From Sulfuricella sp. (GTDB taxonomy: Bacteria > Pseudomonadota > Gammaproteobacteria > Burkholderiales > Sulfuricellaceae), in assembly GCA_023266195.1 (NCBI GenBank), contig JAHFRP010000005.1, positions 1-64,000 of the forward strand: DNA of 64,000 nucleotides. Reading direction: 5' to 3'. A model generated the notes under the pieces. The model saw only the letters and a program-made list of their open reading frames with translations. It ran no database searches and had not been told where the DNA came from. Of this stretch, positions 1 through 64,000 are shown in pieces. Within the stretch, counting starts at the first letter, position 1. Each line of letters starts with the position of its first letter. Both the position numbers and the translations under genes were made by a program.

Positions 1-351
1 GTTGAAGAAAAGGGTGCGGTCAGCTACTGCAAACGGCGTTAATCAGATTGAAAACCGGCGGCTGGCGCCGCCATGGAATCGTTTGCTCGCTTGACACCGG
101 CCGGCTAATGGGTGTCCCCTGTTTTCCTTCCCCTGTTTTCCTTCGTTCGATCCACCAGGTGGAATGAAAAAATGGCGTACTCCAAATATATTAAACCAGC
201 CCCGAATTTCTCGCCGTAGCCTGCAACAGCGACTATTGTCTGGCGTCTTCGAACAAGTAAATATAAATAGCCCGCCGGATGACGTCTGAACTGGGCTGCC
301 CTGGCTTTTTACCGCCAAATTCTGATAATATTAAACTTAGTCTAAATCGAG
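1..351. other. Upstream region of the MoxR-VWA-DsrS operon
   Basis: No convincing gene is seen here. A 6-bp GC hairpin lies at 57-72 without a T-run. A 14-bp pyrimidine-rich unit (TCCCCTGTTTTCCT) is repeated in tandem at 115-142. The last 50 bases are AT-rich and contain an extended -10-like TGATAATAT at 323-331, which would start a transcript only about 13 bases before the ATG at 352. That promoter is weak because no clear -35 is present. A minus-strand reading frame at 43-318 has no recognisable features and is probably chance. Confidence 0.4.
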
Positions 352-1407
352 ATGCCGCCCATGCGCCCAGCCCAGCTTTCCACCGTTTTGAACCGCGAGT
401 TCCTCAGTACCCGCGACGGCCATCACACGCCCGTCATGCTGTGGGGGCCGCCCGGCGTCGGCAAATCGCAAATCATCGAGCAGGTGGCGAAAAGCCACGG
501 CGCGCCGGTGATCGATATCCGCCTGTCGCAGATGGAGCCGTCCGACCTGCGCGGCATTCCGTTTCGGGTCGAGGACCGCGTCGAATGGGCGGTGCCGGCG
601 ATGCTGCCGGATCTGAAACGGCACGGCGAGAGCGGCATCCTGTTCCTGGACGAGATCACCTCGGCGCCGCCGAGCGTTTCCGCCGCCGCCTATCAGCTGA
701 TCCTGGACCGGCGCCTGGGCGCCTACGAGGTGCCGCAAGGCTGGGCCATTTTCGCCGCCGGCAACCGCCAGGGCGACCGCGGCGTGACCTATGCGATGCC
801 GGCTCCGCTCGCCAACCGCTTTTCCCATTTCGAAGTCGAGGCCAACCTGGATGACTGGGTCGCCTGGGCCTATGCCACCGGGATCGACGAGCGGCTGATC
901 GGCTTCCTGCGCTTCCGTCCGGAATTGCTGTTCGATTTCAACCCGGCGCACAATCCGGTCGCCTTTCCCAGCCCGCGTTCGTGGGAATTTGCCCACCGCG
1001 CACTGCAGAAATTCGGCGACATGCCGGAACTGCTGCTCGCCACCCTGCAATCCTGCGTCGGCCCGGCCGCCGGGCTGGAGCTGCACGCGTTCATCGACAA
1101 CCTCGACCGCATGCCGGACCTGGACGCCATCCTGCGCGGCGAGCCGGTGGCCGTGCCGCGCGAAGTCGATCTCCAGTATGCCGTTGCCTCGGCGCTGGTC
1201 GGGCGCGCCATCCGCGCCAAGAACGACGCCAACGCGCGCGAAATTCACGGCCACATTCTCGATTACGCCAGCCGCTTCCCCTTGCGCGAAATGGGCATCA
1301 TGCTGGTTTCCGACATGCACCGCGCCATCGGCCAGCACTTGTTCAGCGTGCCGCAATTCTCGACCTGGGCCAACGCGGTGTCCGATCTGATGCTGTATGA
1401 AATGTAG
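352..1407 (+). CDS. MoxR-family AAA+ ATPase
   Basis: A 351-residue AAA+ ATPase of the MoxR type, a group of chaperone-like ATPases that usually act with a VWA-domain partner to insert cofactors or remodel target proteins. The Walker A motif GPPGVGKS is at residues 32-39 and the Walker B motif ILFLDE at about 96-101. The sensor-1 segment is FAAGN at about residue 135. The next gene, 11 bases downstream, encodes a VWA-like protein, the classical partner, and a DsrS-like gene follows 4 bases later, so the three probably form one operon. By context it may help assemble or activate sulfur-oxidation enzymes; that role is inference. A second in-frame ATG lies at 361, and neither start has a strong ribosome binding site. 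Confidence 0.85.
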   Translation: MPPMRPAQLSTVLNREFLSTRDGHHTPVMLWGPPGVGKSQIIEQVAKSHGAPVIDIRLSQMEPSDLRGIPFRVEDRVEWAVPAMLPDLKRHGESGILFLDEITSAPPSVSAAAYQLILDRRLGAYEVPQGWAIFAAGNRQGDRGVTYAMPAPLANRFSHFEVEANLDDWVAWAYATGIDERLIGFLRFRPELLFDFNPAHNPVAFPSPRSWEFAHRALQKFGDMPELLLATLQSCVGPAAGLELHAFIDNLDRMPDLDAILRGEPVAVPREVDLQYAVASALVGRAIRAKNDANAREIHGHILDYASRFPLREMGIMLVSDMHRAIGQHLFSVPQFSTWANAVSDLMLYEM

Positions 1408-1418
1408 CGGCCGCCGGC

Positions 1419-2672
1419 ATGGGTAGCGAGGACATCGAAACCAAGCTGGCTGCCGCGCGTACCCGGCTGATCCTGGACAAGCCGTTCCTCGGCGCGCTGG
1501 CTCTGCGTCTGCCGATGGTGGCGGCCGATCCGAAATGGTGTCAGACCACGGCCACCGATGCCCGCAGTTTTTACTACAATCCCGACTACATCGCCGCGCT
1601 GAGCCTGGAGCAGACCCAGTTCGTGCTCGCCCACGAGGCGCTGCACTGCGCGCTGTCCCATTTCCACCGGCGCCAGCATCGCGTCAGGCTGCGCTGGGAT
1701 GTCGCCTGCGACTTCGCCGTCAATCCGTTGCTGGTCAGGGACGGCCTCAAGCCGCCGCCCGGCGCACTCGTCCTCGACAGCTTCGAGGGCATGACGGCGG
1801 AAGAAATCTACCCCTGCATCGACGACAACAACACCGACCAGCCGATGGACCGCCACATCTACGATGGCGAGGACGTCGATCCCACCAGCAGCGGCCGGCA
1901 GCAGGGCGACGAAGAGCGCGAGGGCGGCCAGGGACAGCAGCCGCGGGACGGCGGGGCGCCGGGCGGGGCGCCGGAAGACGCCGGCCAGCCGCAAACCGAC
2001 AGTCCAAGCGGCGCGGCCCAGCCGCAGCCGCTGACGGCGGGCGAGCGCGAAACCCTTGCCGCGCAATGGCAGCAGCGGCTCGCCGGTGCCGCCCAGCAGG
2101 CGCAGCAGGCGGGCAAGCTGGGCGGCCTCCTGGCGCGCATGGTGGGCGATCTGCTCCAGCCGAAGCTGCCCTGGCGCATGCTGCTGGCGCGCTTCATGAA
2201 CCAGGTGGCGCGCGACGACTACAGCTATATGCGGCCTTCGCGCCGCGAAGGTTCGATGATCCTGCCGTCGCTCCGCAGCGCGCAGGCCGACATCGTGGTG
2301 GCGCTGGATACCAGCGGTTCGGTCAGCCGCGAAGAACTGGCCGACTTTCTCGCTGAGATCGACGCCCTCAAGGGCCAGCTGCGCGCCCGCGTCACGCTCC
2401 TCGCCTGCGACAGCAAACTGGCCGAAGGCGGGCCGTGGCGCTTCGAGCCGTGGGAGGAATTCAAGCTGCCCGGCGAATTTCCGGGCGGCGGCGGCACCGA
2501 TTTCGGGCCGGTGTTCGATTGGGTCGAAAGCGAAGGGCGCCAGCCCGATATGCTGCTGTATTTCACCGACGCCGAAGGCGACTTTCCCGCTGCGGAGCCG
2601 CCTTACCCGGTGATCTGGCTGGTCAAGGGAAAAGCGCCGGTGCCCTGGGGCCAGCGTATTCAGCTAAACTGA
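1419..2672 (+). CDS. VWA-like/metallopeptidase domain protein (DUF2201 type)
   Basis: A 417-residue protein with two recognisable parts. The N-terminal half carries a zinc-peptidase-like motif, HEALH at residues 72-76, within a helix followed by HFHRR. After a low-complexity Gly/Gln/Pro-rich linker (about 155-210) comes a VWA-like domain with the metal-site motif DTSGS at 297-301, GGGTDF at 358-362 and FTDAEGD at 382-388. This pairing is typical of the DUF2201 putative metallopeptidase/VWA family. It sits 11 bases after a MoxR ATPase gene, the usual partner of such proteins. Whether it is an active peptidase or only an adaptor cannot be read from the sequence. No signal peptide is seen, so it is probably cytoplasmic. 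Confidence 0.8.
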   Translation: MGSEDIETKLAAARTRLILDKPFLGALALRLPMVAADPKWCQTTATDARSFYYNPDYIAALSLEQTQFVLAHEALHCALSHFHRRQHRVRLRWDVACDFAVNPLLVRDGLKPPPGALVLDSFEGMTAEEIYPCIDDNNTDQPMDRHIYDGEDVDPTSSGRQQGDEEREGGQGQQPRDGGAPGGAPEDAGQPQTDSPSGAAQPQPLTAGERETLAAQWQQRLAGAAQQAQQAGKLGGLLARMVGDLLQPKLPWRMLLARFMNQVARDDYSYMRPSRREGSMILPSLRSAQADIVVALDTSGSVSREELADFLAEIDALKGQLRARVTLLACDSKLAEGGPWRFEPWEEFKLPGEFPGGGGTDFGPVFDWVESEGRQPDMLLYFTDAEGDFPAAEPPYPVIWLVKGKAPVPWGQRIQLN

Positions 2673-2676
2673 TCGC

Positions 2677-3834
2677 ATGCCCGAACTCACCCCCGAAGAC
2701 GCCCTGCGTCTCAACGTCCTTCTTGCCGGCGAAACCCAGGCGATCCGCATCGACGATGCGGCCCTGACCGTCCATGCCCTGACGCCACGCGGCGAGGCCA
2801 AGGTCAAACTTCACCCGAGCGGGCGCCCCGACCAGTATCTGCGCCTGGTGCGCGAACTACTGGCTGGCCATGCCATCGGTTCGCCGGGCGGCTACCCGAA
2901 TTACATTCAGCGCTGGACGCGGATGGGGCAGGCGCGCGACAAGGGGCTGGACCGCCTCCTGCTGCTCGGCGAGCCGGAGGCGGTGGTGTCGGTCGCCTAC
3001 TCCAACGGTTTGACCGACGAGCTGGCGCGTCGCGCCTGGTGGGCCATGCCGGTGGCCGACAACGCGCGGCGCATGCTGGAACGGGAGAGCGTGGTGCAGG
3101 GCGGCATGGGCAAGATCCTGGCGGAATTCCTGATCGAGCACCTGCCGTTCGAAAACCAGCCCCACGTCATCATCGACACCGTGCGCATCGTGCTCCAGCC
3201 GGGCCTGGCCGACGAGGCCGCCCGCCGGCGACTGTGGGGCCGGGGGGGGCACGACAGCGCCTACTACGTCGGCTTCCTCGAACGCATGCCGGACGAGCTG
3301 CCGGAGCCATGCGCCGGGCGCGCCGATGGCGCGGCCTGGCAGCCTCGGCTGGCCGCGCTGGGCACGCGGGGAAATCCGTATGCCGCTTTGCTTGCGCGCA
3401 CCTTGTCCGGCCCCGGTCAGGCGTTTCTCAAGGCTAGCGAGGAAGTGCTGCGCAGCCCGGCCGACCAGGACGTGGCGAACGCGTTGCTGAACGTGCTGGC
3501 GGCCTATTTCGCAACGGTGCGCCCGCCCAGCCGCGACGGCGGAAATACGGCGGAAGCGGCCGTCGCCGATGCCGAAGCGCTGGGCGCCGGCGCGGACCAG
3601 CCCGACACGCTGCGCGAAATGCTGGAAACATTGCCCGAATTGAGCAAGGAAGTGTGCGCGATGCTGACGCTGTCGCGCATGGATGCGGAAGTGGCCACGC
3701 CGGTGCTGGCGCGCACCACGGCCGCCGGTACTTTGATGCGGCGGAAACTGGAGCCCGTCTCGACTCCGATCCTGCACCAGCTGGCCGTGCTGCGGGGCGT
3801 GCCCTTCACGCCGGCGGCATCGCGCCGCCGCTGA
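2677..3834 (+). CDS. dsrS: DsrS-like sulfur oxidation accessory protein
   Basis: A 385-residue cytoplasmic protein without signal peptide or membrane segment. Its first 200 residues resemble DsrS, a poorly understood protein encoded at the end of dsr clusters in sulfur oxidisers. Recalled family-like stretches include SPGGYPNYIQRWTRMGQ near residue 68, LLLLGEPEAVVSVAYSNGLT near 95, and ELARRAWWAMP followed by NARRMLER near 115-135. No catalytic motif is evident. It begins 4 bases after the VWA gene, so it is probably cotranscribed with it and the MoxR ATPase. The name rests on remembered sequence resemblance, not a search. Its mechanism is unknown. Confidence 0.65.
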   Translation: MPELTPEDALRLNVLLAGETQAIRIDDAALTVHALTPRGEAKVKLHPSGRPDQYLRLVRELLAGHAIGSPGGYPNYIQRWTRMGQARDKGLDRLLLLGEPEAVVSVAYSNGLTDELARRAWWAMPVADNARRMLERESVVQGGMGKILAEFLIEHLPFENQPHVIIDTVRIVLQPGLADEAARRRLWGRGGHDSAYYVGFLERMPDELPEPCAGRADGAAWQPRLAALGTRGNPYAALLARTLSGPGQAFLKASEEVLRSPADQDVANALLNVLAAYFATVRPPSRDGGNTAEAAVADAEALGAGADQPDTLREMLETLPELSKEVCAMLTLSRMDAEVATPVLARTTAAGTLMRRKLEPVSTPILHQLAVLRGVPFTPAASRRR

Positions 3835-3860
3835 TTTTTCCGCACGGTGTGGGTCAGCGG

Positions 3861-3894
3861 GTAGGTCGGTTCCGCTTCGCTTGAACCGACCTAC
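3861..3894. terminator. 12-bp palindrome between convergent genes
   Basis: GTAGGTCGGTTC at 3861-3872 pairs perfectly with its complement at 3883-3894 across a 10-base loop. It lies between the convergent dsrS-like gene and ccsB, whose stop codon begins at 3898. It could act as a bidirectional terminator, though no T-run follows. It also resembles the GTAGG-starting palindromic elements seen elsewhere in the window. Confidence 0.5.
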
Positions 3895-3897
3895 TTG

Positions 3898-5046
3898 TTA
3901 CAACGTGCCATAGGAATGCAGGCCGGAGAGGAACATGTTGACGCCGAGGAAGGCGAATACCGTCACCACCAGGCCGACCACCGCCCACCACGCCAGCATC
4001 GCGCCGCGCAGGCCCTTCACCAGGCGGATGTGCAGCCAGGCCGCATAGTTCAGCCAGACGATCAGCGCCCAGGTTTCCTTCGGATCCCATGACCAGTAGC
4101 CGCCCCAGGCTTCCGCTGCCCACATCGCGCCGAGTATGGTGGCGATGGTGAAAAAGGCGAAGCCGATGGCGATCGCCTTGTACATCACGTCGTCGAGCAC
4201 GGCCAGCTCCGGCAGGCGGTTCGCCAGCAGCCCCTTGCTCTTGAACAGGTAGGCCAGGCCCACCATCGCCGCCAGGGCGAACGCGCCGTAGCCGACGAAG
4301 TTGGCCGGCACATGCAGCTTCATCCAGTAGGATTGCAGCGCGGGCACCAAGGGCTGGATGTGCTGCGCATCCCGGCCGAAGGCGTACCACAGCAAAAAGG
4401 CAACCGCCGCGCTGATCACCGGCAGGACGAAGGCGCCAAGCTGGCGGTTGGCGTAGTACTGCTCGTAATACAGATAAAGCAGCGCGGTCAGGATGGAAAA
4501 CAGGATGAACACTTCATACAGGTTGCTGATCGGGATATGGCCGACGTCGGCGCCGATCAGGTAGGACTCGTACCAGCGCACCAGGAGGCCGATCAGGCCC
4601 ATCGCGGTAGCGCTCCAGGTGATGGCGGCGGAGACGCGGTTGACGAAATCGGAGCGCAGCGCCATGCCGAGCCAGTAGCCGCCCGTCGCCATGACGAACA
4701 GGGCGCTCATCCACATGATGGCGGACTGGCTGGCGAACAGGTATTTGAGCCAGAACGCCTGGCCGGCGCGAGCCAGTTCGCCGTGGTACTGGTTGACGCC
4801 GAACAGCGCGAGCAGCGCGACCACCGGCAGCAGGATGCGCACCGGCTTCCAGAACCAGCCCAGGCCGACAAGCAGCGCCGCGATCAGAAACAGGATGCCT
4901 TTTTCGTAGGCGTCCATATAACCGCCGTACAGGTTGAAGGCGTACACGCTGCCGGCGGCGAGCAGGGCCGCGTAAACCCAGTCGAATCCGCTCAGTCCGC
5001 GGAAAAAAGAAACTTGCCGATAATCCTGGATTGCTTCCATGGTCAT
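3898..5046 (-). CDS. ccsB: Cytochrome c biogenesis protein CcsB (ResC/CcsA family, System II)
   Basis: A 382-residue polytopic membrane protein that, with ResB, transports haem and attaches it to apocytochromes c outside the cytoplasmic membrane (System II). Its signature is the periplasmic tryptophan-rich WWD loop, seen as WGGYWSWDPKETW in the C-terminal third. About eight hydrophobic segments are present, with conserved histidines such as KLHVPANF before the WWD loop. Nomenclature is confusing: this WWD protein is called CcsB in many bacterial annotations and ResC or CcsA elsewhere. Its ATG overlaps the stop of resB in an ATGA arrangement, implying translational coupling. The nearby cytochrome c4 gene is a likely client. 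Confidence 0.93.
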   Translation of the reverse strand: MTMEAIQDYRQVSFFRGLSGFDWVYAALLAAGSVYAFNLYGGYMDAYEKGILFLIAALLVGLGWFWKPVRILLPVVALLALFGVNQYHGELARAGQAFWLKYLFASQSAIMWMSALFVMATGGYWLGMALRSDFVNRVSAAITWSATAMGLIGLLVRWYESYLIGADVGHIPISNLYEVFILFSILTALLYLYYEQYYANRQLGAFVLPVISAAVAFLLWYAFGRDAQHIQPLVPALQSYWMKLHVPANFVGYGAFALAAMVGLAYLFKSKGLLANRLPELAVLDDVMYKAIAIGFAFFTIATILGAMWAAEAWGGYWSWDPKETWALIVWLNYAAWLHIRLVKGLRGAMLAWWAVVGLVVTVFAFLGVNMFLSGLHSYGTL

Positions 5047-7106
5047 CCTTTCAACAGGTTCGCCAGATTGTTCTTGTGCTGCGCGAATTCATTCTCGAAA
5101 TCCAGCGTCTTGCGGTTGCTCGACATGGCGAACAGCACTTCGCCCGGTTTGACCAGCAGCCAGATGCGGCGTTCCCGGATGTAGAACATGACGAACACGC
5201 CCAGGATCAGCAGCACCGATCCGGCGTAGACGATGTTCTTGCCCGGCGAGCGGGTCAGCTGCAGGCCGCTGGACAGCACTTCGTCGTAATGGTCGAGCTG
5301 GAAATAAACCGGGCTGCCGTAATAGAAACTGTCGTTGACGGCGTTCAAGCTGTCGCGCACGAACAGCGCGGTCTGCTCGTCGATGGGCGCCGGCTTCTCG
5401 CCGGCCCGCTCGCGCGACAACTGATATGCCTCGAAGCCGGCCCGTTCCAGCACCTTGAAATAAGCTCCCGCCGCCTTCTCCTGCTCGGCTTTCGCCACCG
5501 ATCCCTCGATGAACTTGGCCAGCCCGTCGAAACCGCCGCGGGCGAAAATCTCCAGCAGCTTGGCCGTGCTGTCCGTCAGCTTGGCGCGCAGCGCCTGATC
5601 GGCGGCGGCGTTCGGCGTCGCCGAAGCGGCAAAACGGCGCGCGATTTCAGGGTGGAGCGCCTTGTCGAACAGCGCCGCGCGCAGCCGCATGTAGCCGTCG
5701 ATCGCGCCATTTTCATCCGCGGGAAAGCGCAGGTAGCGGAACGGTTCGTTGGGCGCTTCGCGCACGCCGCTGACCAGGTAGCGGCGGCCTTCCAGCAGCA
5801 GCGGCAGCATGAAACTGTGATATTCGCGGGCCTGCCCCTGCGCGTCGCGAATTTTGTACTGGAAGCTTGGGCCGACATTGTGCGCGCGCTTCTTGGGGGC
5901 CGACGACGCCGCGTCGCCCAGCGCGCGTTTGGCGCCCTGCCAGAAATCCTGTGTCGGCGCGGCTTCGTTGTCGTCGCCCTCGCCCGTATCCTGGACGTTG
6001 AACGCCTTGAAGTCGGTGACCTCAACGCTGTACTGCGTCTGGCCGTTGGCCAGGCGGGAAGCCTGGTTGACCTCGCCCTTGAAAGGGAACGGCCGGGCAA
6101 CCGGCGAAAACAGGTTCCAGCCGTTCAGGGCCAGCCTGGAGCCGCCGTCGCCGAAGCCGGCCTGGTAAATCGCCACGCCCCGGTAAACGATCGGGTGATT
6201 CACCGACACGGTGCCTTCGAAACCTTTTTTCGAATCGGGATCGGTGATGACGATATCGCTTTCGAACGACTTCGGCTGGCCGGTGGCGTAATGCGCGATG
6301 CGGAATTTTTTCAAGTGGATCTGGAACGGCAAGTCCTGCACCAGGTAGCCGTCCGCCACGTTCAGGTAGATGATGTCCGCCGCCCCGCCTTCGGGAATGG
6401 AAACGCTGCCGCGAAAGGACAGGTTGGCGGGGGAAAGGCGGCTGATCGCGGGAACCTGGCTGGAGGCAAGATCGCGCGTTTCCACCTTCTTGTAGCCAAG
6501 CATCTCCTCCACCTTGAGCGGCACATTTCCGTCGATCAAGCCGCCGACACAGATGATCACGATCGCGCCGTGGGTCAGCAGGTAGCCGAGGCGGGTGTAG
6601 CTGCCCGCCTTGGCGGCGATCAGCGCCGGCTGCGCTTCGCCCTCGATGCGGGTTCTGTAGCGGTAGCCCTGGCCGGCCAGGTAGCCGGTCAATCGCTGTA
6701 ATGCGGTTGCCGGGGCGATGCCGGCGGCAAGTTCGGCGCGGTGAGCGAAGCCGCGCAGCGAGGTTTCCGTCGCATGCTCCCGAAACGAACGGATCTCGCG
6801 CAGCATCAACGGAGTCTGGCGATAGATGCAGAAACTCGTGGAAAGCACCAGGAACACCAGGATGCCGAGGAACCAGCCGGTATGGTAGACGTCGTACAGC
6901 CCGAGCACGGCGAATATCTTGAACCAGAACGGCCCCAGTTCGATGATGTAGTTCGAATAAGGCTCGCTCTGCTTCAGCACCGTGCCGATAACGGAGGCGA
7001 TGGCCAGCAACGTCAGCAGGCTGATGGCGAAACGCATCGAGCTGAACAGCTCGTAGACGGCCCGAAGAAACGGAGTGCGCGGTGCTTGCATGGAAATTGA
7101 TGCCAC
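5043..7106 (-). CDS. resB: Cytochrome c biogenesis protein ResB (Ccs1)
   Basis: A 687-residue membrane protein of the ResB/Ccs1 family, the partner of the WWD-domain protein encoded immediately downstream. Transmembrane segments are visible near residues 20-45, 70-90 and 165-190 and again near the C-terminus (about 620-640), flanking a large periplasmic domain. The insertion of roughly 350 residues before the last helix is typical of betaproteobacterial ResB. The start at 7106 leaves a short cytoplasmic N-terminus (ASISMQAPRTPFLRAVYELF) before the first helix. The gene overlaps ccsB by four bases. With cytochrome c4 downstream of its own start region, this is a compact cytochrome c module. 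Confidence 0.92.
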   Translation of the reverse strand: MASISMQAPRTPFLRAVYELFSSMRFAISLLTLLAIASVIGTVLKQSEPYSNYIIELGPFWFKIFAVLGLYDVYHTGWFLGILVFLVLSTSFCIYRQTPLMLREIRSFREHATETSLRGFAHRAELAAGIAPATALQRLTGYLAGQGYRYRTRIEGEAQPALIAAKAGSYTRLGYLLTHGAIVIICVGGLIDGNVPLKVEEMLGYKKVETRDLASSQVPAISRLSPANLSFRGSVSIPEGGAADIIYLNVADGYLVQDLPFQIHLKKFRIAHYATGQPKSFESDIVITDPDSKKGFEGTVSVNHPIVYRGVAIYQAGFGDGGSRLALNGWNLFSPVARPFPFKGEVNQASRLANGQTQYSVEVTDFKAFNVQDTGEGDDNEAAPTQDFWQGAKRALGDAASSAPKKRAHNVGPSFQYKIRDAQGQAREYHSFMLPLLLEGRRYLVSGVREAPNEPFRYLRFPADENGAIDGYMRLRAALFDKALHPEIARRFAASATPNAAADQALRAKLTDSTAKLLEIFARGGFDGLAKFIEGSVAKAEQEKAAGAYFKVLERAGFEAYQLSRERAGEKPAPIDEQTALFVRDSLNAVNDSFYYGSPVYFQLDHYDEVLSSGLQLTRSPGKNIVYAGSVLLILGVFVMFYIRERRIWLLVKPGEVLFAMSSNRKTLDFENEFAQHKNNLANLLKG

Positions 7107-7195
7107 CTTCGACTGATAAAAAAGGGGTGACTCGCGCCACCCCCCAATGAAGCTATCGGCGGTCAGCGGACCGCGGCTAACCGGCTATGACGGGT

Positions 7196-7822
7196 TTAAT
7201 GCAACCCGCTGATATATTCCGCGACTGCCTTGATGTCCTTGTCGGACATCCGCATGGCGACCGTTTGCATCATCTTGTTCGGGTCGTTGGCGCGTTCTTC
7301 GTTGCGGAAGCTCTTCAGCTGGGTTTCGATGTATTCGCCATGCTGGCCGGCCAGGTGGGGATACAGCGCGGGGATGCCGGCGCCGGTCGGGCTGTGGCAG
7401 CCGGCACAGGCCGGTACGCCCTGAGCGGCGACGCCGCCGCGGTAGATTTTTTCGCCCCGTTCGGCCAGAGCCTTGTCCTTGGCGGCGGCCGGCGCCAGCT
7501 TCTGTCCGCTGAAATACGCCGCCAGGTTCTTCATGTCGTCCGGGGACAGCGAGGCGACCATGCCCATCATGATCGGATTCATGCGCGCGCCGGACTTGAA
7601 ATCGGTCAATTGCTTATTGATGTATTCCGGATGCTGGGATGCCAGCTTCGGATTGGCCGGGGCCGGGCTGTTGCCGTCCGCGCCGTGGCAGGCCACGCAA
7701 ACCGTGCTGGCGATCTGTTGCGCCTTCGCCGGATCGGCTTTGGCCGCTGCTTTTTCTTCCGCGTTGACGCCCGAGGTGGCTATCATTCCGACAACCGCTG
7801 CCATTGCTATGGCTTTTTTCAT
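7196..7822 (-). CDS. Dihaem cytochrome c4
   Basis: A 208-residue periplasmic dihaem cytochrome c of the c4 type. A signal peptide covers about residues 1-21 (cut after VNA). Two CXXCH haem-binding motifs are present, CVACH at 42-46 and CAGCH at 139-143, each followed by a distal methionine region (for example MNPIMMGM and NKMMQTVAMRM). The near-duplicated halves match the c4 fold, which typically passes electrons to terminal oxidases. It precedes resB-ccsB on the same strand with a gap of about 90 bases, so it may share regulation with the maturation system that loads its haems. Confidence 0.92.
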   Translation of the reverse strand: MKKAIAMAAVVGMIATSGVNAEEKAAAKADPAKAQQIASTVCVACHGADGNSPAPANPKLASQHPEYINKQLTDFKSGARMNPIMMGMVASLSPDDMKNLAAYFSGQKLAPAAAKDKALAERGEKIYRGGVAAQGVPACAGCHSPTGAGIPALYPHLAGQHGEYIETQLKSFRNEERANDPNKMMQTVAMRMSDKDIKAVAEYISGLH

Positions 7823-7925
7823 CGCTTGCTCCCTTAACCGTTAACCGTTGTACGAATTAGCTCAAAAATAACGTGGCATTCTATACCAATTCTGTCTTAT
7901 CATGCCAGACTGAAAAAGGAATAGC

Positions 7926-8552
7926 ATGGCATTATTTCAAGAAGCACAGTTTTACGTCTCGGCGGACAAACTCTCCGACCTGCCGCCGCCCCGCGGCATC
8001 GAAATCGCCTTCGCCGGCCGCTCGAACGCCGGAAAATCCAGTGCCATCAATACCCTGGCCAACCGCAACCGCCTCGCTTTCGTCAGCAAAACACCGGGGC
8101 GCACCCAACTGATCAATTTTTTCGGCCTCGGCAACGACCGCTTTCTGGTCGATCTGCCCGGCTACGGCTACGCCGAGGTGCCGGAAAGAATACGCCTGCA
8201 CTGGCAAAACGTGTTGAGCCGCTACCTGATGGAGCGCGAATCGCTGGGCGGGCTGGTGTTGATCATGGATGCCCGCCGTCCGCTTACCCCGCTCGACCGG
8301 CAAATGCTCGACTGGTTTCTGCCCACGGGGAAGCCGGTGCATGTCCTGCTGACCAAGGCGGACAAACTTGGCAAGCAGCAGGCCACGGCGACTTTGCGCT
8401 CAACCCGGGCGGAACTCGGGCAGGCTTACCCGAACTGTACGGTGCAGCTTTTTTCCACGCCGAAACGGGTCGGCATTGAAGAAGCCGAAGCGGTGATGGC
8501 CAAATGGCTGTCCGCCGCGCAGGAAGAGAAGGCGGATGTTGCCGCGGATTGA
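7926..8552 (+). CDS. engB: Ribosome biogenesis GTPase YihA/YsxC/EngB
   Basis: A 208-residue single-domain GTPase needed for assembly of the large ribosomal subunit. G1 is GRSNAGKSS at residues 31-39, G3 is DLPGYG at 76-81 and G4 is TKADK at 143-147; the G2 threonine lies in KTPGRTQ (55-61). Length and motifs fit the EngB family. The ATG at 7926 has an AAGGA ribosome binding site eight bases upstream. It is divergent from cytochrome c4 across about 100 bases that include the tandem short repeat TTAACCGTTAACCG. Confidence 0.96.
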
Positions 8553-8580
8553 CGTGGCATGGCGACATTGCTATCTTTAG

Positions 8581-9828
<1,248 letters not shown>

Positions 9829-9900
9829 GGAAGCGCCAGCTCATTTCGAATTCGTCATTCCCGCGGAAGCGGAAATCCGGTGTTTTTCAGCTCAATCGCC

Positions 9901-10671
9901 TTATTGCCGATCCAGCTGCATGGCCCGCCTTTCCCGCTCCACCTTGATGATGTAGCGTTGGATCATCGATTGCATGTTCGTCGGCAGATCGACGAATTGG
10001 CAGCCTGCCCGCTTGTTTTTGTTCCCGTTCCGCAATGTCACTTCGAATACGTTGCGGATCTCCATGGTCGCCACGATATTTCCGATATCGGGCAGGACGA
10101 GCTGGCAACCCGGGAAAGTCATCCCCGGCTCAAGAGCGGTCTCGATCTGCGGCAGGACGACGCCGATGCCGCCGATGCTGATGTCCACGATGGATATCCC
10201 GATTTTTTGGCTGCCCTCTATGGGAATCACGCACTTCAGCGGGTGGGCGATCGGCGTTGTGACCCGGTAATATTCGCGCCGCTGCAATTTGATCAGCGAT
10301 TCGGGTAGCTCGATCCTGAACGAATCTCGCCCTTCGAACCGGATTTTTTCGATCCGGCTTGCGGTGAACTGCACTTTCACTCTGTCGTGTATCGTCACGA
10401 AAAGGATTCTGTCGCTGGCGAGGATTTTCTGGTTCATTTCGGCGTTTGCCCCGAAATCCAGAATTACTTCTTCCTGTTCCGGATCGACGCCAACGATGGA
10501 AGTCAGAATGAGATTCTTGCCATGATCGAAATGGGCGGTTAACAGCTCGCCCTTTTCCATGATGGCGCGGAGAATGAAAACGACTTCTTTTTTCCAGTTG
10601 ACCGAATACTTGCTGTAATCGTCGTCGGAAGAAATGGGTGGGGTTTGCGGCGGATTGGGCGCGGTGTTCAC
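9901..10671 (-). CDS. YcgR-like flagellar brake protein with PilZ domain
   Basis: A 256-residue cytoplasmic protein with an N-terminal YcgR-N/PilZN domain (about 25-125) and a C-terminal PilZ domain. The cyclic di-GMP signature is complete: RREYYR at residues 131-136 (RxxxR) and DISIGG at 163-168 (DxSxGG). Proteins of this build bind cyclic di-GMP and slow the flagellar motor or adjust surface behaviour. The window also encodes a GGDEF-EAL and an EAL protein that would make or break the ligand. It is convergent with hemB. Part of a common dispersed inverted repeat (CATTCCCGCGGAAGCGG at about 9857-9873) lies in the short gap. Confidence 0.85.
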   Translation of the reverse strand: MNTAPNPPQTPPISSDDDYSKYSVNWKKEVVFILRAIMEKGELLTAHFDHGKNLILTSIVGVDPEQEEVILDFGANAEMNQKILASDRILFVTIHDRVKVQFTASRIEKIRFEGRDSFRIELPESLIKLQRREYYRVTTPIAHPLKCVIPIEGSQKIGISIVDISIGGIGVVLPQIETALEPGMTFPGCQLVLPDIGNIVATMEIRNVFEVTLRNGNKNKRAGCQFVDLPTNMQSMIQRYIIKVERERRAMQLDRQ

Positions 10672-10862
10672 AATAAAGGCGCGCGCAAGAAAACAGGGGC
10701 GCCGCTGTTCGAACGGTCAACCGGGGAATATGCGCACGAATTCGTGCGGCGTGGAGTGAAAAAAAACGAATGGTTCATGTAAGGTAATGGCACCCGATCA
10801 TCCTTGATCGGGCCGGTGCTTGCTCCAAACTCAAGTCCGGCCCAAGCCGAAGTATAAAGACT

Positions 10863-11507
10863 TTATCCCTCTTCTAGCAATGCCTCGACCTGCTTGGCGC
10901 GGGCGCGTTCCAGCGGTCTTTTGTCGTTATGGCTGCGCGGAATCTGGCGCAGGTCGCCCGTGGCGAAAACGGTAATGTTGATTTCCGTCGCGTCCCCCTG
11001 CAGGCTGAGTACTGGGAATGTCCGCATTTCCCCGCCAAAATGCAGGCGCATCTCGCTGCTTTTATAAGGCATTTGTTGGCCCAGCAGAAACAGTTCCACC
11101 GCCTTCGCGCTATCGGCAAACACCTGGAGATTGATATCCGAGTAGCGGGTTGCCGTGCCGTTCAGGACAGAACCGACGAGATAAGGGTTAAACCGTTCCA
11201 GCAGCTTCATGGCCACCAGGGCCTGTTGCCGCAGCTGGCGCAGGCGCACGCCTTGTTCGTCCTTCTGGTAGAGCGATTGATAATCCCGCAGTGCCTGTTC
11301 CACCTCGTTATTGTTGGGCAAATTATGCGTATCGGGGGCGCCGATCTGGCGGGCTGCCTTGAGTTTGGCCAGGGCATAATCCTGCTGGCCGTCCTCCGCG
11401 ATGAGGCGGGCGGCCTGTTGCGCGATCCGCTCCCGCATCCTCTGGTTTGCCGCCTTTTCTCTCTCCCGATGCGGCAACGAACGTTTTGCGCCGAGTTCTT
11501 TGGTCAT
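10863..11507 (-). CDS. Protein of unknown function, nucleotidyltransferase-like motif
   Basis: A 214-residue protein with no signal peptide. The N-terminus (about 1-60) is highly charged and helical. The middle holds GSVLNGTATRYSDINLQVFAD, which resembles the GS...SDxD/N motif of the minimal nucleotidyltransferase fold, but the second catalytic acidic residue pattern is altered (SDIN). It starts 18 bases after the stop of the penicillin-binding protein gene on the same strand, so it may be cotranscribed with it. I cannot name a function. The nucleotidyltransferase suggestion rests on one motif. Confidence 0.6.
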   Translation of the reverse strand: MTKELGAKRSLPHREREKAANQRMRERIAQQAARLIAEDGQQDYALAKLKAARQIGAPDTHNLPNNNEVEQALRDYQSLYQKDEQGVRLRQLRQQALVAMKLLERFNPYLVGSVLNGTATRYSDINLQVFADSAKAVELFLLGQQMPYKSSEMRLHFGGEMRTFPVLSLQGDATEINITVFATGDLRQIPRSHNDKRPLERARAKQVEALLEEG

Positions 11508-11525
11508 GGACGAGAGCCTCGTGCT

Positions 11526-13868
11526 TCAAAACAATTGGTCTTTAACTTCTTCCGACGATTTGCTTCCACCGCTAAACAGACCCTCGGTAGCGCCGCGCGT
11601 TTCCGGCGGTACGCTTTCCTGATAAAAATACTCGAGAATGCCATCGCCGTTTGACGGGGCGCGAAGCCCACTTTGCGGTTCGATTTTGACGGCCTGCACG
11701 CCGTCCGGTACCACCAGCTCTTCTTCGGGCACGCCCTTCAGCGCTCTGCCCATGTAACCCATCCACATCGGCAATGCCGCCTGGGCTCCGGTTTCCGCGC
11801 CGCCCAAGGAACGCGGCTGGTCGAAGCCGATCCAGGCGACCGCCACCAGTTTGGGATTGAATCCGGCAAACCAGGCATCCACCTGGTCGTTGGTCGTGCC
11901 GGTTTTGCCGGCCAGATCCAGCCGCTTCAGCTGCATGGCGCGCGCCGCGGTGCCGAACCGCACCACGTCGCGCATCAGGGACGTCATGATAAAAGCGTTG
12001 CGCGCATCGATGGTGCGTTCGGCATCGTCGCCGGCGTGCTTCGGCGTTGCCTGCGTCAATACGGTGCCGCGCGCATCCACCACCCGGTCGATCAGATAAG
12101 GCTGGATACGGTAACCGCCATTGGCGAACACCGAATAGGCCGACGCCATTTGCATCGGCGTGGCCGACCCGGCGCCCAGCGCCATGGTCAGGTAGGGCGG
12201 GTGCTGTTCGGGCGAAAACCCGAAACGGGTGATGTAATCCTGCGCATACTGCGGACCGATGGTTTGCAGGATACGGATCGACACCAGGTTCTTGGACTTG
12301 ACCAGGGCCGTGCGCATGCGGATCGGGCCGTCGTAGCCGCCTTCATAATTCTTCGGTTCCCAGACCTGGCCGCCGGTTTCGGCGGAATCCACCACGATCG
12401 GCGCGTCGTTGATCACGGTGGCGGCGGTGAAGCCCTTTTCCAGCGCGGCGGAATAGATAAACGGCTTGAAGCTCGATCCCGGTTGCCGCCATGCCTGAAT
12501 CACATGGTTGAACTTGCTGCGGTTGAAATCGAATCCGCCGACCAGGGCGCGGATCGCGCCGTCCTGCGGCACCACCGAGATCAAGGCGGCTTCGGCCTGG
12601 GGCAGCTGGAGAATCTGCCAGCCGCTCCTGTCGTCCTTCTGGACGCGGATCAGTGCGCCGCGGCGCAAGCGGCTCTTGGCCGCCGTGTTTTCGGCAAGCG
12701 CTTTCTGCACGAATTTCAGCCCCTCTCCGCCAACCGAAATCACGCTGCCGCCCTTGAGATAGCACTTCACCTGTCTCGGGCTGGCCTCCAGCACCACCGC
12801 CGGCATCAGGCCGTTGCTTTCTTCCACGTCGGCCAGGGCGTCTTCCAGCAACTCGTCGAGATTCGCCGCGCCGGCCGGCAGTTCGGCAAAGCCCTCGGGC
12901 CCGCGATAGCCGTGGCGCCGGTCGTAATCCAGCACGCCTTGCCGCAATGCCTGGTTGGCCGCGTCCTGATCGGCTTTATGCAAGGTGGTGTAAACCCGCA
13001 TGCCGTTGCTGTAGATCGCATCGCGGTAGCGCTCGAACATGGCCTGCCTGACCATCTCGGCGACGAAGTCCGCGTTCACGTCGGCGTTCTGCACATCATG
13101 CTTCACCGCCAGTGGTTGCGCCAAGGCCGTTTGATACTCCGCATCGGAAATATATTTGAGTTCATGCATGCGGCGCAGCACATACTGCTGCCGAAGCTTT
13201 GCCCGCTTGGGGTTGACCACCGGATTGTAGCGCGAGGGCGCCTTGGGAAGGCCGGCCAGCATCGCCACTTCCGCCACGCTCAGTTGTTCCAGGGGGTGCC
13301 CGAAGTAAGTCTGGGCGGCGGCGGCGAAACCGTAAGCGCGCTGCCCCAGATAGATCTGGTTGATGTAGAGCTCGAGAATCTGATCCTTGGTCAGGTAATG
13401 CTCGATTTTCAGCGCCAGCAGCACCTCGCTGAATTTGCGCGTCAGGGTTTTTTCCCCGGACAGGAAAAAATTCCGCGCCACCTGCATCGTGATGGTGCTC
13501 GCGCCTTCGCGCGCACCCCCGGCAGTCAGGTTGGCCAGTGCGGCGCGCGCCACGCCCATATAGTCCACCCCGCCATGGGAGTAAAAACGATCGTCTTCCG
13601 CCGCCAGGATGGCTTGGCGCATCCGTTTCGGTACGCTGTCGATTTTTACCAGGGCTCGCCGCTCTTCGCCGAATTCGCCGATCAAGGCGCCATCGGCGGT
13701 ATAGACGCGCAGCGGGATTTTCGGCCGATAGTCGGTCAATGCCTCCAGCGACGGCAGGCTCGGGTAAGCCAGCACTCCCGCCAGCAAGATTCCTGCGGCC
13801 GCAACGATTCCCAGCGCCGATAGCGCCAGCACCGGGTACCGCCACCAACGTGCTCCCATTAAATCCAT
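11526..13868 (-). CDS. mrcA: Penicillin-binding protein 1A
   Basis: A 780-residue bifunctional class A penicillin-binding protein that polymerises and cross-links peptidoglycan. It has a short cytoplasmic tail, one membrane anchor (about 10-35), then a glycosyltransferase domain with EDDRFYSHGGVD and STITMQVARNFFLS. An OB-like insert follows, then a transpeptidase domain with the SxxK nucleophile in SSFKPF (about residue 464) and KTGTT (about 653). Length and insert fit the PBP1A rather than PBP1B type. It is divergent from pilMNOPQ, the classical betaproteobacterial and gammaproteobacterial arrangement. Confidence 0.95.
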   Translation of the reverse strand: MDLMGARWWRYPVLALSALGIVAAAGILLAGVLAYPSLPSLEALTDYRPKIPLRVYTADGALIGEFGEERRALVKIDSVPKRMRQAILAAEDDRFYSHGGVDYMGVARAALANLTAGGAREGASTITMQVARNFFLSGEKTLTRKFSEVLLALKIEHYLTKDQILELYINQIYLGQRAYGFAAAAQTYFGHPLEQLSVAEVAMLAGLPKAPSRYNPVVNPKRAKLRQQYVLRRMHELKYISDAEYQTALAQPLAVKHDVQNADVNADFVAEMVRQAMFERYRDAIYSNGMRVYTTLHKADQDAANQALRQGVLDYDRRHGYRGPEGFAELPAGAANLDELLEDALADVEESNGLMPAVVLEASPRQVKCYLKGGSVISVGGEGLKFVQKALAENTAAKSRLRRGALIRVQKDDRSGWQILQLPQAEAALISVVPQDGAIRALVGGFDFNRSKFNHVIQAWRQPGSSFKPFIYSAALEKGFTAATVINDAPIVVDSAETGGQVWEPKNYEGGYDGPIRMRTALVKSKNLVSIRILQTIGPQYAQDYITRFGFSPEQHPPYLTMALGAGSATPMQMASAYSVFANGGYRIQPYLIDRVVDARGTVLTQATPKHAGDDAERTIDARNAFIMTSLMRDVVRFGTAARAMQLKRLDLAGKTGTTNDQVDAWFAGFNPKLVAVAWIGFDQPRSLGGAETGAQAALPMWMGYMGRALKGVPEEELVVPDGVQAVKIEPQSGLRAPSNGDGILEYFYQESVPPETRGATEGLFSGGSKSSEEVKDQLF

Positions 13869-13918
13869 CCTTACCTAAATGTAACCAGGGCCATTTGACA
13901 TGAACAACCCAAAAATGG

Positions 13919-13924
13919 ATTATA
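13919..13924 (-). promoter_or_regulatory. -10 box for mrcA
   Basis: On the minus strand 13924-13919 reads TATAAT, a perfect -10 hexamer, about 50 bases before the mrcA start. A convincing -35 is not visible 16-18 bases upstream (TTTCTT is the closest), so the assignment is tentative. Confidence 0.4.
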
Positions 13925-13961
13925 GGGCTCACGCTCGACAAAAGAAATCCCGATAGAATGC

Positions 13962-13990
13962 TTTACACTGTCTAGAGTTGTTGTTAGCAT
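13962..13990 (+). promoter_or_regulatory. Sigma-70-like promoter for pilMNOPQ
   Basis: TTTACA at 13962-13967 and TAGCAT at 13985-13990 are separated by 17 bases and lie about 55 bases before the pilM start, in the AT-rich gap between the divergent mrcA and pilM genes. Confidence 0.5.
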
Positions 13991-14046
13991 TTAATGTAAA
14001 TTATGCATAGCGTGCATAACCGGGCAATATTGAAAAGGAATTTTCG

Positions 14047-15138
14047 TTGCGGCTCGACTTCAATCTGGATCTGGATTTCCTGCAAACAAAATCTCCGCCA
14101 TTGCTGGGGGTGGATATCAGCACGTCGTCCATCAAAATGGTCGAACTCGGCGATGCGGGCAAGGGGCTTTATCGTATTGAACGCTATACGATCGAACCTC
14201 TGGCAAAAGATACCGTGGCCGATGGCAACATCGCCAATCCCGATGCGGTTGCCGAAGCAATCAAGCACGCTTGGCGCCAGATGGGAACCCGCATCAAGAA
14301 TGTGGCGCTGGCCTTGCCGGCCGCCGCAGTCATCACGAAAAAAATTATCGTGCCCGCCGGGTTGAATGAAAACGAGCTGGAGCTGCAGGTTGAAAGCGAG
14401 GCCAACCAGTACATTCCCTTCGCCCTGGACGAGGTCAATCTGGACTTCCAAGTGCTTGGCCCCGCGGCCAACAGCCCGGATGAAGTCGAGGTGCTGATCG
14501 CCGCGTCGCGCAAGGAAAAAGTCGATGATCGCGTCGCCGCCGTCGAGTCTGCCGGGCTGAAGGCGCTGGTGATGGATGTCGAGTCGTTCGCCACGCAAAC
14601 CGCCTATGAGCTGATCGCGCCGCAATTGTCCAGCGGCGGGCAAGACCAGGCCATCGCGATTATCGACATCGGCTCCACCATGATGCATGTCACCGTGCTG
14701 CTCAACAATCAGTCGGTTTACATGCGGGAACAAACCTTCGGCGGCAATCAGCTCACCCAGGAAATCCAGAGGCGTTATAGCCTGTCTTCGGAAGAAGCGG
14801 AAATCGCCAAGCGCAACGGCGGGTTGCCGGAAAACTACGAGGCGGAAGTGCTGCAGCCTTTCTTGGGCAATCTTGCCCTTGAAGTGTTCCGGGCGTTGCA
14901 GTTTTTCTTTTCCTCGACCCAGTTCAACCGGGTCGATCACATCTTCGTGGCCGGAGGGTGCGCCTTGATCCCGGGTGTGGAGGAGGCGATTCTTCAGCGC
15001 ACCCAAATCCCGACCGCCATCGCGAATCCCTTTGCCGGCATGGCGATTTCCTCGCGAGTCAAACCTCGCCAACTGGCACTGGACGCCCCCATGCTATTGA
15101 CAGCTTGCGGCCTTGCCATGCGGAGGTTCGATCCATGA
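14047..15138 (+). CDS. pilM: Type IV pilus inner-membrane platform protein PilM
   Basis: A 363-residue cytoplasmic actin-like ATPase-fold protein that docks on the N-terminus of PilN in the type IV pilus alignment complex. Actin-like phosphate motifs are visible: LLGVDISTSSIKMVEL near residue 18, IAIIDIGSTMMHVTVL near 202 and VAGGCALIPG near 302. The likely start is TTG at 14047, preceded by AAGGAA at 14035-14040 with six bases of spacing; an overlapping ATG frame at 14003 is out of frame. The last codon overlaps pilN as ATGA. Confidence 0.93.
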   Translation: MRLDFNLDLDFLQTKSPPLLGVDISTSSIKMVELGDAGKGLYRIERYTIEPLAKDTVADGNIANPDAVAEAIKHAWRQMGTRIKNVALALPAAAVITKKIIVPAGLNENELELQVESEANQYIPFALDEVNLDFQVLGPAANSPDEVEVLIAASRKEKVDDRVAAVESAGLKALVMDVESFATQTAYELIAPQLSSGGQDQAIAIIDIGSTMMHVTVLLNNQSVYMREQTFGGNQLTQEIQRRYSLSSEEAEIAKRNGGLPENYEAEVLQPFLGNLALEVFRALQFFFSSTQFNRVDHIFVAGGCALIPGVEEAILQRTQIPTAIANPFAGMAISSRVKPRQLALDAPMLLTACGLAMRRFDP

Positions 15139-15755
15139 TCCGCATCAACCTGTTACCTCACCGCGAGCAAAAACGCGCAGCCCGGCAGCGCCAGCTTGTA
15201 TTCCTTGCCGGCGCCATCTCGGTGCTCGGGTTGGTGCTGGTCTTTATGGTCCATACCATCCTCGGGTTGCAGATAGAAAATCAGGGGGCGCGCAATGCAT
15301 ATCTGGAGGCGGAAACCAAGAAGCTCGACGACCAGATCGCGGAAATCAGGAAACTCAAGGAGCAAACGCAGGCGATGCTTGCTCGCAAGCAGGTAGTGGA
15401 AACGCTGCAAAGCAACCGCTCCGCCGTGGTCTATCTGCTCGATCAACTGGTGCGCCAATTGCCGGATGGGGTGTATCTCAAGGCGGTCAAGCAAAACGGC
15501 GCGGACATCAACCTGCAAGGCTATGCACAATCCAATGCCCGTGTCGCCACGCTGATGCGCAACCTGGAGGCTTCTCCCTGGTTGCGGTTTCCCAACCTGG
15601 TCGAAACCAAAGCCGCCACGGTAAATAATCTGAAAGTCAGCGAATTTTCCTTGAATGTAAAGCTCATCAGCGTCGAGCCATCGGACGATAAGGGCAAAGA
15701 GACGGGAGGCGCCAAGCCGCCGGAAAGCGCCAAACCCAAGGATAAAAAAGCATGA
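15135..15755 (+). CDS. pilN: Type IV pilus assembly protein PilN
   Basis: A 206-residue bitopic inner-membrane protein. The short cytoplasmic N-terminus carries the conserved PilM-binding motif, seen as MIRINLLPHRE. One membrane helix follows (about 22-44), then a coiled coil and a ferredoxin-like periplasmic domain that pairs with PilO. The tail is lysine- and proline-rich. The ATG at 15135 overlaps the pilM stop, and the INLLP motif confirms that the longer upstream frame is not used. The gene overlaps pilO by four bases, so the pil genes are translationally coupled. Confidence 0.94.
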   Translation: MIRINLLPHREQKRAARQRQLVFLAGAISVLGLVLVFMVHTILGLQIENQGARNAYLEAETKKLDDQIAEIRKLKEQTQAMLARKQVVETLQSNRSAVVYLLDQLVRQLPDGVYLKAVKQNGADINLQGYAQSNARVATLMRNLEASPWLRFPNLVETKAATVNNLKVSEFSLNVKLISVEPSDDKGKETGGAKPPESAKPKDKKA

Positions 15756-16384
15756 ATCTGGAAGACTTCAGGAAGCTTAATCCGAAGGACGTCGGCAGTT
15801 GGCCGATGGCCCCTAAATTGCTGGCTTTGTGCGCGCTGTTTGTCTCGATACTTTTTGTCGGCTACTGGCTGGACTGGCAGAACCAGTTGTCCGAGCTGGA
15901 CACCGCCAAGCAGAAAGAAGTCCAGTTGCGCGACGTTTTTCTCGGGAAGAAAAAGCAGGCGATCAACCTGGACACTTACCGCAGGCAACTGGCGGATCTC
16001 GAACTGGCATTCGGCGCGCTGATCAAGCAACTGCCCAACAAGGCCGAAATGGATGCGCTCCTGACCGACGTCAACCAGGCAGGCCTGGGGCGAGGCTTGG
16101 AATTCGAGTTGTTCAAGCCCGCCGAAAAAGAAATATTGTCCGAGTTTTATGCCGAGCTGCCGATTTCCATCCGCGTAACCGGCAACTACCATGACCTCGG
16201 CGCCTTTGCCAGCGATGTTTCCCGGCTGCCGCGCATCGTTACCCTGAATGACGTCAATATCACTTCCGGTCCGGCGGGGTTGAGCATGACCGCCGTGGCC
16301 AAAACTTACCGCTACCTGGATGAAAACGAAGTGGCGGCTCAGAAGAAGCCGGCGAAAGACAAAGGCAAGGAAGCCAAGAAATGA
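15752..16384 (+). CDS. pilO: Type IV pilus assembly protein PilO
   Basis: A 210-residue bitopic inner-membrane protein with one helix at about 23-43, a coiled coil (about 45-100) and a ferredoxin-like periplasmic domain. It forms heterodimers with PilN and links to PilP. The N-terminus, LEDFRKLNPKDVGSWP, is typical of PilO. It overlaps pilN and pilP by four bases each (ATGA), as usual in this operon. The C-terminus is lysine-rich. Confidence 0.93.
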   Translation: MNLEDFRKLNPKDVGSWPMAPKLLALCALFVSILFVGYWLDWQNQLSELDTAKQKEVQLRDVFLGKKKQAINLDTYRRQLADLELAFGALIKQLPNKAEMDALLTDVNQAGLGRGLEFELFKPAEKEILSEFYAELPISIRVTGNYHDLGAFASDVSRLPRIVTLNDVNITSGPAGLSMTAVAKTYRYLDENEVAAQKKPAKDKGKEAKK

Positions 16385-16905
16385 GGCTCGTCTACTTGCT
16401 TGCAACCGCCAGCCTTGCCCTTTCCGCCTGTTCCGGGAGCGGGATGGACGATCTGAAAAAATTTGTTGCCGACGCGGGTGACGGGCTGCATGGCAAAATA
16501 GAGCCTTTGCCGGAAATCAAGCCTTATGAATCTTTCGCCTATGGCGCATTCGACCTCCCCGATCCATTCAAACCCCGCAAGCTGCTGCCCAGCAAAGGCG
16601 GCAGCGGGCTTCAGCCCGACTTGAACCGAAGCAAGGAGAAACTGGAGGAATTCCCTCTGGAAAACCTGAAAATGGTCGGGACCCTGAAGCAAAACAATAT
16701 CACTTACGGCTTGGTCAAAACTTCCGACGGTAGCCTGTACCGGGTTAAAATCGGTAATTACATGGGGCAGAATTTCGGCATCATCACCAAAATCGCGGAA
16801 ACGGAGCTCGTCATGACTGAGATCGTGCAGGACAGCAGCGGGAACTGGATCGAGCGAAACACCAGCATCAATCTGGCTGAAGGGCCGGACCAAAAGCAGA
16901 AGTAG
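16381..16905 (+). CDS. pilP: Type IV pilus lipoprotein PilP
   Basis: A 174-residue inner-membrane lipoprotein that connects PilNO to the secretin PilQ. The lipobox is LSAC with the lipidated cysteine at residue 17. A disordered linker follows, containing FDLPDPFKPRK, the segment that contacts PilO/PilN. The rest is a beta-sandwich domain (about 75-165) with LKMVGTLKQNN and YRVKIGNYMGQNFG. It overlaps pilO by four bases and precedes pilQ by eight. Confidence 0.93.
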   Translation: MRLVYLLATASLALSACSGSGMDDLKKFVADAGDGLHGKIEPLPEIKPYESFAYGAFDLPDPFKPRKLLPSKGGSGLQPDLNRSKEKLEEFPLENLKMVGTLKQNNITYGLVKTSDGSLYRVKIGNYMGQNFGIITKIAETELVMTEIVQDSSGNWIERNTSINLAEGPDQKQK

Positions 16906-16913
16906 AGGCCCCC

Positions 16914-19058
16914 ATGAACATCATAAAATCGGCGTTTTTCAATGTCATTCAAGCGGCATGCATCGTTGCGCTATTCATGTCGCACAGCCAGGCAGCCCAG
17001 GAATCCGGCGGCGCCGAGCAGGGGGCGGCACCGCAAAACAGAATTGAAAGTCTGGATTACACCACGCTGCAAAGCGGGAAAATATTGATTTCGGCGAAAC
17101 TGAAGCAGCCGCTTGAAAATTCTCCGGCCGGATTCGCCGTCAACAATCCGCCCCGCATCGCGCTGGATCTTCCGGGTACGGCCAATGGGCTGGGCAAGAA
17201 CACCATCGTCGTAAACGAAGGTGTGCTGCGCAACCTGAATATTGTCCAGGCGGGCAATCGCACTCGTCTGGTCATCAATCTGACCAAGCCCGCCGGCTAT
17301 GAAACCAGGATCGAGGGAAGTACGCTGCTGATCACTCTCCAGGGAAGCGAGGCGACGGGAACGACATCGAACGTCAGCGCCAAGTTTGCCGAGGCCCAGC
17401 TGGATACCCAGAAACATTCCCTGCTGGATGTCGATTTCCGCCGCGGCAAGGCCGGAGAAGGCCGTATTGTGGTCGATCTTTCGGACACGAATACCGGGAT
17501 CGACATTCGCAACGAGGGCAAGACCGTGGTGGTGGACTTCATCAATACTTCGCTGCCCCGCAACCTGGAGCGAAGACTGGATGTCGTCGATTTCGGCACG
17601 CCGGTGCAGACGGTCAGTACGTTCGGCCAAGGCAACAACGTCCGCATGGTGATCGAGCCGAAAGGGCTGTGGGAACATTCCGCCTATCAGACCGATCGCC
17701 AGTTCATCCTCGACATCAAGCCGATCGTCGAAGACCCGAACAAGCTGGTGCAAGGAAGCAAGACCGGCTACAGCGGTGAGAAACTCTCGCTCAACTTCCA
17801 GAATGTGGACGTGCGCTCGGTGCTGGAAGTCCTGGCCGAGTTTACCCATCTGAACATTATCGCCAGCGATTCGGTCGGCGGCAATTTGACCTTGCGGCTC
17901 CAGGATGTTCCCTGGGACCAGGCGCTGGATATCATTCTCCACAGCAAGGGCTTGAGCATGCGCAAGTCCGGCAATGTGATCTGGATCGCGCCGACCGACG
18001 AACTGGCCACCAAGGAGAAATTGGAGCTTGAAGCCCGCAACCAGATTTCCGAGCTGGAGCCGCCGCACACCGAGAGCTTCCAGCTCAGATACACCAAGGC
18101 CGAAGCCTTCCAGAAAATACTGACCGACGACAAGCAGAAAATCCTGTCCAAACGCGGCAGCGCGGTCTGGGATCCGCGCACCAACATGCTGTTCGTGCAG
18201 GATATCCCGTCCAAGCTGGAAGAGATTCGCAAGCTGATCAACCAGATCGATATTCCCGTCAAGCAGGTGATGATCGATGCCCGCATCGTGGAGGCCAGCA
18301 GCGATTTCAGCAGAAACATCGGTGCCCGGCTGGCGATTCCCAACCCGCGGCTCCGCGACCCCAAGGCAACCACCCAAGTCTCGTCCTCTGGCCACCTGGA
18401 AGATTTTTCCAATTTGTTTCCCGCCGATCCCGCCAAATTCGCTGCATCGGTGTATCCAACCAATCTCTCGGTCAATCTGGCCGCGGGTTCCATCAACAGT
18501 GCGGCGCCGGGTTCGCTGGCCTTGATTTTCAGCAACGCCGTGACCGGGGCGCTTCAGTTGGAGTTGTCCGCGTTGCAGGCGGATGGCAAGGGCAAGGTGA
18601 TCTCCAATCCCCGAGTCGTGACCGCCGACCAGATGGAGGCCACGATCGAGGACGGCACCGAGATTCCCTACTTGCAGGCGTCAAGCAGCGGCTCGACCAG
18701 CGTTTCATTCAAGAAAGCGGTGCTGAGCCTGAAGGTCAAACCGCAAATAACGCCGGATGACAACATCATCATGGATCTGAAGGTCAACAAGGATACCCGC
18801 GGCACCGATACGATCGCAGGGCCGGCTATCGATACCAAGCAAATCGTGACCCAGGTGCTGGTGGAAAACGGTGGAACCGTGGTCATTGGAGGCATCTACC
18901 GGCAAGACCTGCAGGATACCGTGAACAAGATTCCGCTGCTGGGCGACATTCCGGTGGTCGGGTTTTTCTTCAGAAACACGAGCAAACGGGACGACAAGTC
19001 GGAATTGCTGATTTTCGTCACTCCCAGGATTTTGAAAGAAAGCCTCAACCTCAGGTAA
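16914..19058 (+). CDS. pilQ: Type IV pilus secretin PilQ
   Basis: A 714-residue outer-membrane secretin through which the pilus exits. A signal peptide covers about residues 1-28. Two AMIN-type peptidoglycan-binding domains follow (about 43-135 and 155-255). A secretin/TonB short N-terminal domain (about 290-365, starting LNFQNVDVRSVLEVLAEFT) and an N1 domain come next. The C-terminal secretin barrel contains VISNPRVVTADQMEATIEDG and ends in a typical VTPRILKE segment. It closes the pilMNOPQ operon. The pilus motors and pilins are not in this window. Confidence 0.95.
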   Translation: MNIIKSAFFNVIQAACIVALFMSHSQAAQESGGAEQGAAPQNRIESLDYTTLQSGKILISAKLKQPLENSPAGFAVNNPPRIALDLPGTANGLGKNTIVVNEGVLRNLNIVQAGNRTRLVINLTKPAGYETRIEGSTLLITLQGSEATGTTSNVSAKFAEAQLDTQKHSLLDVDFRRGKAGEGRIVVDLSDTNTGIDIRNEGKTVVVDFINTSLPRNLERRLDVVDFGTPVQTVSTFGQGNNVRMVIEPKGLWEHSAYQTDRQFILDIKPIVEDPNKLVQGSKTGYSGEKLSLNFQNVDVRSVLEVLAEFTHLNIIASDSVGGNLTLRLQDVPWDQALDIILHSKGLSMRKSGNVIWIAPTDELATKEKLELEARNQISELEPPHTESFQLRYTKAEAFQKILTDDKQKILSKRGSAVWDPRTNMLFVQDIPSKLEEIRKLINQIDIPVKQVMIDARIVEASSDFSRNIGARLAIPNPRLRDPKATTQVSSSGHLEDFSNLFPADPAKFAASVYPTNLSVNLAAGSINSAAPGSLALIFSNAVTGALQLELSALQADGKGKVISNPRVVTADQMEATIEDGTEIPYLQASSSGSTSVSFKKAVLSLKVKPQITPDDNIIMDLKVNKDTRGTDTIAGPAIDTKQIVTQVLVENGGTVVIGGIYRQDLQDTVNKIPLLGDIPVVGFFFRNTSKRDDKSELLIFVTPRILKESLNLR

Positions 19059-19147
19059 CACGGGTTACAGTTTGGCGCGCCGGTTGCCTGCAACCGTGCT
19101 TTTTCCGTTAAAATGCCTGTCACATTGACACCCCAAAAAGGGACGGC

Positions 19148-19684
19148 GTGACAGGCAATATTTTTTTAGTCGGATTGATGGGCGCCGGTAAAACCACGGT
19201 CGGGAAGTTCCTGGCCAAGCGTCTCAACAAGACCTTTGTCGATTCCGACCATGAAATCGAACGGCGTACCGGAGTCAACATTCCGCTGATTTTCGAGCTG
19301 GAAGGGGAGGCGGGATTTCGGGCGCGGGAAAGTGCGGTGATCGAAGAACTCGCCGCGCAAAGCGATATCGTCCTGGCGACGGGTGGGGGTGCAATCCTGA
19401 GCGAACGAAACCGCGACAACCTCAGCCGCAACGGCACGGTGATCTACCTGCGTGCCAGGGTAGAGGATCTGTGGCAACGCACCCGCCACGACAAAAACCG
19501 GCCGCTCCTGCAGACCGCCGACCCTCTCGGCAAACTCAAGGAGCTGTTCGCCCAGCGCGATCCGCTCTATCGTGAAACCGCCGACATCATAGTGGATTCA
19601 GGCTCGCAAAGCGCGCATGCCCTGGTTCACCAGCTCGAAGAACAGCTCAACGCATCATTCCGAAAACAGGCAAAACCAGACTAA
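19148..19684 (+). CDS. aroK: Shikimate kinase
   Basis: A 178-residue kinase that phosphorylates shikimate in aromatic amino acid synthesis. The Walker A motif GLMGAGKTT is at 9-17. The shikimate-binding DSDHEIE, GFRARE and ATGGGA segments and the lid arginine region RPLL follow in the usual order. The start is GTG at 19148, with AAGGGA just upstream; no in-frame ATG gives a family-like N-terminus. The pilQ-aroK-aroB order is conserved in proteobacteria. Confidence 0.95.
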
Positions 19685-19699
19685 TCCGATAACCCAACC

Positions 19700-20782
19700 A
19701 TGCAAACCCTGACCGTCGACTTGAACGAACGCGCCTACCCGATCCACATCGGCGAAAACCTGCTGCGCAATGCCGAACTCATTTTGCCCCACCTGGCCAC
19801 GAAACAGGCCGCCATCGTCACCAATACCACGGTGGCGCCACTATACCTCGGCGCCCTGAGCGACGCATTGGCGGCGCAAGGCGTGGACATCCTGCCGATC
19901 ATCCTGCCCGACGGCGAGAAATACAAAAATGCGGACACATTGAACCAGATTTACGATGCCCTACTGACCCACCGCTGCGAGCGAAAAACCACCTTGATCG
20001 CCCTGGGGGGCGGCGTCATCGGCGACCTCACCGGCTTCGCCGCCGCCACCTATTTGCGCGGCGTGCCTTTCATCCAGGTGCCGACCACGCTGCTCGCCCA
20101 GGTCGATTCCTCGGTGGGCGGCAAGACCGGCATCAACCATCCGCTCGGCAAGAACATGATCGGCGCCTTCTACCAGCCGCAACTGGTGCTGGCCGACACC
20201 ACCGCGCTCGATACCCTGCCCGACCGGGAGCTCTCAGCCGGCCTGGCCGAGGTGATCAAGTACGGGCTGATCCGCGACCTGCCTTTCTTCGAATGGCTGG
20301 AGCAGAACATGGACAAGCTACGGGCACGCGACCGGCAAGCCCTCGCTTATGCCATCCGCCGCTCGTGCGAGAACAAGGCGGAAGTGGTGGCCGCCGACGA
20401 GCGGGAAGGCGGCGTGCGCGCCCTGCTCAACCTGGGGCATACTTTCGGCCACGCCATCGAGGCCGGCATGGGCTACGGCAACTGGCTGCACGGCGAAGCG
20501 GTGGCCGCCGGCACGGTGCTGGCGGCGGACCTCTCCCGGCGCCTGGGCTGGATCGGCGAACAGGATGCAATCCGCATCCGCACCCTGTTCGAGCGGGCCG
20601 GCTTGCCCGTCGACGCGCCGGCCCTGGGCGAAGACGTTTACCTTGGCTACATGGCGGGCGACAAAAAAGTGGAAAGCGGCCGCATCCGCTTCGTGCTGCT
20701 GAAATCGATCGGGTCGGCGGTTATCACCGGCGACGTGGCGGAGCAGGCGTTGCGCGACACCCTGCATGTGCGCCATGTCTGA
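19700..20782 (+). CDS. aroB: 3-dehydroquinate synthase
   Basis: A 360-residue NAD- and metal-dependent enzyme converting DAHP to 3-dehydroquinate. NAD-binding stretches are DGEKYKN and [21 protein letters not shown], followed by [19 protein letters not shown]. Metal ligands are in GLAEVIKYG (Glu), [11 protein letters not shown] (His) and LHGEAVAAG (His). It follows aroK by 15 bases and its stop overlaps the start of dgt. Confidence 0.97.
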
Positions 20783-21899
20783 CGGCCTGGCCCCTTACGC
20801 AGCCAGATCGGAAACCTCCCGCGGCCGCCGCTTCCAGGAACCCACTCCGGCGGCGCGCAGCGAGTTCCAGCGCGACCGCGACCGCATCATCCACTCCACC
20901 GCGTTTCGCCGCCTGGAGTACAAAACGCAAGTCTTCGTCAACCACGAGGGCGACCTGTTCCGCACCCGGTTGACGCACAGCCTGGAAGTAGCGCAGATCG
21001 GGCGCACCATCGCCCGCAATCTGCATCTCAACGAGGACTTGGTGGAAGCCGTCGCGCTCGCCCACGACCTCGGCCACACCCCGTTCGGCCACGCCGGCCA
21101 GGACGAGCTCAACGACTGCATGAAGGACTACGGCGGCTTCGAGCACAATCTCCAGTCGCTGCGCATGGTGGACGTGCTGGAAGAGCGCTACGCCGAATTC
21201 GACGGCCTCAACCTGACCTTCGAAACCCGCGAGGGCATCCTCAAGCACTGTTCCCCACAAAATGCCGGCATGCTCGGCGAAGTGGGCGCGCGCTTCCTGA
21301 ACGGCGGGCAGCCGTCGCTGGAAGCCCAGATCGCCAACCTCGCCGACGAAATCGCCTACAACAACCACGACGTGGACGACGGCCTGCGCTCCGGCCTGAT
21401 TACCCTGGAGCAGCTCGCCGGGGTCGGCATTTTCGCCCGCCACCTGGAAGCGGTGCGCGCCCTTTACCCAGCCCTCGCGGGCCGGCGCCTGATCCATGAA
21501 ACCGTGCGGCGCATGATCAATACCCTGGCGCTGGACCTGATCGGCCAAAGCACGGAAAATATCGCCGCCGCCGAGCCCCGATCGGTCGACGACGTACGCG
21601 CGGCGCGGCCCCTGATCGCCTTCAGCCCGGCCGTCCGGGAGGAACAACAAGAGTTGAAGCGGTTCCTGCGCACGCACCTGTACCGCCATTACCGCGTCAT
21701 GCGCATGAGCAGCAAGGCGCGGCGCATTATCCGCGAGCTGTTCCACGCCTTTCTCGATGACGCGCGCCTGCTACCGCCCCAATTTCAGGAAAAAGCCGAA
21801 CAGGACGAACCCCGTGCCATCGCCGACTACATTGCCGGCATGACCGACCGATACGCCATCCGCGAATACCGCCGCCTTTTCGCTGTCGAACAGGATTAA
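20775..21899 (+). CDS. dgt: Deoxyguanosinetriphosphate triphosphohydrolase-like protein
   Basis: A 374-residue HD-domain hydrolase of the dGTPase family, which removes triphosphate from deoxynucleotides. The metal site is seen in [13 protein letters not shown] (His) and [15 protein letters not shown] (His-Asp and second His), with a further Asp in [15 protein letters not shown]. The start at 20775 aligns with the family N-terminus (MSDGLAPYA); an ATG three codons earlier at 20766 is possible. It overlaps aroB by eight bases. The length fits the shorter, non-E. coli class of these enzymes. Confidence 0.93.
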
Positions 21900-22029
21900 T
21901 TTCCCTTGACACGCCCCGCGCCCACGCATGGCCCAATATTGCCATTCGGCCCGAGACAGGGTAACATTTCCGCCCTTTCGCGCTGATTTTTTGCATGAAC
22001 ATCATGGAGATTGGCGGCGCCGCTATAGC

Positions 22030-22140
22030 GTGAGACTCGCGAAGCGAGGCCTCGTCGCCCTCCCGTGCGGGAGAGGGCTAGGGGTGAGGATACGGTTTGG
22101 AACCGCTGTTTCGTGATTCGGCGGCGATTCGCCAAGACCA
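22030..22140. repeat. Dispersed repeat R1
   Basis: This copy begins GTGAGACTCGCGAAGCGAG, continues through a CCCTCCCGTGCGGGAGAGGG hairpin and ends in CGTGATTCGGCGGCGATTCG. The same order of modules is found at 43388-43610 and 49841-49963, with partial copies at 44965-45028 (inverted) and 46113-46229. It occupies most of the gap between dgt and gltB; the remaining bases (21900-22029) show no gene. Confidence 0.7.
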
Positions 22141-22173
22141 ATTTTTGGCTGTAATGATTTGATGAGGAACAAC

Positions 22174-26841
<4,668 letters not shown>

Positions 26842-28269
26842 ATGGGCAAGCCCACCGGATTCATGGAGTTCCGCCGCCTGAGCGAAGAGAGCCTGCCGGT
26901 CGCGGAGCGCCTGAAAAACTACCGAGAGTTCGTGCTGCACCTGACCGACGAACAGGCCGCCGTCCAGGGCGCGCGCTGCATGGATTGCGGCATCCCGTTC
27001 TGCAGCAGCGGCTGCCCGGTCAACAACATCATTCCCGACTGGAACGATCTGGTTTATCGCGGGCAATGGCGGCAAGCGCTGGACGTGCTGCATTCGACCA
27101 ACAACTTTCCCGAGTTCACCGGCCGGATCTGCCCCGCGCCCTGCGAAGCGGCCTGCACGCTGAACATCAACAACGACGCGGTGGGCATTAAGTCGATCGA
27201 ACACGCGATCATCGACCATGGCTGGGAGCAGGGCTGGGTCGCGCCGCAGCCGGCGCCGAACAAAACCGGCAGGAAAGTCGCCGTCGTCGGTGCCGGCCCC
27301 GCCGGCCTCGCCTGCGCGCAGCAGCTGGCGCGCGCCGGGCACGCAGTGGTGGTGTTCGAGAAACACGACCGCGTCGGCGGCCTGCTGCGCTACGGCATTC
27401 CCGATTTCAAGCTGGACAAGGCGCTGATCGAACGCCGCATGGAGCAGATGCGCGCCGAAGGCGTGGAATTCCGCGTCAATCAGCACGTCGGCGACAACGT
27501 GCCGGCACAACAGCTGATCGACGGGTTCGACGCCGTGGTCCTGACCGGCGGCGCCGAGCAGCCGCGCGATCTGCCGGTGCCGGGGCGCGACCTGGACGGC
27601 GTGCATTTCGCCATGGACTTCCTCACCCAGCAGAACAAAACCGTGGCCGGCGATACGCTGCCCGGCCAGATCAAGGCCACCGGCAAGCACGTGGTGGTGA
27701 TCGGCGGCGGCGACACCGGCTCCGACTGCGTCGGCACCTCCAACCGCCACGGCGCGGCCTCGGTGACCCAGATCGAAGTGATGCCGCGTCCGGCCGAGCA
27801 GGAAAACAAGGCGCTGACTTGGCCCGACTGGCCGCTCAAGCTGCGCACTTCCAGCTCGCAGGAAGAAGGCTGCAATCGCGACTGGTCGGTGCTGACCAAG
27901 GAATTCGTTGGCGCCGGCGGCAAGGTCGAGAAGCTCCTCGCCGTGCGGGCCGAATTCAAGGACGGCAAGCTGGTAGAGATTCCGGGCAGCGAATTCGAAA
28001 TCAAGGCCGACCTGGTGCTGCTGGCAATGGGCTTCGTCAGCCCGGTGCAGAAGGTCCTGCAGGCATTCGGCGTGGAAACCGACGCCCGCGGCAACGCCAA
28101 GGCCGCCACCGAGGGCGCCGGCTGCTACCAGACCAGCGTGGCCAAGGTGTTCGCCGCCGGCGACATGCGCCGCGGCCAGTCGCTGGTGGTGTGGGCCATC
28201 CGCGAAGGCCGTCAGGCCGCACGCGCCGTCGACGAGTACCTGATGGGCTCGTCCGACTTGCCCCGCTAG
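26842..28269 (+). CDS. gltD: Glutamate synthase (NADPH) small subunit
   Basis: A 475-residue flavoprotein that passes electrons from NADPH to GltB. The N-terminal Fe-S segment shows [15 protein letters not shown] and CPAPCEAAC. The FAD site is [20 protein letters not shown] (about residue 148) and the NADPH site is [12 protein letters not shown] (about 288). The C-terminal FAD segment is [21 protein letters not shown]. It starts on the base after the gltB stop codon, so the two subunits are cotranscribed and coupled. Confidence 0.96.
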
Positions 28270-28298
28270 TTCAACTTAACCCGCCGGCCGAATTCGAT

Positions 28299-29360
28299 AT
28301 GCACAAACTGAAAAACGATACCTTCCTGCGCGCGCTGCTGCGCCAGCCGACTGAATACACGCCGGTGTGGATGATGCGCCAGGCCGGGCGTTACCTGCCG
28401 GAGTACAACCAGACGCGGGCGCGGGCGGGCGATTTCCTGAGCTTGTGCAAGAACCCCGACCTCGCCACCGAGGTCACCCTGCAGCCGCTGGCGCGCTTCC
28501 CGCTCGACGCCGCCATCCTGTTTTCCGACATCCTCACCATTCCCGATGCGATGGGCCTGGGGCTGTACTTCAGCACCGGTGAGGGGCCGAAGTTCGAGCG
28601 CCCGCTGCGCGACGAATGGGAGATCCGCGACCTGATCGTGCCCGATCCGCATGACCAGCTGCGCTACGTGACCGACGCCGTCGCCCAGATCCGCAAGTCG
28701 CTCAACAACGAAGTGCCGCTGATCGGTTTTGCCGGCAGCCCGTTCACCCTGGCCTGCTACATGGTCGAAGGCGGCAGCAGCTCGGATTTCACCCTGGTCA
28801 AGACCATGCTCTATCAGCGGCCGGAGCTGCTGCACCACATCCTCGACGTCAACGCCCGCGCCGTGACCGCCTATCTCAACGCGCAGATCGAGGCCGGCGC
28901 CCAGGCGGTGATGATCTTCGACAGCTGGGGCGGAGCCTTGTCCCATGCCGCCTACCACGAATTCTCGCTGCCCTACATGGAGCAGATCGTCAGCGGCCTG
29001 ATCCGCGAACGCGACGGCGCGACCATCCCAAGCATCGTTTTTACCAAGGGCGGCGGCCTGTGGCTGGAAAACATCGCCGCTATCGGCAGCAGCGCCGTCG
29101 GCCTGGACTGGACCATCGACATCGGCCAGGCGCGCGCCCGCGTCGGCGACAAGGTGGCGCTGCAGGGCAATCTCGACCCGTCCGTGCTGTTCAGCAACCC
29201 CGACACCATCCGCGGCGAAGTCGGCAAGGTGTTGGCCAGCTACGGCAAGGGCAGCGGCCACGTGTTCAACCTGGGCCACGGCATTTCGCAGTTCGCCCAG
29301 CCGGAAAACGCCGCCGCCATGGTCGATGCGGTGCACGAACTGAGCAAGCCGTACCACTAG
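28299..29360 (+). CDS. hemE: Uroporphyrinogen decarboxylase
   Basis: A 353-residue enzyme decarboxylating uroporphyrinogen III to coproporphyrinogen III in haem synthesis. Family marks are [15 protein letters not shown] near residue 21 (with the active-site arginines), [13 protein letters not shown] with the conserved aspartate, [17 protein letters not shown] and FDSWGG. The ATG at 28299 starts the family-like MHKLKNDTF; the same frame is open far upstream but unrelated. It follows gltD by 29 bases. Sirohaem for DsrAB branches from this pathway one step earlier. Confidence 0.96.
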
Positions 29361-29377
29361 GAGCCTGAAATGAAATT

Positions 29378-29445
29378 GTAGGATGCGGTGAGGCACGAAC
29401 CGCATCGTTCGCGATTGATGCGGTTCGTTCCTCACCGCATCCTAC
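29378..29445. repeat. REP element pair (inverted, BIME-like)
   Basis: Two 29-base arms, 29378-29406 and 29417-29445, form an inverted repeat with one mismatch around a 10-base loop. The arm begins GTAGGATGCGGTGAGG and ends CCGCATC. Single arms of the same element occur at 39019-39047, 52027-52055, 52475-52499 and 53070-53098, the last two bracketing a REP-associated transposase gene. Here the pair may also terminate hemE transcription. Confidence 0.85.
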
Positions 29446-29478
29446 GCACTAATTTTTCCAAGTTGGTGCAGAGTTCAA

Positions 29479-31656
<2,178 letters not shown>

Positions 31657-31700
31657 GCTCAGGATTATATTTCCCGATCAAACCCGGAAACGGGCGTAGG

Positions 31701-31749
31701 CGCGAATTCATTCGCACGATCAACGTTTGGCTGTGCGAACGAATTCGCA
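31701..31749. repeat. Imperfect palindrome with CGAATTCATTCG core
   Basis: A 17-base arm at 31701-31717 pairs with 31733-31749 with one mismatch. The core CGAATTCATTCG recurs in the palindrome at 39922-39939. It lies between priA and a small gene and may form a hairpin in either transcript. Confidence 0.55.
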
Positions 31750-31768
31750 CCAACAGAGGAGCAATGCG

Positions 31769-32191
31769 ATGAAACTCGGCAAGGGTACGGCGAAGTGGCT
31801 GGCCGTCTTATTGGCGGTATTGGCGGCCTATTGGTTCGGGCTGCGTGGCGACCCCAGGGTGGAGGCGCTGAACCAGGCGATCCAGGCGCAAGGCAGTCCG
31901 GCGCTGAAAAGCTATCCTTACCCGTTCGGGGTGGTGGGCGTGGAGGGCTCCGTGGCGGTGATGAGCACGCCGCGTTCGTCGGCGATGCCGGTCTATCGCA
32001 TGATTCGCGCGATCGATCCATCGCTCTCCGGCAAAGCGGCGGACAACCCGGATTTCGTCGCGGCCGAGAAGGCGCTGGCCAAGGTGCAGACCGAAGCGCG
32101 CCAGATCGTGCTGGCCCAGCCCGGCGTGTCGGAGGTGAAATGGGAACTCGACCGGAACTGGCTGGTCAGCCATCAAATCACTTTGGATTAA
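31769..32191 (+). CDS. Small membrane-anchored protein of unknown function
   Basis: A 140-residue protein with one N-terminal hydrophobic segment (about 9-25, probably an uncleaved signal anchor), then a soluble domain of about 110 residues that I do not recognise. The ATG at 31769 has AGAGGA at 31755-31760, eight bases upstream, and is preferred over a frame extension to 31727. It converges on the EAL-domain gene and the two stop codons overlap by a few bases. A role in the envelope is only a guess. Confidence 0.6.
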   Translation: MKLGKGTAKWLAVLLAVLAAYWFGLRGDPRVEALNQAIQAQGSPALKSYPYPFGVVGVEGSVAVMSTPRSSAMPVYRMIRAIDPSLSGKAADNPDFVAAEKALAKVQTEARQIVLAQPGVSEVKWELDRNWLVSHQITLD

Positions 32192-33384
32192 TCGTTGAAA
32201 CCCGGAATTTGCGCCGGTTGGTTCATCAATGCTTCGTTTTCCAGCTCCTGCAGCATTTCCAGCACGATACCCGACTGCTTGGTCAGGCGGCGCATCATGG
32301 CGGTGACTTCGTCGCGCGAGGCGCCGTTTTTGGCCGTCAACAACAGCTCTTTGCCGATGTCGTGGAGCGTGCGATGGGCTTCCTCCAGCCGGTCGAAGGG
32401 GGCATGGCCGCCGAATTCCTGGCCCGCGCCGTAATACCATTTACCCAGACGGCAAGTGTGGTGGTCCATTTCCATCGTCATGTCGCGGATTTCGACATCG
32501 CGCGTGCCGCCGAAGCTGGTGGAGGTCACCTGGTCGATCAGGTTCTTGCGCCACTGGATGTGGTCGAGTTGCGCCATGTGAATCAGGCCGATCGGCAGGC
32601 CAGACCAGCGCTGGTCTTTTTTGATGAAGAGGAGCAGGTCGCCAAGCGTCATCGGCTGCCCCATCAGGAAGCCTTGCGCTTCGGTACAGCCGGCGTGCAG
32701 GAGGAAATCGTAGATGCTGGAGGTTTCGATGCCCTCCGCGACGGTGCCGATGCCCAGCTGGTGCGCCATGCGAATGCTGGCCTGGACGATGGTGGTGCAT
32801 TTTTCCGAGCCCGACATGCGCCGGATCAGCCCCTGGTCGATTTTCAGGATGGAAAAAGGCCACTGGCTCAGCGAGTCGATCGAGGCATAGCCGGTGCCGT
32901 AATCGTCCATCGCCAGCGTGACGCCCAACCCGGCCAGTTCATGCAGGTTTTCCCGCACCGCCGTGTCCTGGCTGTTGATGATCGAGGCTTCGGTGAGCTC
33001 GACCTGCAGCCGTTGTGGATTGACCTGGTGGCTGTCGATGGCGGCGCGGATCAGATCCAGCATTTCCGGTGAATTGAAGTCCTGCGCCGACAGGTTGAAG
33101 GAAATGGCCAGTGCTTCGTTGATGTCGTTGACGATGACCATATCGGCCACCAGCCGGGGAAACATGGCGCGGCTGATCTCGGTGATGAAGCCGGTGGATT
33201 CGGCGAGCGGGATGAACTCTCCCGGCGGAATCAGCGTGCCGCCCGGCTTGGCCCAGCGGATCAGCGCCTCGGCGCCGTTTATCTTGCCGCTGACCAGGGA
33301 TATCTTGGGCTGGTAATAGTATACGAACTCATTGCGCGCCAATCCCATCGCCATGTCGGTCAGGGTGATTTTATGGGTTTCCAT
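32188..33384 (-). CDS. EAL-domain cyclic di-GMP phosphodiesterase with C-terminal CZB domain
   Basis: A 398-residue cytoplasmic protein. The EAL domain (about 15-250) starts with YYQPKISL and GAEALIRW. It keeps the expected catalytic residues in NLSAQDF, ELTEASI, AMDDYGTGY, LKIDQGLI, EGIETS and GFLMGQP, so it should hydrolyse cyclic di-GMP. The C-terminal 120 residues look like a chemoreceptor zinc-binding (CZB) domain: DHIQWRKNL, MDHHTCRLGKWYYG and AHRTLHDIG supply the usual His-Cys-His ligands. CZB-linked enzymes sense zinc or oxidants. It lies 41 bases downstream of a chemoreceptor gene on the same strand and is probably cotranscribed. Confidence 0.87.
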   Translation of the reverse strand: METHKITLTDMAMGLARNEFVYYYQPKISLVSGKINGAEALIRWAKPGGTLIPPGEFIPLAESTGFITEISRAMFPRLVADMVIVNDINEALAISFNLSAQDFNSPEMLDLIRAAIDSHQVNPQRLQVELTEASIINSQDTAVRENLHELAGLGVTLAMDDYGTGYASIDSLSQWPFSILKIDQGLIRRMSGSEKCTTIVQASIRMAHQLGIGTVAEGIETSSIYDFLLHAGCTEAQGFLMGQPMTLGDLLLFIKKDQRWSGLPIGLIHMAQLDHIQWRKNLIDQVTSTSFGGTRDVEIRDMTMEMDHHTCRLGKWYYGAGQEFGGHAPFDRLEEAHRTLHDIGKELLLTAKNGASRDEVTAMMRRLTKQSGIVLEMLQELENEALMNQPAQIPGFND

Positions 33385-33425
33385 GCCGCTTTCTCAATTT
33401 GCCGGTGTGGTCTGGCGTGCCCGCG

Positions 33426-35423
33426 TCAGTAGTGAAATTTCCCAACCTTCTGCTGTAACGCCACGGCGAGGTTTTGCAGATTCAGCGCCGCATCCGACAC
33501 CGAATCCATAGCGAGGCTGTTTTCCTCGGCCATCTGGGCGATTTGTTCCACGTTGCGGGCGAGGTCGGTCATGGCGGCAGTCTGCTCCTTGACGGAGTTG
33601 GCGATGTCGCCGAGGCCTGCCGAGGTATCGCTCACCGACTTGCTGGCGTGGGACATCACGGTGGCGACGTGCTCCGCCGCGCTCTGGCTCACGCGCAAAG
33701 AGTCCACGCCCTGCTTCACCGTGCTTTGCAGAGCCTCGGACTGCTGGCTCACGGAACGGGTGACCACGTCGATTTCGTTGGCGGACAGGGCGGATTTTTC
33801 CGCCAGCTTGCGCACTTCGTCGGCCACCACGGCGAAACCGCGTCCTTGCTCGCCCGCCCGCGCGGCTTCGATCGCGGCGTTGAGCGCCAACAGATTGGTC
33901 TGCTCGGCGATGTCCCGTACTTGCTGGGTGAGGCGGGCAATGTTGTTGGCGTCCTTGACGAACACCTCCACCGATTCCGCGATGGAGCCTACCGCACCTT
34001 CCGTCACGTCAATGGCGCCGAACAGCTCGGACAGGCTTAGATTCCCTTCCTGGGAGCGGGACAGGCAGTCGCGCGAGAAGCCAGACACTTCATTGGTGCC
34101 TTCCGTCACCATGTCCGCGCTGACGGTGACCTGCTCGATCGCCGCCGCCGAGGACGAAACAGCCTCGCTCTGGGCCTGGGAGCCCGCGTTCACCTGCTTG
34201 GCGGCAGCGGCCAGCTGGGTGGCCGCGCCGGCCACTTGCAGGGCGTTCTGGTTGATGGACGAGACGATCTCCTGGAAGCCGCCAATCATCCCGTTGAACA
34301 CCGTGGCCATTTGGCCGATCTCGTCGCCGCCGCCGGTCTCGGCGCGCAGGGTGAGGTCGTCCGTCTCGCGCACTTTCAGCATGGTGGCGTGCAGGCTGCG
34401 CACCGGGCGCAGGATGTTCATCGCGATGAAATAGGACAGCAGGATGGTCACGGCCAGGGCGGCCAGGGTGAGCCCCACCCAGAGCCATAATTGGCGGGTG
34501 GCCAGGCTGGCGCTGCGGCTGACCGTGCCGTCCAGCTCTTCGGTGAACCTGTCCTCCACCTCCTTCATGCTGTTGATTTTCCCCGTCATCGCGCCGAACC
34601 AGCGGCCCGGCTCGACGCCGAAATTGCCTTCGGCCACCCGGTCGAAGGCAACTTTACGATAGGAGCCGACTTCCTGGCTGTAGTCGCCGGCCATCTTGTC
34701 GCGGTAGAAGGCCTCCACCGCGCCTGGCGCATTGGCGGCAAACAGGCTGAAATAAGTGTCCTGCTCGGCCACTGCGGCGATGAAGCGCTGCAGCGATTCC
34801 GCCTCGAAGCGGTTGGCGGCGAACACGGCGTTCATGGTCGCGCGCTCCCGCCCGGCGCGCTCCTTGCCGTTGAGGAACATGGCGTAGGACGTGGTGAGCC
34901 GCACCAGGTCGGCCTGCTGGCCGGCCTTGGTGATGTTGAAGGTGGTGTCCAGCAGGCCGGCGATGGTGCCGGTGTAGGCGTCGGACGATCCCTTGGCGCC
35001 GATCTTGAGCGCCGTGACCGCGCCGCGGGTTTCCTTGATCGCATCCAGACTGGAGAGCATTTTTCTCAGCGCGCTCCCGAACGCTTCATCGAAGCGGGCG
35101 GCGTCGAAATCGCGGAGGAAAGCCTGGAGTTCACCGATCTTGCCGTCGGTGTTGGCGCGCTGGGCGGTCAGTTCGGCGGCGAATTTTTGCCCCTGCGCGC
35201 CGATGAAGCCGGCCGACAGGCCGCGTTCTTTTTGCAACTCGTGAATCACCCCGCCGGTCTTGATGGCGAGATGGGTCAGCGCCTTCAGGCTATGGAGATT
35301 GTCCACGTATTGGGATTTTTCCCATACCGCGGCACTGGCAAAATAAAGCAGTCCGGCGACCGGCAGAAGCAGCATCAAAGCCAGCTTGGCCTTGATCGAA
35401 CGATTGGACAGGTACGACTTCAT
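33426..35423 (-). CDS. Methyl-accepting chemotaxis protein with NIT sensing domain
   Basis: A 665-residue chemoreceptor. One N-terminal membrane helix (about 13-32), a periplasmic sensing domain and a second helix (about 315-335) precede HAMP and the signalling domain. The sensing part contains [19 protein letters not shown], the signature of the NIT domain associated with nitrate/nitrite sensing. The kinase-contact tip is [32 protein letters not shown]. The C-terminus lacks a CheR/CheB tether pentapeptide. The EAL-CZB gene follows after 41 bases. Upstream there is a 526-base gap with a MerR-type operator facing this gene. Confidence 0.92.
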
Positions 35424-35949
35424 ACTAATCCCCTAACAATAAAAATGGCCTCCGGGCCAACGGTTGATTTATGAAGATCGGGGCGTTCCAAAGCCTTTTC
35501 CGCCGTCTATCGATGTCCAAAAACATCAAGGCATGATGTATTGGCGCAAATAAAGGAGGCGTTGGTCCCCTGTTTCGGCTTTGTGTCTTTAAACCCGAAG
35601 GGACTGCCGGAATATCGAATCATGTGCCATAGGGCTTGTGGATTACAGGACAAGCCCCAGATGCCCACCCGCTGCATGGTGGCCGGCGGTTTTTTTTGGC
35701 ATGGCTCGCTGCTCCCCGGCTCGGCAAACCCACGTCGATTTTGACGGCAAAGCCTAAACTCCGTACCATGGCACCGAGTCAAGCGAGGCTATATGGCGTT
35801 GTAAAAAAGGAAACAAACCGGCGCTGGAGTCAACGTCCGGGCCAAGGCTCCAACAGGGCATGGAGAGTCCTGTCGCTGTCTTGCATGGAAGGATTCTGTG
35901 GTTTTCGTGGAATAGGGTTAAACGCGGTTTTGCCGGGAGCGGAAGGAAC
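35424..35949. other. Gene-free region between the chemoreceptor and merR
   Basis: No supportable coding region is seen on either strand. It holds a mer-like operator at 35751-35782 and an 8-bp hairpin GGGCTTGT/ACAAGCCC at 35632-35657. A GC-rich inverted segment is followed by eight T residues on the plus strand (about 35666-35697). The region is about as GC-rich as its surroundings in parts but carries AT-rich patches near 35535 and 35805. Confidence 0.5.
35751..35782 (-). promoter_or_regulatory. MerR-type operator/promoter A, pointing to the chemoreceptor
   Basis: On the minus strand a -35 box TTGACT (35782-35777) and a -10 box TAGGCT (35756-35751) are 20 bases apart. That is the overlong spacing used by MerR-family activators. 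The spacer holds an imperfect dyad around CCATGG (35758-35779), close to the classical mer operator with its ACTCCGTAC half. The same arrangement lies upstream of merR at 36442-36473. Transcription would run leftward toward the chemoreceptor, with a leader of about 320 bases. Confidence 0.65.
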
Positions 35950-36381
35950 CTATTCTCCTCCGTCGGCAGACGCCGTGCTGAGGACTTTGAAGCGGCGGAT
36001 CACCGGGCACGCCTGCGGACATTCCCTCCGGCATTCACCCACCAGAGTTTTCAGGGTTTCCCGAATTTTCTCCAGGGCTTCGAGCTGGGTTTCGATGGTC
36101 CTCAGCTTTTTTTCCGCCAATACCTTGGTGGCATGGCAATTCATCTCGTCCACGTGGGACAGCAGTTCGACGATCTCGGCCAGGCTGAACCCCATCTGCT
36201 GCGACTGCTTGATAAAGCGCAGCCGCTCCACATCCCCCTCGCAGTAGGCGCGGTAGCCGCCCATTTCCGGTTTGCAGGGTTGAATCAGCAGGCCCCGCTT
36301 ATGGTAATAACGGATGGTCTCGACGCTCACTCCTGCTTCGCGGGCCAGCTTACCGATGGTCAGCCCAACCTTCCTTGACAT
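35950..36381 (-). CDS. merR: MerR-family regulator of the mercury-responsive type
   Basis: A 143-residue DNA-binding regulator. The N-terminal winged helix-turn-helix reads TIGKLAREAGVSVETIRYYH (about 8-27), followed by a long dimerisation helix. Cysteines fall at C82, C117, C121 and C125, and C82/C117/C125 match the three mercury-binding cysteines of Tn-type MerR almost position for position. The ATG at 36381 has AGAGG about seven bases upstream and gives this numbering; a GTG at 36411 is a longer alternative. No merT, merP or merA is nearby, so the ligand could be mercury or another soft metal. Its own promoter carries a mer-like operator, implying autoregulation. Confidence 0.82.
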   Translation of the reverse strand: MSRKVGLTIGKLAREAGVSVETIRYYHKRGLLIQPCKPEMGGYRAYCEGDVERLRFIKQSQQMGFSLAEIVELLSHVDEMNCHATKVLAEKKLRTIETQLEALEKIRETLKTLVGECRRECPQACPVIRRFKVLSTASADGGE

Positions 36382-36441
36382 GGCGTACCTCTTCCCCCTC
36401 TTGAGTTTCACACCCCCAAGTAATTTTGGTAATGGTGGCGA

Positions 36442-36473
36442 AGCCTAAACTCTGTACCATGGTGCAGTGTCAA
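36442..36473 (-). promoter_or_regulatory. MerR-type operator/promoter B, driving merR
   Basis: On the minus strand TTGACA (36473-36468) and TAGGCT (36447-36442) are 20 bases apart, with a dyad around CCATGG between them. The start of transcription would be about 55 bases before the merR ATG. The segment 36438-36493 is clearly similar to 35747-35802 (operator A), so one probably arose by duplication of the other. Confidence 0.7.
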
Positions 36474-36630
36474 GTGCTTGTAATGGCGCTGTGATTTCAG
36501 TAACTTGACTCCGTGGTCCGGTACGGGGTGTAAAATTTTCGGATACCTACCAGCATAAGACATATTCGATTGGTTTTGGTTGCAAAATCCGAGTAATTCA
36601 GTTTGGTATATTTAAGGGCGATATGCACAC

Positions 36631-38994
36631 ATGGCCGGAAAGGCAATGACCCGGGTCCGCCGCAACGCCATCCTCGCGGCACTGGCCTGGACGCTGGTTG
36701 TCGCCGGCTTCCTGGCCTGGAGCCTGGGAAGCGCGCGCAATCTGGTGGTCGGCCACGTTTCCATCTGGCTGATCGGATTTGCCGGCATCGGGTTCACCTG
36801 CCGGCGCGCATGCCACCGCAATCTCGAGATCGCCACCGTCTTGCCGGCTTTGCCGGACCGCAGGGGAAAATTCCATCAAGTCGGCCGCGGGACGCGAGAT
36901 GTCATGTTGCAGGATTTGGCCGAGCGCACGCTGGCGGAAAAGAGTTTGTTCGAGCAGAAAGAATTCCTGAACGCAATTCTGGAAAGCGAGCCGGAATGCG
37001 TCAAGGTGATATCCGCCAACGGCAGACTGTTGCAGATGAACCGCGCCGGTCTGGCAATGCTCGAGGTCGATACGCTGGAAGAAGCGGTGGAACAGGGCCT
37101 GATCAATTTTGTCCGGCACGATTATCGCCATCGGTTCATTCAGTTCAGCGGTCGTGTCCTGGTAGGCGAGTCCGCCATCATGGCGTTCCCCATCCAGGGC
37201 AAGCAGGGTACGCCACGCTGGCTGGAGACCCACGCAACGCCCCTGCGCAATGCACAGGGGGAGATTACCGCCCTGGTCGGGGTGACGCGCGACATCACCG
37301 AACGCTACCTGGTGGAAGAGAAGCTGCGGTTGTCCGCCAAGGTGTTCGAAAGCAGTGGCGAAGGCATCATCATCACTGACGCCGCGGCGCGCATCCTGTC
37401 GGTCAACCGAGCCTTCACCGAGGTGACCGGCTACAGCGTCGAAGAGGCCATCGGCCGGACCCCGGCCATCCTCAAGTCGGGCCGCCAGGAGGAGACCTTC
37501 TTCTGCGGCATGTGGCACGATATTTCGCAGCAGGGCTACTGGAACGGCGAAATATGGAATCGCCGCAAGAACGGCGAAGATTACCCGGAATGGCTGGGTA
37601 TCTCTGCGGTAAAAGATACCAACAACCGGATCACCCACTATGTCGGAATCTTTTCCGACATCAGCGAAATCAAGAAAAACGAAGCCCAGATCGAGTTTCT
37701 CGCCTACCACGACCCGCTGACGGGGCTGCCGAACCGACTGCTGGCGCGGGACCGCATGGAACTGGCAATGTCCTCGGCGGACCGGGCCGGCGGCAAGGCG
37801 ACGCTGCTGTTCCTCGACCTCGACAACTTCAAGACCATCAACGATTCCCTCGGCCACGCCGTCGGCGATGCCCTGCTCAAGGCAGTCGCGGATCGCCTGC
37901 GGGGATGCCTGCGCGACACCGACACGCTCAGCCGCCAGGGCGGCGACGAGTTCCTGATCGTGCTGCCCGAGGTAAGCGACAGCGACGCCATCGCCGCCGT
38001 GGCGGAGAAAATTCTCGACCGCATGGCGGGGCTGCTCCATATCGACGGCCACGAGCTTTCCACCTCCCTGTCGATCGGCCTGGCGGTCTACCCCGATGAC
38101 GGCGGCGACTTCGAAACCCTGTTCAAGAAGGCCGACACCGCCATGTACCAGGCCAAGGAAGCCGGCCGTAACAGCTACCGCTTCCACACCGAGCAGATGA
38201 ACGCCGACGCCGTCGAGCATCTGCGCATGCGCAACGGGCTGCGCCAGGCGCTGGAAAAAGGCGAATTCGTCCTCCACTACCAGCCGCAGGTCAACCTCGC
38301 CAGCGGCGCGGTGATCGGCGCCGAGGCGCTGATCCGCTGGCATCATCCCGAGCTCGGCCTGGTGGCGCCGGGGCGCTTCATCCGGGTCGCGGAAGAGAGC
38401 GGCCTGATCGTGCCGATCGGGGAATGGGTGCTGCGGGAAGCCTGCCGCCAGGCGGCGGCCTGGCGCCGCGCCGGGCTGCCCGAACTGGTGATCGCCGTCA
38501 ACCTGTCGGCCGTGCAGTTCAAGCGCCGCAACCTGGAGCACAGCGTGGCCCAGGCGCTGGGCGATTCCGGCCTGGACCCCGCCCTGCTCGAACTCGAACT
38601 GACCGAATCGATCCTGATCCAGGACACCGACAAAGTGCTGGCCACGGTGCAGCGGCTCAAGGCGCTCGGCGTGAAGCTGTCGATCGACGACTTCGGCACC
38701 GGCTATTCCAGCCTGTCCTACCTCAAGCGCTTCAACGTGGACAAGCTGAAAATCGACCAGTCCTTCGTCCGCGACATGGCCGACGACCCGAACGACGCCG
38801 CCATCATCCGTGCCATCATCCAGATGGCGAAAAGCCTGAACCTCAAAACCATCGCCGAAGGGGTCGAAGAGCAGCGCACGCTGGATTACCTGCGCCTCAA
38901 CCACTGCGACGAAGCGCAGGGCTACCATTTCGCCCGCCCCCTCCCGGCGGACGAGTTCAGCGCCTACGTGGCAGCGGCAGACAGCACTCGTTAG
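36631..38994 (+). CDS. PAS-GGDEF-EAL cyclic di-GMP signalling protein
   Basis: A 787-residue membrane-bound protein. Two helices (about 13-30 and 37-57) precede two PAS domains (about 105-225 and 230-350, the second with the PAS/PAC segment NGEIWNRRKNGEDYPEW). Next come a GGDEF domain with an intact active site (RQGGDEFLIVLPE, about 427-439) and an EAL domain with GAEALIRWHHPELG and DDFGTGYSSLSYLKRF. Both catalytic motifs look complete, so it may make or degrade cyclic di-GMP according to PAS input. ATG at 36631 was kept; ATG at 36646 is close behind. The 3' end is duplicated just downstream (39061-39111). Confidence 0.93.
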   Translation: MAGKAMTRVRRNAILAALAWTLVVAGFLAWSLGSARNLVVGHVSIWLIGFAGIGFTCRRACHRNLEIATVLPALPDRRGKFHQVGRGTRDVMLQDLAERTLAEKSLFEQKEFLNAILESEPECVKVISANGRLLQMNRAGLAMLEVDTLEEAVEQGLINFVRHDYRHRFIQFSGRVLVGESAIMAFPIQGKQGTPRWLETHATPLRNAQGEITALVGVTRDITERYLVEEKLRLSAKVFESSGEGIIITDAAARILSVNRAFTEVTGYSVEEAIGRTPAILKSGRQEETFFCGMWHDISQQGYWNGEIWNRRKNGEDYPEWLGISAVKDTNNRITHYVGIFSDISEIKKNEAQIEFLAYHDPLTGLPNRLLARDRMELAMSSADRAGGKATLLFLDLDNFKTINDSLGHAVGDALLKAVADRLRGCLRDTDTLSRQGGDEFLIVLPEVSDSDAIAAVAEKILDRMAGLLHIDGHELSTSLSIGLAVYPDDGGDFETLFKKADTAMYQAKEAGRNSYRFHTEQMNADAVEHLRMRNGLRQALEKGEFVLHYQPQVNLASGAVIGAEALIRWHHPELGLVAPGRFIRVAEESGLIVPIGEWVLREACRQAAAWRRAGLPELVIAVNLSAVQFKRRNLEHSVAQALGDSGLDPALLELELTESILIQDTDKVLATVQRLKALGVKLSIDDFGTGYSSLSYLKRFNVDKLKIDQSFVRDMADDPNDAAIIRAIIQMAKSLNLKTIAEGVEEQRTLDYLRLNHCDEAQGYHFARPLPADEFSAYVAAADSTR

Positions 38995-39111
38995 CCGCGA
39001 AAAAGCCAAAAGTACAGTGTAGGATGCGGTGAGGAACGAACCGCATCATCTCGCGATGGCGAGTTCAGCGCCTACGTGGTTGCAGACAGCAACCGTTAGC
39101 CGCGAAAAGGC
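38953..39111. repeat. Direct duplication of the gene 3' end around a REP arm
   Basis: The last bases of the GGDEF-EAL gene and its trailer (38953-39003), beginning GAGTTCAGCGCCTACGTGG, recur with a few changes at 39061-39111. The 57 bases between contain one REP arm (39019-39047). The second copy still spells the protein tail EFSAYV and a stop, but has no start. It looks like a tandem duplication associated with REP insertion. Confidence 0.8.
39019..39047 (+). repeat. REP element, single arm
   Basis: Identical in design to the left arm of the pair at 29378: GTAGGATGCGGTGAGG, then AACGAACCGCATC. It sits between the two copies of the duplicated 3' end. Confidence 0.85.
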
Positions 39112-39157
39112 GCAAACGGCACAGAAGTTTTTTGCGTCTTTTGCGCCTTTTCGCGGC
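39099..39157. terminator. 18-bp perfect stem between convergent genes
   Basis: GCCGCGAAAAGGCGCAAA at 39099-39116 pairs perfectly with 39140-39157. It separates the GGDEF-EAL gene from the convergent YceI-like gene and may terminate both. The core GGCGCAAA also appears in the longer palindrome at 58982-59043. Confidence 0.6.
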
Positions 39158-39182
39158 CATGCGTTTTTTCCGAATCCACCAA

Positions 39183-39893
39183 TCAATCGCTTGCGGCCTC
39201 GATGCGGAAACTCAGGTCGAGCCGGTCCCGCACCAGCAGCGCGCCCCCCAGCGCGCTGTACGGAGTGATGCCGAAGTCGGTCTGGCGCAGATCGAAATGC
39301 CCGCTCGCCACCAGGCGGCGGGGATTTCGCTCCAGTTCGAGCGGAACGGTCATGCGCCGCGCCACCCCGTGCAGCGTGATCTGCGCATTCAATTCGGTAC
39401 AGGCCGGGCTACCGCACGTGCCGTGAATGACCGCATAGGGAAAGTGGGCCGCATCCAGCACGGCGCCCAGCATGTTGCGCCGCGTCGCCTCGACGCCGGC
39501 GGCGGAAAGCGTGGCCGGCATGCGCTCCGCGACCAGCCGCTCGGGATCGTCCACCGCCAGCGAGTCGAGCGGCAGGTAGAGATCGACCCGCGCGGCGCCG
39601 GCGGCGGGCAGCAAGGCATAGCCGCGCACGGCCCGGCTCGACACCAGATGATCATGGCCGAACTTGGCGCCCAGCGAGCCGCCCCGGTAAACGCGGATCA
39701 GCACCTGCGAGCGGGCGGCATCGATGGAAAACACCGGCTCGCCGCGCGCAGCCGCTTCCCGGTAGAAAGCCTCGGGAAAGCCGGCCGGGGCGGATGGCGC
39801 CGCCACCGGGAACAGCGGCGGCGCAGGCGCGCAGCCCGCGAACAGCAGCGCGGCCAGGGCCAGCGCAAAGATGCGCAATTGGCGAGTAGCCAT
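39183..39893 (-). CDS. YceI-like domain lipoprotein
   Basis: A 236-residue predicted lipoprotein with lipobox LFAGC and the lipidated cysteine at residue 21. From about residue 55 the pattern matches the YceI lipocalin-like fold: FSIDAARSQVLIRVYRGG, KFGHDHLV, RVDLYLPLDSL, then MLGAVLDAAHFPYAVI and TLHGVARRMTVPLEL. The ending is HFDLRQTDFGITPYSALGGALLVRDRLDLSFRI. YceI proteins bind isoprenoids or similar lipids, but the ligand here is unknown. A leucine/alanine-rich linker follows the anchor. Confidence 0.82.
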   Translation of the reverse strand: MATRQLRIFALALAALLFAGCAPAPPLFPVAAPSAPAGFPEAFYREAAARGEPVFSIDAARSQVLIRVYRGGSLGAKFGHDHLVSSRAVRGYALLPAAGAARVDLYLPLDSLAVDDPERLVAERMPATLSAAGVEATRRNMLGAVLDAAHFPYAVIHGTCGSPACTELNAQITLHGVARRMTVPLELERNPRRLVASGHFDLRQTDFGITPYSALGGALLVRDRLDLSFRIEAASD

Positions 39894-39921
39894 AAAACCC
39901 AGTATAGCGGCGCCGCCTGTA

Positions 39922-39939
39922 GGCCGAATTCATTCGGCC
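39922..39939. repeat. 18-bp palindrome GGCCGAAT-TC-ATTCGGCC type
   Basis: A perfect short palindrome between the YceI-like gene and rdgC, with the same CGAATTCATTCG core as the element at 31701-31749. Confidence 0.5.
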
Positions 39940-39991
39940 ATCGCTTCTTCGCCGCGCGGGTGTAAAATCGCGCCTTTTGCGAGTTCAGATC

Positions 39992-40891
39992 ATGTGGTTC
40001 AGAAACCTCCAGATTTACCGCCTGCGCGACTGCCGGATCACCGCCGCCCAACTCGAAGAAGCCCTGGCGCGCCAGGCATTGCAGAGCTGCGCCAGCATGG
40101 AAATGCTGAGCCGGGGCTGGGTCGCGCCGCGCGGCGCGGGCGATGCGCTGGCCTTTGCGCTTCAGGGACAAATGCTGATCGCGCTCGGCGTCGAGCAGCG
40201 CCTTCTGCCCGCTTCGGTCGTCAACCAATACGCCCAGGAGCGCGCCGCCGAGATCGAGGAACAGCAAGGCTTCCGGCCCGGCCGCAAGCAGCTGCGCGAG
40301 ATCAAGGAACAGGTCGCCGACGAGCTGCTGCCGCGCGCCTTCACCCGCCGCCGCACTACCTTCGCCTGGATCGACCCGGCCGGCGGCTGGTTCGCCATCG
40401 ATGCGGCCAATCCGGCCAAAGCCGACGAACTGCTCGAAACGCTGCGCAAATCGGTCGATGACCTGTCGCTAAGCCTGATCAGGACCGAAGTGTCGCCGGT
40501 CACCGCCATGACCGGCTGGCTCGCCGCCAACGAAGCGCCGGCCGGCTTCAGCATCGACCGCGACTGCGAACTGCGCGCGCCGGGCGAGGAAAAATCGACC
40601 GTGCGCTATGTGCGCCACCCGCTGGAATCGGACGAAATCCGCCGCCACATCGAGGCCGGCAAGCAGGTCACCCGCCTGGCGCTGACCTGGAACGACCGCA
40701 TCTCCTTCGTCCTGCAGGAAAACCTCCAGGTGAAGCGGCTCGCCTTCCTCGACCTGCTCAAGGATGAAGCCGAGCAGCAAGCCGAAACCGCCGACGAAAT
40801 GTTCGACGCCGATTTCGCCATCATGGCCGGCGAGCTCGCCCGCTTTCTGCCCGATTTGATCGGGGCGCTGGGCGGGGAAAGCCAGTCCTGA
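39992..40891 (+). CDS. rdgC: Recombination-associated protein RdgC
   Basis: A 299-residue DNA-binding protein that forms a ring around double-stranded DNA and restrains RecA. The N-terminus MWFRNLQIYRL and the segments SRGWVAPRG, LPASVVNQYAQERAAEIEEQQG and ALTWNDRISFVLQENLQVKRL are characteristic. The ATG at 39992 gives the family start; the reading frame extends five codons upstream. The length matches the family. Confidence 0.95.
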   Translation: MWFRNLQIYRLRDCRITAAQLEEALARQALQSCASMEMLSRGWVAPRGAGDALAFALQGQMLIALGVEQRLLPASVVNQYAQERAAEIEEQQGFRPGRKQLREIKEQVADELLPRAFTRRRTTFAWIDPAGGWFAIDAANPAKADELLETLRKSVDDLSLSLIRTEVSPVTAMTGWLAANEAPAGFSIDRDCELRAPGEEKSTVRYVRHPLESDEIRRHIEAGKQVTRLALTWNDRISFVLQENLQVKRLAFLDLLKDEAEQQAETADEMFDADFAIMAGELARFLPDLIGALGGESQS

Positions 40892-40910
40892 GTTGTGGGT
40901 AAAAGAAATT

Positions 40911-40995
40911 GTAGCCATATGAAGCGCAGCGGAATACGGGGCGGTCTTGGCATCGAGATGCAATCCCGGATTCCGCAAAGCTCCATCCGGTCTAC
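40911..40995. repeat. Palindromic intergenic repeat
   Basis: The element starts GTAGCC..ATGAAGCGCAGCGGAAT and ends with the complementary ATTCCGCAAAGCTCCATCCGGTCTAC, with CGGAATACGGG facing CCCGGATTCCG. It resembles the widespread GTAGCCCGGATG...GCAGCGGAATCCGGG repeats of proteobacteria. It lies in the rdgC-nfeD gap, whose remainder shows no gene. Confidence 0.55.
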
Positions 40996-41126
40996 GTTCC
41001 CAGGAGGCTGATCAGTCCAAAACGCCCGAGTGTGGAGCGGCCGTTTCCCCCCTTTTGCCGCGCCAGGTTGCGGCAATCCGTGTTGCCGTCTATAACGAAA
41101 CTAGGGGAGCGTGACAAGGACGTATC

Positions 41127-42473
41127 GTGAGGCCGGAAAAAACCGCGTGGCTGTGGGGTTTGCTGGCGTGGCTGTGGCTGTGGCTGTGGCTGGTGCCGGC
41201 ACCGGCGGCGAGCGCGCCGGTGATGCTGCTCACGCTGGAAGGCGCGGTGGGCCCGGCCAGCGCCGATTACGTCACGCGCGGACTGGATCGCGCGGCCGGG
41301 TCCGGCGCGCAGCTGGTGGTGCTGCGCATGGACACGCCGGGCGGGCTGGATACCGACATGCGCCGGATCGTCAAGGCCATCCTTGCCTCGCCGCTGCCGG
41401 TGGCGGGCTACGTCGCGCCGGGCGGGGCGCGCGCCGCCAGCGCCGGCACCTATATCCTCTACGCCAGCCATATCGCCGCGATGGCGCCCGGCACCAACCT
41501 GGGCGCCGCCACCCCGATCCAGATCGGTGGAGTAAGCCCGGAACCCGCCCCCCAAAACCCCGGCGACGGCCAAGCCAAGGCTGCGCCGCCCAAGAACACC
41601 ATGCACGAAAAGGCGGTAAACGATGCCGCCGCGTACATCCGTGGCCTCGCCCAGCTGCGCGGGCGCAATGCCGAGTGGGCGGAGCAGGCGGTGCGCACGG
41701 CGGTCAGCCTGTCCGCCGCCGAGGCATTGAAGCTCGGGGTGATCGACTATATCGCGGACGACGTGCCGGATCTTCTGCGCCAGCTGGACGGCAAGACCGT
41801 CCGGCTGCAAATCGGCGAAGCCAGGCTCGCCACGGCCGGCGCCGCCACCATCGCCTACGAGCCGGACTGGCGCTCGCGGCTGCTGTCCGTCATCACCGAA
41901 CCCGGCATCGCGCTGATCATGATGATGATCGGCGTCTACGGCCTGTTCTTCGAGCTCGCCAACCCCGGCCACGGCGTGCCGGGCGTGATCGGCGCAATCA
42001 GCCTGCTGCTCGGCATGTACGCCCTGCATCTGCTGCCGGTGAACTATGCCGGCCTGGCGCTGATCCTGCTCGGCATCGCTTTCATGGTGGCCGAGGCCTT
42101 CGTCCCCAGCTTCGGCGCGCTCGGCGTGGGCGGGGTGGTCGCTTTCGTCATCGGCGCGCTGTTCCTGATCGATACCGACGTGCCCGGCTATGGCATCCCG
42201 GTTCCGCTGATCGTCGGTCTGGGGGTCGTCAGCGCCGTGGTCATCGCCGCCAGCGGCAGCCTGGCCCTCAGGGCGCGGCGGCGGCCGGTGGTAAGCGGCA
42301 GCGAGGAATTGATCGGCAGTGCCGGCGAGGTGCTGTCGTGCACGGACGGGCTGTGCTGGGCGCGCGTGCACAGCGAGCTGTGGCAAGCGCGCAGCACGGC
42401 CCCCCTGACGCCCGGAATGCGCGTCAGGGTGACGGCGCGGGAAGGGCTGACGCTGGTGGTGGTACCGGAATGA
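41127..42473 (+). CDS. NfeD family membrane-bound ClpP-class protease
   Basis: A 448-residue protein of the long NfeD (NfeD1b) type. A signal peptide or first helix (about 8-31) is followed by a ClpP-like serine protease domain with VVLRMDTPGGL, the likely nucleophile serine in RAASAGTYI and APGTNLGAA. Four or five membrane helices (about 255-370) come next, and then a C-terminal OB-fold NfeD domain. Such proteins work with a slipin encoded next door, which follows here. The start is GTG at 41127 with AAGGA six bases upstream; no ATG fits. Confidence 0.9.
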   Translation: MRPEKTAWLWGLLAWLWLWLWLVPAPAASAPVMLLTLEGAVGPASADYVTRGLDRAAGSGAQLVVLRMDTPGGLDTDMRRIVKAILASPLPVAGYVAPGGARAASAGTYILYASHIAAMAPGTNLGAATPIQIGGVSPEPAPQNPGDGQAKAAPPKNTMHEKAVNDAAAYIRGLAQLRGRNAEWAEQAVRTAVSLSAAEALKLGVIDYIADDVPDLLRQLDGKTVRLQIGEARLATAGAATIAYEPDWRSRLLSVITEPGIALIMMMIGVYGLFFELANPGHGVPGVIGAISLLLGMYALHLLPVNYAGLALILLGIAFMVAEAFVPSFGALGVGGVVAFVIGALFLIDTDVPGYGIPVPLIVGLGVVSAVVIAASGSLALRARRRPVVSGSEELIGSAGEVLSCTDGLCWARVHSELWQARSTAPLTPGMRVRVTAREGLTLVVVPE

Positions 42474-42489
42474 CCTGAACATGGGTTTT

Positions 42490-42592
42490 ACCGCAGAGGA
42501 CGCGGAGGAAAAAAACCGATGAAGCAGGGATATTCAGCAAGGCCGGATTTCATTCGCTCTTCGCTGTTGGCCGCCTCGACGTCCTCTGCGGT
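42490..42592. repeat. Inverted repeat between nfeD and slipin
   Basis: ACCGCAGAGGACG at 42490-42502 pairs perfectly with 42580-42592 across about 77 bases. Similar CxCAGAG-type inverted repeats occur at 55583-55704. It interrupts an otherwise conserved nfeD-slipin operon. Confidence 0.6.
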
Positions 42593-42625
42593 TCAAAATC
42601 TGTTAACGCGATAAGGAGAACAACC

Positions 42626-43387
42626 ATGTTCAACTTCGGCTTTCCCGGCGCGCTGATCCTGCTGGCGGTGCTGCTGATTTCCTCCTTCCGCATCCTGCGC
42701 GAATACGAACGCGGCGTGGTGTTCCAGCTGGGCCGGTTCTGGAAGGTGAAGGGGCCGGGGCTGATCCTGGTTCTTCCCGGCATCCAGCAGATGGTGCGGG
42801 TGGATTTGCGCACGGTGGTGCACGACGTGCCCACCCAGGACGTGATCTCGCGCGACAACGTATCGGTCAAGGTCAACGCCGTGCTGTATTTTCGCGTGGT
42901 CGATCCAGAGCGCGCCATCATCCAGGTGGAGAACTTTCTCAACGCCACCAGCCAGCTCGCCCAGACCACTCTGCGCTCGGTGCTCGGCAAGCATGAGCTG
43001 GACGAAATGCTGGCCGAGCGCGAGCGGCTGAACCTCGACATCCAGCAAGTGCTGGACAGCCAGACCGACGCCTGGGGGATCAAGGTGTCCACCGTGGAAA
43101 TCAAGCATGTCGATATCGACGAGTCGATGATCCGCGCCATCGCCCGCCAGGCCGAGGCCGAGCGCGAACGCCGCGCCAAGGTGATCCATGCCGAGGGCGA
43201 ATTGCAGGCGTCGGAAAAGCTGCTGCAAGCCGCGCAGACGCTCGCGCGCCAGCCCGAAGCGATGCAGCTGCGCTATATGCAGACGCTGGCGGCGATCGCC
43301 GGCGACAAATCCTCCACCATCGTTTTCCCGATGCCGGTGGATGTGTTTTCCACGCTGGCGGAAAGGCTGGGCAAGAAGCCGCTTTAG
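42626..43387 (+). CDS. Slipin (stomatin/prohibitin-family protein)
   Basis: A 253-residue SPFH-domain membrane protein. One hydrophobic segment (about 6-20) anchors it, followed by the stomatin-like domain beginning [15 protein letters not shown], with the typical [19 protein letters not shown] long helical region with [19 protein letters not shown] follows, then a short hydrophobic end. Slipins form membrane microdomain cages and are substrates or partners of NfeD proteases, encoded just upstream. AAGGAG sits seven bases before the ATG. Confidence 0.92.
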
Positions 43388-43610
43388 CGTGAAACTCGCG
43401 AAGCGAGACCATGTCCCCCTCGTCCGTCTCGCCGTCGTCGCTGCGCGGCAGCGGGAACCCGGCGGGGACATCCGATCTTTCATCGACTTCAGTCGATAGA
43501 AAGTCGGAGTGCGGCTTGCCGCCACTCCTAGCGGGCGCTTGCGGGAGAGGGGAACGGTCATGGCGAATCGCCGTTTCATGATTCGGGGCGGCGATTCGCC
43601 ATGACCGTTA
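43388..43610. repeat. Dispersed repeat R2 (longest copy)
   Basis: It starts GTGAAACTCGCGAAGCGAGACC one base after the slipin stop and ends in GGCGATTCGCCATGACCGTTA. Between lies an extra segment, ATAGAAAGTCGGAGTGCGGC at 43495-43514, which is matched in R4 (46192-46211). The terminal part contains an inverted pair, GGTCATGGCGAATCGCC and GGCGATTCGCCATGACC. Confidence 0.7.
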
Positions 43611-43769
43611 GCCAGCGCCGACAAGCATCGCAAAATGAGATGAAAATAAGCAAATTGCCTATTAATTTCAGTGGTTTTCCTTATGGACCTCGAAGTCTAT
43701 TTCTATTAACATGATAAGTCATTGTCTTATAGCCGTTGCAGCTGAAATTTTTGCCTGGGGGATTGCACG
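43611..43769. other. AT-rich leader of the histidine kinase gene
   Basis: This stretch is markedly more AT-rich than its surroundings and holds no gene. Short TATTAA and GATAAG boxes at about 43700-43715 could be -10 elements, but no full promoter is convincing. A GGGGGA ribosome binding site precedes the ATG at 43770. Confidence 0.35.
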
Positions 43770-44930
43770 ATGCTCGTAAGCAAAGAATCGGGGGGAACTT
43801 TTTTCATGTTCAACGGAGCCGATGGTCAATATTCGGACAATGTGATCAAACTTGCGCGGCCGAAAGCGAAAGAAAGGCGCAGCCTCCTCATCCCCGCTGA
43901 AAAGCCTCAAACCATCGTCTGGTCGACCGACCGCAATTTGAAATTCACCTCCTGCAGCGGCGACCTGACCGTCCTCGGTCTGCGGCCCGGGGAAATCGAA
44001 CAGGCGGAAATCGACTTGTACGATTATTTTCACACGGCCTCAAACGAATTTTTTCCGATCGAGGCGCATCTGCTCAGCCTGCAGGGCGAATCTTCGATTT
44101 ACAACGCGGAATGGATGGAGCGCCATTTCCATTGCCAAACCCACCCCCAGCGGGACGGCGCGGGAAACATCATCGGCGTGACGGGTGTGGCGGTGATGGC
44201 GGCCGCACGCCAGGCGACCGTCGAGGCGGAGCGCAAGCAGCGCGATGAAAATGCCAGGGAAATGCTGCTGCTGAACCAGAATCTGACGCTGCGCCTGTTC
44301 AGCGCCCAGGAAACGGAAAGGCAGCGTATTGCCCAGGATCTGCACGACACGCTGGGGCAGACGCTGACCGGGATCCAGCTTTACGCACAGGCGATCATTA
44401 CGCAACCGAAAGGGGTGACCAAAGCAGCCAGGTCGGCGGCGGAGGCGATCGCGAAATGCGGCCAGGAGGTTCACCACAAAATCCGCACCCTGACGCACTC
44501 CCTCAATCCGCCCCTGCTGAACGAGCTGGGCCTGCTGGAAAGCTTGCGCGATCTGGCGACGAATTGGAAACTATTGCATCCCGGCATCGAATACAGCCTG
44601 GATTTCCACGGCGACCTGTACGAACTGGGCCAGTTCGTCGATATCACGATTTACCGCGTGGTGCAGGAAAGCCTGACCAACGTGGCGCGGCATTCCGGCG
44701 CCAGCAGGGTGAACGTCGAGTTGCGGCAGATGACCAGCGGCCATTCCCCGTCCGGCACCATCCTGCTGGCGATTGAAGACAACGGACGGGGCATGGATTT
44801 TACCTGCGACAGCAAGGGCGTGGGCGTGTCGGGGATGAAGGGCCGAGTGATGGCGGTGGGCGGCGTGCTCGAACTGAACCGCGCGGCAGGCGGCGGCCTG
44901 CGCGTCGAAGCATGGATTCCGGTTTTGTAG
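43770..44930 (+). CDS. Orphan NarX/DegS-type sensor histidine kinase with PAS domain
   Basis: A 386-residue cytoplasmic kinase. A PAS-like domain spans about 45-145 (TIVWSTDRNLKFTSC... IIGVTGVAV), followed by a coiled coil and a HisKA_3 dimerisation domain. The phosphorylated histidine is H192 in RIAQDLHDTLGQTLTG. The C-terminal HATPase domain shows YRVVQESLTNVARHSGAS (N box), IEDNGRGMDF (G1) and GVGVSGMKGR (G2). No membrane segment is present. No response regulator is adjacent, so the partner must be elsewhere. It is bracketed by repeats R2 and R3 in opposite orientation and preceded by an AT-rich leader. Confidence 0.9.
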   Translation: MLVSKESGGTFFMFNGADGQYSDNVIKLARPKAKERRSLLIPAEKPQTIVWSTDRNLKFTSCSGDLTVLGLRPGEIEQAEIDLYDYFHTASNEFFPIEAHLLSLQGESSIYNAEWMERHFHCQTHPQRDGAGNIIGVTGVAVMAAARQATVEAERKQRDENAREMLLLNQNLTLRLFSAQETERQRIAQDLHDTLGQTLTGIQLYAQAIITQPKGVTKAARSAAEAIAKCGQEVHHKIRTLTHSLNPPLLNELGLLESLRDLATNWKLLHPGIEYSLDFHGDLYELGQFVDITIYRVVQESLTNVARHSGASRVNVELRQMTSGHSPSGTILLAIEDNGRGMDFTCDSKGVGVSGMKGRVMAVGGVLELNRAAGGGLRVEAWIPVL

Positions 44931-44964
44931 GGCGAAAACGCCGTCCACTGCTCAACCCTCGCTT

Positions 44965-45028
44965 CCCTCTCCCCTAACCCTCTCCCGCATGCGGGCGAGG
45001 GGGACGAAGTCTCGCTTCGCGAGTTCAC
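44965..45028. repeat. Dispersed repeat R3 (short, inverted)
   Basis: Read on the minus strand this begins GTGAACTCGCGAAGCGAGAC and runs through a GCGGGAGAGGG-type hairpin to GGGGAGAGGG, matching the first half of R2 and R5 in opposite orientation. It separates the convergent histidine kinase and srkA genes. Confidence 0.7.
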
Positions 45029-45029
45029 A

Positions 45030-46019
45030 TTAAAACCGCAACGGAGGCTCGTCCATCAGTGCGCACTGTTCCCGTAGCGCGAGGATCTGGTCCTGCCAGT
45101 AGCGTTGGGTGTTGAACCAGGGAAAGCTGGCGGGGAAGGCCGGGTCGTTCCAGCGTTGCGCCAGCCAGCCCGCGTAATGGATCAGGCGCAGGGTGCGCAG
45201 CGCTTCCGCCAGCAACAGTTCGCGCGGGTCGAAATCGTGGAATTCCAAGTAGCCGCCCATGAAGTGAGACAACTGACGGTTCATCGCGTCATGGTCGCCG
45301 GACAGCAGCATCCAGATATCCTGCATCGCCGGCCCCATGCGGCAATCGTCGAAATCGACGAAATGCGGGCCGGCATCCGACCATAACACGTTACCGGGAT
45401 GGCAATCGCCGTGGAGCCGGATCGGCGTGATTGTTCCTGCCCGCGCGAAGGCGGCGCGCACCCGCTGCAAGACATCTTCGACCACGGAGCGGTAAGCGGT
45501 TTCCAGGTCGGGCGGGATGAAGCCGTGGTCGATGACGAAGCGGGACGGCTCGACGCCGAAGCTTTCGACCGTCAGTGCGGGGCGGTGGGCAAACGGCGCG
45601 ATGGCGCCGACCGCATGAATCCGGCCGATGAAGCGGCCCATCCATTCCAGCGTGGCGGGATCGTCGAGCTCCGGCGCCCGCCCCGGCTGGCGCGGGTAAA
45701 GCGCAAAGCGAAAGCCGTCGAATTCGTGCAGGGTGCGCCCGGTTTCGTCGGCCAGCGGGGCCACCACGGGAATCTCCCTGTCGGCGAGCTCGCGGGTATA
45801 GCTGTGTTCCTCGATAATCGCTTCGTCCGCCCAGCGCAGCGGCCGGTAAAATTTTGCGATCACCGGCGCGCTTTCTTCGAGTCCAACCTGGTAGACGCGG
45901 TTCTCGTAGCTGTTGAGGGCGAGCAGGCGCCCGTCGCAGCGCAGGCCCCGGCTTTCCACCGCATTCAGGATGCGGTCCGGGGTGAGGTTCTGGTAGGGCG
46001 GACTGGGGATTTGGGTCAC
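45030..46019 (-). CDS. srkA: Stress response serine/threonine protein kinase SrkA (YihE/RdoA)
   Basis: A 329-residue kinase with the aminoglycoside-phosphotransferase fold, related to the E. coli envelope-stress kinase YihE. Key segments are VIAKFYRPLRW (nucleotide-binding lysine), the catalytic loop HGDCHPGNVLW and the metal-binding VDFDDCRMGPA. The start is assigned to GTG at 46019, giving TQIPSPPYQNLTPD as in the family. The frame continues open to 46490, but that part is repeat sequence and reads antisense to nothing familiar. No strong ribosome binding site is visible. Confidence 0.88.
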   Translation of the reverse strand: MTQIPSPPYQNLTPDRILNAVESRGLRCDGRLLALNSYENRVYQVGLEESAPVIAKFYRPLRWADEAIIEEHSYTRELADREIPVVAPLADETGRTLHEFDGFRFALYPRQPGRAPELDDPATLEWMGRFIGRIHAVGAIAPFAHRPALTVESFGVEPSRFVIDHGFIPPDLETAYRSVVEDVLQRVRAAFARAGTITPIRLHGDCHPGNVLWSDAGPHFVDFDDCRMGPAMQDIWMLLSGDHDAMNRQLSHFMGGYLEFHDFDPRELLLAEALRTLRLIHYAGWLAQRWNDPAFPASFPWFNTQRYWQDQILALREQCALMDEPPLRF

Positions 46020-46112
46020 GGCGATTCGGACAAAAAGACGTATTGTAGCCCAGTCGTCGGCCAACATGCTCTGCCGTGGGGCAGGCTTTCTCGCGCTGTG
46101 AGCGGCAGCTCT

Positions 46113-46229
46113 TTCTCTAACCCTCTCCCGCCGGTGAGAGAGAGAACGATCGCCCTCTCTCCCCCTGGGATAACCAGCGACTTGGCTGGCCAATAGAAAG
46201 TCAGAGCGCAGCTTGCGGCCACTCCTTGC
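46113..46229. repeat. Dispersed repeat R4 (divergent)
   Basis: It contains TCTAACCCTCTCCCGCCGG-type hairpin sequence and a segment, CAATAGAAAGTCAGAGCGCAG, that matches the internal part of R2. It fills the gap between srkA and the ankyrin gene, where no other feature is seen. Confidence 0.55.
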
Positions 46230-46294
46230 GTGTGCCGCCTGGCATGCACGGCTGAAGCCATTCCCAGCCTGGAGCCGGCTTCCGCGCCCTGCTC

Positions 46295-47695
46295 TTAGCG
46301 GCCCGTGCCGTGGGTGAAGAAGGCGTCGAGTATCGCCGACAGGTTCTTTTCCCTTGCCAGCGATGGCGGTGTGGCTCCGCTGCGATGGGCTGCCTTCATG
46401 TCGGCGCCCGCTTTGAGCAGCAGCTTGACGATGGCGAGGTGGCCGTTGGCCGTTGCCTTGTGCAGCGGCGTCCAGCCTTCTTCGTCGCACTGGTTCGCGT
46501 GGGCGCCTTTGGCGAGCAGCACTTCGGCCACCTCGGCATGGCCGCGCGCGGCGGCTTGCAGCAGGGGCGTCCAGCCGTAGCGGTTGGCGCTGTTCGGGTT
46601 TGCCCCCTTGCGCAACAGGATGGCGGTGACTTCGATGAAATTGTTGAAGGCGGCCCAGTGGATGGGCGAATAGCCGCTATCGTCCCGCGCATGGATGCCG
46701 GCGCCCCTCTCGATCAACAGCCTGGCGATGCCTTCGTTGCCGTTGAACGAGGCGATCATCAGCGGCGTCCAGCCGTTGTCGCCGACATGATTGACATCGA
46801 TTCCGCCCTTGATGAACAGCTCCGACGCGACCTGGTCGCCGCGCTCCAGCGTGGCGATGAAATATTGCGGCTGGAAGCCGATGCCCATTTCGTCCAGCTG
46901 TTTCTTGGCCTGGTCGCGGTCCGCGCCCCAGGGGTCGTCGCCGCCGGCTTCGGCGGCGTGCTTCAGCTCCCCGTGCGCCATGCACAGGGACATGATTTCC
47001 CGTGCGATTACGGGTGGAAAGCCTTGCCGTTGGCCGCCGCGGTTATCCACCATCAATTCGGAGAAGTAATCGTCGATCTCGGGAGCCTCCCACAGTTCGG
47101 CGATCCGGTTGACGATGCGCGCAAATTTCCGTTCCAGCTCGAAGGGGTATTTGTCCGGCATGCTTTTGAGGATCGCCGCCAGCCTCGGGTTTTTCTTCTC
47201 GCGGAACTGCGCTGTGGCCTGGTCGCTGAGGCACTTGCCATTCACCGTCAGGTAATCGATGGCTGCGTGCGGCACGAAATGGCGCATCGCCTCCCCGTGT
47301 TTTCTGGTTTGGTACAGGAACCAGCCGGTTTCTGAACAGATTTGGCCTATGGTGTCGCCGTCCAGCTTGTCGCCGGACTTGAATTTCAGCGTGAACGGCG
47401 CGCAGGCCCGTTCCCACGACTCGGGGGAAACCTCGCTCCCATCGTCGTTTGCGAGGTGCGCGCTATCGAGCACGCGCAGCCACTTGACCTGATCGATGGC
47501 AACGGTCTGCCGTGTTTCTCCGGCCGACGTGAGGACGGTGAAGGCCCGCTCTTTCGGATGAAACGCGGTGATGCTGCACAGCGAGTTCCGCCCGTCCAGG
47601 TAGGCGATCATAGAGGCTTGGGGGCATTCCCCGGCATTTGTTCCGGCCAGACGGAATCCCTTGGGCAATGGCCATTCGAAGCTGGTATTGGTCAT
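46295..47695 (-). CDS. Ankyrin-repeat protein with an N-terminal uncharacterised domain
   Basis: A 466-residue cytoplasmic protein. The first 150 residues form a beta-rich domain of unknown role (MIAYLDGRNSLCSITAFHPKE, then FTLKFKSGDKLDG). A helical middle part follows. The C-terminal 165 residues hold five ankyrin repeats of about 33 residues, with clear consensus such as NGWTPLMIASFNGNEGIARLL, YGWTPLLQAAARGHAEVAEVL and EGWTPLHKATANGHLAIVKLL. Ankyrin repeats mediate protein contacts. It lies 49 bases after the rhodanese fusion gene and may be cotranscribed with it. No secretion signal is seen. Confidence 0.8.
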   Translation of the reverse strand: MTNTSFEWPLPKGFRLAGTNAGECPQASMIAYLDGRNSLCSITAFHPKERAFTVLTSAGETRQTVAIDQVKWLRVLDSAHLANDDGSEVSPESWERACAPFTLKFKSGDKLDGDTIGQICSETGWFLYQTRKHGEAMRHFVPHAAIDYLTVNGKCLSDQATAQFREKKNPRLAAILKSMPDKYPFELERKFARIVNRIAELWEAPEIDDYFSELMVDNRGGQRQGFPPVIAREIMSLCMAHGELKHAAEAGGDDPWGADRDQAKKQLDEMGIGFQPQYFIATLERGDQVASELFIKGGIDVNHVGDNGWTPLMIASFNGNEGIARLLIERGAGIHARDDSGYSPIHWAAFNNFIEVTAILLRKGANPNSANRYGWTPLLQAAARGHAEVAEVLLAKGAHANQCDEEGWTPLHKATANGHLAIVKLLLKAGADMKAAHRSGATPPSLAREKNLSAILDAFFTHGTGR

Positions 47696-47744
47696 GAATC
47701 AGGCGGCGACTTGTTCTTTGTTCCGGTTTCGAACGCGGAAATAA

Positions 47745-48920
47745 CTATTTTCCGCTTTCGATCGGCATCCCCGCAGCCTTCCATTCGGGGAAGCCGCCGC
47801 GGAACCAGTAGACATTCCTGTAGCCGTTCCTGATTGCCAGGGTGGATGCCTTGTAGCTTTTCCAGCACGGCGTGCCGTCGCAGTAAAGCGCGATCCGTGT
47901 GCCCTTGTCCTGGGGCAGCTTGCTCAGGTCGAAACGGTCCTCGGCCGGGTTGAATCCTACCTCCTTGGCGCTGACTTCGGCGTAGGGTACCCATACCGAG
48001 CCCTTGATGTGGCCGTTGGCGTATTCTTCGGCATTGCGCGCGTCGATGACGACGACGCCTTGATTCTGAAGCGCTGCGGCTTGTTGCGCATCGATCACGC
48101 GGGCGCCGGGCAGATCTTTCGGCGTGGTGTTCAGGGTGGAGGCGACGGCCGCGAATTCCTCGCGCTGCGCGGCCACGAAGGCCATTTTTTGCTGGCCGTC
48201 CGTTTGGCTGCCGGAAAATTTGGCAAGGGCATTGAGTATCGCGCCATCCTTGTCGGGGTCGATGCGGTCGCGCTTTACCGCCAGCGCAAGCAGCGGGACT
48301 TCGGCGGTCTTCTGCAGGATGCGGCCTTTGTTGGTTTTCAGCCATGTCTGCGCCAGGCCGGCATCGGCGGCGGCGATATCCGTTGCCTTGATCTGGATGG
48401 AGTAAAGGACGGCTTCCGGCCGCCGGAAGTAGCGTACTTCGCTGAACTGCTTGCGCATTTCAAGCGACTTGGAATTGATTTCGCCGCGCGCGAGGCTGGC
48501 AGGCAGGGAGTCGGATGCCGACAGGCCCAGCCGTGCGCCCTTGGCCTGCTCCAGCGTTTGCCACGGAGCGTCGGCGGCGACGACGAAAACAGCGCCGGTT
48601 TTGTTGCTGGTTTTGGCTACCGGTGCGTAGTTCGCTTTTAGCGCAACAGCGATGACATGCGCCGGGGCGAGAATGATGTCGTATTCGCCGCGGCTGACCC
48701 GTTTCATGGCGGTGAACGGGCTATATACCGGCGAAAGGGAAACCGGGGTTTTCAGCTGGGCGGAAAGCTGCTCGCCCAGGGCGTGATATTTGCCCAGGAT
48801 TTCCGCATCGGCCAGGTTTTCGTGGTCCGGCGCCACGACGCCCAGCCGGAGCGGTTCGGCGGCATGGGCGGCGGACAGGGCGATGAACATGCTGAAAAGT
48901 GCCGGCAGAACAAAACGCAT
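47745..48920 (-). CDS. Periplasmic PhnD-like binding protein fused to a rhodanese domain
   Basis: A 391-residue exported protein. A signal peptide covers about 1-20 (cut near AHAAEP). Residues about 22-265 match the PhnD/phosphonate-type substrate-binding fold: LRLGVVAPDHE, YDIILAPAHVIA, and SDSLPASLARGEI. Residues about 285-388 form a rhodanese domain: VVVIDARNAEEYANGHIKGSVWVPYAEVS, with the active-site loop CDGTPCWKS and a cysteine where catalysis is expected. Fusion of an anion-binding domain to a rhodanese suggests capture and transfer of an oxyanion or sulfur compound in the periplasm, which is inference. The start at 48920 has a strong GAGGAGAAGAGGA site just upstream; the frame extends to 49025. 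Confidence 0.85.
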   Translation of the reverse strand: MRFVLPALFSMFIALSAAHAAEPLRLGVVAPDHENLADAEILGKYHALGEQLSAQLKTPVSLSPVYSPFTAMKRVSRGEYDIILAPAHVIAVALKANYAPVAKTSNKTGAVFVVAADAPWQTLEQAKGARLGLSASDSLPASLARGEINSKSLEMRKQFSEVRYFRRPEAVLYSIQIKATDIAAADAGLAQTWLKTNKGRILQKTAEVPLLALAVKRDRIDPDKDGAILNALAKFSGSQTDGQQKMAFVAAQREEFAAVASTLNTTPKDLPGARVIDAQQAAALQNQGVVVIDARNAEEYANGHIKGSVWVPYAEVSAKEVGFNPAEDRFDLSKLPQDKGTRIALYCDGTPCWKSYKASTLAIRNGYRNVYWFRGGFPEWKAAGMPIESGK

Positions 48921-49025
48921 TCCTCTTCTCCTCGAATTATTGTCGTTGGCGTGGCGGCGAATATCAATAATAACAAAGGGTAACAGATAGTGCGCGAAGT
49001 TGGGAGATGGATTCAAGCTGCCCAA

Positions 49026-49751
49026 TCAATTTCGCGACGGAGCAAGCCTGAATTCGATGATGTCGTCCGCCGCAGCCAGATACTTCGCCAGCTCGCTCAT
49101 TTTTCCGGAACCCAGGGTCTTCAGCACGAGGAGATACTCGAATTTATTGCCGTCATCGCCCAGCTGGTAGGCCCAGTCGACCACCTCGAAATCGTGGAGG
49201 CGCATGAGCTGGCGAAGGTTTCCTTCAGTCGGCATCCGGGTATGCGGGTAAGCGATGGAGAGGTGCAGCAGGCGTTCGTGGGGCAACAGGCGCTCTACCC
49301 AGTGGAAGCCGCTCAGGACGGTGATGCTGAGGATGGCGGCGAAGATTCCGGCGGCGTAAAATCCCACGCCGATCAGCACGCCGACGGCCGCGGTCATCCA
49401 CACCGAAGCGGCCGTCGACAGGCCGCGGATGGTGAAGCCTTCCTTCATGATCAGGCCGGCGCCGAGGAATCCGATGCCGGTCATGATGCCCTGGATCACC
49501 CGCGTCGGGTCGGCGATGCCCGTGGTTTGGGACAGGCCGCCGTACCACAAACCGGGATAGCCGTTGATGACCGTCAGGGCGGTGGAGGCCATGCACACCA
49601 GGGCATAGGTGCGCATGCCCGCCGCGCGGCCATGGTAGGAGCGTTCGAAGCCGATGACGATGCCGAGCGCCAGGGCGCCGAGCAGGTGCAGCAGGATGAT
49701 CCCGTTTGCAGCCAGTTCCCGGATCGACCAGTAAGACAGCAGCGTATCCAT
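49026..49751 (-). CDS. MgtC/SapB family membrane protein
   Basis: A 241-residue protein. The N-terminal membrane domain has about five helices and the conserved MgtC pattern LGIVIGFERSYHGRAAGMRTYALVCMAS, DPTRVIQGIMTGIGFLGAGLIMKEG and IRGLSTAASVWMTAAVGV. A small ACT-like cytoplasmic domain follows. MgtC proteins modulate membrane ATPases or potassium transport in magnesium or acid stress. The ATG at 49751 has AGAGG eight bases upstream and is preferred to the GTG at 49760. It is followed after about 100 bases by the rhodanese fusion gene. Confidence 0.9.
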   Translation of the reverse strand: MDTLLSYWSIRELAANGIILLHLLGALALGIVIGFERSYHGRAAGMRTYALVCMASTALTVINGYPGLWYGGLSQTTGIADPTRVIQGIMTGIGFLGAGLIMKEGFTIRGLSTAASVWMTAAVGVLIGVGFYAAGIFAAILSITVLSGFHWVERLLPHERLLHLSIAYPHTRMPTEGNLRQLMRLHDFEVVDWAYQLGDDGNKFEYLLVLKTLGSGKMSELAKYLAAADDIIEFRLAPSRN

Positions 49752-49840
49752 CGATGGCACCTCTGAAGATTGCTTTGGCGAGAACAGCGAGAGCGTAGCA
49801 CAGGTTGCCGGCGCACACAGGGTCGGGGCGCCTGTTTGAA

Positions 49841-49963
49841 CTGAAACTCGCGAAGCGAGACCAAATCCCCCTCGCCCGCTTGCGGGAGAGGGCTAGGGGA
49901 GAGGGGAACGGTCATGGCGAGTCGCCGTTTCATGATTCGGAGTAGCGATTTGCTGTGACCGTT
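49841..49963. repeat. Dispersed repeat R5
   Basis: The most regular copy: CTGAAACTCGCGAAGCGAG, a CTTGCGGGAGAGGG hairpin, GGAACGGTCATGGCGAG, CGCCGTTTCATGATTCGG and GTGACCGTT in that order. It lies between the divergent MgtC and parE genes. The rest of that 285-base gap shows no gene. Confidence 0.7.
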
Positions 49964-50036
49964 GGACCCATCATTTTCGGCTTGCGCCAAGTTTTTTATG
50001 TGGTAGCGTGCCGGTATCGCAACAGGATCGAAATTC

Positions 50037-52007
50037 ATGAGCAAGACCTATTCTGATTCCTCCATCCGCGTGCTGCGCGGACTGGAGCCGGTGAAGCAGC
50101 GGCCGGGGATGTATACGCGCACCGACAATCCGCTGCATATCGTCACCGAAGTGGTGGACAACTCGGCCGACGAGGCGCTGGCCGGATTCGCCAAAGTCAT
50201 TACGGTGCGGCTGCACGGCGACGGCTCGGTCTCCATTTCGGACGACGGGCGCGGCATTCCGGTCGGCATCCATCCCGAGGAAGGCGTGCCGACGGTGGAA
50301 GTGGTATTCACCCGGCTGCATGCCGGCGGCAAATTCGACAAGAAGTCCGGCGGCGCCTACCAGTTCTCCGGCGGTCTGCACGGCGTCGGCGTTTCCGTCA
50401 CCAATGCGCTGGCGAAGCGGCTGGAAGTCAACGTGACGCGCGACGGCGGCGTCTGGGCCATGGCGTTTTCCGGCGGCGACGTGGTGGAGCCGCTGGTCCA
50501 GCTGCGCAGCGCGGCCAAGCGCGCCTCCGGCACCGGCGTCCGGGTCTGGCCGGACGCGCAGTATTTCGACAGCGCCGAGATTCCGCCGGCGCAGCTGGAG
50601 CGGGTGCTGCGGGCCAAGGCAGTGCTGTTGCCCGGCGTGCGGGTGGTGCTGGCGATCGAGGACAAGGACGGGCTGCTCAAGGAAGAAAAAGAGTGGCTGT
50701 ATCAGGACGGCCTGTCCGACTATCTCAAGTCGCAGCTGGCGGATTACCTGATCGACGGGCTGTTCTGGAAGTGCGCCAAATATGCGCCGGCCGCCCATGA
50801 GACTTTCGCCGAGGGCGAGGGCGCCGAATGGGTGGTGGCCTGGACGGACGAAGGGCCCGCGGTGCGCGAATCCTACGTCAACCTGATCCACACGCCCGCC
50901 GGCGGCACCCACGAAGCGGGCCTGCGCGACGGCCTGTTCAACGCGGTGAAGAGCTACATCGAGCACCACAGCCTGCTGCCGAAAGGCGTCAAGCTCACCG
51001 CCGACGACGTGTTCAGCCGGGTCTCGTTCGTCCTCTCGGCCAAGATGCTCGACCCGCAGTTCCAGGGCCAGACCAAGGATCGTCTGTCCTCGCGCGACGC
51101 GCTGCGCCTGGTCACCAGCATGGCGCGCGACCCGCTCGAACTGTGGCTCAACGAGCACCAGGAAGCGGCCAGGAAAATCGCCGAGCTGTCGATCAAGGCC
51201 GCCCAGACGCGCCAGCGCGCCGGGCAGAAGATCGAGAAGCGCAAGTCCTCCGGCGTCGCCGTGCTGCCGGGCAAGCTGGCCGACTGCCAGTCGGACAGCC
51301 TGGAAGAGCGCGAGCTGTTCCTGGTCGAAGGCGATTCCGCCGGCGGCTCGGCCAAGCAGGGCCGCAACAAGGACACCCAGGCCATCCTGCCGCTCCGGGG
51401 CAAGGTGCTCAACACCTGGGAGCACGAGGCCGACCGCATTTTCGCCAACAACGAGATCCACAACATCGCCGTCGCGCTCGGCGTCGATCCGCACGGGCCG
51501 GACGATACGCCGGACATGTCCAGCCTGCGCTACGCCCGCGTCATCATCCTGGCCGATGCCGACGTGGACGGCAGCCATATCCAGGTGCTGCTGCTGACCC
51601 TGTTCTACCGCCATTTCCCCGCCCTGATCCGCGCCGGGCGGGTGTGCGTCGCGCAGCCGCCGCTGTACCGGGTGGATGTGCCGGCGCAAGGCAAGAACAA
51701 GCCGGCGCGCAAATTCTACTGCCTAGACGAAGGCGAACTGGAAGGCACGCTCGACCGCCTGCGCGCCGACAAGGTGCGCGAAGGCTCGTGGCAGGTGTCG
51801 CGCTTCAAGGGCCTGGGAGAAATGAATCCGGTGCAGTTGTGGGAAACCACGCTCAACCCCGACGCGCGCCGCCTGCTGACCCTGCGTACCGACGATTTCA
51901 CCGGCTACGTGAAGGAAGTGTTCAACAAACTGATGGCCAAATCCGAGGCGGCTTCAAGACGGGCGTGGATGGAAGAGGCGGGGCATCTGGTGGAGGCGGA
52001 TGAATGA
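50037..52007 (+). CDS. parE: DNA topoisomerase IV subunit B
   Basis: A 656-residue type IIA topoisomerase ATPase subunit that decatenates chromosomes with ParC. GHKL motifs are EVVDNSADEALAG, DDGRGIPV and SGGLHGVGVSVTNAL. The TOPRIM domain shows EGDSAGGSAKQGRNK near residues 430-445 and DADVDGSHIQ. The length near 650 fits ParE rather than the larger GyrB. parC would normally follow closely, but here a repeat-bounded 1.1-kb segment intervenes. Confidence 0.94.
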   Translation: MSKTYSDSSIRVLRGLEPVKQRPGMYTRTDNPLHIVTEVVDNSADEALAGFAKVITVRLHGDGSVSISDDGRGIPVGIHPEEGVPTVEVVFTRLHAGGKFDKKSGGAYQFSGGLHGVGVSVTNALAKRLEVNVTRDGGVWAMAFSGGDVVEPLVQLRSAAKRASGTGVRVWPDAQYFDSAEIPPAQLERVLRAKAVLLPGVRVVLAIEDKDGLLKEEKEWLYQDGLSDYLKSQLADYLIDGLFWKCAKYAPAAHETFAEGEGAEWVVAWTDEGPAVRESYVNLIHTPAGGTHEAGLRDGLFNAVKSYIEHHSLLPKGVKLTADDVFSRVSFVLSAKMLDPQFQGQTKDRLSSRDALRLVTSMARDPLELWLNEHQEAARKIAELSIKAAQTRQRAGQKIEKRKSSGVAVLPGKLADCQSDSLEERELFLVEGDSAGGSAKQGRNKDTQAILPLRGKVLNTWEHEADRIFANNEIHNIAVALGVDPHGPDDTPDMSSLRYARVIILADADVDGSHIQVLLLTLFYRHFPALIRAGRVCVAQPPLYRVDVPAQGKNKPARKFYCLDEGELEGTLDRLRADKVREGSWQVSRFKGLGEMNPVQLWETTLNPDARRLLTLRTDDFTGYVKEVFNKLMAKSEAASRRAWMEEAGHLVEADE

Positions 52008-52026
52008 TTCGGCTGGATTCGCGAAC

Positions 52027-52055
52027 GATGCGGTTCGTTCCTCACCGCATCCTAC
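52027..52055 (-). repeat. REP element, single arm
   Basis: Same 29 bases as the right arm at 29417-29445 (GATGCGGTTCGTTCC then TCACCGCATCCTAC), 19 bases after the parE stop. Confidence 0.85.
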
Positions 52056-52071
52056 GTAATATGGGGGCGAG

Positions 52072-52473
52072 GTGAAATCGCAGATTGTTGGAAATGTGGG
52101 GCTGTATCAAGTTTGCGCGGAACTCAGCAGGATGGGCTTCAACGTGATGCCTACGGCGCGCAACGCAAAGGGCGTAGACATTGTTGGCTATGATGATTGC
52201 GGCAAGGCATTCACCGTGCAGGTGAAGACGCTCACCAAATGCAACGCGATACCCCTTAGCGGCGGAGCTAACCACCTGTTGGCCGATTATTTCGTGGTTG
52301 TGGTGTTGGAAGGCAAATGGAAGAACGAATATGTCTGGACCCGCGAGGAAATGCAAAACGCACAGGTCAGCGTATTTACCGGCAAGGATGACAAGAAGCA
52401 ACATTGGTTTGAATCGAAGGTCTGGACCAAGGATGCTGTTGCCATTGGCGCGTGGGACAAGGTGACGCCATGA
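52072..52473 (+). CDS. PD-(D/E)XK nuclease-like small protein
   Basis: A 133-residue protein of unknown function. The N-terminus KSQIVGNVGLYQVCAELSRMGFNV followed by NAKGVDIVGYDDCGKAFTVQVKT fits the PD-(D/E)XK nuclease pattern, with D36 and the Q50-x-K52 pair in place of the usual E-x-K. The tail is rich in tryptophan and lysine. The start is GTG at 52072. The gene lies between two REP arms next to a REP-associated transposase, and its base composition is lower in GC than its neighbours, suggesting acquisition. Activity is unproven. Confidence 0.6.
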   Translation: MKSQIVGNVGLYQVCAELSRMGFNVMPTARNAKGVDIVGYDDCGKAFTVQVKTLTKCNAIPLSGGANHLLADYFVVVVLEGKWKNEYVWTREEMQNAQVSVFTGKDDKKQHWFESKVWTKDAVAIGAWDKVTP

Positions 52474-52474
52474 T

Positions 52475-52499
52475 GTAGGATGCGGTGAGGAGCCGCATC
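52475..52499 (+). repeat. REP element, truncated arm
   Basis: GTAGGATGCGGTGAGG followed by AGCCGCATC; four bases are missing from the middle relative to the arm at 39019. It overlaps the end of the nuclease-like gene region and precedes the transposase gene. Confidence 0.8.
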
Positions 52500-52531
52500 T
52501 GTCGCGAAATCGACGGATTACACCATTCATC

Positions 52532-53062
52532 ATGACTGAATATCGCCGCGCCCACATCCCCGGCGCAAGCTGGTTTTTCACGGTCAATCTTGCCGAGCGC
52601 AAAGGAAACCGGCTTCTCGTCGAACGGATCGAGGCGTTGCGCGCGGCATTCGAAACCGTGCGGACGCGGCATCCGTTCCGCATGGACGCCGTGGTTATCC
52701 TGCCTGATCACCTGCATTGCATCCTGACATTGCCGCCGGGCGACACGGATTTTTCCACCCGATGGGGCTTGATCAAGGGCTGCTTTTCCCGCGCGGTCGA
52801 GAAAGGCGAACGGATTTCGCCAAGCCGGGCGAAGCGTGGCGAAAGAGGGATTTGGCAGCGGCGCTTCTGGGAGCATTTGATCCGTGACCAGGATGATTTT
52901 AACCGCCATGCCGATTACATCCACTGGAATCCGGTAAAACACGGTTGCGCGCGCCGCGTCGCGGATTGGCCGCATTCCAGCTTTCACGAGTATGTGCGGC
53001 GCGGCATTTATCCGGCGGATTGGGGTGGCGACGGTATGCCGGATTTTGGGGGCGGTGAATAA
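52532..53062 (+). CDS. REP-associated tyrosine transposase (RAYT, Y1/HUH)
   Basis: A 176-residue Y1-type transposase of the RAYT group, single-strand DNA enzymes related to IS200/IS605 TnpA that act on REP sequences. The HUH motif is HLH at residues 60-62 in ILPDHLHCILTLP, and the catalytic tyrosine is Y129 in HADYIHWNPVKHG. The N-terminus YRRAHIPGASWFFTVNLAER and the C-terminal WPHSSFHEYVRRGIYPADWG are typical. All catalytic residues are present, so it may be active. REP arms of opposite orientation lie 32 bases before and 8 bases after it. Confidence 0.92.
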   Translation: MTEYRRAHIPGASWFFTVNLAERKGNRLLVERIEALRAAFETVRTRHPFRMDAVVILPDHLHCILTLPPGDTDFSTRWGLIKGCFSRAVEKGERISPSRAKRGERGIWQRRFWEHLIRDQDDFNRHADYIHWNPVKHGCARRVADWPHSSFHEYVRRGIYPADWGGDGMPDFGGGE

Positions 53063-53069
53063 CGCGAAC

Positions 53070-53098
53070 GATGCGGTTCGTTCCTCACCGCATCCTAC
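53070..53098 (-). repeat. REP element, single arm
   Basis: A full copy of the arm in the same orientation as 29417-29445, eight bases after the transposase stop. Confidence 0.85.
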
Positions 53099-53166
53099 GG
53101 TAGTATGGCGCCAACTAGGCGGGCTTGTTATCCTACAACGCATTTTGATCGTGAATCTGGAACAAG

Positions 53167-55548
<2,382 letters not shown>

Positions 55549-55582
55549 CCGGCACGGCATTAAACCTTAAAACCTCAGTTCA

Positions 55583-55704
55583 AGCCACAGAGAACACAGA
55601 GATGAAGCGGGTTTCTGAATATTTCCGCGTCCACCTGATGGGTGAGAACCATAAGGCCGGCAACCTCTGGTTTTTCCTCTGTGAACTCTGTGTTCTCTGT
55701 GGCT
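55583..55704. repeat. Inverted repeat, CCACAGAGAACACAGAG type
   Basis: A 19-base arm at 55583-55601 (AGCCACAGAGAACACAGAG) pairs perfectly with 55686-55704, with about 84 bases between. This type of repeat is common between genes in sulfur- and iron-oxidising betaproteobacteria as far as I recall. It may end parC transcription. Confidence 0.65.
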
Positions 55705-56123
55705 AAAAGCTTTTTCTAGGTTGAAAGAAGACCCTTTCCAGGCAATTGGCTTTTCGCTCATATACCTCCCTCACGTCAGGGTATCGATTTTGGTACGCCA
55801 CGCAAGAGCAAGTTACTCGCTCTTTGCCGACCCCGTCCGTTCCCGTAACGCTGAGCAGTTATGAATATCATAGGGGCCGCCCGCGCGCGGACAGTTCGAA
55901 AAAAACGGGAATAATCGCTATCCAGGTAGACTGTTTGAGATATGTGTTATATAAATGAGTTAGATTATCTGTATTGGCGTCAGGATGGCATGATGGCGGA
56001 TTATTAATTGAATAACAAAGAAAAATTCAAGGCGTTCGATCCCGTGCGCTGATTTTTCCATCCGCCTGGACGGGATGAAAATTGGTCGATCCACTGTTCG
56101 TGGGACGCTTTTTGCGCGCGCCC

Positions 56124-56133
56124 ATGATATTAT
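56124..56133 (+). promoter_or_regulatory. Extended -10 promoter for ppdK
   Basis: TGATATTAT at 56125-56133 matches an extended -10 (TGn-TATTAT), about 40 bases before the ppdK start. No good -35 is seen, which extended -10 promoters can tolerate. Confidence 0.4.
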
Positions 56134-56174
56134 TTAACTCGTCCATATCCCCATAAATAGTTAAGGGTCTTTTC

Positions 56175-58967
56175 ATGAACGGCAAAAAATACGTTTACGC
56201 ATTCGAAGAGGGCGACGGCAAGAACAAGATGCTGTTGGGCGGCAAGGGCGCCAATCTGTGCGAGATGACGCAGATCGGCCTGAACGTGCCGCCGGGCTTT
56301 ACCGCGACCACCGAGGCCTGCATCGCCTACCTGGAAAAAAACCACCTGCCGGACGGGCTGATGGACGAAATCAGGGGCTACATGGAGGCGCTGGAGAAAA
56401 AAACCGGCAAGGGTTTCGGCAGCGGCGAAAACCCCCTGCTGGTGTCGGTGCGCTCCGGTTCGTCAATGTCGATGCCGGGCATGATGGACACCATTCTCAA
56501 CCTGGGCCTCAATGAAACCTCGCTGCGGGGGCTGATCAAGCAGACCGCCAACGAGCGCTTCGCCTATGATGCCTACCGCCGCTTCATACAGCTGTTCGGC
56601 AAGATCGCGCTGAATATCGGCGACGAGCATTTCGACGAGCGCATGGCGGCGATCAAACGCAAATACGGCGCGCCGCTGGACGTCGATCTGACTGCCGCGC
56701 ACCTCAAGGAGCTGGCCGGCGAATTCCTCGACATTGTCCAGCGCCACAGCGGCAAGCCGTTTCCGCAAGACCCTTACCAGCAGCTCGAAATCGCGGTCGG
56801 CGCGGTGTTCCGCTCCTGGGGCGGCAAGCGCGCGGTGGACTACCGCAAGCAGTTCAAGATCACCAAGGAACAGGCCAACGGCACCGCGGTCAACGTCTGC
56901 ACCATGGTGTTCGGCAACATGGGCAACGATTCCGGTACCGGCGTCGGCTTTACCCGCAACCCCGGCACCGGCGAGAACGTGATCTACGGCGAATACCTCG
57001 TCAACGCCCAGGGCGAGGACGTGGTGGCGGGTATCCGCACGCCCAAGCCCATCGCCGAGATGGAACAGGAAATGCCGGAAATCTACCGCCAGTTGATGGA
57101 GCTGCACAACCGGCTGGAATCGCATTACCACGAGGTGCAGGATTTCGAGTTCACCATCGAGAAAGGCGTGCTCTACTGCCTGCAAACCCGCAACGGCAAG
57201 ATGAACGCCCGCGCCATGGTGCGCACTTCGGTGGAAATGTTCCACGAGGGGCTGATCTCCAAGGAGCGCGCCCTGCTGCGCGTCGAACCGGCGGTGCTGG
57301 AGCAGCTGCTGGTGCCGCAGCTTTCCCCCAATTTCCACGGCAAGTCGCTGGCGCAAGGGCTGCCGGCCTCGCCCGGCGCGGCTTCGGGCAAGATCGTGTT
57401 CGATGCCGACAGCGCCGAGATCCGCGGCCGCGCCGGCGAGAAGATCATCCTGGTGCGCGAGGAAACCAAGCCGGAAGACATCCACGGCTTCTTCCAGGCG
57501 CAGGGCATCCTCACCAGCCGCGGCGGCAAGACCTCGCACGCGGCCGTGGTGGCGCGCGGCATGGGCAAGCCCTGCGTTTCCGGCTGCGAGCAGATCGTGA
57601 TCAACGACCATCTGCGCAACGCCCGCATCGGCGAAACCACGCTGCACGAGGGCGACGTGATCACCATCGATGGCGGCACCGGCCACGTCTACGCCGGCGA
57701 AGTGCCGACGGTAGAGGCTGAATTTTCCGAGGAAATGTCCACCCTGCTGGCCTGGGCGGACGAGGTGGCGCGGCTCAAGGTGCTGGCCAACGCCGATACG
57801 CCGGACGCCGCCGTCAGGGCGCGCGGCTTCGGCGCCAAGGGCATCGGCCTGTGCCGCACCGAACGCATGTTCAACGGCACCGACCGCCTGCCCATCGTGC
57901 AGGAAATGATCCTGGCCGAAACCCCGGAAGACCGCCAGGCCGCGCTCGACCGCCTGCTGCCGATCCAGCGCTCCGACTTCAAGGGTATCTTCAAGGCGAT
58001 GAAGGGCCTGCCGGTGACGGTGCGCCTGCTCGATCCGCCGATGCACGAGTTCCTGCCCACCGCCGCGCAGCTCGAACTGGAAATCGCCCATCTGCACCAG
58101 CTGCGCGACACCATCAAGGGCCTGGAAGAACTGCCGGACACCCTCAAGCTGCTCAATCCCAAGCTTTACCAGCAATATTCCGACGGCCTTACCAAGCTGA
58201 TGGGCGGCCTGCATTCGTTCAAGGAATCGCACCTGGAAGAGGATGTGATCAGCAAGAAAGAGGCGATCCTGAAGAAAGTGCGCGCCCTGGCAGAAGTCAA
58301 CCCGATGCTGGGCCATCGCGGCGTGCGCCTGGGCATCACCTACCCCGAAATCTACTCGATGCAGATCCAGGCGATCCTGGAAGCGGCCGCGTTGTGCGCC
58401 AAGGAAGGGATCGAAATCTACCCCGAAATCATGGTGCCGCAGGTGGCCACGGTGGAAGAGCTGGGCCGCATCCATAGCTATGTCCAGCGCATTCACAAGG
58501 TGGTCGAGCTGACCCACGGCATCAACGTGAAGTTCAAGTTCGGCTCGATGCTGGAAGTGGTGCGCGCCTGTGTGCGCGCCGGGCGGATGGCGGAAACCGC
58601 CGAATTCTTCTCGTTCGGCACCAACGACCTGACCCAGGCCACCTTCTCCTTCAGCCGCGAGGACGCGGAGAACAAGTTCCTGCCGGCCTACAACGAAACC
58701 GGCATCCTGCAGGACAACCCGTTCGAAGTGCTCGACATCAAGGGCGTCGGCCAGCTGATGAAGATGGCGGTGGAGCGGGGCCGCGCCACCCGGCCCGACT
58801 TGAAGATGGGGATCTGCGGCGAGCACGGCGGACATCCCGGCTCGATCCATTTCTGCCACCACATCGGGCTGAGCTATGTGTCCTGTTCCGGCCCGCGCGT
58901 GCCGATCGCGCGTCTGGCTGCGGCTCAGGCCAAGCTGCTGGAGGCGGAGTACAAAGACCCGAGCTGA
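56175..58967 (+). CDS. ppdK: Pyruvate, phosphate dikinase
   Basis: A 930-residue enzyme interconverting pyruvate, ATP and phosphate with phosphoenolpyruvate, AMP and diphosphate. The N-terminal ATP-grasp domain begins KKYVYAFEEGDGKNKMLLGGKGANL. The central phosphohistidine domain has GGKTSHAAVVARGMGKP with H455, the same number as in the well-studied clostridial enzyme. The C-terminal PEP/pyruvate barrel ends with the catalytic cysteine C904 in SYVSCSGPRVPIARLAAAQA. The length is slightly above the usual 880-900. In an autotrophic sulfur oxidiser it may serve PEP supply for gluconeogenesis. Confidence 0.96.
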   Translation: MNGKKYVYAFEEGDGKNKMLLGGKGANLCEMTQIGLNVPPGFTATTEACIAYLEKNHLPDGLMDEIRGYMEALEKKTGKGFGSGENPLLVSVRSGSSMSMPGMMDTILNLGLNETSLRGLIKQTANERFAYDAYRRFIQLFGKIALNIGDEHFDERMAAIKRKYGAPLDVDLTAAHLKELAGEFLDIVQRHSGKPFPQDPYQQLEIAVGAVFRSWGGKRAVDYRKQFKITKEQANGTAVNVCTMVFGNMGNDSGTGVGFTRNPGTGENVIYGEYLVNAQGEDVVAGIRTPKPIAEMEQEMPEIYRQLMELHNRLESHYHEVQDFEFTIEKGVLYCLQTRNGKMNARAMVRTSVEMFHEGLISKERALLRVEPAVLEQLLVPQLSPNFHGKSLAQGLPASPGAASGKIVFDADSAEIRGRAGEKIILVREETKPEDIHGFFQAQGILTSRGGKTSHAAVVARGMGKPCVSGCEQIVINDHLRNARIGETTLHEGDVITIDGGTGHVYAGEVPTVEAEFSEEMSTLLAWADEVARLKVLANADTPDAAVRARGFGAKGIGLCRTERMFNGTDRLPIVQEMILAETPEDRQAALDRLLPIQRSDFKGIFKAMKGLPVTVRLLDPPMHEFLPTAAQLELEIAHLHQLRDTIKGLEELPDTLKLLNPKLYQQYSDGLTKLMGGLHSFKESHLEEDVISKKEAILKKVRALAEVNPMLGHRGVRLGITYPEIYSMQIQAILEAAALCAKEGIEIYPEIMVPQVATVEELGRIHSYVQRIHKVVELTHGINVKFKFGSMLEVVRACVRAGRMAETAEFFSFGTNDLTQATFSFSREDAENKFLPAYNETGILQDNPFEVLDIKGVGQLMKMAVERGRATRPDLKMGICGEHGGHPGSIHFCHHIGLSYVSCSGPRVPIARLAAAQAKLLEAEYKDPS

Positions 58968-58981
58968 CGCGAAAAACCGTC

Positions 58982-59043
58982 GGCCGCAAAAAGGCGCAAA
59001 ACGCACAAAATATTTCTTGTGCGTTTTGCGCCTTTTTGCGGCC
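58982..59043. terminator. 27-bp perfect stem between convergent genes
   Basis: The arm at 58982-59008, beginning GGCCGCAAAAAGGCGCAAAA, pairs without mismatch with 59017-59043 around an 8-base loop. It lies between ppdK and the convergent 191-aa gene and is well placed as a bidirectional terminator. It is much longer than a typical terminator and shares its core with 39099-39157. Confidence 0.65.
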
Positions 59044-59048
59044 TGTTT

Positions 59049-59624
59049 TTACTCTGTTTCCAGCAGCCCGCGCATGGCTTTCTTGATCGATTCGACCGCT
59101 TCCGGGGCTTCGATTTCCATGATCTGGTCGATGATCCAGGGCTGGTCGCGCTTTTCCATGACTTCGTGGATGCGGTTGCCGAGGTAGCGCAGCGTGGCGA
59201 AGCCGGGTTTCTCGTCGGTCATCTCGAACGTGGCGTAGTCGGTCAGGCGCCGGTTGAGCAGGTCGATGAAGCCGGCCTGGTAGTCGTAGCCTTCGTCGTC
59301 ATGGGGCGCCACGTCGCGGATGTTTTCCTCCATGATCTCGGCCAGCCGCTTGGCCAGCGCCTGGATGAAGGCGGCGCGGGACGCGTCGTCGATACGGTTG
59401 TAGGCGAGGCGGTCGGCGAACTGGACCTCGAAAGCGAGGAATTCGGCCAGCAGGATGAAGCCGCGCTGCGGCGTGACGATGTCGTAGTCCGCCTTCGACA
59501 GGTTGGCGGTGAATTTGTCCGCCAGGCGCCACATGATCAGGGCCAGCACCGAGGCGGTTTCTCCCGCGTCCTTGGCTTCGCCGTCCTTCTTGAACCATTT
59601 GGTCTTGATCCGGATTCCGGCCAT
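59049..59624 (-). CDS. Conserved-looking protein of unknown function in the dsr-divergent cluster
   Basis: A 191-residue soluble, mostly helical and acidic protein without signal peptide or cysteine. I recognise no domain. Visible features are MWRLADKFTANLSKADYD, FILLAEFLAFEVQFADRLAY and a C-terminal MRGLLETE. The segment PGFATLRYLGNRI shares the hexapeptide GFATLR with the 74-aa protein at the other end of the cluster. It starts one base after the sulfurtransferase stop, so the two are translated from one message. A function in sulfur oxidation is suggested only by position. Confidence 0.75.
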   Translation of the reverse strand: MAGIRIKTKWFKKDGEAKDAGETASVLALIMWRLADKFTANLSKADYDIVTPQRGFILLAEFLAFEVQFADRLAYNRIDDASRAAFIQALAKRLAEIMEENIRDVAPHDDEGYDYQAGFIDLLNRRLTDYATFEMTDEKPGFATLRYLGNRIHEVMEKRDQPWIIDQIMEIEAPEAVESIKKAMRGLLETE

Positions 59625-59625
59625 C

Positions 59626-60474
59626 TTATTCTCCTGTGGCGACCGGGCGGGAGGGGTCGGCGATCCATTCGCTCCACGAACCGGGGTAAAGTTTGCCGCT
59701 CGGCAAGCCGGCGATTTCCATGGCGAGGATGTTGTGGCTGGCGGTCACACCCGACCCGCATGTGTGGATGACCTGCTCCGGCGCAATGCCGTGGAGCACG
59801 CCGAGATAGGCTTCGCGCAATTCCTCGGCGGGCAGGTAGGTGCCGTCCATGTCGATATTTTCTTCGAAGGTCCAGTTGATCGAGCCGGGGATGTGGCCGG
59901 CGACCTTGTCCAGCGGCTCGCGCTCCCCGGCGAAGCGGTCTTCCGGCCGGGCGTCGATGACCAGACGGCCGGGATCCTGCCGGGCCTGGTCGACTTCGGC
60001 GGCATCCGCCCACAGCGCATTTTGCGCCTGGGGCATAAAGCGGGCCGGGGCGATTTCCGGCGGCTCGGTCGAGATCGGGTGTTTTTGCCGCATCCAGCGC
60101 GGCAGGCCGCCGTCGAGCAGGGCGACGGCATCGTGGCCGAGCCAGCGTAGCAGCCACCACATCCTGACCGCCATCGCGCCGAAACTGTCGTCGTAGACGA
60201 CGACCTGTTTGGTCCCGTCCACGCCCCAGCGCCCGAGTTTTTCGGCCAGGAGCTGGGGGTCGGGCAGCGGGTGGCGGCCGCTGGCGGGCGTGATCGGCGA
60301 AGACAAATCCTCGTCCAGATGGGCGTAGCGCGCGCCGGGAATGTGGCCGCACAGGTAAGCATTGCGGCCCGCTTCGGGATCGGTGAGGGTAAAGCGGCAA
60401 TCGAAAACGATCCAGTTCGGGTCGTCGAGGTGTTGAGCGAGTTGCTCGGTGGAAACGAGGGTAGTGTGTTTCAT
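59626..60474 (-). CDS. Sulfurtransferase, 3-mercaptopyruvate sulfurtransferase type
   Basis: A 282-residue protein with tandem rhodanese domains. The N-terminal inactive domain has WIVFDCRFTLTDPEAG and HIPGARYAHLDEDLS. The C-terminal domain has VIDARPEDRFAGE, HIPGSINW and the active-site loop CGSGVTA, the form typical of mercaptopyruvate rather than thiosulfate sulfurtransferases. It is cytoplasmic. Close to dsrAB and a DsrC-like gene, it may deliver sulfane sulfur into the Dsr relay, as rhodanese-TusA-DsrE relays do elsewhere; that link is inference. It is separated from the DsrC-like gene by 98 bases containing a palindrome. Confidence 0.9.
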   Translation of the reverse strand: MKHTTLVSTEQLAQHLDDPNWIVFDCRFTLTDPEAGRNAYLCGHIPGARYAHLDEDLSSPITPASGRHPLPDPQLLAEKLGRWGVDGTKQVVVYDDSFGAMAVRMWWLLRWLGHDAVALLDGGLPRWMRQKHPISTEPPEIAPARFMPQAQNALWADAAEVDQARQDPGRLVIDARPEDRFAGEREPLDKVAGHIPGSINWTFEENIDMDGTYLPAEELREAYLGVLHGIAPEQVIHTCGSGVTASHNILAMEIAGLPSGKLYPGSWSEWIADPSRPVATGE

Positions 60475-60499
60475 ATGAGCTTGTGGCTTGTCGCGGGTC

Positions 60500-60564
60500 G
60501 CTCGTAGCGGGTGGGGCCCGCCCGCGGCGGGCAGGCTTTGGGCTGCAAGCTACCCGCTACGAGC
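60500..60564. repeat. Palindromic repeat in the dsr-divergent cluster
   Basis: GCTCGTAGCGGGT at 60500-60512 pairs with 60552-60564, with a further GCCCGC/GCGGGC inner stem. It lies between the DsrC-like and sulfurtransferase genes and could attenuate readthrough. Confidence 0.55.
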
Positions 60565-60572
60565 TGTCAGCG

Positions 60573-60902
60573 TTAGTAACCGCCCTTGCCGTAAGGCTTC
60601 GGCAGGCCCGCCACTTTGGCGGACTGCTTGGCCGGCATTTCGGGAAATTGGCTGTAGAGATATTTGCTGTCGGTGCCGGGGCGAATCTTTTCCCAGTCCT
60701 TCAGCATGTTGCGGAAGGTCGGCGTGTGGCCGTGTTCCTTGTATTGCTCGCGCATGTAGTTGACGATTGCCCAGCGTTCGTCGTTCATCTTGAGGCCTTC
60801 TGCTTCGGCGATGACGGAAACGATTTCATCGCCGTAATCGGGTTCCAGCAGGTAGCCTTCTTCGTCGGTTTCGATTTCAGTGCCGTTGACAACATATCCC
60901 AT
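60573..60902 (-). CDS. DsrC/TusE-family protein lacking both redox cysteines (RspA-like)
   Basis: A 109-residue DsrC-fold protein. Family marks are VNGTEIETDEEGYLLEP, the helix-turn-helix-like middle, SKYLYSQFPEMPAKQSAKVAGLPKP and a C-terminal arm. True DsrC carries one cysteine in the AKQAC segment and a second as the penultimate residue. Here these read AKQSAK and PYGKGGY, and the protein has no cysteine at all. It therefore cannot carry persulfide or trisulfide. Cysteine-free DsrC paralogues have been called RspA and proposed to act in regulation. AGGAGG-type sequence just upstream of the ATG is a strong ribosome binding site. Confidence 0.88.
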   Translation of the reverse strand: MGYVVNGTEIETDEEGYLLEPDYGDEIVSVIAEAEGLKMNDERWAIVNYMREQYKEHGHTPTFRNMLKDWEKIRPGTDSKYLYSQFPEMPAKQSAKVAGLPKPYGKGGY

Positions 60903-60957
60903 TTGCGATTCCTCCTTGAAATTTAGAAGTTGAGTGAGTGAAAAAAGTTTTGAGATT

Positions 60958-61578
60958 CTACACTAGAGCATTGGTGGATTTGTGCGGTATAAAAATGCCG
61001 CAGCCAATTTTGCGGTTGCCGCCCATGCCGCGCTGCTGCACCAGAATCGACTGATCCACCGGCAGGTCGTGCAGCATCAGGCTGTGGCCGTAGGCGTAAC
61101 CTTCGCCGGTGGCGACGGTCTGATGCCGTCCGCAGATGAAGCGGCAGGTGATCTTCAATTCGTCGAGCAGGCCGATGACGTCGCGGGTGAAGCCTTCCTC
61201 GTCCGTGCTGCCGGTGGTGACGCAGTGGGCGTAGAGCGGGGTATGCCGCGTCAATGGCCTGGTCTTGCCCTTGCCGATCGTGAGCGAGTGGCCGTCCACG
61301 GCGATGGTGTGGCCGGACAGCGTCGCCAGGTCGGCTTCCCGCTCGACGGGAATGCGCACGATCAGGCGCGCGCGGCGGTTCAGGATCAGCAGATCGTCCC
61401 GGCCGGTTTCCGCGCCGTGGATGGGATGCACCCCCACCCGTTCCTCGTCGGCCAGCCAGGGCAGCAGGCGCGCCAGTTCGAGGAACAGCCGGTAGCCGTG
61501 ATCGCGCGGCAGCAGCGTTCCCTGCAGGTCGAAGCAAACATCGGTCACTGCGGCTTCGTCGACCGCGAGAATGACCAT
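60958..61578 (-). CDS. Stand-alone Cas6/Cmx6-like RAMP protein
   Basis: A 206-residue protein resembling the Cas6/Cmx6 group, RNA-cleaving RAMP proteins normally encoded with CRISPR systems. Supporting segments are DVCFDLQGTLLPRDHGYRLF at the first ferredoxin-like fold, VGVHPIHGAETG, RRARLIVRIPVER, LYAHCVTTG and a C-terminal glycine-rich loop RGMGGNRKIGCGIFIPHK. The last fits the RAMP G-loop. No CRISPR repeats or other cas genes are in the window. Start ATG 61578 is chosen because homology-like sequence begins there; the frame extends to 61860. It sits 20 bases after the 74-aa gene and 55 before the DsrC-like gene. The role is unknown; RNA processing is inference from fold. Confidence 0.75.
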   Translation of the reverse strand: MVILAVDEAAVTDVCFDLQGTLLPRDHGYRLFLELARLLPWLADEERVGVHPIHGAETGRDDLLILNRRARLIVRIPVEREADLATLSGHTIAVDGHSLTIGKGKTRPLTRHTPLYAHCVTTGSTDEEGFTRDVIGLLDELKITCRFICGRHQTVATGEGYAYGHSLMLHDLPVDQSILVQQRGMGGNRKIGCGIFIPHKSTNALV

Positions 61579-61598
61579 TCCACTTTCTACGGGCCAGC

Positions 61599-61823
61599 CT
61601 ATTTTTCCACTCCTTCGTCGTTGTGCGTTTTCGCCCAGTCCAGCAGAGCCAGCCCCCAGTGCTTGGCGGTGGCCGCGTCGATGTCGAATACGGTAAAGCG
61701 CTTGCTCTCGCGTATCCGCACCCGTAGCGTGGCAAAGCCGGCCTCGTGGTCCACGTGCTGGAGTTCGATCTCCTGGCGGAACGGCGAGGAGGTGAATTTG
61801 TCGAGCTTGGTGATTTCTTCCAT
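61599..61823 (-). CDS. 74-aa protein of unknown function, first gene of the dsr-divergent cluster
   Basis: A small protein starting at ATG 61823 (EEITKLDKFTSSPFRQEIELQ), beta-rich then helical, with AGFATLRVRIRESKRFTVFDID and a C-terminal WGLALLDWAKTHNDEGVEK. The frame extends upstream to 61994, but that part is rich in Cys/Arg and looks non-coding. I do not recognise a family. It would be the first gene transcribed leftward from the gap upstream of dsrA. It shares GFATLR with the 191-aa protein. Confidence 0.65.
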   Translation of the reverse strand: MEEITKLDKFTSSPFRQEIELQHVDHEAGFATLRVRIRESKRFTVFDIDAATAKHWGLALLDWAKTHNDEGVEK

Positions 61824-62344
61824 CGTAAAAAACCAATCGCAATATCGGGCAAAGGCGCACCCTGGATCAACGGCTTCACAATCGGTCGCGGAAACTGCCC
61901 CTTGACCGCGCCGTGAATATTTTGCAAACTCGCAACCTCGCAAGCAGAAACGGTCGAGCGAAATTTTGATTCCCGGCCCGATCCGCCCAAGCAAGACAAG
62001 CAGCGTGTTGCGTCATTATATGGGGAAAGGGTGGCCCGAAATCAAGAGGTTGCCGGGCTGCATCCCCAAGCAGGTAGATGACGGATAATCCCAATGGGTA
62101 GTATCCGGCACCCGCGAAGAATGATGGAAATGCATTCTTGGCAGGCTGTAATATTCGAGGACGGTAACGCGGACCCTTCTGACAGTGGATTCTGTCGATT
62201 TAGGCGTGCAGGGCAGAAGGCGCTTTCAACCGCCAGTTTTTGAGATTTATCTTGATAAGTTTTATCCAGGGTGCCGGCGCGGCGGTTTTGCCGGGCAGGA
62301 CTGGAACTTGCGTTCGTTTCAAATTTTTTTGGAGATAAAACCTT
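61824..62344. other. Divergent regulatory region between the cluster and dsrA
   Basis: A 521-base gap with no convincing gene on either strand. It must hold the promoters for both the leftward five-gene cluster and the rightward dsrAB operon. A candidate dsrA promoter with an internal dyad lies at 62240-62268. AT-rich patches also occur near 62000-62020 and 62315-62340. Confidence 0.55.
62240..62268 (+). promoter_or_regulatory. Candidate dsrA promoter with internal dyad
   Basis: TTGAGA at 62240-62245 and TATCCA at 62263-62268 are 17 bases apart. The spacer contains the perfect dyad TTATC-TT-GATAA at 62247-62258, placed where a regulator could block or bend the promoter. The dsrA start is about 70 bases downstream, with GGAG at about 62331-62334 as ribosome binding site. 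Confidence 0.4.
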
Positions 62345-63643
62345 ATGGCTAAGAAACAATACGACACGCCAATGCTCGATCAACTGGAAAGCGGCCCCTG
62401 GCCCAGCTTCGTGACCGGCCTCAAGCGCCTCGCCAAAGACAACGACATGATGGTTGACCTGCTCGGTCAGCTGGAAACTTCCTACAAGACCAAAAAAGGC
62501 TACTGGAAGGGCGGCACCGTCGGCGTGTTCGGCTATGGCGGCGGCGTAATCCCGCGCTTCACCGAACTCAAGGACGAGCACGAGAAGCCTATTTTCCCCG
62601 ATGCGGCCGAATTCCACACCCTGCGCATCATGCCGCCGGGCGGCATGCACTACACTACCGACCTGCTGCGCAAATTCTGCGACGTGTGGGAAAAGCATGG
62701 TTCCGGCCTGATCGCATTGCACGGCCAGTCCGGCGACATCATGTTCCAGGGCGCCACCACGGCAAACGTGCAAATCGCGTTCGACGAGTTCAACGAAATG
62801 GGTTTCGACCTGGGTGGTGCCGGTCCCGCCGTGCGTACCTCCATGTCCTGCGTCGGCGCCGCGCGCTGCGAGCAGTCCTGTTTTGACGAAGCCCGCGCCA
62901 TGCGCTCCACCGTCAACAACTTCCTCGACGACATGCACCGTCCGGCGCTGCCATACAAGTTCAAGTTCAAGTTCTCCGGCTGCGCCAACGACTGCGTCAA
63001 CTCGATCCAGCGTTCCGACATGGCCGTGATCGGCACCTGGCGCGACAGCATCCAGACCGACGACGCGCTGGGCAAGAAGTGGTTCGCCAAGCACGGCATG
63101 GACGAGCTGGTCAACGACGTCATCACCCGCTGCCCGACCAAGGCGCTGAGCCTGAAGAACACCGCCGACGTATCCAAGGCGGAAGGCATTTCCAGCGTCG
63201 CGCTCAACGACAGCCAGTCGCTGCAGATCGAGAACCACAACTGCGTGCGCTGCATGCACTGCGTCAACGTCATGACCGGCGCGCTGGCTCCGGGCAAGGA
63301 CAAGGGCGCAACCATCCTGATCGGCGGCAAGAGCGTGCTGAAGATCGGCGCTACCATGGGTACCGTGATCGTTCCGTTCATGAAGCTGGAATCCGACGAG
63401 GACTTCGACGCCCTGAACGAGCTGGGCCAGAACGCCATCGACTTCTTCGCCGAAAACGCGCTGGAGCATGAGCGCACCGGCGAAATGATCGACCGTATCG
63501 GTCTGGTCAACTTCCTCGAAGGCATCGGCGTCGAGATCGACCCGAGCATGGTGCTCCATCCGCGTGCCAATCCCTACATCCGCACCGACGGCTGGGACGA
63601 GGAAGTCGAGAAGGCCGAACAGCGCAAGGCAAACGCGGCTTGA
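62345..63643 (+). CDS. dsrA: Reverse dissimilatory sulfite reductase alpha subunit
   Basis: A 432-residue subunit of cytoplasmic sirohaem sulfite reductase, which in sulfur oxidisers works in reverse to turn DsrC-bound sulfur into sulfite. Cysteines for the sirohaem-linked 4Fe-4S cluster lie at C169, C175 (SCVGAARCEQSC) and C213, C217 (SGCANDC). A ferredoxin-like insert has C263 and C300/C303/C306 (CVRCMHC). The oxidative direction is inferred from the associated DsrS-like, cytochrome and sulfurtransferase genes and the proteobacterial background, not from a residue test. dsrB follows after 55 bases. Confidence 0.96.
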   Translation: MAKKQYDTPMLDQLESGPWPSFVTGLKRLAKDNDMMVDLLGQLETSYKTKKGYWKGGTVGVFGYGGGVIPRFTELKDEHEKPIFPDAAEFHTLRIMPPGGMHYTTDLLRKFCDVWEKHGSGLIALHGQSGDIMFQGATTANVQIAFDEFNEMGFDLGGAGPAVRTSMSCVGAARCEQSCFDEARAMRSTVNNFLDDMHRPALPYKFKFKFSGCANDCVNSIQRSDMAVIGTWRDSIQTDDALGKKWFAKHGMDELVNDVITRCPTKALSLKNTADVSKAEGISSVALNDSQSLQIENHNCVRCMHCVNVMTGALAPGKDKGATILIGGKSVLKIGATMGTVIVPFMKLESDEDFDALNELGQNAIDFFAENALEHERTGEMIDRIGLVNFLEGIGVEIDPSMVLHPRANPYIRTDGWDEEVEKAEQRKANAA

Positions 63644-63698
63644 TGCCAGGGCTACCCGGCTCAAGTGAACATTACTAGATAAGTGTTTGGAGAGAATA

Positions 63699-64000
63699 AT
63701 GACTGAAATGCGTGAACCGATCGAGAGCGGCGTGCCAGACCACGTGCAGTACCTGCACCCGCTGATGAAAAAGAACTACGGCAACTGGAAATACCACGAC
63801 CGCCCCCGTCCCGGCGTGCTGCACCATGTGGCGCACGGCGGCGATGAAATCTGGACCGTGCGTGCCGGTACCCAGCGTCAGATGGACCATTACACCATTC
63901 GCAAGCTGTGCGACATCGCCGACAATTTCGCCGAAGGCCATGTGCGTTTCACCATTCGCAGCAACATCGAATTCATGGTGTCCGCCGAGAGCAAGGTCGC
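63699..64000 (+). CDS. dsrB: Reverse dissimilatory sulfite reductase beta subunit (truncated by window end)
   Basis: Only the first 100 residues are inside the window. They read MTEMREPIESGVPDHVQYLHP, then KKNYGNWKYHDRPRPGVLHHV and FTIRSNIEFMV, matching the DsrB N-terminus. The ATG at 63699 has GGAGAG at 63689-63694. The remainder of the operon (normally dsrEFHC and the membrane complex genes) would lie beyond the window. Confidence 0.93.
   Translation, partial: MTEMREPIESGVPDHVQYLHPLMKKNYGNWKYHDRPRPGVLHHVAHGGDEIWTVRAGTQRQMDHYTIRKLCDIADNFAEGHVRFTIRSNIEFMVSAESKV

Follow-up and report, generated by a model that had tools for sequence, protein, structure and literature searches.

The closest described proteins are the Cas6/Cmx6 proteins of type I-MYXAN (TIGR02807, PF09559), which include the Cas6 of the CAST structure 8fcj, and these relatives adjoin cas3 and other cas genes. 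The glycine-rich loop of Cas6 proteins usually contacts RNA. Stand-alone Cas6 proteins, such as that of Pyrococcus furiosus, have a like fold and are encoded away from the effector complex. As reported in PMC3652601, the P. furiosus enzyme needs Tyr31 and His46, while a Sulfolobus Cas6 without the histidine can still cleave. On the sulfur side of the locus, the nearest described proteins are DsrC/TusE, with two C-terminal redox cysteines, and the viral and SUP05 DsrC-like proteins of the dsrC_1 type, which are described as having no second C-terminal cysteine (PMC4164917). No paper reporting a Cas6 linked to dsr was found in the open-access literature, outside which most subscription journals lie.

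In the window (the whole 64-kb stretch of DNA that was analysed), a Cas6/Cmx6-fold protein of 206 aa is encoded at 60958..61578 on the minus strand, with the ATG at 61578 and the stop codon ending at 60958, and RGMGGNRKIGCGIF is present in its translation. The protein scored 154 bits against TIGR02807 (cas6_cmx6; cut-off 98.85) in the NCBIfam search and 207 bits against PF09559 (Cas6; cut-off 26.7) in the Pfam search, and the PADLOC Cas6 profile matched it with an E value of 5.5e-60. Its best PDB sequence match was 8fcj_B (E 3.4e-17), which is Cas6 from a type I-B CAST. The AlphaFold2 model (pLDDT 91.5, pTM 0.87) was matched by Foldseek to the same chain with a TM of 0.86 at 1.7 A, and the structures ranked below it were other Cas6 proteins, including Pyrococcus Cas6 (3i4h, TM 0.63). 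As far as prediction goes, the Cas6 fold of the protein is settled. The earlier note on this DNA had proposed from the letters alone the reading frame, a Cas6/Cmx6 fold to be checked by profile search and structure prediction, a C-terminal glycine-rich loop, and DsrC-like and sulfurtransferase genes as neighbours divergent from dsrAB. Each of these was borne out: the frame lies on the minus strand, the profile cut-offs were passed, and a DsrC-like gene, a two-domain rhodanese gene and a divergent dsrA are present. A structure with no RAMP fold, which would have spoken against the proposal, was also looked for, and the model carries the Cas6 fold.

Residues were compared in an alignment of 8 reference rows with 121 beta rows (that is, from Burkholderiales loci; 99 distinct) and 34 gamma rows. 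The references all come from cyanobacteria or a CAST, and L165 among them has no adjacent cas gene. Throughout, the class was taken as GTDB Gammaproteobacteria, Burkholderiales included. A histidine at column 43, after helix 1, was found in 6 of the 8 reference rows, the other 2 being without it, and in none of the 155 dsr-linked rows, 2 of which have a gap at this column. We take column 43 to be His46 of Pyrococcus Cas6, on the basis of sequence and not of a superposition; it is presumably the catalytic position, and on this alignment the dsr-linked proteins differ from the P. furiosus enzyme in missing the histidine. Some histidine within columns 40-47 was present in 10 of the 121 beta rows and in 3 of the 34 gamma rows. 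H27 was retained in 90/121 beta and 33/34 gamma rows. Near-invariant R69, E127, G150 and K200 set the dsr-linked rows apart from the reference rows, and H199 was present in 119/121 beta and 28/34 gamma rows. The loop glycines G184, G186, G192 and G194 were found in nearly all rows of every group. The dsr-linked rows were acidic (median net charge -2, pI 6.4), whereas the 8 reference rows were basic (+6.5, pI 9.4).

A quick, unrooted tree of 88 rows, with few references, split the dsr-linked rows from the reference rows (SH-aLRT 99) and placed the gamma rows in one group (97). Compared with type I-MYXAN Cas6/Cmx6, the dsr-linked proteins share the profiles, the fold, the glycine-rich loop and a GCGxF motif but differ in being a separate, acidic clade with the four distinctive residues and no aligned histidine, encoded beside dsr rather than beside cas genes. 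Since neither the aligned histidine nor an association with CRISPR was found, they were treated as a dsr-linked clade of their own rather than as type I-MYXAN Cas6. The gene was shown to be under purifying selection within the genus, with dN/dS values of 0.05-0.21 for 21 pairs from 7 genomes. As a separate observation, the Cmx6 homologue at L165:4974-5765 (Gloeobacter plasmid pGMOR1) has no annotated cas gene within 5 kb and lies near a gene of the phosphoadenosine phosphosulfate reductase family, and is perhaps another CRISPR-free use; related plasmid records carry the GO term for maintenance of CRISPR repeats.

The reading that we favour, and consider rather likely, is that the dsr-linked protein is an anciently co-opted Cas6 that partners the Dsr machinery in a binding or regulatory role. 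We infer that it is no longer a crRNA-type nuclease; RNA binding, or cleavage by other residues, is conceivable. The activity named in the earlier note, that of an RNA endonuclease, was not supported, given the absence of a histidine at column 43 and the acidic character of the family. It is unlikely, in our judgement, that the protein has remained a ribonuclease by means of other catalytic residues, directed at the dsr leader, at a polycistronic dsr mRNA or at a small RNA. Such an enzyme would be consistent with the retained Cas6 fold and glycine-rich loop, and the near-invariant R69, E127, G150 and K200, with the mostly present H199, could make a new site; Cas6 enzymes without the histidine are also reported (PMC3652601). 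Against this, the family is acidic and the canonical histidine position is changed in every ungapped row.

The data bearing on an RNA target came from the intergenic stretch that separates dsrA from the divergent Cas6-like cluster (61836..62344, unstranded), which contains blocks conserved in the genus and had a mean column identity of 74% in an alignment of 8 genomes. The covariation term of its consensus fold was unfavourable (+0.65), and no Rfam match above the gathering score was obtained in the region. A palindrome of the type ACCC-N4-GGGTAG, with one mismatch here, lies at 62085..62104 (unstranded) and is conserved in beta regions, 92 of 98 of which carried it at two or fewer mismatches (some genomes counted twice). 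Among 94 distinct beta regions it was exact in 42, had one mismatch in 21 and two in 25. Mononucleotide shuffles gave expectations of 0.05, 0.95 and 11.7, respectively, and chance may therefore account for as many as half of the regions with two mismatches. In gamma regions the motif was absent from 20 of 28 and was present with two mismatches only in 8. A conserved RNA stem around the palindrome was considered as the ligand and found no general support in a flank-swap test on 85 distinct sequences, in which the mean folding energies with own and swapped flanks were -23.9 and -22.1 kcal/mol. As a sequence's own flanks folded better in just 45 of the 85, a DNA operator is the simpler reading, and the palindrome is accordingly described here as a candidate operator. 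The ribonuclease alternative can point to a few loci (L058, L125, L144 and L155) in which the palindrome upstream of dsrA is lengthened into long perfect inverted repeats of differing sequence, but the same test gives no general maintenance of a stem and the missing Rfam match also weighs against it. The dsr message or regulatory RNA suggested earlier as the ligand was not found, the palindrome upstream of dsrA having failed the RNA-stem test.

The favoured reading, that of a co-opted Cas6 partnered with the Dsr machinery, also draws on the gene order. The Cas6-like gene is preceded by a gene for a small DUF6967 protein at 61599..61823 on the minus strand (PF22295, 97.8 bits), the start of which was set at a conserved MEEIT, the longest reading frame reaching 61994. 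It is followed, all on the minus strand, by the DsrC-like gene (60573..60902), by a two-domain rhodanese sulfurtransferase gene (59626..60474; PF00581 in two stretches) and, as the last gene of the cluster, by a gene for a conserved, all-helical protein of 191 aa (59049..59624; model pLDDT 85.9), for which no Pfam or NCBIfam match above cut-off and no PDB fold match with E <= 0.001 was obtained. Divergent from the cluster on the plus strand are dsrA (62345..63643; TIGR02064, 512.6 bits) and the start of dsrB (63687..63998). The dsrB fragment matched positions 2-79 of the 341 in the TIGR02066 profile (E 3.1e-34), and its 118.5 bits fall below the whole-protein cut-off because the gene is cut by the window end. 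The reverse (oxidising) type of dsr is established for Thiobacillus and its like, and the dsr genes here are presumably of this type, judging by the organisms. Elsewhere in the window, an Rfam match to the anti-hemB sRNA (RF02837, 68.4 bits) lies at 8583-8679 on the minus strand.

The same order was found in the 39 Burkholderiales loci, which were taken around matches found without a motif filter: DUF6967, the Cas6-like gene, the DsrC-like gene, often rhodanese (missing in several loci) and the 191-aa protein, with dsrA divergent in 38 of 39. DUF6967 adjoined the Cas6-like gene in all 39; elsewhere in the class it was present in just 3 of the 80 genomes examined. Public genomes were scanned with the pattern GCG[IVL]F[IV]PHK, which gave 561 matches, of which 559 were relatives; a divergent dsrA was present in 77 of the best 80, loci that partly repeat the 39 and are preselected by the pattern for the PHK tail. 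Among cultivable organisms, Thiobacillus thioparus DSM 505 and Sulfuriferula multivorans TTN each have a homologue. Among the 34 gamma loci with the Cas6-like gene, dsrA was divergent in 28, and 6 (for example that of G632) had no dsrA in the stretch examined. A common gamma order was a TauD-like protein, a 64-aa protein, the Cas6-like gene and the DsrC-like gene. The 64-aa protein, which belongs to no Pfam family, and the TauD-like dioxygenase often precede the Cas6-like gene, as at L213:8713-8904 and L218:9557-10501.

The DsrC-like protein adjoined the Cas6-like gene in 39/39 beta and 26/34 gamma loci. It matches PF04358 and TIGR03342 above cut-off, as DsrC/TusE proteins do, but the window copy ends in KGGY and has neither of the two redox cysteines that DsrC bears at its C-terminus. 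A GKGGY tail was present in 93 of 94 beta rows (partly overlapping the 39 loci, the remaining row being cut by an X), so that the last cysteine of DsrC is replaced, and all 26 adjacent gamma copies had the KGGY tail. Of the 94 beta rows, 11 retained the second cysteine; none of the 26 gamma copies did. The tail and this cysteine occur together in L123, L124, L126, L129, L132, L135, L137, L142, L149, L063 and L068, which are possible intermediates. Other DsrC copies in gamma loci ended in PTGC[VI] in 27 of 28 cases. The missing second C-terminal cysteine is a feature shared with the dsrC_1-type proteins of viruses and SUP05, a likeness drawn by description only. The position of the KGGY tail at the place of the last cysteine suggests a protein that docks like DsrC with no like carriage of sulfur.

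These neighbours could also be read as partners in sulfur trafficking, with the Cas6-like protein as a protein-only scaffold or effector that would work with DsrC, rhodanese and TusA proteins and have no RNA binding left. We consider this rather improbable. Sulfur carriers and sulfurtransferases are indeed its neighbours, a two-domain TusA protein stands in its stead in genome G102, and the basic charge of the reference proteins is absent. The glycine-rich loop, however, is kept in nearly all rows, and local RNA binding is compatible with the net charge.

The tie of the Cas6-like gene to dsr was also seen in its distribution. The first sample consisted of 150 relatives, the genome of origin included, in which the Cas6-like gene, dsrA and Cas1 were scored. 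The Cas6-like gene was present in 40 and dsrA in 42; 38 genomes had both, 2 the Cas6-like gene only, 4 dsrA only and 106 neither (Fisher p 1.5e-28), corresponding to 38/42 genomes with dsrA versus 2/108 without. The two carriers with no dsrA match are 74% and 79% complete, and one has a dsrA fragment at a contig edge (L070). Among the relatives with dsrA and no Cas6-like gene, the dsrA of G140 is located close to the end of a contig of 4 kb. In G006, one dsrA is truncated by a contig end and a second has no cluster neighbours, and the only dsrA of G001 resembles this second one. In G102, DUF6967 and the 191-aa protein are kept, and between them, in place of the Cas6-like and DsrC-like genes, lies a gene for a protein with two TusA domains (L161:9864-10352), an arrangement that suggests a functional substitute. 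As observations apart, a second dsrA in the genome of origin, on contig C17 (L163), has no Cas6-like cluster beside it, and the Cas6-like match of G122 (L066; G122:C6:30287-30853) contains one TAA stop, and the gene may be decaying there.

A class-level sample of 274 genomes contained 92 with dsrA, and 80 of the 91 besides the genome of origin were tested for the Cas6-like gene, the 11 left out being mostly of low completeness or with a cut dsrA. The gene was found in 76 of the 80. Of the other four, dsrA lies at a contig end in G633 and G726, and in G646 the contig stops at the place where the gene is expected, with TauD-like and 64-aa-type reading frames visible. In G730, 8.7 kb upstream of dsrA are visible and hold no Cas6-like gene. 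The absences in G102 and G730 indicate that the gene is dispensable in some lineages. In a phylum sample of 398 genomes (two draws taken as one set), the gene was present in 5/5 dsrA-bearing genomes of the same order and in 0/48 dsrA-bearing genomes of other classes, which limits the tie to this class. The Cas6-like gene is tied to dsr within this class and not to dsr everywhere.

No comparable tie to CRISPR was observed. Among the 150 relatives, 21 had both the Cas6-like gene and Cas1, 19 the Cas6-like gene only, 47 Cas1 only and 63 neither (p 0.35), the tally of 68 genomes with Cas1 including weak, partial matches above cut-off. Cas1 was therefore absent from 19 of the 40 carriers; 18 of the 40 had neither Cas1 nor a Cas3 over the cut-off, a strict threshold that even the Cas3 of the host does not reach. 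At class level, Cas1 was absent in 37 of 77 carriers (the 76 plus G387). Carriers without Cas1 include genomes in a single contig (G014, G387, G546, G561, G571, G605, G607, G632 and G655), and the gene is present in genomes of 1.0-1.1 Mb (G566, G664 and G772), none of which has Cas1. Arrays were sought as exact 22-mers in at least 3 copies spaced 45-110, with a script that recovered the control array (L032). No array-like repeats were found by it in the 64-kb window, and they were found in 1 of 160 locus stretches, 154 of which carry the Cas6-like gene. The sole case (L246:15598) lies about 7 kb from the Cas6-like gene; its repeat unit is palindromic and may be a REP element rather than CRISPR.

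The description "without any CRISPR" given earlier holds for the window but not for the genome, since a type I-C system and an array of 22 copies lie on contig C34 (L032:5649-15235). Cas1 is on this contig, Cas2 is a TIGR01573 match, and the best or near-best profile matches of Cas3, Cas4, Cas5c, Cas7 and Cas8c are of type I-C. In type I-C systems crRNA is processed by Cas5 and there is no Cas6. Type I-C is assigned by cas8c together with the absence of cas6, as described in PMC5944118. The host system needs no Cas6, and the Cas6-like gene is therefore unexplained by it. The related claim that the gene is tied to dsr and independent of CRISPR was upheld by the gene order and the genome counts above; close homologues, which might always have been encoded with CRISPR, are not so tied. 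That the dsr-linked Cas6 processes crRNA in trans for a CRISPR system elsewhere in the genome is very improbable. Its family name, its fold and the host array would fit, but the host has its own Cas5c, and the proposal was rejected on the Cas1 and Cas3 counts among carriers. It is hardly credible that the gene is a chance or hitchhiking neighbour with no function in sulfur metabolism: although such a function is itself a prediction, the gene is kept in Burkholderiales and in other genomes of the class, the 1.0-1.1 Mb ones included, is under purifying selection in the genus, and persists in the 6 of 34 gamma loci without dsrA in the stretch examined. A viral origin was also rejected, as a pattern scan gave no relative in IMG/VR, no PHROG matched, and the single viral fold match with E <= 0.001 had a TM of 0.32.

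The maintenance of the gene alongside dsr, its altered active site and its usual partner make co-option the safest inference, and apart from any mechanism we regard co-option of a Cas6-family protein for dsr as very probable. Descent is presumed to have run from CRISPR to dsr, the tree being unrooted. A Cas6-family protein would have left a CRISPR-type ancestor and become fixed as an accessory of reverse Dsr in one proteobacterial class. The role that we favour for it is a binding or regulatory one on Dsr expression or activity, with about even odds for the mechanism. In the mechanism proposed, a Cas6-like binding subunit and the KGGY-tailed DsrC-like protein would tune the expression or activity of DsrAB to the sulfur supply, perhaps through an RNA ligand, the Cas6-like subunit adding recognition of RNA or of another protein. 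More tentatively, and with considerable doubt, a Cas6-derived RNA-binding subunit could form a riboregulatory switch for reverse Dsr with a DsrC paralogue that lacks the sulfur-carrying last cysteine and reads the sulfur load.

The protein that gene databases name a CRISPR protein is near-universal in the sampled dsrA-bearing genomes of the class and is encoded mostly beside dsrAB. Automatic "Cas6/Cmx6" calls in such genomes should therefore not be counted as CRISPR. The dsr-linked Cas6 offers a part so far missing from a pathway of global importance, and would represent a recruitment of Cas6 to metabolism that is independent of CRISPR. If the riboregulatory switch is true, CRISPR machinery would, throughout a class of sulfur oxidisers, have been permanently rebuilt to control an energy pathway.
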